Shown in pieces: positions 1-64,000 of a DNA stretch of 64,000 bases. The translations under genes were made by a program, and so were the position numbers. Below the pieces are notes generated by a model. The model saw nothing but the letters and a program-made list of their open reading frames with translations, searched no databases and was not told the origin of the DNA. How positions within the stretch are numbered: position 1 is the stretch's first letter; each line of letters starts with the position of its first letter. The DNA comes from Caulochytrium protostelioides. Taxonomy: Eukaryota; Chytridiomycota; Caulochytriomycetes; Caulochytriales; Caulochytriaceae. Where the stretch lies: NCBI GenBank assembly GCA_003615045.1, contig ML014156.1:60188-124187 (forward strand), written 5' to 3'.

Positions 1-953
1 CGGATTCAGTGCGTGCCGCTAAATCAGCTTTCATTTGCAGGATTTGAACTTGAGCACGATTGTGATTCATCTCGAGCTCCAGTATTTGGTCCTACGGTCA
101 TACGGTCATACATTTGGTCTGGTGAGCCTCACTAGTTAACCATGGGGTGTGTTGTAATAAAGATCGGCCGAACAGGATCATTTTTCCACACTTACAGCCA
201 AAACTCGTCGCTCATTTTGCAGTTTGCGTAGCTGCGTAGAAAGAATTGCATTCGATCTAGAAAGCGTCAAAATATCATGGTTTAAATCTCGATGAGTATT
301 CCGCCTACGATGTTAGTAATTCAAATAATATGGGCTCTTACCGAATGATTTCGTAATTTTGTCTCTGATGGCGGCGGATGACTGATTGGTTAGACGGGAT
401 AGAACAAGCAAAATGGAAGCAGCCAAATTACCAATGAACGGGTGAGTCAAAAGTCAGCTACCCTGCTAGTCATAGGCATGCGTGACTGCGAGAACCTACA
501 TGATTCTGAGTCCGTGTCTTCTTCCATAGGCCATGCACCGCCTGAAACGGCAGGCATCATGCGTTCTGTCCGAGGAGCGGGATTAAGTTGCGCGCGGGTC
601 AACGACTGGGTGCTGGGCCGATTGTTGCGACGGGGCGTTGGAAGCTGCCCTGAGATCGGCCCGATGGAGATCGAGGGATGGTCTGTCTGCGATATAAATG
701 CGGCGCTGGCCGTAGACGGTATACGAGGAATGCTGAAGTTTCCAGGAGTGTCCTGCGCGCCGGGTGACGGCCTCACCACTCGTCCTGCCGAGCTGCTAAA
801 AAGTCCAAGTGGCAGCTGGATGCTGCGTGTGGGCAGCGGAAGGGCCGCATGACTTGCTTGGGCAGGATTGGGTATGGCTGAAATACTTGGGTTCGATACC
901 GTATTGGCCGGCACGGTTAAGTTGCCTGCGAGGTTTCGGGATGACGACGCCAT
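1..953 (-). CDS. Shugoshin-like coiled-coil protein, spliced, 3' truncated by window edge
   Basis: Inferred join on the minus strand: 953-500, 381-342, 256-196, 91-1 (runs off the window). All junctions are GT-AG and keep frame. Exon 1 encodes about 151 residues rich in Ser, Pro and Asn, ending in an acidic EEDTDSES. Exons 2-4 encode a continuous amphipathic coiled coil containing RQNYEIIRSNAILS, QLRKLQNERRVLA and then DQILELEMNH. The RQN-EI-xx-N-x-xLS-xx-LRxLxNE spacing is what I recall for the shugoshin N-terminal coiled coil, which binds PP2A-B' and protects centromeric cohesin. Odd point: shugoshin coiled coils normally start within about 30 residues of the N terminus, here only after about 150, so exon 1 may belong to another transcript or another start may be used. 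The C-terminal basic SGO motif would lie outside the window, so any other coiled-coil protein remains possible. Confidence 0.5.
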
Positions 954-1619
954 TGCTACAGTATTGACGCAAAGGAATATCGAATTGCCGAAGATGCGAG
1001 GCTAGCAATGATAGTAATCGAGAGCTTGTGCTACAACCACTTACGGGTCGGACGGGTAGCAGAGAGAGAATGCTCCACCAACGATTTAATGATTACCGAT
1101 GACACCAGTGTACTGCCTAGTACTGTACAAGAGGATTTCTATTCTTAAGTGACTCCAGCAGCTGTCAAAGCACATGAAACATCGAGATCTTGGCCGCCTT
1201 TCTTGCTTTTGCCTATCGTCTGTCTGTGAGGCTGGTTCGGCGTCCCAACGCTGCACCAAGGTCGCACAATACTGATGCCCCCGTTGGGCTTGCTTTCTCG
1301 ATTTCCTTCACGAATTTCGCTGTGAGTCCAATGGCAGTTTAAGCCCCGTCGCTCCCACCACCGATGCCCGGCATGCCGACATCATCGCCGAGTTCCCCAC
1401 GAAAGGAACAGCGCCGAAGCAGGAGCCGAAGCTGGGACAGTTCACGATCTGAGCTCGAGAAACCAAAACCAAAATCAAAATCAGACGAAAAATCAAAAAT
1501 CAAAATCGTCGAAGGACAGGCCAAAATCGTCAAGCAGTTCGCTGAAGAGCGCATCACTGTGAGAGCCAAACCCCTTTGACAGCGTTGGTTCTTTCAAAGA
1601 CAAGTTTCCGAGGCGACGT
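954..1619. other. Intergenic, no supported gene
   Basis: No convincing gene. A short plus-strand reading frame at 1364-1579 has a Lys/Ser-rich then charged tail and is followed by GTGAG-type donor-like bases near 1558; another donor-like GTGAGT lies near 1322. These could be pieces of a small spliced gene, but no family is recognisable. Confidence 0.3.
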
Positions 1620-1639
1620 TCAACTGGCCTCCAGCCCAA

Positions 1640-2018
1640 AATTTTTGAGGCCGGCTTCTACATCGTATTGTTTTCGGGTCAGTTCCCAGCTGTCGATCTG
1701 GCCGTGGGGCCACTCCATCATAGAAAGAAGATGCTGATTCTGCCAGCTCCCGAAGATGCTGTATTTATTCAAGCTCTCTGCCAAGGACACTCTGTATTGG
1801 GGACGGCCTTTGGGGTAGGCACGTCGTCCGCCATCTTGCGCTCGAAGTGCACGCATACGCTGATGCCGCCGGGGTTCACCGCAAGAAGCCCCATTAAGTG
1901 GGACTGACCGGCATACTGATGTGTCACGGTCGCGACATCCGCTTTCACGGGCAGAGTGGACACGGTCGTGTCGATCTCGCATCCAAGGCGGGCGCCCTCC
2001 CGGCCGGGTCGACGGCAT
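1640..2018 (-). pseudogene. Fanzor copy A, N-terminal half through RuvC-I, decayed
   Basis: On the minus strand this holds the segment upstream of RuvC-I (GGISVCVHFER, about 1880-1850) and the RuvC-I region itself (about 1780-1640), recognised by collinearity with copies B and E: HGQI then LTRKQYDVEAG aligns with KGQI then LSRKQYYVKVG. The catalytic Asp of the D-P-G motif kept in B and E is gone (GSWQNQ at the place of DDPGRT), so this half cannot be active. It ends near 2018, where the element continues on the opposite strand. Fanzors are eukaryotic TnpB relatives: RNA-guided nucleases carried by transposable elements. Confidence 0.72.
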
Positions 2019-2019
2019 T

Positions 2020-2228
2020 CAACTGGGTCACCCGGTATGAATGCCCAGACACATGTGGTCCTGACACCCGGTCAACTCCAGCGCCAGGAGACCGTGGTCT
2101 GAGGATTGCTGTGGTGTGATGCCTCCAACGACAAGTTGGTGAACCGCGATCTCAATGCCACGTTGAACATCCGACGCTGCATGGCCTTGCCCGTCAGATC
2201 GAAAGTGATGTGCCGCAGCCCGGAGTAA
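2020..2228 (+). pseudogene. Fanzor copy A, zinc-finger/RuvC-III C-terminal part, decayed
   Basis: Plus strand, opposite to the N-terminal half. In one frame it reads GLLWCDASNDKLVNRDLNA followed by TLNIRRC and a stop at 2226-2228. The W-C...(V/F)(N/D)RDLNA(A/T)xNIxRC block is the last RuvC motif of TnpB/Fanzor proteins together with the end of the zinc ribbon. A TGA at 2100-2102 replaces the Arg codon seen in copy E (RGVLWC), and the CPDTCG half of the zinc finger lies in another frame, so both a nonsense change and a frameshift are present. Confidence 0.75.
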
Positions 2229-2370
2229 ACCAAGTTGCAACCCAAAAGCGTCAAGCTCATCCGACACTGAACCAAAATGCTCGGTGCCTCGGTGTGGGAC
2301 CCTTTCGGGGCACCACGGAGGGCATGGTGTGCGTGTTAGGTAGCGGAGGGTGCGCCTCTATGTCTTCGTT
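2229..2370 (+). ncRNA. Candidate omega-RNA/3' end module of Fanzor copy A
   Basis: Follows the Fanzor stop directly. It shares with the other copies a GCTCATCCGA block (2254-2263), a GGGCACCACGGAGGGCATGG block (about 2309-2328) and a terminal hairpin-like AGGT...GCGCCTCTATG (2337-2361). Similarity between copies stops just after this hairpin, as expected if the RNA scaffold ends there and the flanking DNA supplies a guide. It is called an RNA by position and comparison only. Confidence 0.5.
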
Positions 2371-3051
2371 AAAACGTATATATCGGATCCGGCAACGCTC
2401 CTGAACGAACCGCTCGAACCCGCCGTGGCCAGACGCGCCCAGCATGACGCTGTGCCTCGCGATTAGATGGGCATCCCGAATGCCGGCTCCAAGGTCGTTT
2501 CCTGAGTCCCAGGCTGATGCGAGTCCTGAACCCACGGCCACCCAAGCGGCTAAAGCCTCCGCCCCAGACACGGACACTGATTCTACTCCCGCACGTTCGG
2601 AGTAACTCTACCTCCGTCTGTTGTTCTCTCTGATCCGGCGGCGAGTAACATTTCGGCAGTTTTATCAAGTAGAGCAGTAAGCAGCCGACGCGGAGGAGTC
2701 GCCCGACGAATCCATCCGCGCCGAGAGGAGAAGACAAAGAAAAAAAAAGGATGGAGGGCGAACGAAGCATGATCGGTCAGAGTCGTCGGGGTTCGGGAAC
2801 GCGCGTGGCGATGCGAGAAAGAGAGTCGGCGCAAGACGGAACTATGTACAAAGTGTAAGAAAAGAGAACGTAGAACGAAGAATAAAAAGAAGGGAAGAGA
2901 GGGGGGCTCGGATGACCAGGACGGCTGAGGTCGCCACGCGACACGCAGACAACCACGAAACAAAGGTCATTTCTCCGCAGAGCAATCGACCGCCCCACGT
3001 GTCGCGCACTGTCGCGCGCTTCGAATATCGTCAGGCATCCACGGTGGCCGT
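2371..3051. other. Intergenic between Fanzor copy A and GSK3
   Basis: No gene seen. Positions 2690-2920 are purine-rich on the plus strand (A-rich with GAGA tracts) and probably include the 3' untranslated region of the GSK3 gene that ends at 3052. Confidence 0.4.
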
Positions 3052-4269
3052 TTACTGCGCAGCAGCGGCCGTGTACTTGCTCATGTCGATGCCGCGAGCA
3101 GCCAGCTCCTCGTCAGCCCACATCGGGATCAGCCTCCTGGTCAAGTCTGGCCTGATGTCGCACTCTTGCTGAGTGAAGTTGAAGAGCGCTGGAAGGGGCC
3201 GGCCCTCCATAAAGCGCGTCGCCGGGTCGCGGAGCTCGTCGAAGAACGGGTGGAGCATGGCCTCGCTGGCGGTGAGACGGGTCGACGGTGTGTACGCGAG
3301 GCAGGTCTCCAGCAGAGAGAGCGCCTCCGGCGACGGGCGGTTGCGGAAGATCTTGGTCCACACACAAGCCTTAATTTGCGGGAACTTGTACTCCGTGTAG
3401 TTGTGGTTCATTGCCTTGATCTGTTCACGCGTCGGCGTGCCGAGAACTTTGATGATCTCGACGAGCTGGTCGACGCCTGAGTCGCCTGGGAAAATTGGCT
3501 GCCCCAGCATCAGCTCTGCCATCACACACCCGGCCGACCAAATGTCGATAGCCGTCGTGTAGTTCGTGGCGCCAAAGATCAACTCAGGCGCACGGTAGTA
3601 GCGCGAACAGATGTAGGAAACGTTCGGCTCCGAGGGCACCAGGATCTTGGCGCTGCCAAAATCACAGAGCTTCAGCACGCCCGTGTGGTTATCGAGCAGC
3701 AGATTCTGGGGCTTGATGTCGCGGTGGCACACGCCCAGCGAGTGGATGTATGCGAGCGAGCGGAACAGCTGGTACATGAAAAGCTTGACGTTCAGCGCCG
3801 GCATGTGCTGCTTCTGCTTGGTGTACTCACGAAGGTTGCGGTACACGGTCTGCGGCAGGAACTCGAGTACCAGGTTCAGGAAAACCTCGTCCTTCTTTTC
3901 GCCGTTGGTATAGAAGAAGGCTTTGCACGAGACGATGTTGGGGTGGCGCACCAAACGCATGATCTCCAGCTCGCGGTTTTTGAAGCGCTTGTCCTGCAGC
4001 ACCTTCTTGATCGCACCATACTCATCCGTGTCGACGAGCTTCGCCTGGAAGACCACGCCGAAGCTGCCGTTGCCCACAATGCGGTAATTTGTATAGCTCA
4101 GCAGGAAAAGCTCGCCGGTCTCGCCGTGGTTCGCCATCACCGAGATGACGGTCGTGCTGTCGGGCTCATTGCCGATGCGGATGCCGTTGATCATGGTGCT
4201 CTGCGGCACCTTGCTCGCCAAGAATGGCTGGCTGGAGGCGTTGGTGGCGCGGGTTTTGGAGGAGCTCAT
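3052..4269 (-). CDS. GSK3: GSK3/shaggy-family protein kinase
   Basis: Single-exon gene of 405 residues from the first in-frame ATG (4269). It is a Ser/Thr kinase acting on primed substrates in stress, development and cell-cycle signalling. Visible landmarks: glycine loop [10 protein letters not shown] (65-74), ATP lysine in AIKK (K88), catalytic HRD (182-184) followed by KPQN, DFG (203-205), and the activation-loop tyrosine in [14 protein letters not shown] (Y219), the site autophosphorylated in GSK3. The long C-lobe and the closing FNF...R-P-DL-RRLIP region are typical, as is the length. Codons upstream of 4269 stay open to 4353 but contain no ATG. Confidence 0.97.
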
Positions 4270-6232
4270 GGTGGTAGAGTCGGCCAGGTTAAACGCGGTA
4301 ACGGGGGTAGGCAAAAGGGTGGCAGGCGTCGGGATCGAAAACAACGAAAGCAAGACGATCAGGCAGGCAGATGGATCTAGTGTGAGGAGAAGAAACCCTC
4401 ACGGTCTATGGGATGACTCGAATCAATCGGTGGCGTTCGCTGAGATGACCACAAAGCGTGTCCAAGGCGGCGTCCTGACGACCGACTTTCGATGTGAAGA
4501 ACAGGATACTTCAACGAAAGCGAGCACGGAAACCTGGTCGCGTGCCGATGCCCACAACAGGACGGACACGGCGGCGTTCTTGGACGAGCGTCGTAGCGGA
4601 GCGAACGCGATGATGGATCCGACAGTCGGTCCACAGGAGAGACCGAGAGAAAAGTGGCGATCACCGGAAGCGACGGACGCTCGCGTCGGTGACTATGTTT
4701 TTTCTTGCTATCCTGGATCACTGGCCTGGAGCCGAGATGCCTACGCGGTTAAGATGTGGCGAGAGACGCAGCGCAGAACCGGATGACCGCTGGCTGTTCC
4801 CGTCAAGAATTGGGTGCCCGGGGCCGTTCTCTGCGAGGCGGGGCCAAGCGGGGGTCGCGAAAAAATAAAGAGAGCAAGGGGCGAGGAGCAAGGGCGCGGA
4901 AAGCAATGGAAAAGCGGGAAATCGTATCAGAAGGCCGCAGCGGCGGCAGCGGCGGCAGGACGCGGCGGAGACGGCCAGCGGCAGCGGTGGTGGCGGCCGT
5001 CGGATCGTAACCGTAACACACAGCGCACGGCACCGAGAGTCACCGGAGGCCGTCGGTCGTCCGATGCGGCGCGTTTGCGGTGCGAGGCCGGGCGGCGCAA
5101 GGGGGCGGAGCGGCGGAGGGAGGTCACGGGGCGTGTCAAGACGGTGCGGTCAACGGCGGCCACGGCGGGAGAGCGGTCGTGGTGACAGGTGGATCAGCGG
5201 GGGCCGTGTCCCAACGCGGTGCGCGATCGCCCGTCGCAAGGAAAGCCGAGCCGAGCCGTCCCGATGGTAACGACGCGTGCCAGACCCGACCGATCGTCAA
5301 GGCGACGAGCACAGCGCAGCGCCGTCGTGTCCGACGCGTACCCCAGCCGGGATCCCGATGACCAGCGGTGGTCAGCCCGTGAGTCGCCGGCAGGACGTGC
5401 ACGGTAGGAGCACGAGCAAGGACAACCACCGGGGCCGCAACAGCACGATCGGAGAAAAGAACGAGGGGGGAAGAGAAAAGCAGCGAGTTCAGCGACGCCA
5501 AAACCCAACCACAGAAGACCGTGTCAACCCAGCGAGCAGAACACGAGAAGGAGTGGGAGGCAAGAGATCGGGGGTAAGCGACGGAGGTGGGAGGAAAACG
5601 CGACCCAGGTCGAGAGGCAAGGCAGCACGAAGACAGCAGAACGTCGGGTAGGAGGTGAAGGGGTTTCTTGAACGGCCAGCCGCAACAAGACAAAGAAAGG
5701 TTGGAGAGGCAGATGACAAAAACGCCAATGATGCAGGTCGGGCCACGTCCAGAGGAAGGGGGGAGGAGCGGTTCGACGCAGACGCCAGGCGATGGTGTCG
5801 GAGAAGAAAGCCAGCCGCGCCCGAGCGCCAGGAAGCCGGCGCGTCGCGATTATATCCAGCGTGTGGAGACGTGGTTTGTTGTCGTTGCCCGTCGAGCCCG
5901 CGCATCGAGGTTCATGTCGTTCCGCCGGCATGCCAGCCCCCATCCGAAACGCAGCGGTATCAGACGAGTCCGTCCGACCGCACCGCCGTCCCGCATTGGT
6001 CCCGCCCGCCCGCCCGCCGCGTCCCGTGCATCGCCATGCATGGGCCGTGGCGTCGACGTCGAGGCCCGAGGCCATCGTCGATGCGATGCGATGCGATGCG
6101 ATGCCATCGCATCGGCGGACCACGAGTCGTCAAGCGCAGAGCGGATGCCGGATAGCGGAAGCCGGAAGCCGGCGTGGCAAGCAACCAGCCAGCCAGCCAG
6201 CGAGCGAGGGCAAGCCGAAGCGCCGCAGAGTC

Positions 6233-6329
6233 AATGCAATGCAATGCAGTGCGATGCGATGCAATGCAATGCAATGCAATGCGATGCCATGCCATGCCAT
6301 GCCATGCCATGCGGTGTGATGCGGTGCGA
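6233..6329. repeat. Pentanucleotide tandem repeat (ATGCN)
   Basis: About 19 units of five bases, ATGCA, ATGCG and ATGCC variants in blocks; a shorter tract of the same unit sits at 6082-6108. Open in several frames, which creates artificial Met/Cys/Asn- or His/Ala/Trp-rich frames. Confidence 0.9.
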
Positions 6330-9300
6330 AGAGGGGGGAAGGGATGGGGCACATGAGCGAAGCCGAACAAGGGAGGGACGCGAGTGAGCATATAGCAACG
6401 GGGCGGAGGAGAGGAGACAGGCGGGGGACAGCATGGAGGCGGAGGAGGGGCGTGAGGGGGCGGCGGCATGTCCAGGAGAGGAAAAAAACCAGGAGCACCG
6501 AAGCCGAGCCGAGGCCCAGGAGAGCCGAGGCCCAGGAGAGCCGAGCCGGCCACCGCGCAACAGAGCAAGAAAGCAAGGTCCACACCGCGGGTCGCGCCAG
6601 GCGATCAGGCCGGGTCAGGGATTCGGCGCAGCAGGCGCGCGCGTCGGGAGCCCGCCGCCAGCCCGATGGTCCACCCCATCCCCGTTGGAACCACCGTCAT
6701 CACACGATAGGCCGCGCGAACGCAGGCAGGCAGGCGCCATGCGTGAAGCAGAGCAAACGTGCAGGCCGCAAGCCACGGATGACGCCGAGTCAGCGACAGC
6801 GACACCGAAGGGAAGGACAGGCTCACGCACGGGGTCGCCGACGGGAGTGTCCACAGCGGGCGCCATGAATGAACGCCGGAAACGAAAAAAAGGAGCAAGG
6901 CCACAACAAAAACAAGGCCAATGCATGTCCCGCCACCGGGTCCGTTCAGCGTCCCGTTAGGTCAGCGAATGGAGCGAATGAACCGACAGACGAGCAAGCC
7001 ATGCCCACGGCACAGGGCGGCACGATCACCAACAGGACAGGGCGAAGCCAGGTCAGGCCGAGCGCAGCAAAGTCAAGCCCCCATCGTCCCGGAAACCAGC
7101 AGCAGCAGGAGCCCGTGGAGACCATCGGCGCCGCGAGAGGGCGGAGACGCAATCCAGCACCCGAGGCGGAGACGATGGCGCATCGTCCATCAGGTCGACG
7201 GCGCCGGCGGAACCGTACCAGCCAAAGACAAGAAACCGCAACACCGCAAAAGCCAAAAGCAGGCGCGAGCCATCGCCATTGCCATGGCCATCGCCATGGG
7301 ACATGCCAGAAATACCCCCGCGACAGATCCGACCCACACAGGTGGATGACCCGGATGGCGGCCGCAGTGACGAATGGAGCAAACGCGAGGCGGAACCGAG
7401 TGGGGCGGCGCGTTGAGGAGCGTGATGTGGCGTGCCGAGGTCATGGGCAACAGGGCGGGTGCAGCACGATGAGCCAGGATCACCGACCGTCGGGGTGTGG
7501 TATCATCCATCCCCAGCGCCGCATGGCATCGTCGTGCATGGGGCCGTATCGCATGGCACCCGCGGCAGCGTTAGCGGGACCGGGAGCATCAGCGGGGTGG
7601 CCAACCGAAGGGGGGAGCCAGCGAAGGAGCGCCACCGTCGATGGCATCGTGTCCAATGATCACGTTGACACCGATGGCGTTGTGAGCCGGTATGACCAGC
7701 ATCCATGCCAGCGGACGCGGTTGTCGTCATCCACATCAACGAGCACATCGAAGGACATACAGTGCATCACGGAGTGGCAGATGATGAGAGAACGCAAGCG
7801 TTCGATTCCGTTCCGGTGGCACATTCGGACAGGACGGAACATGGCCACCGACGACGACCGCCGTTCGGCGATAAGCATGTGCATGGCCCCGACGTCGGGT
7901 GAGCGCCAGACCGTGGTGCACAACCCGTTGAATGGCACCCACCGCCACCACCGTCATTGTCATTGTCATCGTTATCGCCGACATCACGATGCGTCGCGTG
8001 GACATGTACCGAACCACACCGTACCATCGTCGCCGCCATAGAGCCATCGTAAAAAGCATCGTCACCCGTTATCGAAGCCCAGAAAAAAGGCAGCGGATAC
8101 CACCGTATGTACGGAATGACCACGAGCCGGGCCGTTCAAAACGCGGTCAGAAGACGCCAAAAATAGCATTGACGAACAATGGGACATCAAGACCAAACCA
8201 TTTCGTCCAAGCATCCAAGAAAAGCAAAATAAACGTATTCAAGACACGCATAGTGAGAGCAAAAAAAAATGAACATAACGATACGAAAAGGTTGGGTGAG
8301 TAACGGATGGCAACCAACGATTCCTAACGGCCACGCAGAAATGCATCCGGCCATCACGTGCCGATCGGACGTCGTGGAGACCCACCGCATCTGTAGCGAA
8401 CCGAGGCCACCGATATGGCTGTTCTTGTTGAGCTTAGAAGCCAGGGTCAGCCTACCTTGTAACAAGAGATTTCACAGGATACTCGGACTAAGCCGAAAGG
8501 TTGGTCGCTTCTGTGTGAGCGGGGTCAGGCAGAATGCGCTTCGCTGGCACTTGAAGTTGCGCGTTCAAACAGCGAAGCAGTCTATCAGGGTAAAGGATAG
8601 GAAACAAGAAACGTGGTGCCGGTCAGTCGATCAAGCGCAAAAGGGCGTGCGTGATGCCAATAGCGGCGTGGATCGGGCAGGGATCAGATAACAAAGCGAT
8701 TTTGAACGTTGATGTGAGTCAACGTGTGCACTTCGATGAAAACGTGCATGGCCCGCCAGAGCGCGATATATATATGGACGGCGATCGGCAAGCGGACTCC
8801 TCCGACGCCGCCCCGGCACGGAGGAGCGGCCGGAGCAAAGGGAAGCGATGCGCATCCCATGATGACACACTCATCCCAGCAAACAGGCGAGCGATTTCGG
8901 CCGTCGGATCGCGAGTTGCCTGGCCGAACGGCTGGGGGGGCACGACGAAGCGTTTGCCTGTCCCAAACATCGCGCCTCTGTGATGGTGACGCTCATGCCT
9001 CCAATTTGGTGGAAAAAGGACGTCCGACGGCGCATAACAAAGCGTGGGGCCAACGAGCGGAGATACGCGCGCCGCATCGAGCTGAGGACCATTGGCGTCG
9101 CCCCACCGGCAGCGCGGCCTCCGCCGCTTATCCTCCACCGGATCCACCTCGTGCCGGCCACGGCGAGGATATGACGCCCGCTCGCTTTTTCGACAGTGGG
9201 GCAGCGAGGCCCAGAAACCTTCCTGTGTGTCCCTGAGGAATCGTACGCTTCCAAGGGCTTGCGCCCTCCATGTCCCGCAGGCGCGTGGGTGCCCGAGCGA

Positions 9301-11480
9301 GCTGGCACCGGTCCGCGCCCCGTGCTGACCTGTCGAACCTGACCGAGGGTGCGAAAGATCGTGTCGACGGTGCGACGGATGGCTGAAACGACGAGACGGA
9401 TCTCGTGCGCCTCGTCTGGCATCGCCTTTTTTTTGGTGGGGAACCCCGATCGGCCGGCTGAGGGCATCGTCCCCGTATATGGGTGTTCGATATGGTTCCC
9501 GTAACCCCCGCTTCTCTGGTCATGGCGCTTATTGGATCTGGAAGTGTTGTTGCAGCCGCCTCAGGCGCTGCCTGCCGTTGCTTGCGCAGCCGCCGATCTC
9601 GCCAGGGACAGGCCCCGCTCCGCTTTCCGCGCCTGGCATCAGGGGCGCATGGTAGTGATGCCGAGCATCCGCGTGATGCCCTCGCGCTGCGCGTCCATGG
9701 CGACGGCGACCGAAACCATAACCGTGCTCGGCACCGCCGTCGGCCTTTTGCGGAAGTGAGATCGACGCAGCGCGCCGCCCATTGCCTCACATGGGCCAGC
9801 CGTCATCCAGCGGCGTGGGCCGACCCGGGCCGGCCTTTTCCGCCTGCCGACGTGGTGCGACGTGCCCTGGGCGGAGCCAAGAAAACAACGTGCGGATGGG
9901 CCGCATCCAATAGCCGTCACCCATGGCGGCGGGAAGCGGCTCGCGGGCGGCGGAGAAGGAGAAGCCGCGATACGATGCGCGCCTCTCGGGGTCGCGGCGG
10001 CATCGCATCGATTCGCATCGATTCGGACACGATCAGTGGGTCGCCAGGATGCCCGAGGCCCTAAAGGGGGGGCGAGTCGGGAGGGGAGCGAGTTGTCGTG
10101 AGCAGGCGTGGCGGAACCGCCGTGCCGCTGGCGCCTCCACGTCGGAGCCTGGGCCCCCCCGAACGGCAGGCGGGGAAGGCGGTGCGCGGGGCCGATGGGG
10201 CGGAAGCCGTGTGACCCTAGATCAAGGGCGGCCGAGCCGCCGCAGGCCCACTGTCCAGAGCGGATCAGCGCGCGAGCCGCAAGCCGGGAATGCATCTAAA
10301 TAAAGATTGCAAAATTGCCTGCCAAACAACGACAGCGCTTGGGCACTCGGCTGCTCTGAAACAAACGCAACCCCGAGTAACAAAGCTGGATGCTCCGTGA
10401 AACGATGGCTGAAGCTCAGACGACGGCTCCGGCGACGGCTTTGGTGACGGCACGGTTCGGCACCACCCGCTCGGGCGTGAGCTGGCTCGGCTCATGGCGA
10501 GACGGCGACTTGCTCGGCCTTTGCTTGAGGTTGCTTCCGGCGAAGGCGTCGCAGCTTTGAGCCTATGGTGGGCGATCGGCCTAATCGAGCGGCTTAAGAA
10601 TCTCTTCCGGTTGAAATCACGCGTCGGAAAGCCTTCCGACAGCGTTTTCGTACGCTGACCCAGCGGCGGGTGCACTGTACCACCTTCAAGCACCAACGGG
10701 GCGCTAGGATACCGTCGCGGGTGCCCTGCCGTCCTTAATCTCGGCAACAAAGTCGCATTGTTGCCGGGAGTCGACATGTCCTGTGGCGTCGCATCATCAT
10801 CATCATTATCGCATGACTGCCATGCAGTGTACTTACCGTTTTGGATGCGTCAAGGGTGATGGAGGCCGGGCAAGAACAGCCAAGGATGGACCGCGTGCAC
10901 GGGCGTCCGTGTTGATTGACAATAAAGAATTATTCCTCGATGGGTGTCAGGCGCATGTAATTGCCTGTCGCGTGCGTTATGTGTTAGTCATGCATTACGA
11001 CAACACGCAGCAGAAGAGCCGTGGCTCTCTGTCAACAACATCATGCCTCTTGCTGGGCAATGGCGCGCTTATGTATGGATAGGAGGCTCACTTGTCCGTG
11101 GAACAATGCTTCATACGGCTCAACAAACTCGTCGAATTTCATGATCGCTGATCACGTCGTACTCACGAAGAGATCGATCGGGTCTGTGACTGCCTACAGC
11201 AGTATCCCTGGTCCGTGACCATACATACCGCTCGCCCTGTGTTCTGCGTGCTGCAAAGCGCTCCAAGTGTGGCGGTAATTTTTGATGGAATACTGAATCA
11301 AGCCCTTCAGGGGGGGCCTGGTCGTCGCCCGCACGAAGCCATCATCACAGGAGACCTACATGTTTGAGCCGACAGTAAAAAATGGGGATAAAAAGGTTCA
11401 ACCGCTAGCAGGGGGCCATAAAGTCATCTCGCGGTGAGCCGTCCCCCCATGCCGTATCGTTCACAGCAAATCGTTGCAAG

Positions 11481-11522
11481 AGAGATGAGAGATGAGAGAT
11501 GAGAGATGAGAGATGAGAGATG
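11481..11522. repeat. Heptanucleotide repeat (AGAGATG)6
   Basis: Six perfect copies of AGAGATG followed by AGAACG. No coding role seen. Confidence 0.95.
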
Positions 11523-12342
11523 AGAACGAACGGTGAGTTCTTAGAGGATGTTGTTTTTGTATGGCCATCGATGAACGATTGGGGTTTGACTTGGTTTGCT
11601 TCATCAGTTGAGGGAGGTTGCACGCATCGCCTTCGAGGGCTTTGTCGGCGTCGATGCGACAAGACGCCACTGCAAGACGGGGGCGCGCCCCGTCTTTGCC
11701 TTCTGACTCGGCGTACACTCTCGCTGTCGGAGGCGCCAAGGGCTGCGCTCCCTCCACTTTCCCCGCTGAGCGCACGAGCGCAACCGCCTCACCGGCGCGG
11801 CGGCGGCCGTTACGCGGCCATGTGGACCGGTGCGAAGGAAGGTGCTGACGATGGCCGCGTCGATCGGAGGCACTGCCGATCGCCCTTGGGGGCCCGCGAA
11901 GGGACGCCATGGGACCGACACGGCCCCTGCGTTGACGTCCCGTTGACGGTCATGCCTTGTCTCGGGTTCTCGCATTTTCGAACTCCCGAATCTTCGAATC
12001 CTCAAATCCCCGAATCTTCAAGGTCTCCTGCAACCCATCCTCCGCAAGCGGCATCCCATGGCGACCGCGTCGTCCTAACCTCACTTAACCTTCCCACCAC
12101 ATTTACCCGCGTTGCTCGCCGTCACGTCTCGCTAGGCACACGACCGCCGACGGGGCGCCGCATGGTCGGCCGCTCCCCTTGGGCCTGTTCGTCAGGTCGG
12201 CGACGCGTCGCGCCGCTCATGTCTCGCCGGGAACCACCGCAGCGCGCCCGACGGCGCCACGCACGTGCTTGATCGGTCGCTTCCTGCGCACTCGGGTGGG
12301 CCTCCTCTTTCCGACGGGGCGCTGGGCGCCGAGTCCTGCGTT

Positions 12343-15300
12343 ATGGACCGCGTCGTGTCCACCGCGCGCCTTGCGGCCAGCGCGGCGGATCTGAAAACTG
12401 CTGGGCTCGCTCCGCGTGGGTTGGGCCGATCGACCGTCGTGGAGACGGATGCGACAGTCGTCATCACTCTAGACTCCGACTCCGATGTCGATGCCGACCC
12501 CGACGCCGGAGCGGACTCGGAGGCCGAAGCCGGCTCGGAAGCATCGTCCGACTCAGAGACTGCATCCGCCTGCTCAGCCGGTCGCGACGGTGAAAATGTC
12601 GTGTTCGCCCGAGGCCTAGGCGCAGACGCGCCGTCTCGGGACGACGGCGTCGCGGATATCGTCGATGCCCGTCACGCGTCGCAGCAACGCCTGCGTTCAG
12701 CCTTTGAGGCCATCTACGCCAAGTATGAGCGGCAGGCGTCGGGGGGTCTGGCGGAGTCAGTTCCTGACGAAGACGTCGTTGATGAGATTGACTTACGCAC
12801 CCTCGAAATCGTGGTCGATCGCGGTTGGATTCAGCGCCTCAAAGAAACTGAGGATCTCGTCTCCCGCATGCTGGGTTCGGGCGTCGAACCCGATTCGGAG
12901 GAAAAGGCGAGCAGCGACGATGGCGATCACGAAAAGGACGGAGCCCACCCGCCGCGGCAATCATCATCGCGCCCTCGCCACTCCGCGCAAACGAAACAGA
13001 AGCATGCGGCTTCCGATCTATTCCGTCATATGGAGCTCACGCTTGATGATGGCGAGGATGACTTTGATGCTTTCGGCGGCCTGCCGCTCCATCGGCGGTA
13101 TGCTCAAGTGGCCGCTGCCGCTGCAGAAGTCGACGTCTCAACGTCAGTTTCCCCATCAGTCACCGAGACAACCCGTCCGCCCACGGGAAATGTTCCGTCG
13201 CCGTCCGCTGCATCTCTTCAGGTCGCGTCGGTGACTTCCTCGCCAGAGTCTACCTGCCTCGTACGGGCCGTGCCGTCGTCATTGTCGAAAGTGGGCGCGG
13301 TCGTGTCCGTCCCAGTGGACGCAGTCGTGCCTGCCACCAAGGTGAAGCCCATTTTACCCGAGGGCTTCTCTGACTGGTCCGTCTCATCGTATGACAGTGA
13401 TAGTCACGACAGTGAGGCGAGCGCCGACATTAACCGTGACATCACCGATGGCGTCAGCGCGTGGTCCGCCTCACCACAGGGTACGATGAATGATGTGGAA
13501 AACGAACACGGCGACCCTTCATTCATCGATGATGTCCCCGCGACCTCAACTGCGCTGCATGCATCGCTTTCATCTGAGTCACCATCACCATCCCGCTCGA
13601 ACAACGAAGCACCGCTGCGCGTGATGTCGCCCCTAGAACTTGTGTCCCCTAACCGACCCCCGCCATCCGCGTTATCAGTCGATCCAGATCTGTTACCGCC
13701 GACGCTTTTGCCACCTTCGTGTGATGCAACGACCCCACGCAAGACCGACCCATCGGGGCGATCCCAGCCTGGCCTCGCCTCTCGCCAGAGTACCACGTCG
13801 TCCGTCGCGTCGAGGCGCACGACACTGGTGTTCACAGAGCCGCGCCGGGTGCGCTTTCAATCTTCTCGTCAACGTCGGATGCCCGCTCAGCGGGACGACT
13901 CGGTGTCTCTCACCTGCGAGACTGGCTTGACACCCATGTCCACCACCACCACGGCACCCTGGCTTGATGGGCGTTCCGATCACTTGGCATCATATGACGA
14001 GATGGATGTGAAGCCGTGCAATAAGACGAGGTATGCTCGTCAGGGCCAGTCCGCCACATTGGCGCCAACCCGCTTGCTTGATTCCCATACAGAACCTCAT
14101 ACAGCGCTTACCGTGGCATTTCAAACCCTGGCGTCCGATTCCGAGTCGAGTACAGACGAGGCTACCGACGCGGAAAATCCGTCTGTACCGCTTTCGCGCG
14201 ATGAGCTTCACGCAGATCCTCGCGGACCCAACCCGTCGCGCCATCACCCGTATCACCGCGACAACCGTGCGTTGAGCTATCAACATCAGGCTGCTCCGAC
14301 TACAACGCCAACACGTTGCTTAGCACTTGGTGGTCGCCGTCGCGACTTGGCTCTGACATCGACGCAGCCGTTGCCGTCACCGCAACTGCCGTCACCGCGT
14401 CGACTTGAACATCAGCAACATACCATATCGCGCCCATCCCATGAGTTAGTTACATGGCATAGTCGCGATCTTTATGGCGATCTGCCGTCTCCACATTGCC
14501 CGACGCAGACGACGCGTTCTCAGCACATTACGCTGCCTTCCGCGCCGTTTGACCCCTCACCGACGACTTGGGGACGAATGATGCCGCTGGGCGAAACGCC
14601 GACGGCTGGCCGGCGGGAGACGCTCTCTCGCCGGCGTCCTCTCGACATCGTGAGCCATTCGCACGAGGCGACCGACCTCTGGCGCTCTCTCCGGCTGCAT
14701 CATGCTCAGGCAAACATGCGTCAAGACCAAACGATGGGCCATGACTTTGCTTTTGAAGCGTATGATTCACTGCCATCCCCTTCGCCGGCTCGTTCCCGTA
14801 ATTCACTCATGCTTTCGGCATCGCCCGGGCACACAATAATGCGTACTGTGCCAGCCGCTCTCATGTCGGCTTCGCCACTGGCGAGAGTGTCCGTACCCCA
14901 AGTCCATGACGTTGCGATCCGTTCGGGCGACTGCCAGAGCTTATGCGCATCTGTCCCTCGGACAGCTTATAGCCCATTAGATGGCAATGACGATTGCCGC
15001 CCGCGCCCTGCAAAGCTCAACGCCTCGCCGAGGACGCACCAACACCGGACCCGAGCTGCCCGGCTTCCCTTGACCCCTTGCTTTCCTCTTGAACCTTCCT
15101 CGGCGAGGAGCCTGCCTGTCACACCAGTCGCGCAGGCCCGCATGGAGGGTATCGACTGCCTCAAGCCGTGGGGTGAAACGGTGCCCGCATCGACAACCGC
15201 GAAACCATTGCCGCAGATGCTCGCGACTCCACTCCACGCTCGGCATAAGTCGCCTCTGGGCACTCGCGACCGGGCTCGCAACGCCTATCACCCGCCACAC

Positions 15301-15450
15301 CTTTCCATATCGCCACCCTCGGATGCGAGGGTTCAGTGGCATGCATCCCATCTCACCAGACCACCCCCCGCCTCACCCCCATCCCCCTACGGCTCTGGGT
15401 TTGCCCCGCGGTCGGCCTTCGCCCTTCAATGGCTAAGTGAGCGACTATAG
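12343..15450 (+). CDS. Scm3/HJURP-like CENP-A histone chaperone, large disordered protein
   Basis: Single exon, 1035 residues from the first ATG (12343); frame stays open upstream only through non-ATG codons. An acidic stretch opens with VVITLDSDSDVD (39-50), a good SUMO-interacting motif. Residues about 117-170 read FEAIYAKYERQ ... DEIDLRTLEIVVDRGWIQRL. The Phe-E-x-I-x-x-KY helix and the D-E-I-D-L-x-T-x-E-I-V-V-D-x-G block match the core of the Scm3 family as I recall it, which loads centromeric histone H3 (CENP-A). The rest is Ser/Pro/Thr-rich and disordered, so the protein is far longer than yeast Scm3 (about 220). A second conserved block, FDAFGGLPLHRRYA (about 248), is unassigned. Fanzor copy B starts about 30 bp after the stop, on the other strand. 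Confidence 0.68.
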   Translation: MDRVVSTARLAASAADLKTAGLAPRGLGRSTVVETDATVVITLDSDSDVDADPDAGADSEAEAGSEASSDSETASACSAGRDGENVVFARGLGADAPSRDDGVADIVDARHASQQRLRSAFEAIYAKYERQASGGLAESVPDEDVVDEIDLRTLEIVVDRGWIQRLKETEDLVSRMLGSGVEPDSEEKASSDDGDHEKDGAHPPRQSSSRPRHSAQTKQKHAASDLFRHMELTLDDGEDDFDAFGGLPLHRRYAQVAAAAAEVDVSTSVSPSVTETTRPPTGNVPSPSAASLQVASVTSSPESTCLVRAVPSSLSKVGAVVSVPVDAVVPATKVKPILPEGFSDWSVSSYDSDSHDSEASADINRDITDGVSAWSASPQGTMNDVENEHGDPSFIDDVPATSTALHASLSSESPSPSRSNNEAPLRVMSPLELVSPNRPPPSALSVDPDLLPPTLLPPSCDATTPRKTDPSGRSQPGLASRQSTTSSVASRRTTLVFTEPRRVRFQSSRQRRMPAQRDDSVSLTCETGLTPMSTTTTAPWLDGRSDHLASYDEMDVKPCNKTRYARQGQSATLAPTRLLDSHTEPHTALTVAFQTLASDSESSTDEATDAENPSVPLSRDELHADPRGPNPSRHHPYHRDNRALSYQHQAAPTTTPTRCLALGGRRRDLALTSTQPLPSPQLPSPRRLEHQQHTISRPSHELVTWHSRDLYGDLPSPHCPTQTTRSQHITLPSAPFDPSPTTWGRMMPLGETPTAGRRETLSRRRPLDIVSHSHEATDLWRSLRLHHAQANMRQDQTMGHDFAFEAYDSLPSPSPARSRNSLMLSASPGHTIMRTVPAALMSASPLARVSVPQVHDVAIRSGDCQSLCASVPRTAYSPLDGNDDCRPRPAKLNASPRTHQHRTRAARLPLTPCFPLEPSSARSLPVTPVAQARMEGIDCLKPWGETVPASTTAKPLPQMLATPLHARHKSPLGTRDRARNAYHPPHLSISPPSDARVQWHASHLTRPPPASPPSPYGSGFAPRSAFALQWLSERL

Positions 15451-15484
15451 AGTACGAAGGTATGAAGAGATATATTTTTAGGAA

Positions 15485-15631
15485 CGTATAAGCTCTCCCT
15501 TGAGACGACCTTATACGAACATCATACCCTCCCTGATGCCCCCTAGGTGTCCCCCATGGAGGCAGTAGGGCATTTGGTGTATCGCCCGCCGATCACGGGC
15601 TGCAGGGGGGCTAGCCCGGGGTTGGGGCACA
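15485..15631 (-). ncRNA. Candidate omega-RNA/3' end module of Fanzor copy B
   Basis: Minus-strand 3' region of copy B. Its end is a strong hairpin: an outer 8-bp inverted repeat CGTATAAG/CTTATACG (15485-15492 and 15510-15517) around an inner TCTC/GAGA stem (15494-15497 and 15502-15505) with a 4-base loop. Next to it is the block shared by all copies (GGGCATCAGGGAGGGTATGA on the minus strand, about 15540-15521), then CTGCAGCCCGTGATCGGCGG. Outer-stem bases differ from those of copies C and E but still pair. Confidence 0.55.
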
Positions 15632-16058
15632 GGGCTTCATCTCCGTGGCCGCCCCCTTAGCGACGCGGCTCGTGAACTGGGCAAACACGCGCTGCTTGCC
15701 GCTATATAGCCCTAGGCGCTGGCGCGCCCAGCGCGGCTTCAGGAAGTCGGCTCACAGCGGTTCGTACGTGGCGAGCCACACCTCTAGGTAGCGGTGGTAC
15801 GCTACCTATGCCTTGGATACTGACCACTGACCGCCGCTGCAGCGGCTCCTCGAGACCGCTCTGTCAGGTCTCTGACTGCTTTTGGGCGGCTTTGATGCCG
15901 ACTTTCACATAGTACTGCTTTCGGGACAGCTTGCTGCTGACAATCTGGCCTTTGGACCCCACCATGGCCATAGAGAAAATGTTGGTTCGGCCCGGGTCGT
16001 TCCCGATGATGCTCATCCAGACCGCTCGACGGCTTCCAAGTCCCGACACGGTACCCAC
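15632..16058 (-). pseudogene. Fanzor copy B, internally deleted, RuvC-I retained
   Basis: Minus strand. Reads IIGNDPGRTNIFSMAMVGSK followed by GQIVSSKLSRKQYYVKVG: the RuvC-I D-P-G motif with catalytic Asp and the following Tyr-rich strand of Fanzors. Downstream come KAAQKQSETW, then (other frame) LEVWLATYEPL with a TGA at 15752-15754 where Trp is expected, then SGKQRVFAQFTSRV. At 15632 the copy jumps straight to the 3' module, so the rest of RuvC-II, the zinc finger and RuvC-III are deleted. Positions 15632-16012 match 35736-36116 in copy E with five mismatches. Upstream (16059-16294) a degenerate frame may be further N-terminal sequence. Confidence 0.8.
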
Positions 16059-16391
16059 CCGCAGATCCGGCGCAGCATCCAGAGTCGCTGCGGGTCCGTC
16101 ACGTCGTTGGCCCTCTGGAGGACACGCAGGTACTTCTTGTCCCCCCCTCGAAGCATGTTGGCTCCGATTGGCCCGGTACTTGATGGCGCCGCAAGGTTAA
16201 CACGTGCATTTTCAAATTGCATCGCAGCCTTCCTTTGTAAGTAGCAGGAGAATGAGGCACCCCCAGCAGGACCTAAGCGAAATTTCGGTATCATACGACG
16301 TTCTAAGGGTACGAATCAGAAGAATTGCGACCAGCGAAGCCTGTGACAGTCATTTCCAATCAGCCTCGCCATGATCAAAATCAAGTGTGGT

Positions 16392-17071
16392 CTAGGGCTG
16401 AGGCAAATTGGGCAAACGACTCACGGGTGTCGAGGGCAACTGCGACAGAATGCTATTGGTTGTGACTTGCTTCTTTTTCTCCTTCTTCAGACTCTCCCGC
16501 ATATCTGTCCCCAAATATTAATAAAGGACGCGTGAGTCATCATCATTTTATGCAACAGTGAGGGCGTTTGATCTCACATCGCAGGACTTACACCACAACT
16601 GGGAGTTCAGAATGACATGCCGTCCTGGACCAAAGGGTACTGGGATGAGGGTTGGCGCCGTCACGGGCTTGATGGTTTTATGCTTTGCAGGGGACTTGAT
16701 GGTTTTGTCGCCAGCGTCCTTCGCATCAGGTGATGACGGTTCTTTTGCTATGGGCTCTGAGGGCGCCGCGACGGAAACCGGTTTAGGTGCGACGGGCACA
16801 GGCTGGCAAAAACTTTTGTCGTGAATATGACTAGTGCAGACATAAAACCAGTCGGTCCCATTCGTCAGAACCGCTGTTGAAGGTTTGAAGCAGACCCAGC
16901 ATGCCGAATCTTTGACGGCTAGATGGGCAAGAATAATAAGAAAATAAAATAAAAGGTTTTTCGGTCAGCAACGTGTTGGAAGAGGGGTCGTATAAAACGA
17001 GAAAAAGTTGTCGATGTACCTGTTTTCCATTCATACTTGTTGAGGCCAATGCCCTGAAACACAGCTGTCAT
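16392..17071 (-). CDS. VFA1: VFA1-family Vps4-associated protein, three exons
   Basis: Inferred join on the minus strand: 17071-17020, 16918-16592, 16504-16392; introns of 101 and 87 bp, all GT-AG; 163 residues. Exon 2 carries the signature ACWVCFKPSTAVL then DWFYVCTSHIHDKSF, matching the Cys-rich N-terminal motif of VFA1 (Cys-x-x-Cys-x-KPTT-x-VL ... DWFYVCPxHL). A Lys/Pro/Ala linker follows, and exon 3 gives YMRESLKKEKKKQ and a closing LPSTPVSRLPNLP, like the family's basic helix and terminal LP motifs. Yeast Vfa1 binds the AAA-ATPase Vps4 and helps disassemble ESCRT-III at endosomes. The family is fungal. The start at 17071 follows a strong donor-phase fit; an upstream exon is not excluded. 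Confidence 0.82.
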
Positions 17072-17726
17072 TTCGCTAGCGGCTTCTCTAGCCAGACGAG
17101 ATTGCGGCGAGATCAGATATAGAAGTTTCGACAACACGACGGAAGCAAACTGACTCGATTGTCGGAATCGTGGTGAAAGATGACACAGAATCATATTATA
17201 TCAGAATTTGAACGGACTGGCGAGCAAAATCATGATCGTTCTGCATATTCTCGTGGTCGCGGTTTGCCGTGGCGCTTGCGGAAGAGTGCATCGGTGACGT
17301 CGCGCTCTGATCGCACCGTTTTTGGCCACAATCACTTTTTTGCCCCAGCAGTTTTGCCCCAGCGGGAGGTCACTGTGGCTTGGGCAGAATACCGCGCCAC
17401 GACTGAGAAGCCACCTAAACACCGTCGGACTTTTGGTTGCCCCGACAACGCTACAAACGTAGGTTGTAGCCGTAGGTTGTAGGCCGGCAATCTGTGGGCT
17501 CTCGCACATACCTAAGACGATCGGCTTTGTATGATCTGCCATTGTCACTATCTCTCAACATTGGCATTGACGACCTCTTGGCCCCGTCACCAGCCTCCTC
17601 CCTTGTACCCGATTCATTCCGCTGATGACCAACTCCGCCCGGCGGAACTAGTGACGTACGCATGCCGTGAATGTCCGGACCAACTTCTTATACTACCATT
17701 TCAAGTATTTCAGGCACGGCAAGCAG
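17072..17726. other. Divergent promoter region between VFA1 and FYV7-like gene
   Basis: About 650 bp between two divergently transcribed genes. No third gene seen. The frame open from 17667 upstream of the FYV7-like ATG contains no ATG of its own. Confidence 0.5.
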
Positions 17727-18807
17727 ATGCCATATGGCGACGAAGGTCGCGGCTATAGCCGCGACAACCACCGACCTCGCGGCGGTGGCTCCATGAGCCG
17801 TGGCGGTCGTGGAAGAGGCCGCGGTGGCGGCCGCGGAAGAGGCGATCGCCCGATGCCAGCCGGTTACCTGGGTAAGTTGGTGATGATCGTGATGACCGCA
17901 AGCCATCTTGAAGATGCGATGAGCCTTCGGCGAACTGACACCGTATTCTTTGATACTGGGACTCAATGCTGATTGGCGGGCATTGCACACATGCATGCGG
18001 ACATGCCTACAACGCTTTCGCATAGCACGGCAAACTATTGCCCAGAAACGAGAGACGTACCGCATGGCGCAAGTGAAATCAGAGTACCGTAAAATGGTTC
18101 GCCGCAGTGACGGGGGGCCGGATGGTAGCGACCCCTCGCGATCCGGCGGGCCCACCCCCGACCCGAGCACGGATTTCTTGGCCGCCATTGAAGCAGAGCA
18201 TGCCGAACTGGTAAAAATGGAAAAGGAAGGAAAACTCCGACCGCTACGTAAGACGCGCGATGCCGACGCTGAGATGATTCGCTCACTTCGCAGGCGCCCG
18301 CACAATAATCACGATACCACGTCGGATGGCGACTCGGAAGACGACATGAACGACCATTCGGGGGCCGAATCTGGGGGGGACGATCCTTCGGCGGCGGTTT
18401 CACAAGCAGCGGCCGATAACGCGACTGAGCGGCGGTCGAAGCGCTCTCGGTCATCAACATATGGTCTTGGCCTCGATATCCATGACGCTCGCCAAGCGAA
18501 ACGGGCGGAACTGCGCGCGACGTCCACGCAACATCATGACCGCCGACGAGGCGGCCTCCCGCCTCCGCCCCCACGAACCTGGAAAACACCGTACGAACTG
18601 GCCATGGAGGAAGCGCAGCAGGCTAAAGAAAAACAGCGGCAAGAGCGTGAAAAAGAGATGCGCGAGCGCGAAGAGCGTCGTGTCGCCACGGCTGAGGCGG
18701 CCAAGCAACGACACGAGCGTCGCGGCCGTGTGCTGGCCAAGACGAAGACCGGCCAGCCCGTTCTTCACAATATTCTGGACAGTGTCATGAAGAAACTTAA
18801 AAACTGA
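17727..18807 (+). CDS. FYV7-like pre-rRNA processing protein with RGG-type N terminus, two exons
   Basis: Inferred exons 17727-17871 and 18026-18807 with a 154-bp GTAAGT...TAG intron; about 308 residues. The first exon is a Gly/Arg-rich tail (GGRGRGRGGGRGRG), typical of nucleolar RNA-binding proteins. The second starts ARQTIAQKRETYRMAQVKSEYRKMV and ends, after a Glu/Arg-rich helix, in GRVLAKTKTGQPVLHNILDS plus a Lys-rich tail. The basic N-terminal helix with a K-x-x-Y motif and the C-terminal T-K-x-GQPV-x-x-x-I-x-x-x-x-x-K-hydrophobic block resemble FYV7/CCDC59-type rRNA processing proteins. The middle is acidic and disordered, making it about twice the length of yeast Fyv7. Another nucleolar RGG protein is the main alternative. 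Confidence 0.55.
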
Positions 18808-18974
18808 GTTTGGCAAACCTCGAGATATTTAAGATAGAATAAGGATCCCGCCTGTATATGTTCTAATATCAGCGCAACGATAGACTGCTCATGATTCGAG
18901 TATTTGAAGTACATACGTATTTGATGCGATGACATTTTGTGTACACGAGTTGACTAGCGTAACCATGGTGAATA

Positions 18975-21900
18975 TTAGGTGTAGCCACTGACCATGACCA
19001 AATCAGAAGCTGTGGCAAACTGAGCGGCATTGCTCGTCACCGGAGCGGGTTCGAGAACAGCCGGGGGTGGTAGGGGCGACATGGCGTGGGGTTCCTTGGG
19101 ATCCGCAATAAAGTTGAGATCAATCAGAGCTGTGCGAAGGAAGAACATAAAATCCGTTCGCCGACGGTGGTGGATGGCGCCGCGGTGCTTGAACATGAAC
19201 TGAACCTTGATGTTCTTGAATTCAGGCAGATCAATCACTTTCATGTCCAAGTAGGGCATAAACTCACGCTTCTGGGATTGAACCCAGTCAAACAAGCGGG
19301 CGCGCAAATGACGAAGTTTCGATTCCGACGTTTCGATGGAAAAGGTCATTTCGACCATTTCAGCGACTTCCGTCGAGCGCTGCAGGTTCTGGATTTGTTT
19401 CGACATGAGAAGCGAATTGGGCATGTAGATCAGCTTGTTGTCCGCGGCACGCAACAGCGTCGTCATTAGACCCATTTCTTCGACGGTGTAGAGCATCGCA
19501 TCAATCACCACCATGTCGTACGGATCAAATGGCCGGGACACAAAGAAGAACAGAACACTTTCGAAGACGTTCTTTAAGGTGCCCGAGAAAACAAACGAGA
19601 AGGCCAAAAACAGCGATGTGAAGGGGGTGATACTGGCCAAAGATACCTTGTAGATGCCCATAGAGGCGAACGCTGTAATGATGACGGTTATACCCAAAAA
19701 GAATTGATCCAGCTTGGCCACAGCTGAAGTCAAGTTGTGTAGCGAGCTGAAAAGGGCACGTCGCTCGCGGTAGCCTTTCAAAATGGCTTCGCGCATCTCT
19801 TTGCGGCTAATTTCACCACTTTCGTCAGAATCAAACAGTTTGAATGCTGCTTGGGCATCTTCATGTGACGGAAACCAAGGCAGGAAGCATTCCATTGACA
19901 GCACCGTGTCGTCGTGATTTAAACGTAATGCGGAAAAAAGCTGCTTAGCCAGCTTGCCGACATGCAGTTGCATAGCATGGGGGTCGGTATATTTACCCGT
20001 ACCAGCGATATCTAATCCATTCGCACTACCGCCTTTCTTCCACAAGTTTAATTGCTGGAAGTTCAGGATTCCATTGAACGTGGCCAAGCCTTGGACGTTT
20101 CTGAACAAGAAGCGCGACCCGCCACCAATCACATTTAAGGGCCGCTTGCCCATGCCCCGTAGCACTTTGCCTGACAATATGCGCGATCGGGACTTCTTGG
20201 GGGAATCAGCCTGCGCATCATATGAATGATGGGATGGCTGAGACTGGTGTGAGTGTTGCGACATGCGTGAATGGCGCGAATCGCTGGCCTGCGTGTAAGC
20301 ACGGGAAACGCGGTCCGGTGATGTTCGCAACGGAGACCCGCGCCGCGATCCGGGAGTCAGATGAGACCACTGCGAGTGGTTACTCTGACCACGCACCTGG
20401 TAATGGGATGAGCTGCGACGGATGCGTGATCGCCCAGTGCGTTGCGTATAATGCGTATGAATTGTGTGGTGGGTGTGCTGCGTGCGGACTGTCCGATGAC
20501 GTTGAAAGTCCGAGTCGTAATTATTTTGAGTCATTTCGGGCGAGCGCACCGGTGGTGACCGCGATAATGTCACATGGGTCGCGGGCTGCTCAGGGGACGA
20601 TGCATTGCGACCGGATGACCCCCGGAGACGGCTGAAGAACTTGCGGCGGTTCTGCCAAGCTGTTTGTGATTTGTGTGGACTGGAAAGTTTGGGGCTCATG
20701 TCAGCAATGTTAATCGTCTCGTGGTCCTGCGTCGGTCGGCTGATGCTGTTGGGGTGAACCGCAGATTGACGGCTCGTGGCATCATCCACGACCGTTTTGT
20801 CGGCCGCAGGGTCTTCCATCGGGTTGTTCATATCAAGGTTGAATTGCACGGGACGGCCATTGTCAACGTCGTCATCGTCCGTACGCATCGGATACATATC
20901 AGCGCTTCGCGGCTTCAGTGATTTGCGCAGTTGATCAATGGTATCCATAGTCAACTGGACGCGCTCCAGTCGCTCGGCGTAAGCTGTCTGGTGAAACCTG
21001 ACAGCGATATAGTGCAACAGGATCTTGAAGAAGCACCAGACAATGTGGAAGGCCATAGCGACCAAGAGGAGACGATAAATGGTCTCCCAATAGGAAACTC
21101 GCTCATGCTGAGCAAACAAGACCGTATAGGCAACAACACTCAGAATCCATGAAGCCGCAATCACAATATATTTGCGCAGAGCCAAGCAGAATTCGAGGCG
21201 AGCGAGAGCGCGATCACTCATGCCACCAAAGAACCGGAAAATCATGAGCGTGATCCAGGGGATCCAGCCCGTGAAAACACTCACGCCCAGCGAAAGGAAC
21301 AGCGAGGCGGACAGCCACGCGGACCATCGCTCAATCTCAGAGCGAACGCCCAAATTGTCGGTGGCAGGCAAGATGCCCGGCTCGTCATTGTGCCGGTAAA
21401 CCACTGCTGCGATCATGCCCGGAACGGCCGCAACAAATCCAAGCATGAAGTGAAATGTGCGGAGGCTACACCCACAGAAGCGCTGGCGGCGTCGCAAACG
21501 TCGAGCCTCCATCACCTCCCCCGATTTCGAGTGTTGGTGATGGTTACCGTAATCATGCGCGTCTTGATCGGGACTGCTAGATGGATTTTCCTCATGAAAC
21601 CAGTCAAATGCATCATCCGCATCACCGTCAAAACCGTCGACGCCTACTTCATTTGTTTTCTCGGTATGAAGCGTATCGAGCGACCCTTGTTTCTGAGGAA
21701 CCGTGGGCGGGCGCGTTCGTGTCGACGTGCGTTCCATGTGATCGCCGCCGCCGGGGTGGTGTTGCATGGAGAGGTGGCCCTGGTTGCTATGCACCGTCTG
21801 AGCACGTTCCTGCATCTGCTGTAGACGAACGCGCGAGGGTGACGAGTTGCGGAGTCGCTCCAGCCCAACTAATCGTGGCGGCGTTCTGGACCGCATCTGC

Positions 21901-22007
21901 ATCGAGGTGTGTCCTGACGACATGGCGTCAGTCGCGCCGATCGTCTGATCATATTCCGGGGACATGACTCGCTCGTCCGGAAACGAGCGGGGGGCCGGAG
22001 CGGCCAT
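18975..22007 (-). CDS. MscS-family mechanosensitive channel with EF-hand (fungal Msy1/Msy2 type)
   Basis: Single exon, 1010 residues, ATG at 22007. Residues 1-180 are disordered. Four hydrophobic segments lie at about 185-345. A long polar linker with His/Ser/Arg-rich repeats follows to about 600. An EF-hand loop DSDESGEISRKE (about 720-733, Asp, Asp, Ser, Gly and Glu ligands in order) precedes two more hydrophobic segments and the MscS pore/beta domain (SGTLKNVFESVLFFFVSRPF, then PYDMVVIDAMLYTVEEMGLM and TTLLRAADNKLIYMPNSLLM). This order, EF-hand then MscS, is that of fungal endoplasmic-reticulum channels Msy1/Msy2, which shape calcium release under hypo-osmotic shock. The linker of about 250 residues is unusually long. 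Confidence 0.93.
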   Translation of the reverse strand: MAAPAPRSFPDERVMSPEYDQTIGATDAMSSGHTSMQMRSRTPPRLVGLERLRNSSPSRVRLQQMQERAQTVHSNQGHLSMQHHPGGGDHMERTSTRTRPPTVPQKQGSLDTLHTEKTNEVGVDGFDGDADDAFDWFHEENPSSSPDQDAHDYGNHHQHSKSGEVMEARRLRRRQRFCGCSLRTFHFMLGFVAAVPGMIAAVVYRHNDEPGILPATDNLGVRSEIERWSAWLSASLFLSLGVSVFTGWIPWITLMIFRFFGGMSDRALARLEFCLALRKYIVIAASWILSVVAYTVLFAQHERVSYWETIYRLLLVAMAFHIVWCFFKILLHYIAVRFHQTAYAERLERVQLTMDTIDQLRKSLKPRSADMYPMRTDDDDVDNGRPVQFNLDMNNPMEDPAADKTVVDDATSRQSAVHPNSISRPTQDHETINIADMSPKLSSPHKSQTAWQNRRKFFSRLRGSSGRNASSPEQPATHVTLSRSPPVRSPEMTQNNYDSDFQRHRTVRTQHTHHTIHTHYTQRTGRSRIRRSSSHYQVRGQSNHSQWSHLTPGSRRGSPLRTSPDRVSRAYTQASDSRHSRMSQHSHQSQPSHHSYDAQADSPKKSRSRILSGKVLRGMGKRPLNVIGGGSRFLFRNVQGLATFNGILNFQQLNLWKKGGSANGLDIAGTGKYTDPHAMQLHVGKLAKQLFSALRLNHDDTVLSMECFLPWFPSHEDAQAAFKLFDSDESGEISRKEMREAILKGYRERRALFSSLHNLTSAVAKLDQFFLGITVIITAFASMGIYKVSLASITPFTSLFLAFSFVFSGTLKNVFESVLFFFVSRPFDPYDMVVIDAMLYTVEEMGLMTTLLRAADNKLIYMPNSLLMSKQIQNLQRSTEVAEMVEMTFSIETSESKLRHLRARLFDWVQSQKREFMPYLDMKVIDLPEFKNIKVQFMFKHRGAIHHRRRTDFMFFLRTALIDLNFIADPKEPHAMSPLPPPAVLEPAPVTSNAAQFATASDLVMVSGYT

Positions 22008-23926
22008 CGTAGTATGTCACCAATTCGAGCAAGCCGACACTGGTACAAACGGGGAGCGTAATTTGACCAATTACGGAGGGGCGATAGCGCCGCCAAGCGA
22101 CAGCGCCAGGGTTGTAAGTAATGAGCCCGGAAGTGGAGTGACGCAAGATATCGGAGGGGCCGGTCTTGGTAAGATCTCGTGAGACGATATATACGAGGTG
22201 CTTGATGCGCAGCGCAGCGCGTTGTTGTGGGGATGCTCAGGGACTTAGTAGTGCCGAATCATGGAAGCAACACTTGAAACTGCTTCTCTCAGTATAAGTG
22301 GCACATCCGACTTGCCATACCATGCCATTCGGGCATTTCGGCTGCATTTGGTGGTCCTGTGGATCAATCCGGCGTGATGGCATTATTCTCTCATCGCGCA
22401 ATTACGAACTCCCCCTTATCGCCGGTGCAGGTGGCGTGTAATCTCCGATCTTGCGAGCTGGCAGTGCCAGCCAGAGCCAAAGCCATAGCACCAGCTTTGG
22501 CTTTGGCTCTGGTGTGCGGTCCAGACTCCTCAGAGCCAAGCAGAGGAAATCATTCGCCCGAAATTACATATTCTTTTTTTCTCCTCGCGTCTTCCTCACG
22601 CAAGCCAACCGGCCCCGGCTAGATGATTATATCTCCGCTGGGCGTCTCGGCGTCTCGGTCGGGAACCCCCCAGCCCCTTGACGCGCCCCCATCGTAAGGA
22701 GTCACCAGAGACAAGAGGTGAAACAGCATGACGTCGGAGCGACAGAGTGCGCTGTCTTGCTTACCCGGTGGTGTTCAGCGACGCATCCTTCGCGGAAACG
22801 TAAGAACAAAAAAATATATGGAAGGCTAGGTCCCAGTTGGCAAAGGCCATTGCACATCTCCAGTCGCCGGAAACGGAGGTTCTCTCACAGGCGCCTTTTT
22901 CTTTTGCCTTGAGAACATCGTCTCGCCGTGGGCCGCTCTACTCTCCTGACAGATGGTCAGCGGAGCCTGCCTGCCTCCCTATGCCAAACTTGTCCCTTTG
23001 GGAGCACAGACCAATTTTGGGTCATCGCACGGCGACTCATGACACGAGCTCCTTGCCGCATAGCGGTCGCCGCGACGGCCAATATTCGCTGCCGCTGATA
23101 CCGCAGCGGCCAGGAAGGCAGTTGTGCCCTGCACGTGATGACAGACCCCAAGGCGATCCTGGGAGATATGGATATCAGCGGCCCCAACTAACGCCTAGGC
23201 CGAATCATCCGTCGCCATGCGTGCAAAAATGGGCCCGGCATCAGCGGCAACTTCAGGGCCGAGTGCCGCGACCGTTGATAGACTTCGCGTCGCGTATCAG
23301 GGACAACGGTCAAGTAAGGTGGATTACCCCCCCAGCTCCAGGTCAACAAAATTTAAGAGGAAGCCACCCTCGCGGCATGGCCGCGGCATGAGATTAACAT
23401 GCCTTCGCGATTCGGCCGGCCACGATTCCCGTGCATCCCGTTCATGGTCGGCGGCACGATCACTGTATCCAATGGATTCGATGGGGATATATATATATAT
23501 AATGAATGAAATGATCGATTGATCCAGACTCCAAAGTTCCATCTGTGGCTACGGTCCACACCGACGGTCAGCAGGAGTTCTCAGCTCATCGACTCACTAG
23601 ACGTCACCTTCTAAATTAATCTTGGCATCACCCCTATACTAATACAACCCGCCTACACATCTCATCCTAGCCATCCTCCTGATTTCAATCCGTAAACGTT
23701 CATTACCCGTAGATCCTCTCGCACTCGCTCTTTAATTCCTCGTTCTTAATTCCTCCCCTCTCTAGCCTTCCACCCTTCACCTGCAGATTCGCCTACATCA
23801 CGCGCTCCATCCCTGATCTTCTCTGTCCCAAACCCGTGCGCTGTCCCTCCTTGATCCATCGTAGTCGTTGACGTACTCCTTCTTCGGTTCGATTACACTT
23901 AAACTCGACTGCCGCCATCATTCAAA
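22008..23926. other. Promoter region between MscS channel and seven-TM gene
   Basis: No supported gene. It contains the 13-bp inverted repeat listed separately, a (TA) tract at 23490-23501 and a pyrimidine-rich leader from about 23560 to 23926 that suits a fungal promoter/5' untranslated region for the seven-TM gene. A plus-strand frame at 22837-23391 is Arg/Pro-rich without a domain. Confidence 0.4.
22471..22512. repeat. 13-bp perfect inverted repeat
   Basis: CCAGAGCCAAAGC (22471-22483) and GCTTTGGCTCTGG (22500-22512) separated by 16 bases. It could form a stable hairpin in RNA or DNA. It lies upstream of both flanking genes. Confidence 0.9.
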
Positions 23927-26296
23927 ATGCACGGGTCCTTACGGATCATCGTCTTTTTGGCGATCCTGTTCGCCTCGGCGACGCGTGCGCAAGGCCAAGA
24001 AACGAGTCTCACCCAACCGAGCACGAACCGGCCAGCCGAGAATGCCGATCCCAGCCGCAGCACCGTTCAAGCAGCGGGCGGCCAACGTAACAACGGCGGC
24101 ACGGTCGGCCACCTCGCTAACCACGACGTCGCCAACCCCAGCCAAAACGACGGTAACAGTGGTGTGCCGCAGAGAGTGAATGGTGGGAGCACGTGGGAAC
24201 CTTCCCTGCGACTGACTGACCTGCCAGGTCAGCAGGTCCAACAAACCACACAGGGGGGGCAGAACTCGCAGGCCATGGCAAACCGGTCTGCACAGCCGAG
24301 TCCGCAAGATCAGCAAAAACAGCAGCAACCACCGAATGCGCAAGGTCAACAAAACCAGCAACGGCCGCCCAACCGGCAAGGCCAACAAAATCAGCAGCAG
24401 CAGCCGAATCCTCAAGGCCAACAAAATCAGCAGCAACAGCCGAACCCACAAGGTCAGCAAAACCAGCAGCAACAGCTAAACACGCAGGAAGGCCAACGGC
24501 GGACCGACAACGGCCAAACAAACCCGAATATGAGTCTTCGGGTTGACGTCAGCCAAGGGAACCCGAACCTGAATCAAAGTCCTGGCCAGGCTCCTAACCA
24601 GGCTCCTAACCAGGCTCCTAACCAAGCTCCTAACCAGGCTCCTAACCAGACTCCCGGTCAGACTCCCGGCCAGACCACCCTTCAGAACCGTGGCCAGAGC
24701 ACCAACGCAATCATGAGTATGAACCCGACTCCGGGCCAGAATCCCGGCCAGGACACTACACAAAACCTCGGCCGGACTCGGGGCTTAACCCCCAACCAGA
24801 ACGCCGCTTCGAACCGAGGTCAAACGCCGGGACAAACTCCTCCTAACGCAGTCCAGAACCTGGGCCAGCGGGCCAACCCAGGTCAAGGCCAAGGCCAAGG
24901 TCAGGGTCAGGGTCAAGGCTCTAGCGCGCGAAACCCGAACGTCTTCCGCACCGTGGTCGCCGAGCAATCCAGCCAGCCGCGCAATGCTGACAGTGACATG
25001 TTGAACAGTGACTCCGGCCGCAACACCCGCAGCGATGCAAACGGCGCGAGCGGCGCCAACAGCGCCATTGCTGGTAGCCGTGGGGAAGGCCAGCCGCCTG
25101 CTGGTGGACAGCCCTCTGCTGGGGGGCAACCGCCTACTAGCGGCCAGCCTGCTAGTCGTCTCTCGAACAATCTGCTTAGCCACGACATGACGGGCATGCC
25201 GCTCGGGTCGCAGTCGCGACTCAATGAGTCGGAGTTTGCCAGCAACGGGACCATGGCTGATGACAGCGTCACGGAGGACCTCGGCTGGGACCATACCGAC
25301 TTCGCGGGCCGTAACACGGACGGCGATGAAGACGCGTTGTCGAACGAGCAATCCACACCCGTGCTCGCTCAGACGCTGATGGCCGAAACGGAAGGCACTA
25401 CCACGGGTGCGCCCCTGGCCACCACCGACGCCTCCGGACAGAAAACGAAGGTGGCACAGCTCGTGAACACAGCAGCCGAGAAGAGCTTCATGATCGCTTG
25501 CGCCATCTTCTTTGGCCTACAGGCTCTCGCGCTAATTTTGGGCTGGTCCAAATACAACTACGCGCCGCTCCGGGCCAAGCAGCTGCCCCTGCTGACCATC
25601 TCGTTTATCGCGTCGGTCTTTTGGATGCTCGGCACGCTCCAGAGCAACCATGTTTTGGTCGCCCGCGGTGTGTACCAACGCTGCATCCTCTTTGGCGTTT
25701 GGTTCGCTCTGATGGGCATCCATGTTATGCTCTTGTGCTTCGCCTTCCGCATGATCCGCCTGTACCGCGCCTACGTGGCGCCCAAGCTGACGTCGCTGTT
25801 CTACCTCCGCCTGTTCGCCTTTACGCTGATGCTGCCCATTGTCGCTGCGGTGGGCACCGTTGTCGGATCCAAGAGCATCGCTTTCCAGCCCGCCGCTGAT
25901 GGCTCGAGCCAGTGCGTGGCACAGACCGGCTGGAAAGCCGGGACGGACGTCGTGATCGTCATCGAGCTTCTTTTCCTTGCGACCCTGAGCTGGTCCCTTC
26001 GCCGCATGCAGCACGCCTACCAGAAGCGCCGTGAGACTATTATTGGCAGCGCCGTTGTCTCGGTCACCCTCATCCTCAACATGTTCATGGGTCTGTCAGA
26101 CAGCTCCTCTGCGCGTCTCGCCGTATGTGCACTCGTCCTCATCGCAAGCAATGTTTATTTCTGGCTGTTGCTCGGCATGCCCCTGTTCAACTGCTTCTTC
26201 CGCCCCAATGCGCATCTCGACAAACCGCAGCCAAGGGCCCCATTCGAGCACCACGAACGCCCTTTCTCCGGCCAGTCGCGCAAGGGCTCGGTTTGA
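23927..26296 (+). CDS. Seven-transmembrane receptor-like protein with signal peptide and Gln/Asn-rich ectodomain
   Basis: Single exon, 789 residues; ATG at 23927 in a good context (AAAATG). Residues 1-22 form a signal peptide ending near ATRAQG. Residues 25-515 are extracellular by topology and low in complexity: GQQNQQQQPNPQ repeats, an APNQ tetrapeptide repeat, GQTPGQT and GQGQGQ runs, GGQPP repeats. From about 520 there are seven hydrophobic helices, the first around FMIACAIFFGLQALALILGW and the last around ALVLIASNVYFWLLLGMPLF, and a short cytoplasmic tail. A basic loop (RRMQHAYQKRRE) lies between helices 5 and 6. This resembles fungal GPCR-like proteins, but no diagnostic GPCR motif could be confirmed, so ligand and G-protein coupling are unknown. 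Confidence 0.75.
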   Translation: MHGSLRIIVFLAILFASATRAQGQETSLTQPSTNRPAENADPSRSTVQAAGGQRNNGGTVGHLANHDVANPSQNDGNSGVPQRVNGGSTWEPSLRLTDLPGQQVQQTTQGGQNSQAMANRSAQPSPQDQQKQQQPPNAQGQQNQQRPPNRQGQQNQQQQPNPQGQQNQQQQPNPQGQQNQQQQLNTQEGQRRTDNGQTNPNMSLRVDVSQGNPNLNQSPGQAPNQAPNQAPNQAPNQAPNQTPGQTPGQTTLQNRGQSTNAIMSMNPTPGQNPGQDTTQNLGRTRGLTPNQNAASNRGQTPGQTPPNAVQNLGQRANPGQGQGQGQGQGQGSSARNPNVFRTVVAEQSSQPRNADSDMLNSDSGRNTRSDANGASGANSAIAGSRGEGQPPAGGQPSAGGQPPTSGQPASRLSNNLLSHDMTGMPLGSQSRLNESEFASNGTMADDSVTEDLGWDHTDFAGRNTDGDEDALSNEQSTPVLAQTLMAETEGTTTGAPLATTDASGQKTKVAQLVNTAAEKSFMIACAIFFGLQALALILGWSKYNYAPLRAKQLPLLTISFIASVFWMLGTLQSNHVLVARGVYQRCILFGVWFALMGIHVMLLCFAFRMIRLYRAYVAPKLTSLFYLRLFAFTLMLPIVAAVGTVVGSKSIAFQPAADGSSQCVAQTGWKAGTDVVIVIELLFLATLSWSLRRMQHAYQKRRETIIGSAVVSVTLILNMFMGLSDSSSARLAVCALVLIASNVYFWLLLGMPLFNCFFRPNAHLDKPQPRAPFEHHERPFSGQSRKGSV

Positions 26297-26412
26297 TCGT
26301 GGCACTACGCACTTTTTTGGGAGTTCCTCCTCCCTTTCATATATCCCGTTCACCATTTCAGATGTCACGATATGTAGTTTATATTGTTTAGGATACTCAG
26401 AGCTCGCCAGGA

Positions 26413-26652
26413 TCACCCGTGAAGATTCACCCATGAGAGGGTCCAGCACGATGACCAAGGGGACCCCTCAAGTGCCCACACCGGCTCGTACGTGGCGAAC
26501 CACATCTCCAAGAATCGATGATGCGCGGTGGGCGTTGTGCCTTTGAAGCTCACCTCCGTGAGCTGCTGCAGCGACTCCTTGAGATCGCGCTGCCAAGTCT
26601 CTGACTGCCTTTGGCCTGCTCCGATGCCGGCTTCCACATCGTACTGCTGGCC
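26413..26652 (-). pseudogene. Fanzor copy D, fragment after RuvC-I
   Basis: Minus strand: QQYDVEAGIGAGQRQSETWQ, then a helical segment and FLEMWFATYEPVW. This aligns with RKQYYVKVGIKAAQKQ...ETWQ and LEVWLATYEPL of copies B and E, keeping the Trp they have lost, so D stems from a different, older copy. The D-P-G motif itself is missing; the match ends at about 26652 next to inverted 3' sequence. Confidence 0.7.
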
Positions 26653-26689
26653 ATGCAGGTCACATCAACAGCGCTATACCGCCTCCCAC

Positions 26690-26815
26690 GGACAAGCCCC
26701 CCTGCGGCTCGTAGTCGGCTCATCCGATGATAAACCGAATGCGCTACTGATTCTGTAAGGGATTCCCGGAGGGCACCAGGGAGGGTATGGTGTTCGTGTT
26801 GAGTAAGGATTGGCC
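26690..26815 (+). ncRNA. Candidate omega-RNA/3' end module of Fanzor copy D
   Basis: Plus strand, inverted relative to the copy D coding fragment. Shared blocks: CTGCGGCTCGTAGTCGGCTC followed by ATCCGATGATAAACCGAATG (26703-26742), then GGGCACCAGGGAGGGTATGG (26771-26790) and TGTTCGTGTT. The terminal hairpin is poorly kept (TTGGCCTATCTT). A 26-base A tract follows at once. Confidence 0.45.
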
Positions 26816-26816
26816 T

Positions 26817-26821
<5 letters not shown>

Positions 26822-26847
<26 letters not shown>
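26822..26847. repeat. Homopolymer A26
   Basis: Twenty-six consecutive A on the plus strand, directly after the copy D 3' module. It resembles a poly(A) tail or a simple-sequence tract; homopolymer length is subject to sequencing error. Confidence 0.9.
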
Positions 26848-27594
26848 CTAAGACCATGCTCCGATGAGTCGTCCATTTTCGATGATCGGAATGCTCCGGC
26901 GTCGGCGTCGGCGTCAGCTTTAGCTCCAGTGGCAGCGGCAGTGGCAGCGACGTTGAGCGGTGGGCGGCCATCCCGCCAAAAGAAAGGAAAGCGGGCGTCA
27001 CCACCGCCACACCAACGGCGAGCTGCGCCACCTCGTGCCGGTCGTGCCTGCGCTACCCGTGTCCAAGAGCGTTTGATTCCACCAGACGGATCGATGGAAG
27101 TGGTGATGGGGCGATCCCAAGTTCTGCCACGCCATGGGAATGCTTACCCCGCCGCATAGTGCCACCCTGGCTAGCCGGGGCGGCTGACGCGTGCTGCTGC
27201 AACGCTTTTATGTGGTTTCGTTGCTGCGGCCGATCCTTTGTGTTGCCGTGTCGATCCGACCGTATCGACAGATCGCCTTCAATTTCGCCACGGTCCTTCG
27301 CTCGGGTCAGCTGTCCATGCCTTTTGGATACACGCGTCTGCATCGTGTTGATCTTTTTGTGTCCTCTGTCTTGTGCTTTCGACGCGGTCGGCAACACTTG
27401 CAATACTCTTCGCCCTTAACGCTACTGAGTCTTCAGGTCCCTGCCCTACTTTTGAAAACTTCATTCGACGGCATCAAGACGCGTTGACCGGATCTATCTG
27501 GCAGATCGCCTGGGCTCTCTGTCATAGGGTCATCCCATATCAATCGTAAACTCTCCCCCCGCCCCGACCGCACGAGTCCAGTGCACTGAACGAT
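26848..27594. other. Promoter region of the MAP kinase kinase gene
   Basis: No gene seen in about 750 bp. Short frames on both strands lack domains. Confidence 0.4.
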
Positions 27595-28902
27595 ATGGAT
27601 GCACCACCGCCCACAACACGCCGCGTCCGGCCGAGGCCCATGCGGCTGGAGAAGGTCTCGCTCGCCGATAAAGCCCTAGCGTCACCGCAGATCGCGCTGC
27701 CGCAGGACCTCGGCAAAGTCTCGGTGAAGCTGGATGACCTCGTGGTTCTCGGCGAGCTCGGCGCCGGCAACGGCGGGACCGTTGACCAATGCCTGCATGT
27801 TCCCAGCGACTGCATCATGGCCCGCAAGGTGATCCATGTCGACGCCAAGAACTCGGTCCGCAAGCAGATTCTGCGCGAGCTGCAGATTATGCACAAGTGC
27901 AGCAGCGACTACATTGTTTCTTTCTTTGGCGCGTTCCTTAACGAAGGTGACATTCACATCTGCATGGAATACATGGACTGCGGCTCCCTAGACACCATCT
28001 ACAAAAAGACCGGTCCCATTCACGAAGACGTCGTCGGCAAGATCACGCTCGCGGTTCTCAAGGGCCTCGTGTATCTCAAGGAGAATCACGGGATCATTCA
28101 CCGCGATGTCAAGCCGAGCAACATTCTGCTGAATCGCGAGGGCGAAATTAAGATCGCCGATTTTGGTGTGTCCGGTCAGCTTATTAACTCAGTGGCCAAC
28201 ACCTTTGTGGGGACGTCGGCCTACATGTCACCCGAGCGCATTCAGGGCGGCAAGTACTCGGTGCAGTCAGACGTGTGGTCGCTCGGAATTACGATGATGG
28301 AAATCGCCCTGGGCAAGTTCCCCTTCCCACCGGAGGGCAAGCCGCTGACCGTCTTTGAGCTGCTCGAATACATTGTGAACGAGCCGGTGATCCACTTTTC
28401 CTTCAACCAGTTCACCCCGGCGTTTATCGCGTTCATGGAGCAAAGCCTCATCAAGGACCCGGCGAAGCGACCCACGCCGTCCGAGCTGCTGGACCACGAG
28501 TATGTCGTCCGCAGCGAAAGGCAGGTTCTTGATATGAAAGCCTGGGTCGCCGAGCACCTCCCACAGACGACGACGAGCACCAAGAAGGCCGCCACGGCCG
28601 CCACGCTTGCTGCGCTGGTGTCCAACGCGGCCGCCTCGCCGGACGCCAATGGCGCCAACGAGAGCGCCGCCCCGGAAAGGGGGGCGTCCGGCACGGCCGC
28701 GCCGACGGCTAATAATGCCCCGGCATCGTCGGCATCGTCCGCTGCCGCCCAAGGGAGTCCCGAGCCGAGCAAGGCACCCAAAGAGCCGCTGCATGCGACA
28801 CCAGGCATGCATAGCATGGGCCTCACTCCGCCAAGACGGCCGGACGTCGGGCCGGGCGCCGATACGAATGAAGGTCCCAAACCGACGACTAAGAATTTTT
28901 GA
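27595..28902 (+). CDS. MAP kinase kinase (MEK/Ste7/Byr1 type)
   Basis: Single exon, 435 residues, ATG at 27595. Dual-specificity kinase that phosphorylates a MAPK on its TxY loop. Landmarks: basic docking-like N terminus (TRRVRPRPMRLEKVSL), glycine loop GELGAGNGGTV (53-63), ATP lysine K78 in ARKVIHVD, IIHRDVKPSN (HRD 169-171), DFGVSG (189-194) and activation-loop sites S199 and T203 in NSVANTFVGTSAYMSPERI, the S-x-x-x-T/S pattern of MKKs. A Pro-containing insert (FPFPPEGKPLTVFEL) sits where MEKs have their Pro-rich loop. The last 100 residues are Ala/Pro/Ser-rich and disordered. Confidence 0.95.
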   Translation: MDAPPPTTRRVRPRPMRLEKVSLADKALASPQIALPQDLGKVSVKLDDLVVLGELGAGNGGTVDQCLHVPSDCIMARKVIHVDAKNSVRKQILRELQIMHKCSSDYIVSFFGAFLNEGDIHICMEYMDCGSLDTIYKKTGPIHEDVVGKITLAVLKGLVYLKENHGIIHRDVKPSNILLNREGEIKIADFGVSGQLINSVANTFVGTSAYMSPERIQGGKYSVQSDVWSLGITMMEIALGKFPFPPEGKPLTVFELLEYIVNEPVIHFSFNQFTPAFIAFMEQSLIKDPAKRPTPSELLDHEYVVRSERQVLDMKAWVAEHLPQTTTSTKKAATAATLAALVSNAAASPDANGANESAAPERGASGTAAPTANNAPASSASSAAAQGSPEPSKAPKEPLHATPGMHSMGLTPPRRPDVGPGADTNEGPKPTTKNF

Positions 28903-29071
28903 TATGTTGCTGTGGCCATCACTGAGCGAATTTTCAGGAGGGAGCACCTCGCCAGCTCCATATCCACCAGCCGAGCGCGTTTTCTTTTCTGTGAAGTGAC
29001 GAGATGATGCGCTTCGACGGCCATCTCCTCCTATATAACTTTCTTACAGCTTGTATACTTTTTAAGAACAC

Positions 29072-29110
29072 ACGTGACATGCGAGTGTCACGTATGTTTT
29101 CAGAACATAC
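29072..29110. repeat. Two adjoining perfect hairpins beyond the end of Fanzor copy C
   Basis: ACGTGACA/TGTCACGT (29072-29079 and 29086-29093, loop TGCGAG) abuts and overlaps by two bases GTATGTT/AACATAC (29092-29098 and 29104-29110, loop TTCAG). The second touches the terminal hairpin of copy C. Confidence 0.9.
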
Positions 29111-29228
29111 AGGCTCTCCCTTGAGACGACCTGACACGAACGCCATGCTCTCCTGGGTGCATCCGAGATGTCCCCTGATTTATCGTTTTATCGCCGGATA
29201 ATCCTGCCGACCACGGGCTGCAGGGGAG
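29110..29228 (-). ncRNA. Candidate omega-RNA/3' end module of Fanzor copy C
   Basis: Minus strand, downstream of the copy C stop. Terminal hairpin: outer CAGG/CCTG (29110-29113 and 29130-29133), inner TCTC/GAGA (29115-29118 and 29123-29126), same loop as copy B but with a different, still paired outer stem. It also shares the block that reads GCACCCAGGAGAGCATGGCG on the minus strand and CTGCAGCCCGTGGTCGGCAG next to the coding end. Confidence 0.6.
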
Positions 29229-29420
29229 CTAGCTCGGGGATGCGACACAGCGCTGTCGGTCTGCAATGGCCAGACAGCGATAAATGCTCAACGCGGCATT
29301 GAGATCACGGTCTACGAACTCTCTGCACGGCCGATACAGCGTCAGGCCCACTCGTCCCCGCCGCCGCGATCGGCGATGTTGGCGTGGGCGAGGACAAGGA
29401 TGGGAACGAGACGGCACAGA
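29229..29420 (-). pseudogene. Fanzor copy C, RuvC-III fragment
   Basis: Minus strand, uninterrupted to a stop at 29229-29231: GLTLYRPCREFVDRDLNAA then LSIYRCLAIADRQR. The D-R-D-L-N-A-A motif is the final RuvC motif of TnpB/Fanzor with its catalytic Asp intact, the best-kept version in the window. Upstream sequence (to about 29537) stays open but no longer aligns, so only the C-terminal end of the nuclease is present. Confidence 0.75.
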
Positions 29421-29433
29421 CGGTCGCGGCCTT

Positions 29434-29453
29434 GACGCAGACGAGTCTGCGTC
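29434..29453. repeat. 9-bp near-palindrome
   Basis: GACGCAGAC/GTCTGCGTC with a two-base centre, next to the degenerate upstream edge of Fanzor copy C. Confidence 0.85.
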
Positions 29454-29454
29454 A

Positions 29455-30267
29455 TGCTGATGCGGCGTTCGCTCATCCTCAACACATTGCGGCACTTTCA
29501 AGCCATATTTTTCAACATGAGCGCGACATCCAGCCAAACCTCATCCAGCGCATCGCATGGGGGTCAACTGTTCCGGCGGTACCGCGGCAGCGCGGACGCC
29601 GCCACCACGACAGGACCCCCGGCCTACGGCACGCCTCCAAGTCGGGCGAGCGGCGATGTCGGCGGCGGCGGGTTCAGTAGCGCGGCGACGGCGCCCCCCG
29701 CCCCCCCGTACGTGCTTAAACACATGGGCTCTTAAGAACCGATTTTAGTAGTCCACAGCCTGCTCGCGCGCAGTGATATCACTGAAATGCGCGATCACCC
29801 ACTGAACCTGCTCACGTCCGACAAATACACGTCGGTGGTTGCGAAGATGCCAGCGCCGGTCCTTTATAGACAAGCGGAGCGGACTGTTCTTGGACCACCA
29901 GACGACTTAGTCAAAGGGCGTTTCGGTGCTCAAATGCATCACGTGGGCCGGCAGGCGGCTTTCGGCCTGCACCTGCTTGCTTGGGCTGCGCCGCGATGCT
30001 ATCTCGCCGGCGCTGTGGGTGGCCGGCACGGTGGCGTGTTGGGTGAGGTCCGCGACATTGGCGGACGAATTGCCGAAGCGATCTCCAGGTGGACAAAGGC
30101 TGACAGCATCAGCATGGTCAGATGGATCGGCAGGTTCGTCGTCGTCATCGCATGGGAGTGCACATCCTTCATTCCGTAGACGGGTGTTCTGGCAGAAGGC
30201 GCGCTCGTACTGCGGTCGCGGCTCTGCTGCGCCACCCCTTGCGCGCTGAACTTATCGATCGAATCCA
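29455..30267. other. Region downstream of the PAS-domain gene
   Basis: A small plus-strand frame (ATG 29517 to 29735, 72 codons, Ser/Ala/Gly-rich) is not assignable. On the minus strand 30286-29999 stays open and would continue the PAS protein in another frame (see that entry). Confidence 0.3.
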
Positions 30268-31851
30268 TCAGTCGCCGGAACCCCACCCCATCCAGCCCAG
30301 CACATTACGTCGAACATGGTGAACGTACTGCTGCAGATAGATGCCACGCGGCCTTGTCACCTTTTGCGATGATGGCGACAAAGGCGCTGGATTGGACGAG
30401 GATGCGGGTCTCCGAGGAGCACCAGACGTCCGATCCGTGCCATCGACGAGATTCATGGATGCGGGCAAGGGTTGGGTGGGGTAAACTGGAATCGAGAGGG
30501 ACATCAGGGTCGATGCAAGACTCGCGACGGTATGGACCGGATGCATGAACGGCAAGAGAAGTCCATGGATACCCCTCAAAGGATGGTCAAGCCACCGCGC
30601 AATGGGCGGCGGCCACGCGATCAGTGAGCCGGGGCCGGGATCCGTGGACACATCGCCGGGAAATCTGATGAGGCCTGATCGCTGCTGTAGGTCAGGGCCC
30701 GCTGTCGCTAGAGCGGACTCGGGCCCGTGCACCGCCTCTGCTCGATGCTTGTCGAGCGTTGTGGACGGGCTCGTCGTGGCAGCATCGACTTGAACAGCGA
30801 TTGGGTCGGTGAGGGCCCGCAGCACACAGATAGGCATCCCGTCATCCAGCGTCACGCAGAACTCGACCCACGTGAACCCTTTGAGGGCGGCAGCCTCGTC
30901 CCCATCCTGATGTTCGATGCCACCCGCTCTACAATCAGTTGCGTCCACGGATGCATCGGGCAAAGACCCTCTGGGACGCCGTAAGTCTGCGTCGCGGCCG
31001 GAACGCCAACGCACCGGGAATCGCGCGAAACTCGTCTGGCACGCACGATGCATGCCCTGGCACAGGCGTCCGACGTCCTCGGAGGCGATCCAGTGCATCA
31101 GACTCTGCCCGGTCATCGCGGCCGCCGTGGTCCCCAGAAAGGCATTCGGATACGCATAGTCGACGATTCCGAACCGCGTCAAGCAGACAGCGATCTGGCC
31201 GGGGGCCGGGTCGATGCGGGCAACCACGCGGGCGGCCTGTTCCGGTGCGTGGTCTGGCACCGACGGATGCGGGCGATCCGTCGGCGTTTCGGCGGCGGCA
31301 CCGAGCAGCCAGTACGCGGGCGGGGTCAGCGCGGCCGCCTGACCCGCGTCGCGGCAGGTCTTTGCGGCCCGCGGTAGCCAGGTCAGCAGCCAGCCATCGG
31401 CCCTCTGTGGGAGATCTGCACATGGAACTAACACATTGAGGGCCGTGACATTGCGCAGTAACATCAACGGGCCCTGCTGGGCATTGAGTGACGTATGGAG
31501 ACAGCCGTGGATCAGCAGACGGTGTTCGACACCCGTCGCGGTGGTATTGCGCGTGTCAGCGACAGCCGGGTCGACATGGAGCGGCGTTTCGGTAGAATCA
31601 CGCGCGCCTGGGTCGCTCGTCCGCGGCCTGCGCGGGACGCTGTAGATGCGATAGCGCGTGCAGTCATCGCAAGGCGGGAGCGTTGTCAGACTTGGCAAGA
31701 GGGCGCTCAGAGGCTTTCCGCGGAGAGCGTCACGCTCGGCGTCGTCAATTTCGAATATATCACCGGTGGCTGGTGAGACCGCTTCTATCTGCCAGGGCTG
31801 GCTGCGGTTAAGCACGATGTAGGCGAGCGTGCGGAGGGGGCACGACGGCAT
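30268..31851 (-). CDS. PAS-domain protein of unknown output
   Basis: Minus strand, 527 residues if started at ATG 31851 (MPSCPLRTLAYIV); the frame is open to 32091 with a further ATG near 32076. Two PAS-like units are visible: an N-terminal one (TLAYIVLNRSQPWQIEAVSP, ending PLSALLPSL) and a better one around GIVDYAYPNAFLGTTAAAMT followed by GQSLMHWIASEDVGRLCQ, with the usual loop G-x-S-L...H-x-x-D/E pattern. PAS domains sense light, redox state or ligands or mediate dimerisation. No kinase, cyclase or DNA-binding domain follows. The frame stops at GWGSGD, but another minus frame continues smoothly (GFRRLMDSIDKFSAQGVAQQ) to 29999, so a missed intron or a one-base error near 30270-30290 is possible. 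Confidence 0.6.
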   Translation of the reverse strand: MPSCPLRTLAYIVLNRSQPWQIEAVSPATGDIFEIDDAERDALRGKPLSALLPSLTTLPPCDDCTRYRIYSVPRRPRTSDPGARDSTETPLHVDPAVADTRNTTATGVEHRLLIHGCLHTSLNAQQGPLMLLRNVTALNVLVPCADLPQRADGWLLTWLPRAAKTCRDAGQAAALTPPAYWLLGAAAETPTDRPHPSVPDHAPEQAARVVARIDPAPGQIAVCLTRFGIVDYAYPNAFLGTTAAAMTGQSLMHWIASEDVGRLCQGMHRACQTSFARFPVRWRSGRDADLRRPRGSLPDASVDATDCRAGGIEHQDGDEAAALKGFTWVEFCVTLDDGMPICVLRALTDPIAVQVDAATTSPSTTLDKHRAEAVHGPESALATAGPDLQQRSGLIRFPGDVSTDPGPGSLIAWPPPIARWLDHPLRGIHGLLLPFMHPVHTVASLASTLMSLSIPVYPTQPLPASMNLVDGTDRTSGAPRRPASSSNPAPLSPSSQKVTRPRGIYLQQYVHHVRRNVLGWMGWGSGD

Positions 31852-32585
31852 CGGAGAGATGGCATGGAGGAGGGTTGGGTTGGCTCGTTGTTTTCGGCTG
31901 TTGCAGACGAAACGAGGCGAGGCGAGGTGAGGCGAGACCTGACGCGGCGCGAGCACCGCCTGCGTCTGGTGACGGCGTCGCTTCGCGGGTATCGGTGGCG
32001 TGAAGCGATGTTCGAGGTAGATGATCCGATCAAGGCAGAACGGAGGATCGGCAAGATCGGAATTGGCATGGCCCATCCATACGCCGAGCAAGAAACCAGG
32101 AGTCTCCGGTGAGAAGAAGGGTCGGCCTTCATCTACCGGCGATCAGCATGGGACGACGGACCACGCCGGAGCCACAGCTCGATCGAGCGGTTCGGGCCCC
32201 GGTGGCCTGCGGGTTGACGGGTGCAAATCCTGCTGCGCCACCCCACGCCGCGCCAAAGGTCGTCGCCGAAGCTTGGAGACCGCCTTGGCTCACTGCCGCC
32301 TTGGCGATCCAGGTCGGGACGTAGAGCAACATCACGAGTTGGAAATGGATCCACACCGCTGTGGGTGGCGAACACGGAAACAAAAAAAGCATCCTCGTTC
32401 AATTTCGAATGTTGGAATTGACCGATATTGATTATATGACATGGCATAAGAGGGGCGGATGTGCCGACCCCGTGACGCGCCAACGCAGCACCCACTCAAT
32501 ACCCAAGCGTCCATACGTCACAGAGATCGCGGGCTGGGGTGAAGCCCGTGCATCCCAGGGGCCCAGCGACTGCGTGGCTTGGGCT
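31852..32585. other. Intergenic between PAS gene and NDUFA9
   Basis: No separate gene seen; it includes the possible N-terminal extension of the PAS protein up to 32091. Confidence 0.35.
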
Positions 32586-33895
32586 CTAGACGGGTACGAG
32601 CACCTTCGAGAGGGCCTTGATCTCCTGTTCGAGGGAGCGGCCGGTCTCGGTGCGGTAGGGACGGACGTAGCGGCCGATGCAGTGGTCGACCGTCGCGGGC
32701 TGGATGCCGAGGTCGGCGAAGCGGAGCGTGCCGGGGGTCACGTTCTCGTCGAGACTATGGCGGATGACCTCGTCGGCGGTGATCGGCGGGACGGCCGAAA
32801 TCGTGTCGAGGGCCTGGGCCATCATCGTCAGCGTGGACATCGGCAGCGGGAACAAGAACTTCTCGCGCTCGCAGAGCTCGACAAAGAACTTGACGACATC
32901 GCGGTAGCGGTAGCGCTCGGGGCCGACGAGCTCGATGGTCTTGCCCGCAAAACGGTCCTGGCGGCCGGCCTGGAACAGCGCCATACCGACGTCGGAACAG
33001 TGGACCGGCGAGATCAGGGCGTTGCCGTTGCGCGGCAGCGGGATACCGAACGGCAGGACACGCATCAGCCAGCCCAGACGATTGAAGAAGCGATCCTCCA
33101 CGCCGTAGGTGCCCGCGGGACGGACGATCGTGGCGTCGGCGAACTCGGCACGGACGACTTCTTCGCCGAGCGCCTTGGCCTGCAGGAAGCGCGATGGCGA
33201 GTTGACGTTCGCATTGAGCGCCGATACGTGCACCATGCGCTCCACGCCTTCCTCGCGGCAGATGCGGGCTATACGTTGGGCGCCCTCCACCATGGCCTTG
33301 TTGAAAGTGAAGTTTCTACGTGGCGATACGGCACAGAAAGTAAGGAGGGTCATCCACAGAGGTGTGAGTGGTACCGAGCCTGGATCAAACCAATCGGTCG
33401 GGCGTCATGGATCGGCCGCTAGATGTAACTTACTTGGTCTCAAAATCACGGCCAACCAGATTGTAGACCACGTCCGCGTGACGAACACACTCAGCAATGC
33501 TCTTCTCGTCCTCGATATGCCAGCGCTAGTGATATAGGGAAAAAGAAGTGTACGTTCAACACATGTCATTCACAGAAAACATTGTTACCATCAACGAAAT
33601 GAGTGACGATTGTTCATGCTGGCATGGCAACATCGCAGCACCTGTCGTATGCCAAAGAACACGTTTTCGAGCAGCCATGCAAGCTTGACGTTGTCCCCTC
33701 CGCCACGAAAGGGAAATAAATCATCATCACTTACCATAGGGATCACTTGGCCCAAGTCGCCCATCACCTTGAGATGGCGCTTGTCCTCATCCGAAGCACG
33801 GAAGGGCACCACCAGGGTGTTGCCGTTCTTGGCCCAGTTGCGGCAGAGGTATCGAGAAAGGAATCCCGTCGAGCCGAACACGGTTACAACGCGGT
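32586..33895 (-). CDS. NDUFA9: Complex I subunit NDUFA9 (39-kDa), first exon not located
   Basis: Inferred exons on the minus strand: 33895-33735, 33525-33434, 33315-32586, with 209- and 118-bp GT-AG introns. Exon a gives VVTVFGSTGFLSRYLCRNWA, the NADPH-binding GxTGFxGR loop of the atypical short-chain dehydrogenase fold, then HLKVMGDLGQVIPM. Exon b gives RWHIEDEKSIAECVRHADVV then YNLVGRDFETK. Exon c starts NFTFNKAMVEGAQRIARICR and contains VERMVHVSALNANVNSPSRF. This is the peripheral-arm subunit that holds a structural NADPH in mitochondrial NADH:ubiquinone oxidoreductase. The mitochondrial presequence exon upstream of 33895 (splice phase 1) should lie within 33.9-34.5 kb but could not be fixed. 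Confidence 0.93.
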
Positions 33896-35139
33896 CTGTA
33901 ACATGTCACGATGCGAATGTCGCCAACATCACCATGAATCGCAAACAAAACAAAACAGAGCGTGAGTCGTCTCCTTGACACGTAGCTGGGGAGTACAAAA
34001 CTCCGGTCCAACCCGCTGGGTTTGCCGCAGCCTTTCGTCGTCACGGGTCCCGCAAACGGTCGAACACGCGCGTGGGAAACTGTGTGAGCCCCCACGCAGT
34101 CGTTCCGGCAGAGCGAGCCTATCAAGCACCGCCCGCCAGAAAACGCACGTTTCCGTGCCGCCAGGCATCGGTTGCCAGACGAGGCCCGCAGACGAAACGC
34201 AGGCGATCCTTCACATCCCCCGCAAATTTCGTGCTGTCGTGACTGGGGCGGATCGCTTAGCACGTGGCTTCTCGGTACCCGTGCTCTGGCACGCAAACAC
34301 GAACGCCACACGACACGAACGACGCGTTGGATCGGAGTTTTCACAGGCGTATATCCGGGTCAGGCGTCCGATGCCCACGGCGGTCAGAAGGTTTGGCGGC
34401 CGAGTCCAACACAGGCAGCACGTGCGGTCCGTTGTGCGCGGTCCGTCGCGTGCGGCCAGCCGTCAGACGGCGCAAGGCGTTTCTTTACCACCACGAGAGG
34501 AGCGGCCGCCCGGACCCGCGGTCTGGTAGACGGCGTTTTCGGGGACACGCTGAACGACCTGGTGATCGTAGCGACGCGTCGTCGTCACGGCGGCGCGGGC
34601 CAGGCGAGCCGCCGCGGCGGCCGCCGTTGGCGGAGCCTGACGGGTGGCGGGCAGCATCGCGGACGCCAGTCAGGGGGTGAGCTGCAAAGCGAAAAGAGGA
34701 GTCAGCAATCGGGACCCACGGGCCGGACGGCAACGGGTATGGCGGTGGCGAAGGGTCGCGGGGATGCGGTCAATCGAGGCGCAAACCGCAGCAAGGCGTG
34801 GCGAGAGGTAACGCGGCGCGGGTCGTGCCAGGTACAGCAGCAGGCCGTCCGTCAGGTGGCGGTATCAGCATACAACCGCGTGACGACGCTCACGGCGGCT
34901 ATACGAACCACCGGACATGGCGCCTGATATGCTCGGCGCCCGCATGGCTGCCAGCGCATCGCGTGCGCGGACGTGCCGCTCGGAAGGGCGAAGGGCGGGA
35001 CGCCGGTCGGTCCCCCGGGGGCGGCGGGTGGACGCAACCGCGGCTCTGGGCGGCGGGAGCAGCCTCCTCGGCGCCCGCTGCGCCCCAGCCAACGGCCTGC
35101 GCCAACCACCCTGACCGGCATGGCAAGACCAACGAGAAG
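33896..35139. other. Upstream region of NDUFA9
   Basis: Should contain the first NDUFA9 exon and promoter. A GC-rich part (34450-35120) is open in many frames on both strands without any domain. Confidence 0.35.
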
Positions 35140-35147
35140 TGTATTCA

Positions 35148-35300
35148 TAGGCCCACCCTAGCCGACCTAGGCCCTTCCCTCCATGGTGCCTCCTAGGGTT
35201 CCCTTGCAAAAAAACAGTCCGCATTCGGTTCATTGTCGGATGAGCCTACAGACCATGGGCTGCAGGGGGGCTAGCTCGGGGGATACGGTATAACGCTATC
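35148..35300 (-). ncRNA. Candidate omega-RNA/3' end module of Fanzor copy E
   Basis: Minus-strand 3' end of copy E. Terminal stem TAGG/CCTA (35148-35151 and 35166-35169) is a third paired variant of the outer stem. Next come GGCACCATGGAGGGAAGGGC, a run of seven A on the plus strand (35208-35214), and CTCATCCGACAATGAACCGA, then CTGCAGCCCATGGTCTGTAG (all given on the minus strand). Confidence 0.55.
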
Positions 35301-36177
35301 GGTCTGTGAATGGCCAAGCAGCGTCGGATGTTCGACGCGGCATTGAGGTCACGGTTCACAAACTAGCCGTCGGTGATTTCACACCACAGCACACCTCGAA
35401 CCATGGATCCCTGTCGTTTCTCGGATTTCTGGACCACATTCGTCTGGGCATACACGCGGGCCCTGGGGACCGGGTTGACCGGCGTCGGCGCGGTCTAGGG
35501 GGCTCCAGCCTAGGACGCGCGAGACGTCGGCACGACCGCCATCTCGGATTTTTATCTTGGTCAGGATCTCATCCGTCTCGGCATGCACCTAGGTCGTCCG
35601 AATCTCGTCGACCAGAACGGTGCGGAAACGCTGAGCCCACACTTTGTATGCCCGAGCTGTAAAAACAGAGATATCGCCCGTGCCCCCAGGGGCAAACTTA
35701 GATGCGCTATAGGCGATCACCACCTCAGTGACCACGGGCTTCATCTCCGTGGCCGCCCCCTTAGTGACGCGGCTCGTGAACTGGGCAAACACGCGCTGCT
35801 TGCCGCTATATAGCCCTAGGCGCTGGCGTGCCCAGCGCGGCTTCAGGAAGTCGGCTCACAGCGGTTCGTACGTGGCGAGCCACACCTCTAGGTAGCGGTG
35901 GTACGCTACCTATGCCTTGGATACTGACCACTGACCGCCGCTGCAGCGGCTCCTCGAGACCGCTCTGCCAGGTCTCTGGCTGCTTTTGGGCGGCTTTGAT
36001 GCCGACTTTCACATAGTACTGCTTTCGGGACAGCTTGCTGCTGACAATCTGGCCTTTGGACCCCACCATGGCCATAGAGAAAATGTTGGTTCGGCCCGGG
36101 TCGTCCCCGATGATGCAGTACTGATCCAGGCTGTTTGCCGAGGGGTTCTCGGTCTGACTGGTGCTGTCTGCCAGCAC
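35301..36177 (-). pseudogene. Fanzor copy E, most complete nuclease remnant
   Basis: Collinear on the minus strand: CIIGDDPGRTNIFSMAMVGS (RuvC-I, Asp kept), KLSRKQYYVKVG, LEVWLATYEPL, SGKQRVFAQFTSRV, VVIAYSASKFAPGGTG, RTVLVDEIRTT (the D-E-x-R-T block of Fanzors), VHAETDEILTKIK, CPDECG, RGVLWC and FVNRDLNAASNIRRCL (RuvC-III). Lesions: TGA at 35856-35858 (Trp in copy D), a frameshift near 35900-35950, TAG at 35589-35591 (Gln in copy F), a frameshift between CPDECG and RGVLWC, and TAG at 35363-35365. It is therefore a pseudogene that still shows the full domain order. The sequence upstream of RuvC-I differs from that of copy B. Confidence 0.85.
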
Positions 36178-36370
36178 GACGGCTTAGCTTGAAACTCAGC
36201 CACTCATGGAATTTGAATATCGATGGACTTACGACCACTGAGATGTGCCAGCCGCGAGCCACCCGGTACCAGGGACGGGCAGCCCCGACGTCGCTGCCAA
36301 CCCCCATCGGAGAAAGGACCGTCCCGCCAAAGAGGCTGGTGCGGCTGGTGAGGCTGGTGCCCCCGTCAGG

Positions 36371-36379
36371 TATATAAAG
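36371..36379 (+). promoter_or_regulatory. TATA-like box
   Basis: TATATAAAG in a GC-rich setting, followed after about 30 bases by a pyrimidine-rich stretch that could hold a start site. It points away from Fanzor copy E and has no recognisable downstream gene; it may be chance. Confidence 0.35.
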
Positions 36380-37202
36380 CGGGGCCCACCGCCGTTTCCC
36401 ACTCGACCACACATCCCTCCTAATGCATCATTCGTCGTACGTTGCGTCAGGTTCTGTTCAGGCTAGCTTGAGGTTGCGTTCTCAAATCCTCACCATCCTT
36501 AGGGTCTTCGCCTCTCTGGTTCAGTGAGGTGTGAGACGCTTCCCTCTCGATTCTCTTCATTCGCCAACTCCGACGGGCACGTCACCTCGGCCTGTCTTTT
36601 TTCTCTCTCTCCCGCTTTCCTATCCTTCTCCCATTGCTTGCCCCGTGTTGGTCACTGGCCTGTCGAAACCGCTATGGAGAATCGACACACCATGGGCCAA
36701 TAGCGACGGCGGCACGGGACACACACCCGTGTGTGCCCAGATCGACTGTGACCGAGCATTGGCGTAACCGGACTTTCCGATGACGACTCTCATTATATAC
36801 GAATCAATCCGACTCTTAAGGTTAACACAAGATGTTTTCCGGTGTTGAGACATGAAACATGCACTACCATCTGAGGATTCCGTATCGACCAATTGCTTAC
36901 AATCTCCGTCCCCTTACCCTTCTTCTATCCACTTCTTATCCCTCGCCCCGTAGGACTGCTTCAAGTCGGCATAAGTCTAGATGTCGGACAGCGTGTTTTC
37001 CGGCGGTGTGCAGTGTCCGATGGACGCTAGCGCTGACGTGATATACCTGACCCTGACCGTATGCTTCTGTCGATAAGCGTTGTCAACCGATGCAGTCTCA
37101 GTGCTGATCATCGCACTGACCGCCCGATATTACTTCCTCCTGAGAACGCGTGCGTGTGAAAAAGGATGATATGTTGTAGTTATCAAAGTCAGTTCTGCTA
37201 CC

Positions 37203-37243
37203 TAGTTGGGCTTTAAGCCCTTTGAGGAGAACCTAACCAACTA
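37203..37243. repeat. Nested inverted repeat
   Basis: TAGTTGG (37203-37209) pairs with CCAACTA (37237-37243); inside, GGGCTT and AAGCCC flank a single T (37208-37220) and overlap the first arm by two bases, so the two foldings compete. Confidence 0.75.
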
Positions 37244-37778
37244 AGCTTACCAAAACTTATCTGATTTCACTGAAACACCTCTCTCTCTCTCTCTCTGTCT
37301 CTGCTCTTCACATCAACCGCTTCTCTTCTTTTTCTACGTTCCCCTCTATGGCCGTAGCGATGGTGACCTGAGACTGCCTTACATCATTACTCCGCTGACA
37401 CTGACGCTGGCTCCGTAAAACGCGGACTGGCTCGGCGTTGCGCTGAGGATTCGGCGTCGGTCGCATGTATCCATCCCTCGAGGCGTTTCTTTCTTTCATT
37501 CCTTCTTGTCCCTTGTATCAAACAACTGCCTTTACAGTCCGGTTCGTGAGTGGTCCTGTGTCTTTCGTCTCATTCCGAGGCGGAGGCACGTTGAATGGAC
37601 ATTTGCCCTATACTCCGTCGCCGGGATTCAAAGATTTATTGCAGAAGAGGAAACCGCTTACAGTTAGAACTTGTGGTTTTTTAATCCTACAAATTACGAG
37701 CGTCAGAAGTCAAGCGACAAACCTTTCTCCCATTCTCTTTTCGTGGTCATTGATCATGGTATGCCCCTTATTATATCA

Positions 37779-38150
37779 AGGTCTCCCCCTGGAGACGACC
37801 TAACGCGCGGCGTTATGGCCATCGGTTCCCGGGATTTCACGTTGGTCAGGATCTCATCAGTTTCGGTATGCACCTGGGTCGTCCGAAACTCGTCGACCAA
37901 GACGGTGCGGAAGCGCTGGGCGCCCGTCTGGTACGTTCGAGCTGTTGGAACGGCGTTCTTGCCCTTGCCGCCGGGGCCAGGGCGAGATCCTCAAACTCGG
38001 ACGCGCCACAGGCGAGTCCCCCCGGGCTTCATCTCCGGGGCCGTCCCCGCGACGACGCGCTGCAAGAAGTGGGCGAACACGCGCTGCTTTTTGTTGTACA
38101 TGCGGTTTTTGGATATGAAAGATGTATGCTTGCAATAGCGCTGCGCCTGA
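37779..38150 (-). pseudogene. Fanzor copy F, RuvC-II fragment fused to the 3' module
   Basis: Minus strand: RMYNKKQRVFAHFLQRVVAG then TAPEMKPGG, and in other frames RFRTVLVDEFRTTQVHTETD followed by EILTN. It keeps the Gln codon that is TAG in copy E. At about 37825 the coding part is joined directly to the distal 3' module, deleting the zinc finger, RuvC-III and the proximal module. The terminal hairpin is strong: GTCTCC/GGAGAC (37781-37786 and 37791-37796), with AG/CT below it. TAACGC/GCGTTA (37801-37806 and 37810-37815) adds a second small stem. Confidence 0.75.
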
Positions 38151-38674
38151 CGGTGTGGGGCGCCTCTCTGAGGTTCAGGGTCTGCAGCTCTGAACGGATG
38201 GGCTCCCGGGACCGCCCCGCAGTCGCGTTCAGGCTCGAAGCTCGCGTGGAAGGGACCAAGGACATCAACAGTGACAGGCTTTGTTTTGGGGATGCATGCG
38301 GGCTGCCGCCGCCTCGTGGGGGTCGGTCTCTCCGCTCTGTCTCTTGGAAAGGGGGCGGTCACGCGACCCCTCCCGTGCCGCTCCGCTTCTGTGCACGGCG
38401 GATGAGCCAATCCCCTTCCTGAGCGAGAAGAGAGGCGCGGATGAGCGAGCCATAACGTCCATACCAGATCAAGATACCAGGCGTCTGGCATGGTTCGCTC
38501 CGAAGAGATCGTCTTCGCTGCTCAACGTCGTTGCCGTCTGCATCGCCATACTGCGTTTGCCTCATCCTGCTGGATGGTCTCCTTGCCTGTCAGCGCGACG
38601 TCTCTTCGGGCCGTTGCTTGTCGCCATTCCGCGCGCTACCGCCACAGAACGACCGGCGAGCCGTGATCCTCGCG
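38151..38674. other. Promoter region of ACMSD
   Basis: No separate gene seen. The minus strand up to about 38290 may hold more of Fanzor copy F in decayed form. The frame of ACMSD is open upstream to 38531 but the first ATG is at 38675. Confidence 0.35.
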
Positions 38675-40039
38675 ATGACGCAGGAGACGAACCAGGCGCC
38701 CGACGGCGCCACGTCGGCACCGCTAGATCCGCAAGACGCCGGGATCCTCAAAGTCGATCTGCACACCCACTTCCTGCCGCCCGATCTCGGCGATCTCCGC
38801 CAGTTCGGGTTCGATCCGTCATGGCTGCGCCTTGAGCTCGTGCACGATGCCGACGGCACGACGCCGCGGCACGCGACGCTCATCCAGAACGGCGTGCCCT
38901 TCCGGACGCTGCAGCCGCCGTGCTACGACCTAGCGGCGCGCCTTGCCGACTTCACCCGGCCCGCGGCGGCGGGCCGGCCGGCGCCGGTGGACGTCCAAGT
39001 CCTGTCGCCGCTGCCGCTGCTGTATGCGTACGACGCGCCGGCCGCGCACGCGCTGGCGCTCGCACGCCACGTGAACGACGCGATCGCCGAGGCGTGCCGC
39101 GCCCACCCAACGCGGTTCCTGGGGCTGGCGACGGTGCCGCTGCAGGACCCGGCGGCTGCGGCGGCCGAGGTCCGCCGCGTGGCGCAGCAGTGGGGCGACG
39201 TGATGCGCGGCGTCGCCGTCGGCACGAGCGTCCAGGGCGTCGGGCTCGACGACCGCCGCTTCGCGGACGCCGGCGTCTGGGACGCGTGTGTCGCGGCCGA
39301 CTGGTGCGTGTTTGTGCACCCGTGGGACATGCGCGGCTGCAAGGAGGGCGAGCGGGTGACCCAGCCGCCGAGCTTGGCGGCGTCCACGGCGGCGTCCGCA
39401 GCCCCGGCCACCGCCTCGGCAACGGCGTCCACAACGGCGGCGGCGGCCACGGCGGCGGCGGCGACGACGACCTCCACGTCCACCGCGCTCCCGGCATCGC
39501 GCGACGCCAAGTACTGGACGCCGTGGCTCGTCGGGATGCCGCTGGAGACGACGCAGACGGCGCTGCACGTGCTGCTGTCGGGTCTGCTGGAGCGGTTCCC
39601 GACGCTGCGCATGGGCTTTGCGCACGGCGGGGGCGCCTTGCCGTACCTGCTGGGCCGCTTCGACAAGGGGTATGCGTGCCGGCCGGACCTCGTGGCGGCG
39701 GACGCGGGCGGCGTCCGTCCGAGCACGTGGCTCGCACGCGGCCGCGTCTGGACGGACGGCCTGGTCCACGACCCGGCGGCGCTCGCGCTGCTGCTCCGCA
39801 AGATCGGGCCCGACCGCGTCATGCTCGGGTCGGACTACCCGTTCCCGCTCGGCGAAGGCGCGCCGGGCGAGGTGCTGCAGGCGCTCGTCGTGAGCGAGCC
39901 GCCGCCGTCCGCGGCGCCGCCCCTCGTGACCGCCGCGGTCCGCGACGGCGTCCTCCACCGCAACGCCCTCGCCTTCCTCAACGTCGACGCCGCGCCGTTC
40001 CTTGCGGCCAAGCGCGCCCGCGACGCCAAGACCTGCTGA
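38675..40039 (+). CDS. ACMSD: 2-amino-3-carboxymuconate-6-semialdehyde decarboxylase
   Basis: Single exon, 454 residues. Amidohydrolase-fold zinc enzyme that decarboxylates ACMS in tryptophan/kynurenine breakdown, diverting it from quinolinate and NAD synthesis. Metal and catalytic residues known from the human enzyme are all present: HTH (H30, H32), Arg in PFR (R77), H215 in FVHPWDM, H317 in FAHGGGALPYLLGRF, D387 in LGSDYPFPLGE. WTPWLVGMPLETT and DGLVHDP are family blocks. Odd feature: between FVHPWDMRG and KYWTPWL it carries an insertion of about 50 residues made mainly of Ala and Thr (232-273), absent from the human protein. Confidence 0.95.
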   Translation: MTQETNQAPDGATSAPLDPQDAGILKVDLHTHFLPPDLGDLRQFGFDPSWLRLELVHDADGTTPRHATLIQNGVPFRTLQPPCYDLAARLADFTRPAAAGRPAPVDVQVLSPLPLLYAYDAPAAHALALARHVNDAIAEACRAHPTRFLGLATVPLQDPAAAAAEVRRVAQQWGDVMRGVAVGTSVQGVGLDDRRFADAGVWDACVAADWCVFVHPWDMRGCKEGERVTQPPSLAASTAASAAPATASATASTTAAAATAAAATTTSTSTALPASRDAKYWTPWLVGMPLETTQTALHVLLSGLLERFPTLRMGFAHGGGALPYLLGRFDKGYACRPDLVAADAGGVRPSTWLARGRVWTDGLVHDPAALALLLRKIGPDRVMLGSDYPFPLGEGAPGEVLQALVVSEPPPSAAPPLVTAAVRDGVLHRNALAFLNVDAAPFLAAKRARDAKTC

Positions 40040-40396
40040 AGGATCGATGCCTCGCTCGGTCCGCGTGGACAGCGCCCTCGGGGCAGGATGGCCGTCGGGT
40101 CGCCGCGGCGCCGGATCGGCCGTTGGCGTCATTCGCCCACGTGGCGCGGGCGGCGGTCGATTGACGGCGGCGTCCGTCTCAACCGTCGGCAGCGTCGGCA
40201 CCGTCGGCAGCGGCCACGCCGCCCGCTGGTGGCGGGTTCCGCCCGGGCCACGAATCGCCTCCGCCGCCCGGCGTCGCCCGTCGCCACGGCCCGAAGGCGC
40301 GGAAGAGGCGGCGGCTCGAACGATCCCGCGGCCGAAGGCTGTTTTCCCATTTTTTTCACGTTATCGACGCGCTCGGGGGGGGCGCCTCACGCCCAG

Positions 40397-40427
<31 letters not shown>

Positions 40428-41139
40428 GCTTGAGACCGGCGCGGAAAAGGTGGTCTGATGGCGGTGGCGGATGACGGTGGGTGGCCTGTGCTTGGCGGCG
40501 GCGGTGGCGGTGGCAGTGGCACGGAGCGGCCTGGCCAGGCGAACCCCATTTGATGGCCCGCCGGGTTTGGGACGCCGTGCGCGCGGTCTCGGCAGGCGCC
40601 GGGATCGGACGCCGATGCGGATGCGGATGCCCATGCGGGTGCCCATACCGGCGTGGATCCCGGTGGCCCAACGACGATGCTGGCGTTCACGGGACTCCGC
40701 TCGTCGAACGCAGGGCCGTGCCAGGCCCCAGGAGTCCGACGTCATGGGCATGGGCGTCCCAATATAATGTGTCGTTCTAGGAGCCATTGGCGTTTCATCG
40801 GATCGCACGTGCCAAGCGTGGCGGTAGATCCTCTTCCCGGCTCTGCGGCCCCCGCCCTGCGTCTGCTCCGGCTCGGTGGCGACCACAGCTTGATACCAGA
40901 GGGCTTGTTCACGTGGCCAGCCAGCGTCGACCCGCCGATCGGATCGGAGCGGATCGCATCTTGCCTGACGCAGCCCGTTCCAGCAGGCGTCTGCCACCCC
41001 CGCTACTCGGCGACTCGGCAACTCGGCATCCCTGCATCTCTGCGACTCTGCGACTCTGCGACTCTGCTGGGCGCAGCGTGTATTCACGGCTGCAGCCCCG
41101 TGACTGACGCCGTCGCCACGCCGCCATCCCTGATCGGCG
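40040..41139. other. Promoter region of the CRAL-TRIO gene
   Basis: No gene seen; GC-rich with a (CCG) run at 40398-40425 and short CGACTCTG-type repeats at 41015-41075. Frames open on both strands carry no domain. Confidence 0.4.
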
Positions 41140-41336
41140 ATGGCGTCCATACCGACGACGGCGTCCACGCTCAGTGGCCCAACGACGATGGCTGCGACGA
41201 CGACCGCGACGATGGCCTCCGACCCGAGTCCCACGATGCCGCCACTACGGCCGCCCGCGGTCGACGGCGTTCGGTCGCCAGAGACCGACGATCTGAACGA
41301 CGCGGAGGACGTGGAGGATAACGACGACGAGGTCGG

Positions 41337-41403
<67 letters not shown>

Positions 41404-43383
41404 GACGACGAAGCGCGGCGTCAGCAGCGATTCCCCTCGGACGCCGTGTTTGTGTGCCTCAACGTCGCTTGCCGCCAGCCGTGTCCGCATGCGCCGTCCC
41501 GCGCCGCCGTGGCCTCAGCGCCCATGCCGGACGCCGCGACGGCGCCGTCGCCACGGTCCAGCGAGCCGCCCGCGGAAGCCTACACCCGGTTTGTCGCCGC
41601 GGCGCGCGCCGACGCGACGCTCCAGTCGCTCGGCCTCGACCGGCTCACGGAATGGTGGTTCCGCAAGTTCTGGACGGACACGTGCGTTGCGGCCGGGCTC
41701 GACCCGCGGATGCCGTCCCCGGATGCCGACACGCTGCGCACGACGGTGGCGTCCGCGCTGCGCCACGTGGAGGCGACGCTGCGCTGGCGCCAGGCCTACG
41801 GCTGGGACGGGCTCGCGGCTGGCCGCGAGAACTTCTGCGCGTTTGCGCGCCTCGGTCAGGCATACTTCTTCCGCAAGGACCGCGCCGGCCAGCCCGTGCT
41901 CTACTACCGCGTGGCCCGCCAGAAGGTGCCCGCCGACGGCGCCGACGTCGACGCCGCCGCCGCCGCCGGCCTGTCACCCCTGTTTGTCGCGCAGGCGCAG
42001 CAGCGCCCGCCGCTTGCGACCCACGCGCAGCGCATCAGCGCCCACGTGCGCTACCTCGTCTGGATCGTGATTCGGGCGATGCAGCAGGGCGTCATGACCG
42101 ACCGCATCACCATCGTGATCGACCGCACGCCGGCGCCGTCCGAAAAGTCCGCGGCTTCCGGGTCCTCCTCGTCATGGACCGCGTGGGCGACGGGCGCCGT
42201 CGCGTCGTCCTCCTCGGCCTCGTCCTCGGCCTCTTCCTCCTCGTCCGAGAAGAGCATCGAGACCAGCTTGCCGTTCCTGCGCGAGCTGACGTCCATCTTC
42301 CAGAACCATTTTCCGGCGACGCTCGAGCGCATTCTGCTGTTCCCGAGCAACGTGCTGCTGTGGTCGCTGTGGCGCATCGTGAAACCCTTTGTCAACCCGA
42401 CGGTCGTCGCCAAGATTTCCGTCCTGTCAGCCGCTACGCCGGCCCGCGCGTCGCTGGCCGACGGCCCGGTCGTCGCCTTGCAGGACGCCCAGAACGCGGC
42501 GGAGGGGACCGGCGCCGAAGCCGACGACGCCGCGGCCGCCGATCATACCGCCGCAGGGCTGCCGCCCGCCCGGGCCGGCGCCGCCCCGCGGCTGCCGACC
42601 GACGACCAGATCGCCGCGTCCGCCTACTACACGCCGCTCTCCGAGCTCATCGCGCCCGCCAACCTGCCCGCGCGGTACGGCGGCCTCGCCCACGACCCCT
42701 GGGACAACCTCGCCGACGCGCACTCCCTCATCGACAGCGTGATCGCCGATGTGGACAGCGCCGTCTCGATCAGCGGCCGGTCCGTGGTCGAGGGCCGCCG
42801 CAGCTGCAGCAGCTCTCTCGTCCTGCCAGAGGCCGCGGGTTCGCCCGCCACGACCCTGGTGGCCGCTGAGACGGCGGCCGCCGCGAGCGCGGCCGCCGCC
42901 GCCGCCGCCTCGGCGGCGAATGCAGCGACGGCGTCGCCGTCCTCCACGACGAGCGGCAAGCAGCGGTTCAAGAGCCTGCGCGGGCTGCGCCACTTCCGGC
43001 CGCTGCCGAACCTGGGCAGCCTGCCGACGCTGCCCAATCTGCCCAATCTGCCCAACCTCCCGAACTTGCCGAGTCTCCCAACGCTGCCCAACCTGCCGAA
43101 TCTGCCGAATCTGAGCGCGAGTCTGGCGCATCTGAACCAGACGCTCGCGCTGGCGGTGCCGCCGTGGATGCACACGCTGGCCGAGAAGCAGCGCCGGCAG
43201 CAGGACCGCCGGCGGCAGCGCCGCCAGCAGAACCGCGCCAGCGCGCGCGCGGCGCACCCCTGGGACCCCACGATCCCGGAGGAGCCCCAGGTAGCCGGCC
43301 TTCTACTGGCGCCCCCGTCTCTCGCGTCCACGCCTGTCGACGAGACGCTCGTCGCTCCGCTCGGCCGGCTGTCAGTCGTCTAA
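41140..43383 (+). CDS. CRAL-TRIO (Sec14-like) lipid-transfer protein
   Basis: Single exon, 747 residues, ATG at 41140. N-terminal 100 residues are disordered with a long Asp/Asn run. About residues 150-460 form the Sec14 region: a helical N-lobe with WWFRKFWTD, a beta/alpha region with PVLYYRVARQKVP, VRYLVWIVIRAM and ITIVIDRTP, then SLPFLRELTSIFQNHFPATL followed by ERILLFPSNVLLWSLWRIVK and PFVNPTVVAKISVL, the most conserved CRAL-TRIO stretch. LIAPANLPARYGG matches the closing 'LP.eyGG' motif. A Ser-rich insert interrupts the domain. The C terminus has a tandem LPNLPNLP repeat and a basic Gln/Arg helix. Likely phosphoinositide/phospholipid transfer; ligand unknown. Confidence 0.82.
41340..41400. 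repeat. Hexanucleotide repeat (GACAAC)10 in coding sequence
   Basis: Ten near-perfect units encode alternating Asp-Asn in the N-terminal disordered region of the CRAL-TRIO protein. Confidence 0.95.
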
Positions 43384-43558
43384 GCCCTGCAACGGCCTCC
43401 CCGGTCGTTGTGGCTGGAGACGGCTTTGCGGGTGGCGCGGCCCCGTCGCTGATTGCTGCGATGCCACATGGATATGGATGTATATATATATGTATATATA
43501 TCAATCGCTCGTTCCTCGGGCCGCGTGTCTGCGACGCGTCAGGACGGCTCGCTTGCGT

Positions 43559-44695
43559 TTACCCGGTCTTGGCGAGCTGGACGACGAGCTTGTGACCGGT
43601 GACATCGAGCCCGTGCAGCCCCTGCTGCGCCAGCTGGGCGTGGGGTAGCGCGTCGAAATCGACAAAGGCCACCTGCGCGCCGACGCCGGCCGTCCGCGCC
43701 GTGCCCGCGCGCACCACCGGCCGCAGCGCCGTGAACCCGGGAAACGCCTCGAACAGCGCCGTCATATCGCTCACGGCCAGCCCGGGCGGCAGGTTGGTCA
43801 CGTACAGCGTCCGCGGCGCCGCCGGGTTTCCTGTGGCGGCGGCGGCAGCGGCGGCGGTGGTGGTGGGACGCGCGCGCTTGCTTCCGCGGGCAGCGCCCAT
43901 GGCGGCCGACGTCGCGGCGCCATCGGCCGCGCCGTCCGCGCCGTCGGCGTTGTCCGCCTCGCCCTGCGCATCGAGCTCGGCGCTCAACTCGGCGGCGGTC
44001 TTGCGCTTCGCGGCCTTCGCGGACGCCGCGGCGCTGCCGCCACGGCCTTGGCGCGCCTGCTGGGCGAACTCGCTCAGCCGGACCGCGTGGCTCTTGGTGC
44101 GCGCGTAGCTGGCGCGCAGCGGCTGGCCGAGGATCCGCTGGCCCTGGAGGTGGCGCAGCGCGAGCGTCGCTCGGGCGACCTGGTCGAACACGACGAAGGC
44201 CTGGCCGCGCTTGCGCTCGCCGCGCTGCGCCACGATGTCGATCACGCGGCCGAACTGGCCAAACAGGGTATACAGCGTGCGCCGCAGATCCGCGATCGAG
44301 ACCTTCTCGTTCAGGTTCTTGATATACAGCGTCGCCGACGGCGGAATCAGGGTCCCGTCGCCCGCGCCAAACACGTCGCCGTCGTCGGCCGCCGTGTCCA
44401 TGCCGTCCGCGTCATCGGCCGTCGAGCCGCGCTGCACCGTGACATCGACGTCCATCGGCAGCGCTTCACGCGAAGCCGCCGCACTCGTCGTGGCGGCCGC
44501 AGCAGCGGCGGCACCGGTGCCGGCGCCCGCGCCCGCATCCGTATCCGCATGCGCCTCTGCGTCAGAGTCAGGATCCGCCGCGGTCTCGACATCCTCAGCC
44601 GCCGCGGGCGGCGGCGGCGGCGACGGCGGCGACGACGACGGCGGTGGTGGCGAAGTCTTCGCCGGCTGGGCGTCGGCCGGCGCTGGGACAGGCAT
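43559..44695 (-). CDS. U1A/U2B''-type spliceosomal RRM protein
   Basis: 378 residues from ATG 44695; upstream codons are open to 44710 without ATG. Two RRMs: RRM1 about 121-205 with RNP2 LYIKNL and RNP1 RGQAFVVF, including the family's NLNEK-x-x-x-x-x-L and LRASYARTKS blocks; RRM2 about 296-378 with LYVTNL and VAFVDF, ending HKLVVQLAK. This two-RRM plan with an Ala/Asp-rich linker is that of SNRPA/SNRPB2, which bind U1 or U2 snRNA stem-loops. Fungi often have a single gene for both. The first 115 residues are Pro/Ala/Asp-rich and not found in the human proteins. Confidence 0.88.
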   Translation of the reverse strand: MPVPAPADAQPAKTSPPPPSSSPPSPPPPPAAAEDVETAADPDSDAEAHADTDAGAGAGTGAAAAAAATTSAAASREALPMDVDVTVQRGSTADDADGMDTAADDGDVFGAGDGTLIPPSATLYIKNLNEKVSIADLRRTLYTLFGQFGRVIDIVAQRGERKRGQAFVVFDQVARATLALRHLQGQRILGQPLRASYARTKSHAVRLSEFAQQARQGRGGSAAASAKAAKRKTAAELSAELDAQGEADNADGADGAADGAATSAAMGAARGSKRARPTTTAAAAAAATGNPAAPRTLYVTNLPPGLAVSDMTALFEAFPGFTALRPVVRAGTARTAGVGAQVAFVDFDALPHAQLAQQGLHGLDVTGHKLVVQLAKTG

Positions 44696-45472
44696 CGCGG
44701 CGGTCGTCACGCCGCGAGGCAGCGGCGGGCGGCTGTGCGGCCGCGGAGGCGCGTGAACGACGGCGGCAGGCGACGGTGCGTGGACGCGGATACGTCGGCG
44801 AGGCGGGCGCGGGGTGCCGGTCGCGGGGCTCTCGAACCAAGGAGCCGACAGGCGGCGTGCGCGGCAGCGTTGACAGAGGCAGCGGTGGCGGCGGAACCGT
44901 CGCCCAGCGGCGCGCCGTCACGGGCAGCCCGACGCGCCTCCTCACTCCATGCGACGTCCCGCGTCTGGTCGAAGCCGCCATGCCGGGCTGCTCGCCGCCA
45001 GACGCCGTACCTTCAGTTCGGTGGATGCGGATGGACCGACCTCGCAACGAAAGAGGTGCGTTGCGAGGTCCGATCCGCTCGACCGGCGAGGCCCCTGTTG
45101 CGAGGCCACCTACCACGCCCGCCACGGGCCCCCGTGGCGTCGCACCCGCGCCGCCGCACCGCACCGCCACGCTCGCGCCGCGCTCCGACGCGCCTCCGGC
45201 ACGCTGGCCGCCGCTGCCCAGATGCTGGCGCTGGGGACACCGCCCTCGCATAGACCACTCATCGCGGCGTTCCCTTCCGCCAAGAGATCCTCACCGCTGC
45301 AGCGAGAGCGGAGACGCCAGGGTGCAGGGATCGGCCAAAACTCACCAATCACTCGCCTCCACCTGTGAATATAAAGAAGGGAACATAGACACAGAGGACA
45401 TCGGCCAGGACCCAGCGCCGACGAAAGGCGCGTCAACCAGAACATCGTGCGGGAATGGAAACGTCGAGGGGA
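44696..45472. other. Upstream region of the RRM gene
   Basis: GC-rich, no independent gene. On the minus strand TTCACAG (about 45375) and GTGAGT (about 45340) flank a possible tiny leader exon. Confidence 0.35.
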
Positions 45473-47896
45473 TCACAACGCCGCCGCGGCTCTGAAAGCT
45501 TCATGGGCCTCCGTCTCCTCGTCGTCCTCCTCCCCGTCGTCATACTCGTCCAGGAACGCCACGACCTGGTCGAGCAGGCGGTTCGCGTACTGCACGGTCG
45601 TCTGCGCCGCGGCCTGGACGCGCTGCTCGGCGGCCCGCGCGGCATCCTGGACCGACTGCTGCGCCACCTGCACCGTCTCAGACGTCACCAGCTCTCGGAG
45701 GTAAGCGTTCCACCCGGTCCATGCCGCAGCCGTCGCTTTCAAGGCCACGCGCTGGCCGCGTCGCATCCACCGCTCGCCCTGGTGCCACATGCGCCACTCG
45801 CACGACGCGTCCGGCGAGGACGGCGCCGCCTGCGCGCGTGATCGAGCTTGGCCCGTGCCCGTGCTGGCGCCGTCATGGTGGCCGGTCGGTGGCGCCGGCG
45901 ACGCTTTCTTGGCGCTGGTCTGGCGACGAGCCTTGCGCTCGGCTTTGCGTTCTGCCTTACGCTCGGCCCGACGCTCAGCCCGGGATGGCCGCTGCTTGGG
46001 CGGGACGGCGCCCTTCCCAGGGTCGGCGGCCGCGTTGGCCGACGCGTCGGCGTCGGCATCGGCATGGACGGCAGACGTGCCAGCGCGGTTCACGCTGCCA
46101 TGGTGTCGCCGGCTCGCCTTGCGCGTCTTCGCATACGCTTGAACAGGCTTACCGCGGCCGTGGTGGCCGCGGTGGGGCGCTTTCCAGCGCGTGTCCCTAC
46201 TAGCGTCCGCGTCGGCAACGGCGCCGTCGGCAACATCGGCGCCAGCCGGCGTCCACGTCCACGACGGCGAAGGCTCGGCCGCGTCGGCGGCTGCCGCCGC
46301 GGTCACGTACACCATCGTCGTCTCAACGACCGTTTCGGTGGCCACGGCCGTGTGGGTAAACGTCTCGACAACGGTCGCCACCTGCGTCACCGTCGCGGTC
46401 GTGGTGGCCGTCACCGTCGCCGGGACGGCCTCGGGGACCGGTGCGCCCTGGAGCAAGGCACGGCCGTGGCGCCACCAGCTGCTGTCGGCCGCCCACGGGC
46501 GGCCCATCCATGCCGCGCGGTGGGCGTGGCCGACCACGGGCTGCATGATCACGCGCACCGGCACCATCGCCGCAGACCACACCATCGGCCACACGGCCTG
46601 GGCGGCGAGCATCAGCACCACCGAGAGCGCGGTGGCGGCGAGGACGCCAGGGAGGGTACGCAGCCCGGGAGGAAGAGAGTCGCGGGCGTTCGCGAGAACC
46701 ACGGTGACTCGCAGCCGCATCTCATGCTGCCACCAGCGCCCTGTGGGCGCCACGCGGTCACGCAGGCGGATACTCGCGCGCTGGGCGGTGGCGGCGCCGG
46801 TGGCGCAGTGAACGAACACCGCGTCGGTCAGCCAGACCAACCACACGAACGCGGCGCGGCACCATTCGGCCATCCACGTCCATGCGGATGTGGACCAGCG
46901 CGCCACGATGGCTTCGAACGCGTCGGCACACGACTTCTCGTCAGTCGTGCGGGCGCTCTGCGTGATGGTGTCGAGCTCGCCGCGCAAAACGCGCGCCGTA
47001 GCGGATGACGGCGCAGCGAGGGCAATCGTGCCATGACCGTTGAGGACCGGCGAGGGATCTGTCGTGGGCACGGCGCTCGATGTGAGTGACGGCAGCGAAC
47101 GCTTCGGGGGTGTGGGAGCGAGCGACGTTTGATCGGACACGGCAGAAGCGGAAGCGGAAGTGGGAACGGAAGCGGAAGCGGGAGTGACACGCGAGCGAAG
47201 CGTTGCTGTCGTCGACGTCAATGCCGATACCGAAGCCGGCACCGAAGCCGATGCGGGGGGTTTCAGTTCAGCGGGCGCCCTCGAATCCAGCAGCGACGAA
47301 GGATGCTGCACACACGTGAAGCCGTCTTCATCGTCCTCCTCCTCTTCGCCGTCCTGTGCCTCCTTGTCCGAGGGCCGCAGCCGATCCTTGCCAGTCGTGC
47401 CTTGGTGTGTAGATCCCGTCAGCGACACCGGGGGCTCGGCGGCTGGGGCAACGTCGGTCGCGGATGCCGGCAGGGTCGCCAACACCAGGGTCTGTTGGAT
47501 ATGCTGGGCCGAGATCCTCATCTTGGGCGTGGCGGCGACGGCGACGGCGTCGGCGTCGGCGGGGAGAAGTTCATCCAGAGAAGCCGAGGAGGACGCCGAG
47601 GAGAGCGAGGGCGAGGTCGGCGAAGTCGGCCACGTGGGTGAGGGTGGCGAGGCGGGCGCAGCGGCGAGCGTCGATGGCGAGGTCGATCGCCGGGTGATCG
47701 GGGTCAGGGCGGCCGTCACGAGCGGTGGCGCCGTCTCGGTCTGGCTGGCCGCGGGCGACACGGACGGCGACGTCGAGCGGCGCCGGAGGCCGGAGACGGA
47801 CTCGCCGAGGGCGCCCCAGAGACTCGATCGCCAGGCCGAGGCCTCAGGCGGCGACGGCGGCGACGGCGGCGGCGGCGGTACCGGATCCTGCGCCAT
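45473..47896 (-). CDS. Unknown two-TM protein with Lys/Arg and Thr/Val-rich tracts
   Basis: Single exon, 807 residues, ATG at 47896. Not recognised. Residues 1-330 are Ser/Pro/Thr-rich and disordered. Two hydrophobic segments, around AAFVWLVWLTDAVFVHC (about 345) and GVLAATALSVVLMLAAQAVW (about 417), suggest an integral membrane protein. Then come a Thr/Val-rich stretch with repeated TVTAT/VVET units (about 480-530), a strongly basic RAERKAERKAERKAR helix (about 660) and a C-terminal amphipathic coiled coil (QSVQDAARAAEQRVQAAAQT) ending in an acidic tail. Composition and codon use fit its neighbours, and the long frame over low-GC-bias hydrophobic segments supports a real gene. Confidence 0.65.
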   Translation of the reverse strand: MAQDPVPPPPPSPPSPPEASAWRSSLWGALGESVSGLRRRSTSPSVSPAASQTETAPPLVTAALTPITRRSTSPSTLAAAPASPPSPTWPTSPTSPSLSSASSSASLDELLPADADAVAVAATPKMRISAQHIQQTLVLATLPASATDVAPAAEPPVSLTGSTHQGTTGKDRLRPSDKEAQDGEEEEDDEDGFTCVQHPSSLLDSRAPAELKPPASASVPASVSALTSTTATLRSRVTPASASVPTSASASAVSDQTSLAPTPPKRSLPSLTSSAVPTTDPSPVLNGHGTIALAAPSSATARVLRGELDTITQSARTTDEKSCADAFEAIVARWSTSAWTWMAEWCRAAFVWLVWLTDAVFVHCATGAATAQRASIRLRDRVAPTGRWWQHEMRLRVTVVLANARDSLPPGLRTLPGVLAATALSVVLMLAAQAVWPMVWSAAMVPVRVIMQPVVGHAHRAAWMGRPWAADSSWWRHGRALLQGAPVPEAVPATVTATTTATVTQVATVVETFTHTAVATETVVETTMVYVTAAAAADAAEPSPSWTWTPAGADVADGAVADADASRDTRWKAPHRGHHGRGKPVQAYAKTRKASRRHHGSVNRAGTSAVHADADADASANAAADPGKGAVPPKQRPSRAERRAERKAERKAERKARRQTSAKKASPAPPTGHHDGASTGTGQARSRAQAAPSSPDASCEWRMWHQGERWMRRGQRVALKATAAAWTGWNAYLRELVTSETVQVAQQSVQDAARAAEQRVQAAAQTTVQYANRLLDQVVAFLDEYDDGEEDDEETEAHEAFRAAAAL

Positions 47897-49587
47897 CGTG
47901 TTCGCTCGCTGGTTGCAGCGGACCGGGAAGAAGCGAGGCGATCAAGACGTGGAGAAACGAGGAGGACCAGAGAGAGCAAAGAGAGAATGCGATGGGATGC
48001 AATGCAGAGAGGCCATGAGATCCAAACCAGCGACGCGGGTCACGCATGAATCAACGAGGACCGCAATTCCGGTTCACGAGGTTCATACGGTTCCAGCACG
48101 AGCCACCGCGGAAATGCTCGCGCCGAAGCTGGGCCAAGAAGATGAGAGCGAGCGGCACCAGAGAAAGAGGGTGAACACCGTCGCCGTGCAGCCGCGGCAC
48201 GAGCTCCAAAGGCGACGAACCAACGGCCCCTCGCGTTCCCCCGCAGGCGCCTGCGGTGGCCACGTGGCCACTCGCGCGGACGGGGCCTGCGCCGTGGGCT
48301 ATGACGGACAACGGCCGGAGATCTCTCCTTTCATACGTCGCGCCGTCCGCCACGACGCCGTCACCGTCAGCGACGCCAGTTCGTGGCGAGCGACGCTGTC
48401 GCCGTCCGGCATCGGCGGGCCAGGCTCCCGCGGCGGCCGACGGCGCGTGCGCTGGCGACGGCCGCGGTGGTGCGCGCCTACCGGGATCTGGTGGCCGTCG
48501 CACCCCACGCCGCGGCGGCCGGTCCGAGCCCCGAGGGACGGGCGCGGCTGCCGCGATGCCGGTCCGGAGGCGGCTTGGGCCGCGAGGGGCTCCGACGTCG
48601 TCGCGCGGCTCCGGCGGGCGGCCACGCGGTTCACCACGCGACGGCATCTGCCGCACAGTGCGGCACTGTGCAGCGCATCCCAGACGTCGGCTCCGTCGGC
48701 CGCTCGCGTCCCGGTCCGTGCTGGCGGCCGCGGGCGGCCGGCGGGGTGCGCCGCCACCGGGGATTCGCCATACTCGCCGCGCCTCGGTGGGAGCCCCTCC
48801 GCTCCGGGTGTGTTGCTGCGCAGGGATCACCGCCACCAGGGCAAGCCCCCGCTGCTCCTTCCCCCCCTGACGCGAGCTCCTCGGAGGAGCGGACACGACC
48901 ACGCATCGAACCCGTCAAGGTCAGGCCATGGTATGGTCGGGTATGGGACGGCATGGCACGTCACGTCACGTCAGTCTCGGGTGGCACGGCCGAGACGAAT
49001 GGAGCCCCTCCCACTCGATTTGACGGCTCCCACCGTGCGGCGCGTTATCGCGGTCCTGCGGCGGATGCGAAGGAACCTGAATGAACGGGACGATCAGCAG
49101 AAGAAAAGACAAGACAAGCCCCGCGACGGCGTTCCTCTCCTGTTTCATCGGACGGCCGGGCCCAGGCGGTCACGTGCCATGCCACCTCGCTCCGGCTGAT
49201 GGGAAAGAAGGGGGAGACGGGGGCGCTCGGACCGCTCGGACCGCCGTCGCCCGCCTTCCCCTCCGCGCGTCGGACCGTCACACAAGCAGCATCAGACCAA
49301 GCCAAGGCGTCGACCGTCGCATGAAGCGGCCTCGGCAGTCGAGGAGGCGCCATCCGGACGGCGCATACCACAATCTCTCATCCGATCCGAGCGATGCAGG
49401 GCAGGTCGCCGGATGTGATCGGCACAGCGCATCCATAGCTCATCTTGCGGACGGCTTGCCGGCCTGCCCGGGAGAACCCCTCCGATGGGAGCGCCAAGCG
49501 GGAAGTTTGCTGCTCGTAGCGGGTTGTTTCTGGCTTGGGCAACCGCTCTCTCCAGCAGAAAAAAAAAATATTAATCTACAGGGGGAT
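47897..49587. other. Intergenic between the unknown membrane protein and the HECT ligase
   Basis: GC-rich, with long overlapping frames on both strands but no domain; contains the promoter of the gene starting at 47896 and the CRE-like cluster listed separately. An A9 tract lies at 49559-49567, close to the HECT stop. Confidence 0.4.
48957..48972. promoter_or_regulatory. Three overlapping CRE-like half sites
   Basis: ACGTCACGTCACGTCA: three tandem ACGTC units, the core of ATF/CREB sites, about 1.06 kb upstream of the membrane-protein start and 0.6 kb downstream of the HECT stop. No factor can be named from sequence. Confidence 0.4.
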
Positions 49588-52500
49588 CTACACGAGACCG
49601 AAGCCGCGCGCTTCCTCGATCGCGGTGGTGAGGCGGTCTTCCAGCTTCGCCTCGTCCGCATACTCGGGCAGCAGGAGCCGCCCAAAGCAGGTCAACGCGG
49701 TCGGGAGCCGGTCGGTATCGGGTCCGTTGCGCTGCACGACAAACAGAATCTGGCCGGGCCCCTTGACGGGGACGCGGTCCGAGGCCGTGACAAAGTTGAG
49801 CAGTTTCTTTTTGCGGGACCATGGCATGCGATGCACCACCCGCCAGAACGCCTGGATGGTCGGGTGGTCGGGGCCATACCCGTCGTCATACTGCGCGGCC
49901 GTTTCGAGCTCATGGAAATCCATGTCTTCGCCGCTGTTGCCGCAGACCAGCAGCTCGAGCTCTTCGGAGCGGCACAGCTTCAGCGCGTTGCCGCCACACA
50001 CCTTGTAAAAGCCCTGGCGGAACCCGCGGAAAGGGCGTCGGACCGAGGTATTGACGAAGTGGTCGATGTACAACCGGACATAGGCCTCGCGATTCGCGTT
50101 GGTGACAAACACATCCGCGCCGCCGTCGACAAGCGGGAATGTGCGGACCTCGCCGTACACATCGTAGCTGATCTCGAACGTCCGCATGAACACATCGCTC
50201 ACGTCGCCATCCTCCCAGTCTAGAAGCTGCTGGAACCCACGACCGAGCGCGGGAAACGTTTCTTTGATGTCTTCCAGGTCGGCAGGCTCGTCGAGTAGCT
50301 TCTTGTAGAGCAGGCGCGGGAAGTTGGTGCCGAGGATCATGCCGTTGTAGACGGCAAGGCCCATGATGGTCCCGACAAGCTCGAACTGGCGCTCGGATTC
50401 GAGGCTCGCTCCGTTGAACCAACAGTACCGCGTTTCTTCGAGCTGCACAAACATCCCGAACGCCGGATCGAGGAGCTGGCCCAGCAGGATCGCGAACAGC
50501 TCCTTCTGGACGCCACCCTGATCCATGCCTTCTTCGCCGGACGCGACGAACTTGACTTTCAGCGGCTTCTTGAGATCCGCTTCTTTGAGAAAAACCTGGT
50601 CTAGCACGTCTTGGACGAGATGCTCGCGGCGCACTTCAAGGACCATGAACGGGTTGGTCGCCTGCTCGAGGCCCTTCTCGAGCGTCTGCAGGCTCGGCGA
50701 GTCCTGCAGAAAGCGCTGCGCATGGATGACGAGGGCCTGGTGGACAAACGCATCCTCGAACTCTTGCGACATCTGAACCATCGCGTCGATATGCATGATC
50801 CGGGTCTTGGCAACCGGATCCAGCAAGAACGGGTAGTTGAAGAAGCAGAACTCGGTCACGTGCTCTGCGCCGGCGACAAGCACGCGCCGCCAGATCCGGT
50901 ACTCTTCCTTGAAATTCATTTTCGTGCACAGTACCGTGTTGTGGAACGCCACGATGCCCACGATCGGGCGCACGCGGGCCGGCGCGGGCCGCGCGAGGCC
51001 CGCCGTCTCAGACCGTGCGGCGCCACCCACGGACTTCTTGCCGTACGCTTCGTTCGCGGCATACATCATCGCGAGGACTTTGATGGCGCAGATCAGCGTC
51101 GCGTCCGGGCGCTGGTGCGGCGTATAGTGGTCGTCCAGGTAGTTCTGGAACACGCGGATCATGTTCGTCAGGCCTTGGAAGTCATACTCGGCGAGCCATC
51201 GGATCAGCGTCTGCCGCGCGTGGCCGCGCAGATTCCCGAGCAAGAGCGCCATTTTCTTGATGAGCGTTTCGCCATACGACCGGTGGTCCTGCAGCAGCGG
51301 GTTCTCCAGCAAGACGATGAACTGGCGCAAGTCGGCCGCATTGGCCTGCGACACATGCTGGATGTTCAGCAACAAGCGCGACAACAGAATCTCGGTCGCG
51401 TCAGCAATAATGTCGAGAAACAGACTGATCGGCTTCAAACCCATAATCAAGCGGTACGACTCGCGGCACCCGTGGATATCAATGCCGGACCCGTGCGGTA
51501 CCGCCGGGACGGGGGACGCGCCATCTGTGGCCCACGCTCCCGGCTCCGACCCGGCTCCTTGCGGCGCTGCCACAGCTGCCACCGTGTCGGCCTGGTAGAG
51601 GAAGCTGCGGTTGAGCGCCGCGCTGTCCGAAAAGACGGTGCGGAAGGTATTCTGCAGGAACAGCGGGTCGCCGCCAGGCGCCGCTTCCGCGTCGTTCTCG
51701 TTCGTTTCGTACGTGGCGATTGCGGCACGCAGCAGTGGCAGCGTCAAATGATCCAAGCTCAGCTGGTCTTCTTCCTCCTGCGGCGCCTCGTCGCTTGTCG
51801 CGTCGTCGTTGCTTGTCGCGTCATCCGAGTCATACAGATCACTGGGATGCGAGGCTGCCGCGCCGTCATCACGAGGGGAATGCGCGGCAGCATCGGCGTC
51901 AGCGTCAGGCGGGCGCCCAAACAACGTCCGCGGCACGCCACGGTCGTCCAGCAGCGCGTCACGTCCATCGGGCACCAGCGCGCGCCACGGCCGCGGAACG
52001 TCCGGGACGGGGCTCGACGACACCGCCGCCGTCTCCGCCGTCTCCGCATCCGCCTGAGCCTCGGCCTCGGGATCTGGATCAGGGTCGACATCGGCATCGA
52101 CACCCGCCTCCAAAGTCTGCGGCACCTCGCCATTGGCAGAGCTCGCGTCCAGCGCGGAGCCCAGGCGCAGGCAGGCCCGGCGGACCGGCGTCACTGCCGC
52201 GGTCGCCGCGGTGGTCGCGCTGGCCGCCGCGGGACCCGCAGCGGCCGGCAGGGGCTGCGTCCGGTGCACCGTGAACCCGATCGCTGGCGTCGTGGCCTGG
52301 AAGGTACAGGTCGCCGAGAAGAGGCTCGGGAGGTCGAGGAATGACTTCGTGCGGAAATGGGCGCGGTCAGCGGCTAGAACCGGCATCGGGGAGGCCGTCG
52401 ACGCGGCCCGCGCAGCCGTCAGGGCCCCTCGCGCCGAGGCGGTGGATCTCGCACCGGACGTGTCGCCGGAACGCACGGCGGGGACATCGGGAGCGGCGCG

Positions 52501-53895
52501 GCGCGGCGCGTCCCTGTCCGCGCGACCTGAGTCAAACAACGCGTCGCAGGAGGCGTGGCCGGGTCCGCGACGGTGCTGTCGCAGCAGCGGCCCCGGCATC
52601 CCGCGGCGGTCATCAAGCGCGGCGCGGAACAGCGGATGCGGCGCGAGCGGCGAGGGCGGCAGCGGGCCCGCCGCGGCCACGCTCGCGCGCCGCCGGCGTC
52701 CCGCGCCGCCGCGCCGCCGTCCGGGCTTCGGTGCTGGATCGCTCGCCGACGACCCCGCGTGGTCCGAGTCGGGATCGGAGGCGGACGCCGTCTCCCCGGC
52801 CGTCGAGGCCGCGCGGGGCGCCTGGGAAGGCGCGATGCCGTGGAAGAGCGCGGCGAACGGCGACGCGGTGAGCATCGAGAAGAGGAACGGCCGCGCGGCG
52901 CCCGGCGTCCCGCCTCGGCTGCCGCTGGACGGCGGGGCCCCTGCCAGGCGCGGGGCGTGCGGCGACGGCGTTCGTGACGGCGCCGCGGCATGGGACGCAG
53001 GCTGCTCGGGCGCCGGCGGCACCGCGCCCCGCGGGTCGAGCCCGGCGAGCTGATGGGCTGCCGACGGCATGCCAGCGGGCACCGTTGTCACGGAGGCCGC
53101 GCCGTCGGCGCCGCGGGCGCGTTGGAACGACCCGCCCCCACGGCCATCGTGGACGTCGCCGTGGATGTCGCTCGGGCGGGCTTTTTCGGCCGATGAGGGA
53201 CCGGGCGCCGACACGGACGGCGCCCACGATGGTGAGACGGCCACGGCTGGCGGAGGCGCGCCGGGCAGAGCGCCGGGCAGAGCGCCGGGCAGAGCGCCGG
53301 GCAGGGTGTCGGCCGGAAAGACGGGGTCTTCGGGGATGTATGGGCAGAGCAGCGCCTTGGAGTTGCGGGACGCGAGCTGGATCGCGACGATGGCGCCGGT
53401 CTCCGGGGTGAATCGGCTCGAGAGCGGCGACGACGCGCACAGCTTGTGCCGGCACGTCTTGCGCTGGCATCCGACGGTCAACTGGTAGTAATGCCGGCGC
53501 ACGAGCTGCTCGAACCGACGCTTCACAAGGTTGCTTGGGCTGGACGGGTCGTCGTAACTCCGCCGCGGCGCGGCTTTCTGGATGTTGGTCTGCAGGTGAG
53601 GATCGTTGAGCGCCGCTTTGAACGACTCCGATCGGCGCAACGGACTCCCGAGCTTCGACGCCGCCAGGCCGCTGTGGCTGCCGGCCACCGACGCGGACGC
53701 AGCATCGTGCAGACCACGTGGCCCATCGGACTTGGGATGCGGCGCGGCGCCGGGGGCGAGCGCCCGACGGGCGGGAGGCGGCGTCGCCGGAGCCGTGGTC
53801 GCCGCAGGCGTCGGCAGCGGCAGCGGCAGCGGCCGAGGAGCGGCGGGCCCCGGATGGACCACATCGCGTGCCGCGACCGGCGACGACATCGGCAT
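49588..53895 (-). CDS. UBE3A/E6AP-type HECT E3 ubiquitin ligase with AZUL zinc finger
   Basis: Single exon, 1435 residues from ATG 53895 (a second ATG two codons on). Residues 122-187 form an AZUL domain: RRFEQLVRRHYYQLTVGC then CRHKLC, with zinc cysteines at 143, 148, 153 and 184, spacing 5-5-31 against 5-5-29 in human UBE3A. A long disordered region (190-870) is followed by a helical region (LILSRLLLNIQHVSQANAAD) and a full HECT domain from about 1080. The catalytic Cys is C1403 in LPTALTCFGRLLLPEY, and the protein ends EEARGFGLV with the Phe at position -4 that HECT ligases need. Domain order is that of E6AP. Substrates are unknown. Confidence 0.95.
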   Translation of the reverse strand: MPMSSPVAARDVVHPGPAAPRPLPLPLPTPAATTAPATPPPARRALAPGAAPHPKSDGPRGLHDAASASVAGSHSGLAASKLGSPLRRSESFKAALNDPHLQTNIQKAAPRRSYDDPSSPSNLVKRRFEQLVRRHYYQLTVGCQRKTCRHKLCASSPLSSRFTPETGAIVAIQLASRNSKALLCPYIPEDPVFPADTLPGALPGALPGALPGAPPPAVAVSPSWAPSVSAPGPSSAEKARPSDIHGDVHDGRGGGSFQRARGADGAASVTTVPAGMPSAAHQLAGLDPRGAVPPAPEQPASHAAAPSRTPSPHAPRLAGAPPSSGSRGGTPGAARPFLFSMLTASPFAALFHGIAPSQAPRAASTAGETASASDPDSDHAGSSASDPAPKPGRRRGGAGRRRRASVAAAGPLPPSPLAPHPLFRAALDDRRGMPGPLLRQHRRGPGHASCDALFDSGRADRDAPRRAAPDVPAVRSGDTSGARSTASARGALTAARAASTASPMPVLAADRAHFRTKSFLDLPSLFSATCTFQATTPAIGFTVHRTQPLPAAAGPAAASATTAATAAVTPVRRACLRLGSALDASSANGEVPQTLEAGVDADVDPDPDPEAEAQADAETAETAAVSSSPVPDVPRPWRALVPDGRDALLDDRGVPRTLFGRPPDADADAAAHSPRDDGAAASHPSDLYDSDDATSNDDATSDEAPQEEEDQLSLDHLTLPLLRAAIATYETNENDAEAAPGGDPLFLQNTFRTVFSDSAALNRSFLYQADTVAAVAAPQGAGSEPGAWATDGASPVPAVPHGSGIDIHGCRESYRLIMGLKPISLFLDIIADATEILLSRLLLNIQHVSQANAADLRQFIVLLENPLLQDHRSYGETLIKKMALLLGNLRGHARQTLIRWLAEYDFQGLTNMIRVFQNYLDDHYTPHQRPDATLICAIKVLAMMYAANEAYGKKSVGGAARSETAGLARPAPARVRPIVGIVAFHNTVLCTKMNFKEEYRIWRRVLVAGAEHVTEFCFFNYPFLLDPVAKTRIMHIDAMVQMSQEFEDAFVHQALVIHAQRFLQDSPSLQTLEKGLEQATNPFMVLEVRREHLVQDVLDQVFLKEADLKKPLKVKFVASGEEGMDQGGVQKELFAILLGQLLDPAFGMFVQLEETRYCWFNGASLESERQFELVGTIMGLAVYNGMILGTNFPRLLYKKLLDEPADLEDIKETFPALGRGFQQLLDWEDGDVSDVFMRTFEISYDVYGEVRTFPLVDGGADVFVTNANREAYVRLYIDHFVNTSVRRPFRGFRQGFYKVCGGNALKLCRSEELELLVCGNSGEDMDFHELETAAQYDDGYGPDHPTIQAFWRVVHRMPWSRKKKLLNFVTASDRVPVKGPGQILFVVQRNGPDTDRLPTALTCFGRLLLPEYADEAKLEDRLTTAIEEARGFGLV

Positions 53896-54127
53896 CAGTG
53901 GCGTGGATGTCGCTTGCTCAGTAACCGCTGCGGGCCGCGGGCCGCGGGCCGCGGGGACGAAGGGCGGCCGGTGTGCCTGGCAAGGATGCCGTCCGCGGGT
54001 CTGCTTCAGACGGGAGCCGGAGGCGGCGATCGCACCGCGGCTGGCGATGCGAGACGACGGACAGCGCGATCCAGCGGGTGTTCCGCGGAGACGCCTCCGT
54101 GGGGTGGGTGGCACGCGTCACCCGTGG

Positions 54128-54185
54128 CACGTGGCACGACGTGGCGGGCGGCACGTGGCGGGCGGCACGTGATGGGCGGCACGTG
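54128..54185. promoter_or_regulatory. Cluster of four CACGTG E-boxes
   Basis: Palindromic CACGTG at 54128-54133, 54152-54157, 54166-54171 and 54180-54185, spacings 24, 14 and 14 bp, within GGCACGTGG-like units. They lie 230-290 bp upstream of the HECT ligase start and are the type of site bound by bHLH factors such as Cbf1 or SREBP relatives. Confidence 0.6.
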
Positions 54186-54819
54186 GCTCGTGGCACGCCG
54201 TGATATCTCGCGACGGGATGCGGATGGCTGCGGCCACGGGTCGACGGCCTCGCCGGCTCCATCCCCTTCGAACGGCCCGTCCCGACCCCGCACGGCCGCC
54301 GATCGCTGCGGCCACGTGGCCCCGTCGGCGAGCCGTGCGGCCCGTGCGCGCCATGATCCGCACGCCGCCACGACCGCCTCCCGCGCGCTTCGGATGCGGC
54401 CACGACGGCCTGCTCGCGGCCGCCTGATCGGCCATCGGCCGGTCGCTAGCGCGGTCGGACCGCCGTGGGCCATGCGGCCGATCGCGCTGGCGACCGGGCC
54501 GCGGGAGGCCCGCGCGCACCGCGGCCGTGGCCGCGGGCGGCGGCGCGACTTCAAACCCCGACGCGGCCGCCCCCCCGCGAGACGCTGCGCCACAGCATCG
54601 GGCCCCGCCCGTCGATCCGTGCTTCCCCGAACGCCCCTTCCATGCTCAGCAAGCCGTGCACGCCGTCACGGCGGCGCGAGGGCATCTCCTTTCACGCGAC
54701 GCACAGACGGCTGAGAACCGCCGGGGCGATCCACGGGACCTCCCAGGTCGGCTCCCACCGTTCATCGCCTCGGGCGTGGATGGCGATGGCTCGGGTAACT
54801 GATATCGGGTATCCATGGG
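54186..54819. other. Intergenic between HECT ligase promoter and DGAT2
   Basis: GC-rich, no gene. DGAT2 ends at 54820 and the HECT gene starts at 53895, both on the minus strand. Confidence 0.4.
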
Positions 54820-55936
54820 TTACTCGGTCAAGGTCAGCGCGGTCTTGTAGTTTGGCGCATACTGCGGGTGGTGCTGCTCCCAGAGGGCCTGGAGGGCCTC
54901 GGTATAGCGCTGGTGGTAGGCCTGGACGAGCTCGGGCGCGGGGTCGGCGGTCTGGACGCAGGGGATCGGCGCGCCGACGACGGTCGTGACGGGCCGACGG
55001 AAGGGCACGATGCCGAAGCGCGTGCTGCCGACGCCGCGGCCGAAGAACAGCGGCGGCGAGACCGTGGTATACTTCTGCATGAACCGCTGCCACGCGCGCA
55101 GCCACGAGCCCTCGGGGTTGGGCACCTGGTCCCACAGGTCGTTCTCGCCGAACGAGTAGCACGGCACGAGGGACGCGCCGCGGCGCAGCGCGAGCCGGAT
55201 GAACCCGTGGCGCCGGCGCAGGATGAGATCGTTCGTGTACGGGAACGCCATGAGCGCCTCGGCCGCGCCGCCCACGACGATGAGGCACGAGTGGCCCGGC
55301 CCCATCGAGAGGATGTTGTCGCAGGAACGGCGGCTCACGGAGGCGAGGCCGAGCGAGAGCAGCAGCTCGCGGAAGAAGGGGACGCGGAAGTTGCTCGCGA
55401 TCGTCAGCAGCCGCACCGTGATGCCCGGGAACAGGCGGCTAAAGTCGTTGGCCTCAGTCGCGAAATTGATCCATGCCCCGAGGCTGATGATGCCGTGCGG
55501 GTGGTAGCCAAAGATGTAGTTCTTGGACGGGTCCAGCTCGCACGTCTTGACGAGCCGGATGGGGAAGTAGCTCCGCTGCCACTTCCAGAGCCGCCACTGC
55601 CGCACCCAGGGCAGCTGCCGGCCGCCGGTCTCCGGGGTCGCGTCCAGCGCCACAAACACCAGGTACAGCACCATCAGGGGCATCAGGTATCGGTGCATGA
55701 GCGCCAGGCAGAACACGCCCACGCACGCGGGAATCAACAGAATCCAGATCACCACGGCCGTTGTCTGGCGGCGCTGGCGGCGCGGCGCCGTCGTCTCAGG
55801 CTCCAGAGACGCGGTCTCCGCTGCCAGTCCGGCCGGGAGTGCCGCCATCTTGGGCGCCGTCGCCGCGGCCGCGCCTCTGGAGCCGGCGGTGGCTGCGGCG
55901 GCCGTCGTGCGGCGGGCAGGAAGCGTTGCCGACGTC

Positions 55937-55977
<41 letters not shown>

Positions 55978-56007
55978 CGGCATCGAAGCACGCGCAGCCG
56001 CGGCCAT
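54820..56007 (-). CDS. DGAT2: Diacylglycerol O-acyltransferase 2
   Basis: 395 residues from ATG 56007; upstream codons include a G20 tract but no ATG in frame. Catalyses the last step of triacylglycerol synthesis at the ER and lipid droplets. Two adjacent hydrophobic segments (about 84-103 and 106-121) form the membrane hairpin; YIFGYHPHG (HPHG 169-172) is the active-site motif; FRVPFFRELLLSLGLASVSR, GPGHSCLIVVGGAAEALMAF and RRRHGFIRLALRRGASLVPC then SFGEND are the other family blocks. The N-terminal 75 residues are Ala-rich with a 12-Ala run, encoded by a GCN repeat. Confidence 0.95.
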
Positions 56008-56046
56008 TCTCGAGGCGGCGAGCCGGATGCTCACGCCGACGTCGGC

Positions 56047-56066
56047 GGGGGGGGGGGGGGGGGGGG
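56047..56066. repeat. Homopolymer G20
   Basis: Twenty consecutive G just upstream of the DGAT2 ATG; potential G-quadruplex former. Its length is likely to be unstable or misassembled. Confidence 0.9.
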
Positions 56067-57640
56067 TGAGGGCACACGCACGCACGCACGCACGCACGTA
56101 AGCCCAGCCGCGCCAGGGTGGTTCGCGGGGTCGCTAGGCGGCGGGCGTCCGCAGGGATCGCGGCCGGGCCAGCGGGTCGCGAGCACACAGGTGGTCAGCC
56201 GGTGTGCAGCAGCCGCAGGGCAAGGACACAGCACGACACGCGTGGCGGAGACGGGGGCTGGATGGGTCCGAGAGAAGAAGAGGCCCACCGCGCACGAGCC
56301 GCGCGGATGGATCGCGCCGGTCGAGGGTCCGTGGCGCAGAGTCCATGGCGGTGGCCGCCGCTGCCGCTGCCGCTGCCGCTGCCGCTGCCGCCCGCGATGC
56401 CAGACGGCCGGCTTCAGCCCGGTGGTCCGCCTGAAGGCCCGCCATGGGTGGGTCGCCGCCATGGCCACGCGGTACCCCGCGCGGCGCGGCGACCGGCAAA
56501 GGTGCACCGGGGTGCCCGTGGACCGACGCCGATGCGGCCGCGCCCGCGGGGCCGCGAGAGGGATCGTCTCGGGCTGCTGCCGCGGCCGCCCGCCCGGACG
56601 GTTCCGGTGGGTGCGGCGCGCGCGGGGTGCTCGGTGCTCGGTGCCGCGGCGAGGCGGAGCGGGCGACTCGGCTGCAGTCGCGGTCGCGGTCGCGGTCGCG
56701 GTCGCGGCTGCCGGTCGCGGTCGCGGCTGCCGGTCGCGCGGCGTGCACCCTTCCCTCCCGTCGGCTGCGGGCGTGCCGCTCCGCCCGCTGCGGCCGACGG
56801 GAGCGGAGGGCAGCCGCGTGGTCGGCGCCGGCGCCTGGCGCGGGCACCGCGAAGCGTCGGCGCCGCCCACGAGGGCCTGCCCGAGCCCCGGCACGGCCCG
56901 CCCAGGGTCCGCGCGCGCGCTCCGACCAGCCTCGGCCTCGCCGCGCCGGAACGCCCGGCATGCCGGAGCCCCGCGGTCGGCGCGGATCGGCGACGATGGT
57001 CAAGCGGGGAGCGCGGGCCTGGCGCGCCAGCGGGACCTCCAGGGCCGCCGGACGCGCGCGCGCCGGACCGGGCGAGCCGCAGCGATCAGCCGACGCACCA
57101 GGCGTCTCCCGACCGTCCGGCGCGCCGTCCGCCACGCGCCGCCCGTGCGCGTCCTCAGCAGGCCTTGCCGGCCGCAGCATGGAGTGCCCGGATCGGCGGC
57201 AGGGATGGGCCGCGCCCGTCGCCAGCCGGCGTTCAGGACGTCGCGCCAGACGCCCATCGTGGTTCATGGATGCAGCAGGCGCCGTGCGCGTGCCGTCGCG
57301 TCGCTTTCCGCCTCGCGCTCGGCCCTGCCGGGGCCTTCTCCGCTCCTCGCCCCTTTCACCAACGAGTCACCGGCGGACGGCGGCCGGGGCCGGGAGCGGG
57401 AGCGGCCACGACACGGAGGCTCCGAGGCGCAGACGTCCCCGTCCGCCGTCCGATCGGCATCGATGGCGGCCTGCACCAACAAACCCGCGGGGCTGACCAG
57501 GATCTCTCTCGATACGGGCATTTCGACCCAACCGCATCGTACGCCATAGCCACCGCGGGCGCTCGAGTCAGAAGCGGCACACGATACGCACGCGCAGCGT
57601 CAAGCCTCCGTGATCTCCAGCATCGCCCCTCGTCCGGCTC

Positions 57641-57790
57641 ACGTCTCGTCACGTCTCGTCTCGTCTCGTCTCGTCTCAACGGGACTTCCCCTCGGGTGCC
57701 TGTCCACCGTCATCTGCTGCGTCACGACCGCCGCGATCATCACCGCCACGACCGCCGCGATCATCACCGCCACGACCGCCGTCACGACGG
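57641..57790. repeat. CGTCT pentamer tract and 24-bp tandem repeat before the LIM gene
   Basis: Five to six CGTCT units at 57641-57677 are followed by 2.4 copies of a 24-bp unit (57723-57746, 57747-57770, partial to 57780) in the presumed 5' untranslated region. Confidence 0.8.
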
Positions 57791-57830
57791 GCCGCTTGCT
57801 TCCGCTCTCTCGTCTCGGCGCGACGCGACC

Positions 57831-59333
57831 ATGCCGTTCTGCCCCACGTGCGGCGAGATCGTCCGCTCACCGACCGGCACGTGCACGGCATGCAGCACGC
57901 CCGCGGTCGACTCGGCCACCTCGGGCCTGACGGCGTCCGACAACCAGGGCGGCCGCCATGCCAACGCCTACCTGAGCGGCGGCTTCCGGTCGGGCGTCGA
58001 GACGGGCCTCTCGCGCATGCTCGGCCGCGACGGGGCGGCCCGCGCGGTCAATGAGCCCTGCGTCGAGTGCCACCGCCCGCTGCGCACCGCGGACGAGGTC
58101 TTCGTGGCGCCCGACGCCCACGGCGGCCATACCTACTGCGAGAGCTGCTATGCGGCGCGCTTCGCGCTCGGCCCGTGCGCCACATGCCATCGCCCGGTGC
58201 TCGGCATGGGCCGGCCCTACGTCAAGGAGCCGGCGCCTGGCCCGGCGTCCACGGGAGCGGCGGCGACCACGACGACCCCGCCACGCGTCTGGCACCGCGA
58301 CTGCTACCAGGGCACCAGCTGCCACGTCTGCCACGCCGTGATTCTCGGCGAAGCCGTCTCGGCGCTCGGCCAGACGTACCACCCGGCGTGCTTCCAGTGC
58401 GTGTCGTGCCATACGCCCTTCGCCGCCGACGCCAGGCTCACGGACCTGAACGGCGACCCGTGCTGCGTGGCCTGTGCCACGCGCATCGCGCAGTCCGCCG
58501 CGCGGGCCGACCCGGGCCCCCGGCGCGCCACGGCGGCCGCATCCGCCCCGGCCGACCCGGCCGATCGCGAAATCGACGCGGCCTTCCGCCGGCCGCTGGC
58601 GCTTGCCGTCTGCGAGGCCTGCGGGATCCCGGTCAACGGCGGCCTGCGCCGCGCCGACGGGACGGTCTTCCACGACGAGTGCTTGGTCTGCGGCATCTGC
58701 GAGAAGCCGCTCACCGCCGCGTACGTCGCGGATACGACGCCGGCGGGCCAGGGCGCCGTCTACCATCCGGCGTGCGCCCCCAAGATGGCCTCGGCGCCCG
58801 GCACCATGCGCTGCGGGCGGTGCCGCAAGCCGCTGACGAAGCAGTACATCAAGCTCGACGACGCGCTCTACCATCCCGAGTGCTTCACGTGCGACATGTG
58901 TCGCACGCCGCTCACCGGCGGCGTCGTCGAGCTCCAGAACAAGACCGTCTGCGAGCCCTGTGCGAAGCAGGCCCGCGCCGCGCCGGCGCCGATGCTGCGG
59001 GCCTCGGACGGTCCGGCGCCGCGCAGCAGCGATGGCGCCGGCTGCCCCGGCAGCAGCATCAGCCGCTTCCCGAACCCGCGAGTCGGCGCTCCCGCACCCG
59101 CACCCGCACCCGCATCTGCATCTGCGGCGGGGTCCGCGCCGTCGGGAGGGAAGCCGCCGTGCCCGGCGTGCGGGCGGCCGACGTATATGGACGGCATCCC
59201 GGGCCCCGGGCCGGGCGCCGCCGCATGGCACAAAGCCTGTCTGCGCTGCCGCGGCTGCGCGACGCAGCTCGATTCGGGCGCTCGGCTCCGCGACACGAAT
59301 GCGCCTTACTGCTTGAAGTGTGCCATGGGATGA
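57831..59333 (+). CDS. Multi-LIM-domain protein
   Basis: Single exon, 500 residues; ATG at 57831 starts MPFCPTCGEIV, a short Cys4 ribbon (CPTC...CTAC), so this start is preferred over longer open upstream codons. LIM or LIM-like double zinc fingers: about 77-120 (CVEC...CESC, partly irregular), 164-215 (CHVC...C-x-A-C), 261-315 (CEAC...CGIC), 328-377 (CGRC-x-KPLTKQYI...CEPC) and a C-terminal one ending CLKCAMG. LIM domains bind proteins, often actin-linked or Rho-pathway partners; the paxillin/zyxin-like set without catalytic domain suggests a scaffold. No RhoGAP or homeodomain is present. Confidence 0.9.
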   Translation: MPFCPTCGEIVRSPTGTCTACSTPAVDSATSGLTASDNQGGRHANAYLSGGFRSGVETGLSRMLGRDGAARAVNEPCVECHRPLRTADEVFVAPDAHGGHTYCESCYAARFALGPCATCHRPVLGMGRPYVKEPAPGPASTGAAATTTTPPRVWHRDCYQGTSCHVCHAVILGEAVSALGQTYHPACFQCVSCHTPFAADARLTDLNGDPCCVACATRIAQSAARADPGPRRATAAASAPADPADREIDAAFRRPLALAVCEACGIPVNGGLRRADGTVFHDECLVCGICEKPLTAAYVADTTPAGQGAVYHPACAPKMASAPGTMRCGRCRKPLTKQYIKLDDALYHPECFTCDMCRTPLTGGVVELQNKTVCEPCAKQARAAPAPMLRASDGPAPRSSDGAGCPGSSISRFPNPRVGAPAPAPAPASASAAGSAPSGGKPPCPACGRPTYMDGIPGPGPGAAAWHKACLRCRGCATQLDSGARLRDTNAPYCLKCAMG

Positions 59334-60427
59334 GCGGTCGTTCCTGGGTAGTCCGCTTTCAAGCATGGGTCCTCTTCCTTCCCTCCCCTTCCCCGCGTCA
59401 AGCGATGACGACGACGACGACGACGACGACGATGACACAGTACAAAATACGATCATCCTGAGGCGTCTCCGGTCGATGGCATCGGCCCGACCAGCACCAA
59501 GGGAGCGGGGTAGCCAGTGGCGCGCGGGGGGCGGCGTGCGGCGCGAAGGAAAGGGAAGGGTCACTCGGGCCCGAGGCCAAGAAGGAACCGCGATCGCGGG
59601 GGTCATCGCCAGCACGGGCTGGCCCCCGATGGACGCGGCGCGCGCCCGCTGGCTCTACCCGCTTGCCGCGCCGAGTACGCCGAACAGCCGGGTGGCTTGA
59701 GCGGCGATCGCAGGCCACCCGGCACGAAGGCGACGTGACCCCGCACCGGCACACCTGCCCCGGTCAGGCGGTGTCCGGGCCGTCCCAACCCGAAACCGGA
59801 GCCCATCGTCCGCGGGCACGGCGATGCTGACGGCAAGGCTGATACGGCAATGACGATACCGATGCTGATGCTGATGCTGATGCTGATGGCCGCGATGAAG
59901 AGAGGGGGATCGGTACCGGAATCAGCGCCGGTGCCGGGACGGGTGCATGCACGGGGACGCGGACGCGGGATGCGGGCTGGAGGGGCAGCGGCGGCCAAGG
60001 CGGCGCCTCTCTGACGTCCAATCTCCGATCTCTGGCCTTCAAGCTCCGATCTCTAAGCCCCACGCGTCCGTCTCCTGTCGCTCAGCTCTGATTTTGCGAG
60101 CCATACGTCGGCGCCCTTCTGAGCGGCATTCCCGCCCACTGTCTCGGGCCCGCGCACCGACGGATCCGACGCCATCCACATCACCCTGCTCTCCGGTGTT
60201 GCAGCCCCCTGCTGCCACTGCTCCGCATCCCACGTGGCACATCACTCTGGACTCGTGTAACCGAATCGCATCGACTCCCATACCAGGGTGATCCTGAGCC
60301 GCAGCGGCATCCGCAGCGACGTGAACGGCGCGCGCTCGCGCAGCCGACTCCCCTCAAGCGCCACCACCGCTCCACCGATCTCACAACTGGACTGGCTTCA
60401 GGCGCGGCAAAACACAGGCGCGCGGCC
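59334..60427. other. Intergenic between LIM and FUZ genes
   Basis: No gene recognised. (GAC) repeats at 59406-59432 and (GATGCT) repeats at 59855-59887. Confidence 0.45.
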
Positions 60428-62248
60428 ATGGCGTCCCCCACCAACTTCCGCGGCCTCGCCGTCATCCGGAATACCGGCCAAGTCCTCTTCTACAAGTCCT
60501 GTAAGTGACTGCGACGCCCCACTCAACCCCTCTGCATCCGACGGGTGACAGCCCTCGTGCGCACGATGCCTGGGGCGGCCCGTGCCGGTGCGCTGGCCTG
60601 AGTACCCTGAGGCTCGGCGGCGCCGGCAGAGCGACTCACTTTTCGTTGATATGGCCTTCTGGTGCGAAATGGCCGTGCTCCGCCATGCTGTTGGTGGTTG
60701 GGATATGACGGATCACGGATCACGACAGTCAAACCGGAAGAGTCGTTGGACACCACCCTGTTGGCCTCGGTGGTGGTCTCTGTGACGAGTGCCTTTCGCT
60801 CGCTGCAGACCAACGACGCCGTCCAGGAAATTGCCTTGCATCGCACGAAGTTTGTGTTCCGCCAGGTCGAAACGGTAAGAAGAAATGTCGCGCTGCTTTT
60901 TTTTTCAGGCGGCACCCGTCGGCCCTCTTCGCGTGTCGTGTAGCGACGCAAGCAACGCAAAGCACGCGCTACGCCGAACTCCGACTCGGCCAGGCGTCAC
61001 CATCGCCGTCGCCGTCACCGTTCCTGATCGCTCACCTGGCATGCCATCTCCCGGATGTCGCACCTGTGCTTCGGCCCCATCCATCGCCCATCGACCATGC
61101 CCACGACCATCATCCGCCGGCCCCATCCACGTCCGATCTAGTATATCTTTGTGGCCATTACCGACCCGGCGCTCGCGTCGTCCCTAGTCTCGGGCCTGCT
61201 GACGTCCGCGACGGCGTTGTGCACGCTGCTCTGTGGCCCGCCCGCCGACTGGGCCGCCGACCACGTGGTGTTCAATGGCTTCCAGGATATCCTGACGCCC
61301 CTCTTTACCCATCTGGAGACAGACCTGACCCGCTTGACGCTCGGCGTCAAGCATGCGTTCATGGACGCTAGCGCGCGCGAGCGTGTGTCCCGCCTGCTCA
61401 GCCACATCGAGGCGCGCGACCACGTGCTCAACAAAGCGACCATGCTGCTCGTCGGCCACACGGTCCTCGCCTCGCGCTTCACGCTCGCCGAGACGCGCAC
61501 CCTGACGACCCTGTATGCGGCGCGGCCGCTGGTGGCGTCGCCATCGCGGCACACGGCCACGGCCGTCTCGATCGTCCCGGTCTATCTACGCGACAGCTGG
61601 GCGCAGCTCGTCGGCTGCCGGCTGCATGGTGAGTATACGCTGTTGGTCGCCGCCCACATGGACGCGTCAATCGACCTCCTGCACCCCGTTTTAGAAGCGT
61701 GCTGGCAACAGCTCGTCAGCGGTCGGCTCGAGCTGCCCCTCGAGGAGACGCCACTGCCCCTGCGGCTGTTCGCAAAGCGCGAGACCCTCGGCCTCATTTA
61801 CCACAACCTCCGCACGGGCGCCGCGCTCTGCCCCGTGCTGCGCCCCGCAAGCGCTCTCCAGCACGCCGCTATCCGTGCTGCGCTCGCCGCCCACTTCACC
61901 GCTGCCAGCGCCCGCTTCGAGCGCCAGCCAGGGCTCTCGCGGATCTGCGACGTCAGCGAGGGCGGGCTTTACAACTACGCCGTCGCCGAGGGCCCGCACC
62001 GGCTGTTCCTTGTCGTCAGCCTCGAAGGCTCGGACGGCGGTCTCACCGCCGACAGCGTCCGCGACCACGGGCGGCCCGGGCCGGGCGGACGCGGTGTCGG
62101 CGCGTTTGCAGGCCTCGACGCTATGGGCGGCGAGATGAGCGGCGGCGCCCGCGGCCTCGCCGATCCCGTCATGGGCTCGGGCGGAAGCCTCGATGCCGTC
62201 TCGGCCATCGCGGACGATGTGCTGCGCAATATCAAAGCCATCATCTGA
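60428..62248 (+). CDS. FUZ: Fuzzy homolog (CPLANE complex), three exons
   Basis: Inferred exons 60428-60500, 60729-60874 and 61142-62248; GTAAGT/AG and GTAAGA/TAG introns of 228 and 267 bp; 441 residues against 418 in human FUZ. Three longin-like units can be followed: N-terminal NFRGLAVIRNTGQVLFYKS; then LASVVVSVTSAFRSLQTNDA joined to KFVFRQVETYIFVAITDPAL; later HVLNKATMLLVGHTVLASRF, VSIVPVYLRDSWAQLVGCRL, EACWQQLVSGRLELPLEETP and ETLGLIYHNLRTG, which parallel the order of human FUZ. FUZ with INTU and WDPCP forms the CPLANE complex that recruits intraflagellar transport proteins to the basal body. An AP/COPI small subunit is unlikely because the protein is three times too long. Assigned by alignment from memory. 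Confidence 0.7.
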
Positions 62249-62434
62249 TGATCGGCATCTCACACGGCGCATCCCCCGTGGAAGCGCAGCGAGCCGTCGC
62301 GGCATGTGCTTAATCCAACATCTATGGCCGCGACGGCGGTTGACGAACATACATATATATACCATAGGGAGGTGAGAGGATGAGGGAGGGGCGATTATAG
62401 CATATGGTGCAAGGAGGTGCAGTAAGCGATCGAA

Positions 62435-62456
62435 CCTAGCCTTCCAATAGGCTAGG
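62435..62456. terminator. Hairpin between convergent genes
   Basis: CCTAGCC/GGCTAGG (62435-62441 and 62450-62456, 8-base loop) in the 400-bp gap between the ends of FUZ and the NDUFC2-like gene. A shared 3'-end element is possible; function unproven. Confidence 0.3.
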
Positions 62457-62654
62457 CGGCGTGGTGTCTGCGTTCAGCGACGCCGCAGCATCATAGGAAG
62501 GCCCGGCAGCCAGGACGGTCCGATGTCCGAAAAAGGGCGGCGTCGCCGTGACGCTCGGGTGAGGCGCCACCAAGCACCACTGTCACACCGCGATGGCATC
62601 GACCGGCTGTCACTTCAGCGGAAGGGGAACAGGATTTGGCCGTGCTGGAGGGCT

Positions 62655-63372
62655 TTATTCTTGCGTTTGGGCGAGCTCTTCGAGGCGCATCTGGCGCTTG
62701 GCCACCAGAAGGTCCTTGCGATGCTCAAGATCGATCAAGCCTTGGCGCTCGTGATGGAAAAGCAAGTAGCCGACCGCCGCGCCAAGCGAGGCACCGGCGA
62801 CATGCAGCAACGGATCTGTGGACGCCGCATCGTGTTATCGGCAAATTGCGATGGGGAACAGGGGCGGGCGCATGGGGCCGAGGAGAGAGATATCAGAGCA
62901 GCAAGTATCGTCACATATCAGGCGAGGGGTCAAACAAGAGTGAGTCTACAGTGCCAACGATTTAAAGCACGATCACAACCCCCTTCGGAGTTGGCCTGCT
63001 GCTGATTCCACAGCATAACCAAGGATCGGAGGTCGTCGCGGCGGGGACTGCCGGCGGGGACTGCTGACAGGAACTGCCGACCGAGAACGCTGACCGAGAA
63101 CGCTGACTGGTCGAGTGGGAGCCAAGCGAACCAGGGCCTCGCGGACAACGGCGCAAGGCTCAAGTCCGCCGCCGCGGGACGTAACAACGGCGGCCAGAAC
63201 AGCGGAGGCACAACTTACGTGCTCCCACACGTCGGTTCGACAGAACGTTGCTCCAGCCGGTCACCAGGACACCAGCGAGCGAGAAGACGCCCATGCGCGT
63301 GGGGAGGCCATATAGCTCCGGGTGGGCCTCCCGCGATGCAAGCGTCGGCAAACGTGAGGTCAGGTGGGACAT
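62655..63372 (-). CDS. NDUFC2-like complex I subunit, two exons, with a one-base frame break
   Basis: Exon 1, 63372-63219 (GTAAGT donor), encodes 51 residues: MSHLTSRLPTLASREAHPEL then a hydrophobic helix GVFSLAGVLVTGWSNVLSNR. Exon 2 starts at 62816 (ACAG acceptor) and continues HPLLHVAGASLGAAVGYLLF. After a run of five T (minus strand; 62758-62762) this frame soon stops, while the next frame reads HHERQGLIDLEHRKDLLVAK then RQMRLEELAQTQE to a TAA at 62655. Two helices separated by a short RR loop and followed by a charged helix with R-D/E-K-x-L-like spacing resemble NDUFC2, an inner-membrane accessory subunit. The join needs one T fewer, so a sequencing error, a true frameshift or a shorter protein of about 81 residues are the options. 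Confidence 0.5.
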
Positions 63373-63821
63373 GATGATGATGACTTTCACACAACGATGC
63401 GACGACGGAAAGGCAGTTTGGAGGTCACCGCGATAGACGACGGCCCTCGGTAACAGGGTTCCGCAGTGAGACGCAGCGGAGCGATAAAAACAGCCGAAGC
63501 ACACAGCCAGGAGCGAGCAAGCGGGGGCCAGAAGGGCGGCAAGAAGGAAATGCACTCGACCATCAGACGTCGCGCTCGAGGAGAATCGATGTACAGCTAC
63601 CACCGTATCGAAATGGCGAAGCAGGATGGACGACCGGCCTGACCATACAGCGTTAAGCCACGACCCGCAAGAAGGAAATTGCCCTGAGCGCGCGGCCCAC
63701 TCTCCAAACCAACCGGCTAAGCGTCGGCCGAACTGCAACGGGCCAGGGGATCGAAGCCAAGCCAAGCCCCATGCAAGATTTCGCGAAAAAGCAAATAAAT
63801 TGATTCCATGTTGACACATGG
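63373..63821. other. Intergenic before the tRNA
   Basis: No gene seen in about 450 bp. Confidence 0.5.
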
Positions 63822-63825
63822 AAAA
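63822..63825 (-). terminator. RNA polymerase III T4 terminator of tRNA-Ala
   Basis: TTTT on the minus strand, three bases after the tRNA 3' end. Confidence 0.8.
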
Positions 63826-63827
63826 TG

Positions 63828-63900
63828 AGGAGATGCGGGGTATCGATCCCCGTGCCTCGTGCATGCTAAGCGCGCGCTCTACCATGTGAGCTACATCCCC
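63828..63900 (-). tRNA. tRNA-Ala (anticodon AGC)
   Basis: Minus strand, 73 bases including the discriminator, no intron. Acceptor stem GGGGATG/CATCTCC (one G-T wobble), D arm GCTC...GAGC, anticodon loop TTAGCAT, T arm CGGGG-ATCGATA-CCCCG. The B box (GGGATCGATACCC) and the G3:U70 wobble, the identity element for alanyl-tRNA synthetase, are present. Oddities: the third pair of the anticodon stem (CGCGC/GCACG) is a C-A mismatch, and the discriminator base is T instead of A. Confidence 0.93.
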
Positions 63901-64000
63901 AGTTTTTGTTGTTCCAGGACCAGAAGAGATTCCTACGATTAAGGTCCTGTCACTTAAGGAATCCAGCAGCCGTCTTCGGACCGACGTTGCGGCTCGGATA
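63901..64000. other. Window end
   Basis: 100 bp upstream of the tRNA; nothing recognised. Confidence 0.4.

Follow-up and report, generated by a model that had tools for sequence, protein, structure and literature searches.

According to excerpts of the published accounts, the omega RNA of the Spizellomyces punctatus Fanzor SpuFz1 comprises a 75-nt scaffold, located between the stop codon and the right-end repeat, and a 14-15-nt guide, and the right-end inverted repeat in Spizellomyces forms part of this RNA (PMC10432273). Both SpuFz1 and PpFz1 are described as having a stem-loop, SL1, then one further stem, and then the guide (PMC11423790). A terminal stem replaces the pseudoknot in Fanzor1 guide RNAs, and a TDG motif lies in the WED domain of the protein, in the portions of PMC10711439 that cover these features. 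Fanzor1 families are reported from chytrids, and 3'-overabundant copies from Chlamydomonas, in the corresponding parts of PMC3627910; sections of PMC6784888 were also consulted for comparison. A full-text literature search combining Caulochytrium and Fanzor found no publication.

Here, we analyze a hairpin (SL2) in a 64,000-nt stretch of the genome of the chytrid Caulochytrium protostelioides (contig ML014156.1; hereafter, the window), which contains six copies, A to F, of a dispersed repeat. We judge it likely that SL2 and a larger neighboring hairpin, SL1, are the remains of a Fanzor1 guide-RNA scaffold in which SL2 was the last stem; the hairpin was probably part of an RNA that once guided the enzyme. 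In a living ancestor, the transcript would have started at the Fanzor stop codon or just ahead of it, folded into SL1 (basal stem, long stem, and apical hairpin) and SL2, and continued past SL2 into flanking DNA, such that its flank-derived 3' end could direct the Fanzor1 nuclease to matching DNA. We infer transcription, protein binding, and guide use from this arrangement, which has the omega-RNA hallmark of a structured region at the 3' end of the gene, ahead of flanking DNA.

The initial annotation placed the hairpin at the 3' end of a nuclease gene, and our analysis bears this out: the gene is a decayed Fanzor1 gene on the minus strand. Translations of copies B and E contain TnpB/Fanzor-like pieces (GNDPGRTNIFS; VNRDLNAASNIRRC) that are split across frames. 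A piece from another copy in the same genome (L083) retrieved 51 homologous proteins (E ≤0.01, among 8000 scored candidates), including a Caulochytrium protostelioides protein that is 73% identical across 35% of the query. When solved structures were searched with single sequences, no Fanzor match resulted and a profile was needed; built from 28 environmental homologues, it matched the solved Fanzor1 proteins of Parasitella (2.2e-17) and Spizellomyces (1.1e-10) and, weakly, Guillardia (0.036). The RuvC residues (D in DPG, E in DEFRT, and D in RD) are invariant across the 28 homologues, and their consensus includes the TDG motif of the WED domain; this motif is decayed in the near-full-length copy L084, and the window copies lack the region that carries it.

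The zinc-ribbon CxxC between DEFRT and RD is missing in 27 of the 28 homologues (alignment A3; 15 by script, 12 by eye), the exception being P0050. Pfam family PF07282 had no match in the genome, and P0038 alone passed its cut-off among five homologues scanned (P0001, P0002, and P0005 were sub-threshold), results that fit the missing CxxC. The window copies belong to this Fanzor1 clade, which is mostly without the zinc ribbon but keeps its catalytic motifs. Pfam held no family for the L083 piece; a match of the L042 piece was sub-threshold and unrelated. A search for viral relatives was likewise discarded, as none of the 26 pattern stretches checked encodes one. Separately, the Caulochytrium database protein P0009 begins within the Fanzor C-terminal half and runs on into unrelated sequence; it is perhaps an annotated fossil or an exonized piece.

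All copies in the window are decayed. Copy B, on the minus strand, carries SL2 at 15490..15513 in the family register (set by the register test, within a match to model R1 at 15488-15569, 78.4 bits), SL1 with its basal stem at 15518..15569, and a coding remnant at 15570..16020 that reads from the RuvC-I piece GNDPGRTNIFS to the C-terminus. An internal deletion near 15632 joins these two parts, and RuvC-II and RuvC-III are missing. The copy B tail (15472..15486, minus strand), where the match to a profile of 22 hand-chosen copies ends, holds a short A-run in the RNA sense (a plus-strand T-run at 15475-15479). Copies C, E, and F are also minus-strand. Copy C retains part of SL1 and SL2 (29108..29175, 61.8 bits) next to a C-terminal Fanzor coding remnant (29183..29320). 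The copy E module (35147..35205, 21.5 bits, E 3.8e-5) has a different SL2 inner sequence, and its decayed Fanzor1 coding sequence (35224..36143) presents RuvC-I, DEIRT, and NRDLNAA motifs in three different frames. In copy F, the module at 37782..37820 (16.3 bits, E 0.0016) adjoins a Fanzor1 coding remnant at 37842..38089. Copy A lies on the plus strand, with a Fanzor1 coding remnant at 1644..2276 and a module at 2285..2342 (48.4 bits; SL1, with SL2 diverged). Copy D is rearranged (26474-26804): its plus-strand module (26745..26804, 36.4 bits) likewise has SL1 and a diverged SL2, and its coding remnants (26474..26744) are oriented as in copy B over 26474-26648 and oppositely over 26644-26744.

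Other features of the window and its repeats were noted in passing. Copies B (15632-16012) and E (35736-36116) are 98.7% identical over 381 bp, far closer than other copies, which suggests a recent local duplication or conversion. Short TCAGACC-like repeat units occur in the linker before RuvC-I (L084:1890-2010; window 36130-36160), and alignments are broken there. Rfam models identified a tRNA gene at 63828-63900 on the minus strand and nothing else in the window.

The family extends across the genome (20.9 Mb, 337 contigs). A 29-mer of RuvC-III DNA had 339 matches with up to 3 mismatches (none for the reversed control), a 112-aa piece had at least 154 (150 of 580 candidates scored), and P0001 had at least 95 (70 of 1182 candidates scored). 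No whole-protein match was among those listed for P0001, though an intact copy is possible because introns were ignored and most P0001 candidates were unscored. In the near-full-length copy L084, residues 2-620 are represented by four pieces, with stops. The module follows the stop codon: the majority sequence has a TGA ~90 nt before the end of SL2, a TGA occupies the corresponding place in seven of eight coding-anchored copies (as judged by position), and the homologue P0001 terminates at matching residues.

The hairpin of copy B is present on the minus strand at 15485-15517, and the letters originally quoted for copies B, C, E, and F occur at their positions. Taken alone, the copy B hairpin folds far more stably than shuffled sequence (z -4.85); modules C and E are at shuffle level (z -0.16 and +0.21, respectively), and fold energies overall were mixed, with z from -1.4 to +0.3 in six of 13 stretches. 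The SL2 core is a dispersed repeat, with 118 genome matches to TCGTCTCAAGGGAGA at ≤2 mismatches versus five to the reversed pattern. From such matches we fetched 70 loci, removed by eye 13 that had no resemblance outside the motif, and left out 3-mismatch matches and a second L078 match (the L029 locus) before counting. The resulting 58-copy set is biased toward the SL2 core through which it was selected, a bias from which the coding-anchored set (eight copies with an exact RuvC-III match) and loci L003-L008 are free.

The initial annotation took different but pairing bases in copies B, C, E, and F as compensatory change, and it is this part of its case that fails. In the copy B stem (CGTATAAG/CTTATACG), the 3' arm begins by pairing with the base two positions upstream of the core; in C and E, unlike copy B, its first base pairs with the base immediately upstream, a register offset of one. 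Because the registers differ, the comparison among B, C, and E is not between homologous pairs. More copies did not rescue the claim. Outer stems of ≥4 bp were found in 18 of the 58 copies versus 17.8 expected when halves were swapped between copies, and no outer or inner SL2 pair rose above shuffles, p being no lower than 0.15 for standard pairs and 0.09 for Watson-Crick pairs. A wider alignment (A4) gave weak signals, namely one inner SL2 pair at p 0.024 and a whole-SL2 covariation score matched by 22 of 500 shuffles. The TCTC/GAGA core is missing in all eight coding-anchored copies, and SL2 is swapped wholesale between subfamilies, one alternative form (TTAGGT-N3-AGGATGGGCCTAT) having 35 matches against 0 for its control. 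The hairpin is real, and the compensation claimed for it is not.

These results also bear on the strength of the copy B stem, which is very likely a chance product of decay without a function of its own, with only the weaker family hairpin ancestral. The stem is among the strongest in the set, as its z score attests. Yet copy B is alone among the 58 copies in having the shifted register at 8 bp (0.21 expected by swapping), and perfect 8-bp arms with loops of 3-30 nt occur 125 times in the 64-kb window, so that an 8-bp stem is by itself unremarkable. This explanation is limited to copy B and is compatible with SL1 and SL2 being a Fanzor1 omega-RNA scaffold.

Support for an RNA comes instead from SL1, which lies between the TGA stop codon and SL2 and was absent from the initial annotation. 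SL1 consists of a basal stem, a long stem (TGCCTC-GTGG/CCAC-GGAGGGCA), and an apical CCCC/GGGG. Our sequence-only model, with which A4 was built, matched 87 times in 67 sources, including all six window copies; module matches were missing in L004 and L007, two of the six loci found by mid-coding DNA. Pairing was found in 80.3% of 1195 SL1 cells versus 76.8 in shuffles, and double-changed cells numbered 58 versus 37.3 (sd 4.4), a value reached by none of 500 shuffles. The covariation score was also beyond all 500 shuffles (0.112 versus 0.088, sd 0.005), with slid versions at ≤0.049; double-change pairs (13 versus 11.2) and pair types (39 versus 38.0) were unexceptional. The clearest pairs were an apical C-G/A-T (33 and 11; p 0.0015), a stem G-C/T-A (24 and 6; p 0.003), and a basal G-T/T-G/C-G (17, 10, and 5; p 0.0005).

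SL1 thus covaries, though the changes mostly follow subfamily divisions and a few subfamily events may explain them. In tests on a 67-row tree built from coding sequence, one to two independent SL1 pairs were supported each time, below sign-test power, and repeated compensation in SL1 is unproven because tree-independent pairs are too few. Column identity in SL1 (0.79-0.80) is not above that of coding sequence; duplicate rows were dropped from this measure and from the SL1 pair counts. Locus L072 folded into three clean stems. We conclude that SL1 probably represents genuine RNA structure. The original proposal of a candidate omega RNA therefore stands in part, carried by SL1 covariation and 3' position, with no contribution from compensation in SL2.

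Sequence beyond SL2 tells a similarly divided story. Similarity between copies had been described as ending just past the hairpin, where a guide would start. Mean column identity does fall past SL2, from ~0.80-0.86 to 0.55, but subfamilies have a further 25-50 nt in common, containing another hairpin and then often an A-run. One subfamily tail shares ACGAGC-loop-GCTCGTTAAAA, and another shares GTATGTTCTTAAAACATACGT and more. In such subfamilies, a guide would not have started straight after SL2; any flank-derived guide would begin after the shared tail. The exact end of the scaffold would fall either after SL2 or after the further hairpin of the subfamilies. Generic stems in the 58 tails numbered 16 at ≥5 bp (9.8 expected) and 4 at ≥6 bp (2.7 expected), and the third hairpin is therefore clear within subfamilies only. 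The tail pattern CACGAGC-N5-GCTCGTTAAAA was uninformative, with 10 matches and one in the control.

The shared 3' end might alternatively be the tail of a retroposed Fanzor transcript, with 5'-truncated, A-tailed copies made by a LINE-type reverse transcriptase and the hairpins serving as a 3'-UTR or reverse-transcriptase signal. Copies have sharp 3' limits and graded 5' coverage, as expected under this model. Among 17 copies with 3.5 kb upstream and a protein match, 16 begin at scattered residues between 318 and 581, none below 300 (the other, L040, has a protein match downstream only), and the sequence upstream of the core is shorter than 100 nt in 10 of 56 copies. A-runs of ≥5 occur within 10-60 nt in 26 of 56 tails versus 2 of 56 at 200-250 nt (T-runs, 5 of 56), and one subfamily has its last hairpin followed by 4-9 A. 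The genome contains 19 reverse-transcriptase matches, some below cut-off. Against retroposition, the P0001 search turned up many N-terminal pieces, and no target-site duplication was detected (≥9 common bases in two of 55 copies; null 1.2%), a comparison with little power in decayed copies. The same 3'-overabundance in Chlamydomonas Fanzor elements was ascribed to Helitrons by Bao and Jurka, in the sections of PMC3627910 that treat it; Helitron_like_N had 0 matches in this genome, and control genomes gave no match either. Retroposition of the copies is possible, but we consider it unlikely that it accounts for the shared 3' end.

It is very unlikely, in our assessment, that SL2 and the next hairpin are instead DNA-level transposon ends (a site of transposase binding or folding), with the 3' ends shared through DNA transposition and no guide RNA. 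Further inverted repeats do mark the common 3' limit (ACGAGC/GCTCGT in one subfamily, TATGTT/AACATA in another). However, L084, the sole near-full-length copy read and the only one in which terminal inverted repeats were sought, gave no inverted match between its 3' end and its 5' region (score 19 versus shuffle means of ~17.6; p 0.25 and 0.35), target-site duplications were not above those of swapped flanks, DDE_3 (the single family searched) had 0 genome matches, and the covarying pairs are within SL1, well inside the 3' limit. Transposon ends and an omega RNA may also coexist, since the right-end inverted repeat of Spizellomyces belongs to its omega RNA. A long shot is that the clade, having lost its zinc ribbon, spread through the genome when its own transcripts were reverse-transcribed, the scaffold doubling as a 3' copying signal and the A-tailed, 5'-truncated copies, down to bare scaffolds, inserting next to new DNA and so serving as ready-made guide-RNA genes with new guides.

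The preferred reading, a Fanzor1 omega-RNA scaffold, adds a large, mostly decayed family of chytrid Fanzor1 elements whose RNA module is defined and whose hundreds of copies make scaffold pairing testable by comparison. The missing zinc ribbon raises the question of minimal nuclease size, and the A-tailed, 5'-truncated copies that of how Fanzor elements spread.

Among described systems, the family resembles SpuFz1/SPu-1 of Spizellomyces punctatus in its chytrid host, its Fanzor1 kinship (1.1e-10 by profile), and, as far as PMC10432273 describes it in the parts cited, the placement of a structured RNA region at the element's 3' end, immediately past the stop codon. According to these same parts, SPu-1 carries inverted repeats at its two ends, its scaffold measures 75 nt, its genes are full-length, and SpuFz1 has a zinc finger; in the Caulochytrium family, the single element examined yielded no inverted 5' copy, ~90 nt separate the stop codon from the end of SL2, all copies read show decay, and the clade is mostly without the cysteines. 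Of the solved structures, PpFz1 of Parasitella parasitica matches the profile best (2.2e-17), and its omega RNA, in the sections of PMC11423790 that describe it, similarly places only one more stem, SL2, between SL1 and the guide, although its SL1 is 7 bp and the SL1 described here is longer and has an apical hairpin. Chlamydomonas CRe-1, CRe-2, and CRe-3 also have many 5'-truncated copies with intact, hairpin-bearing 3' ends, and the relevant portions of PMC3627910 tie them to Helitron2 ends, whereas the family described here has no demonstrated Helitron kinship and its tails are often terminated by A-runs. The anatomy of the Caulochytrium module matches the known kind of Fanzor1 omega RNA: it is ordinary in kind and useful in detail.
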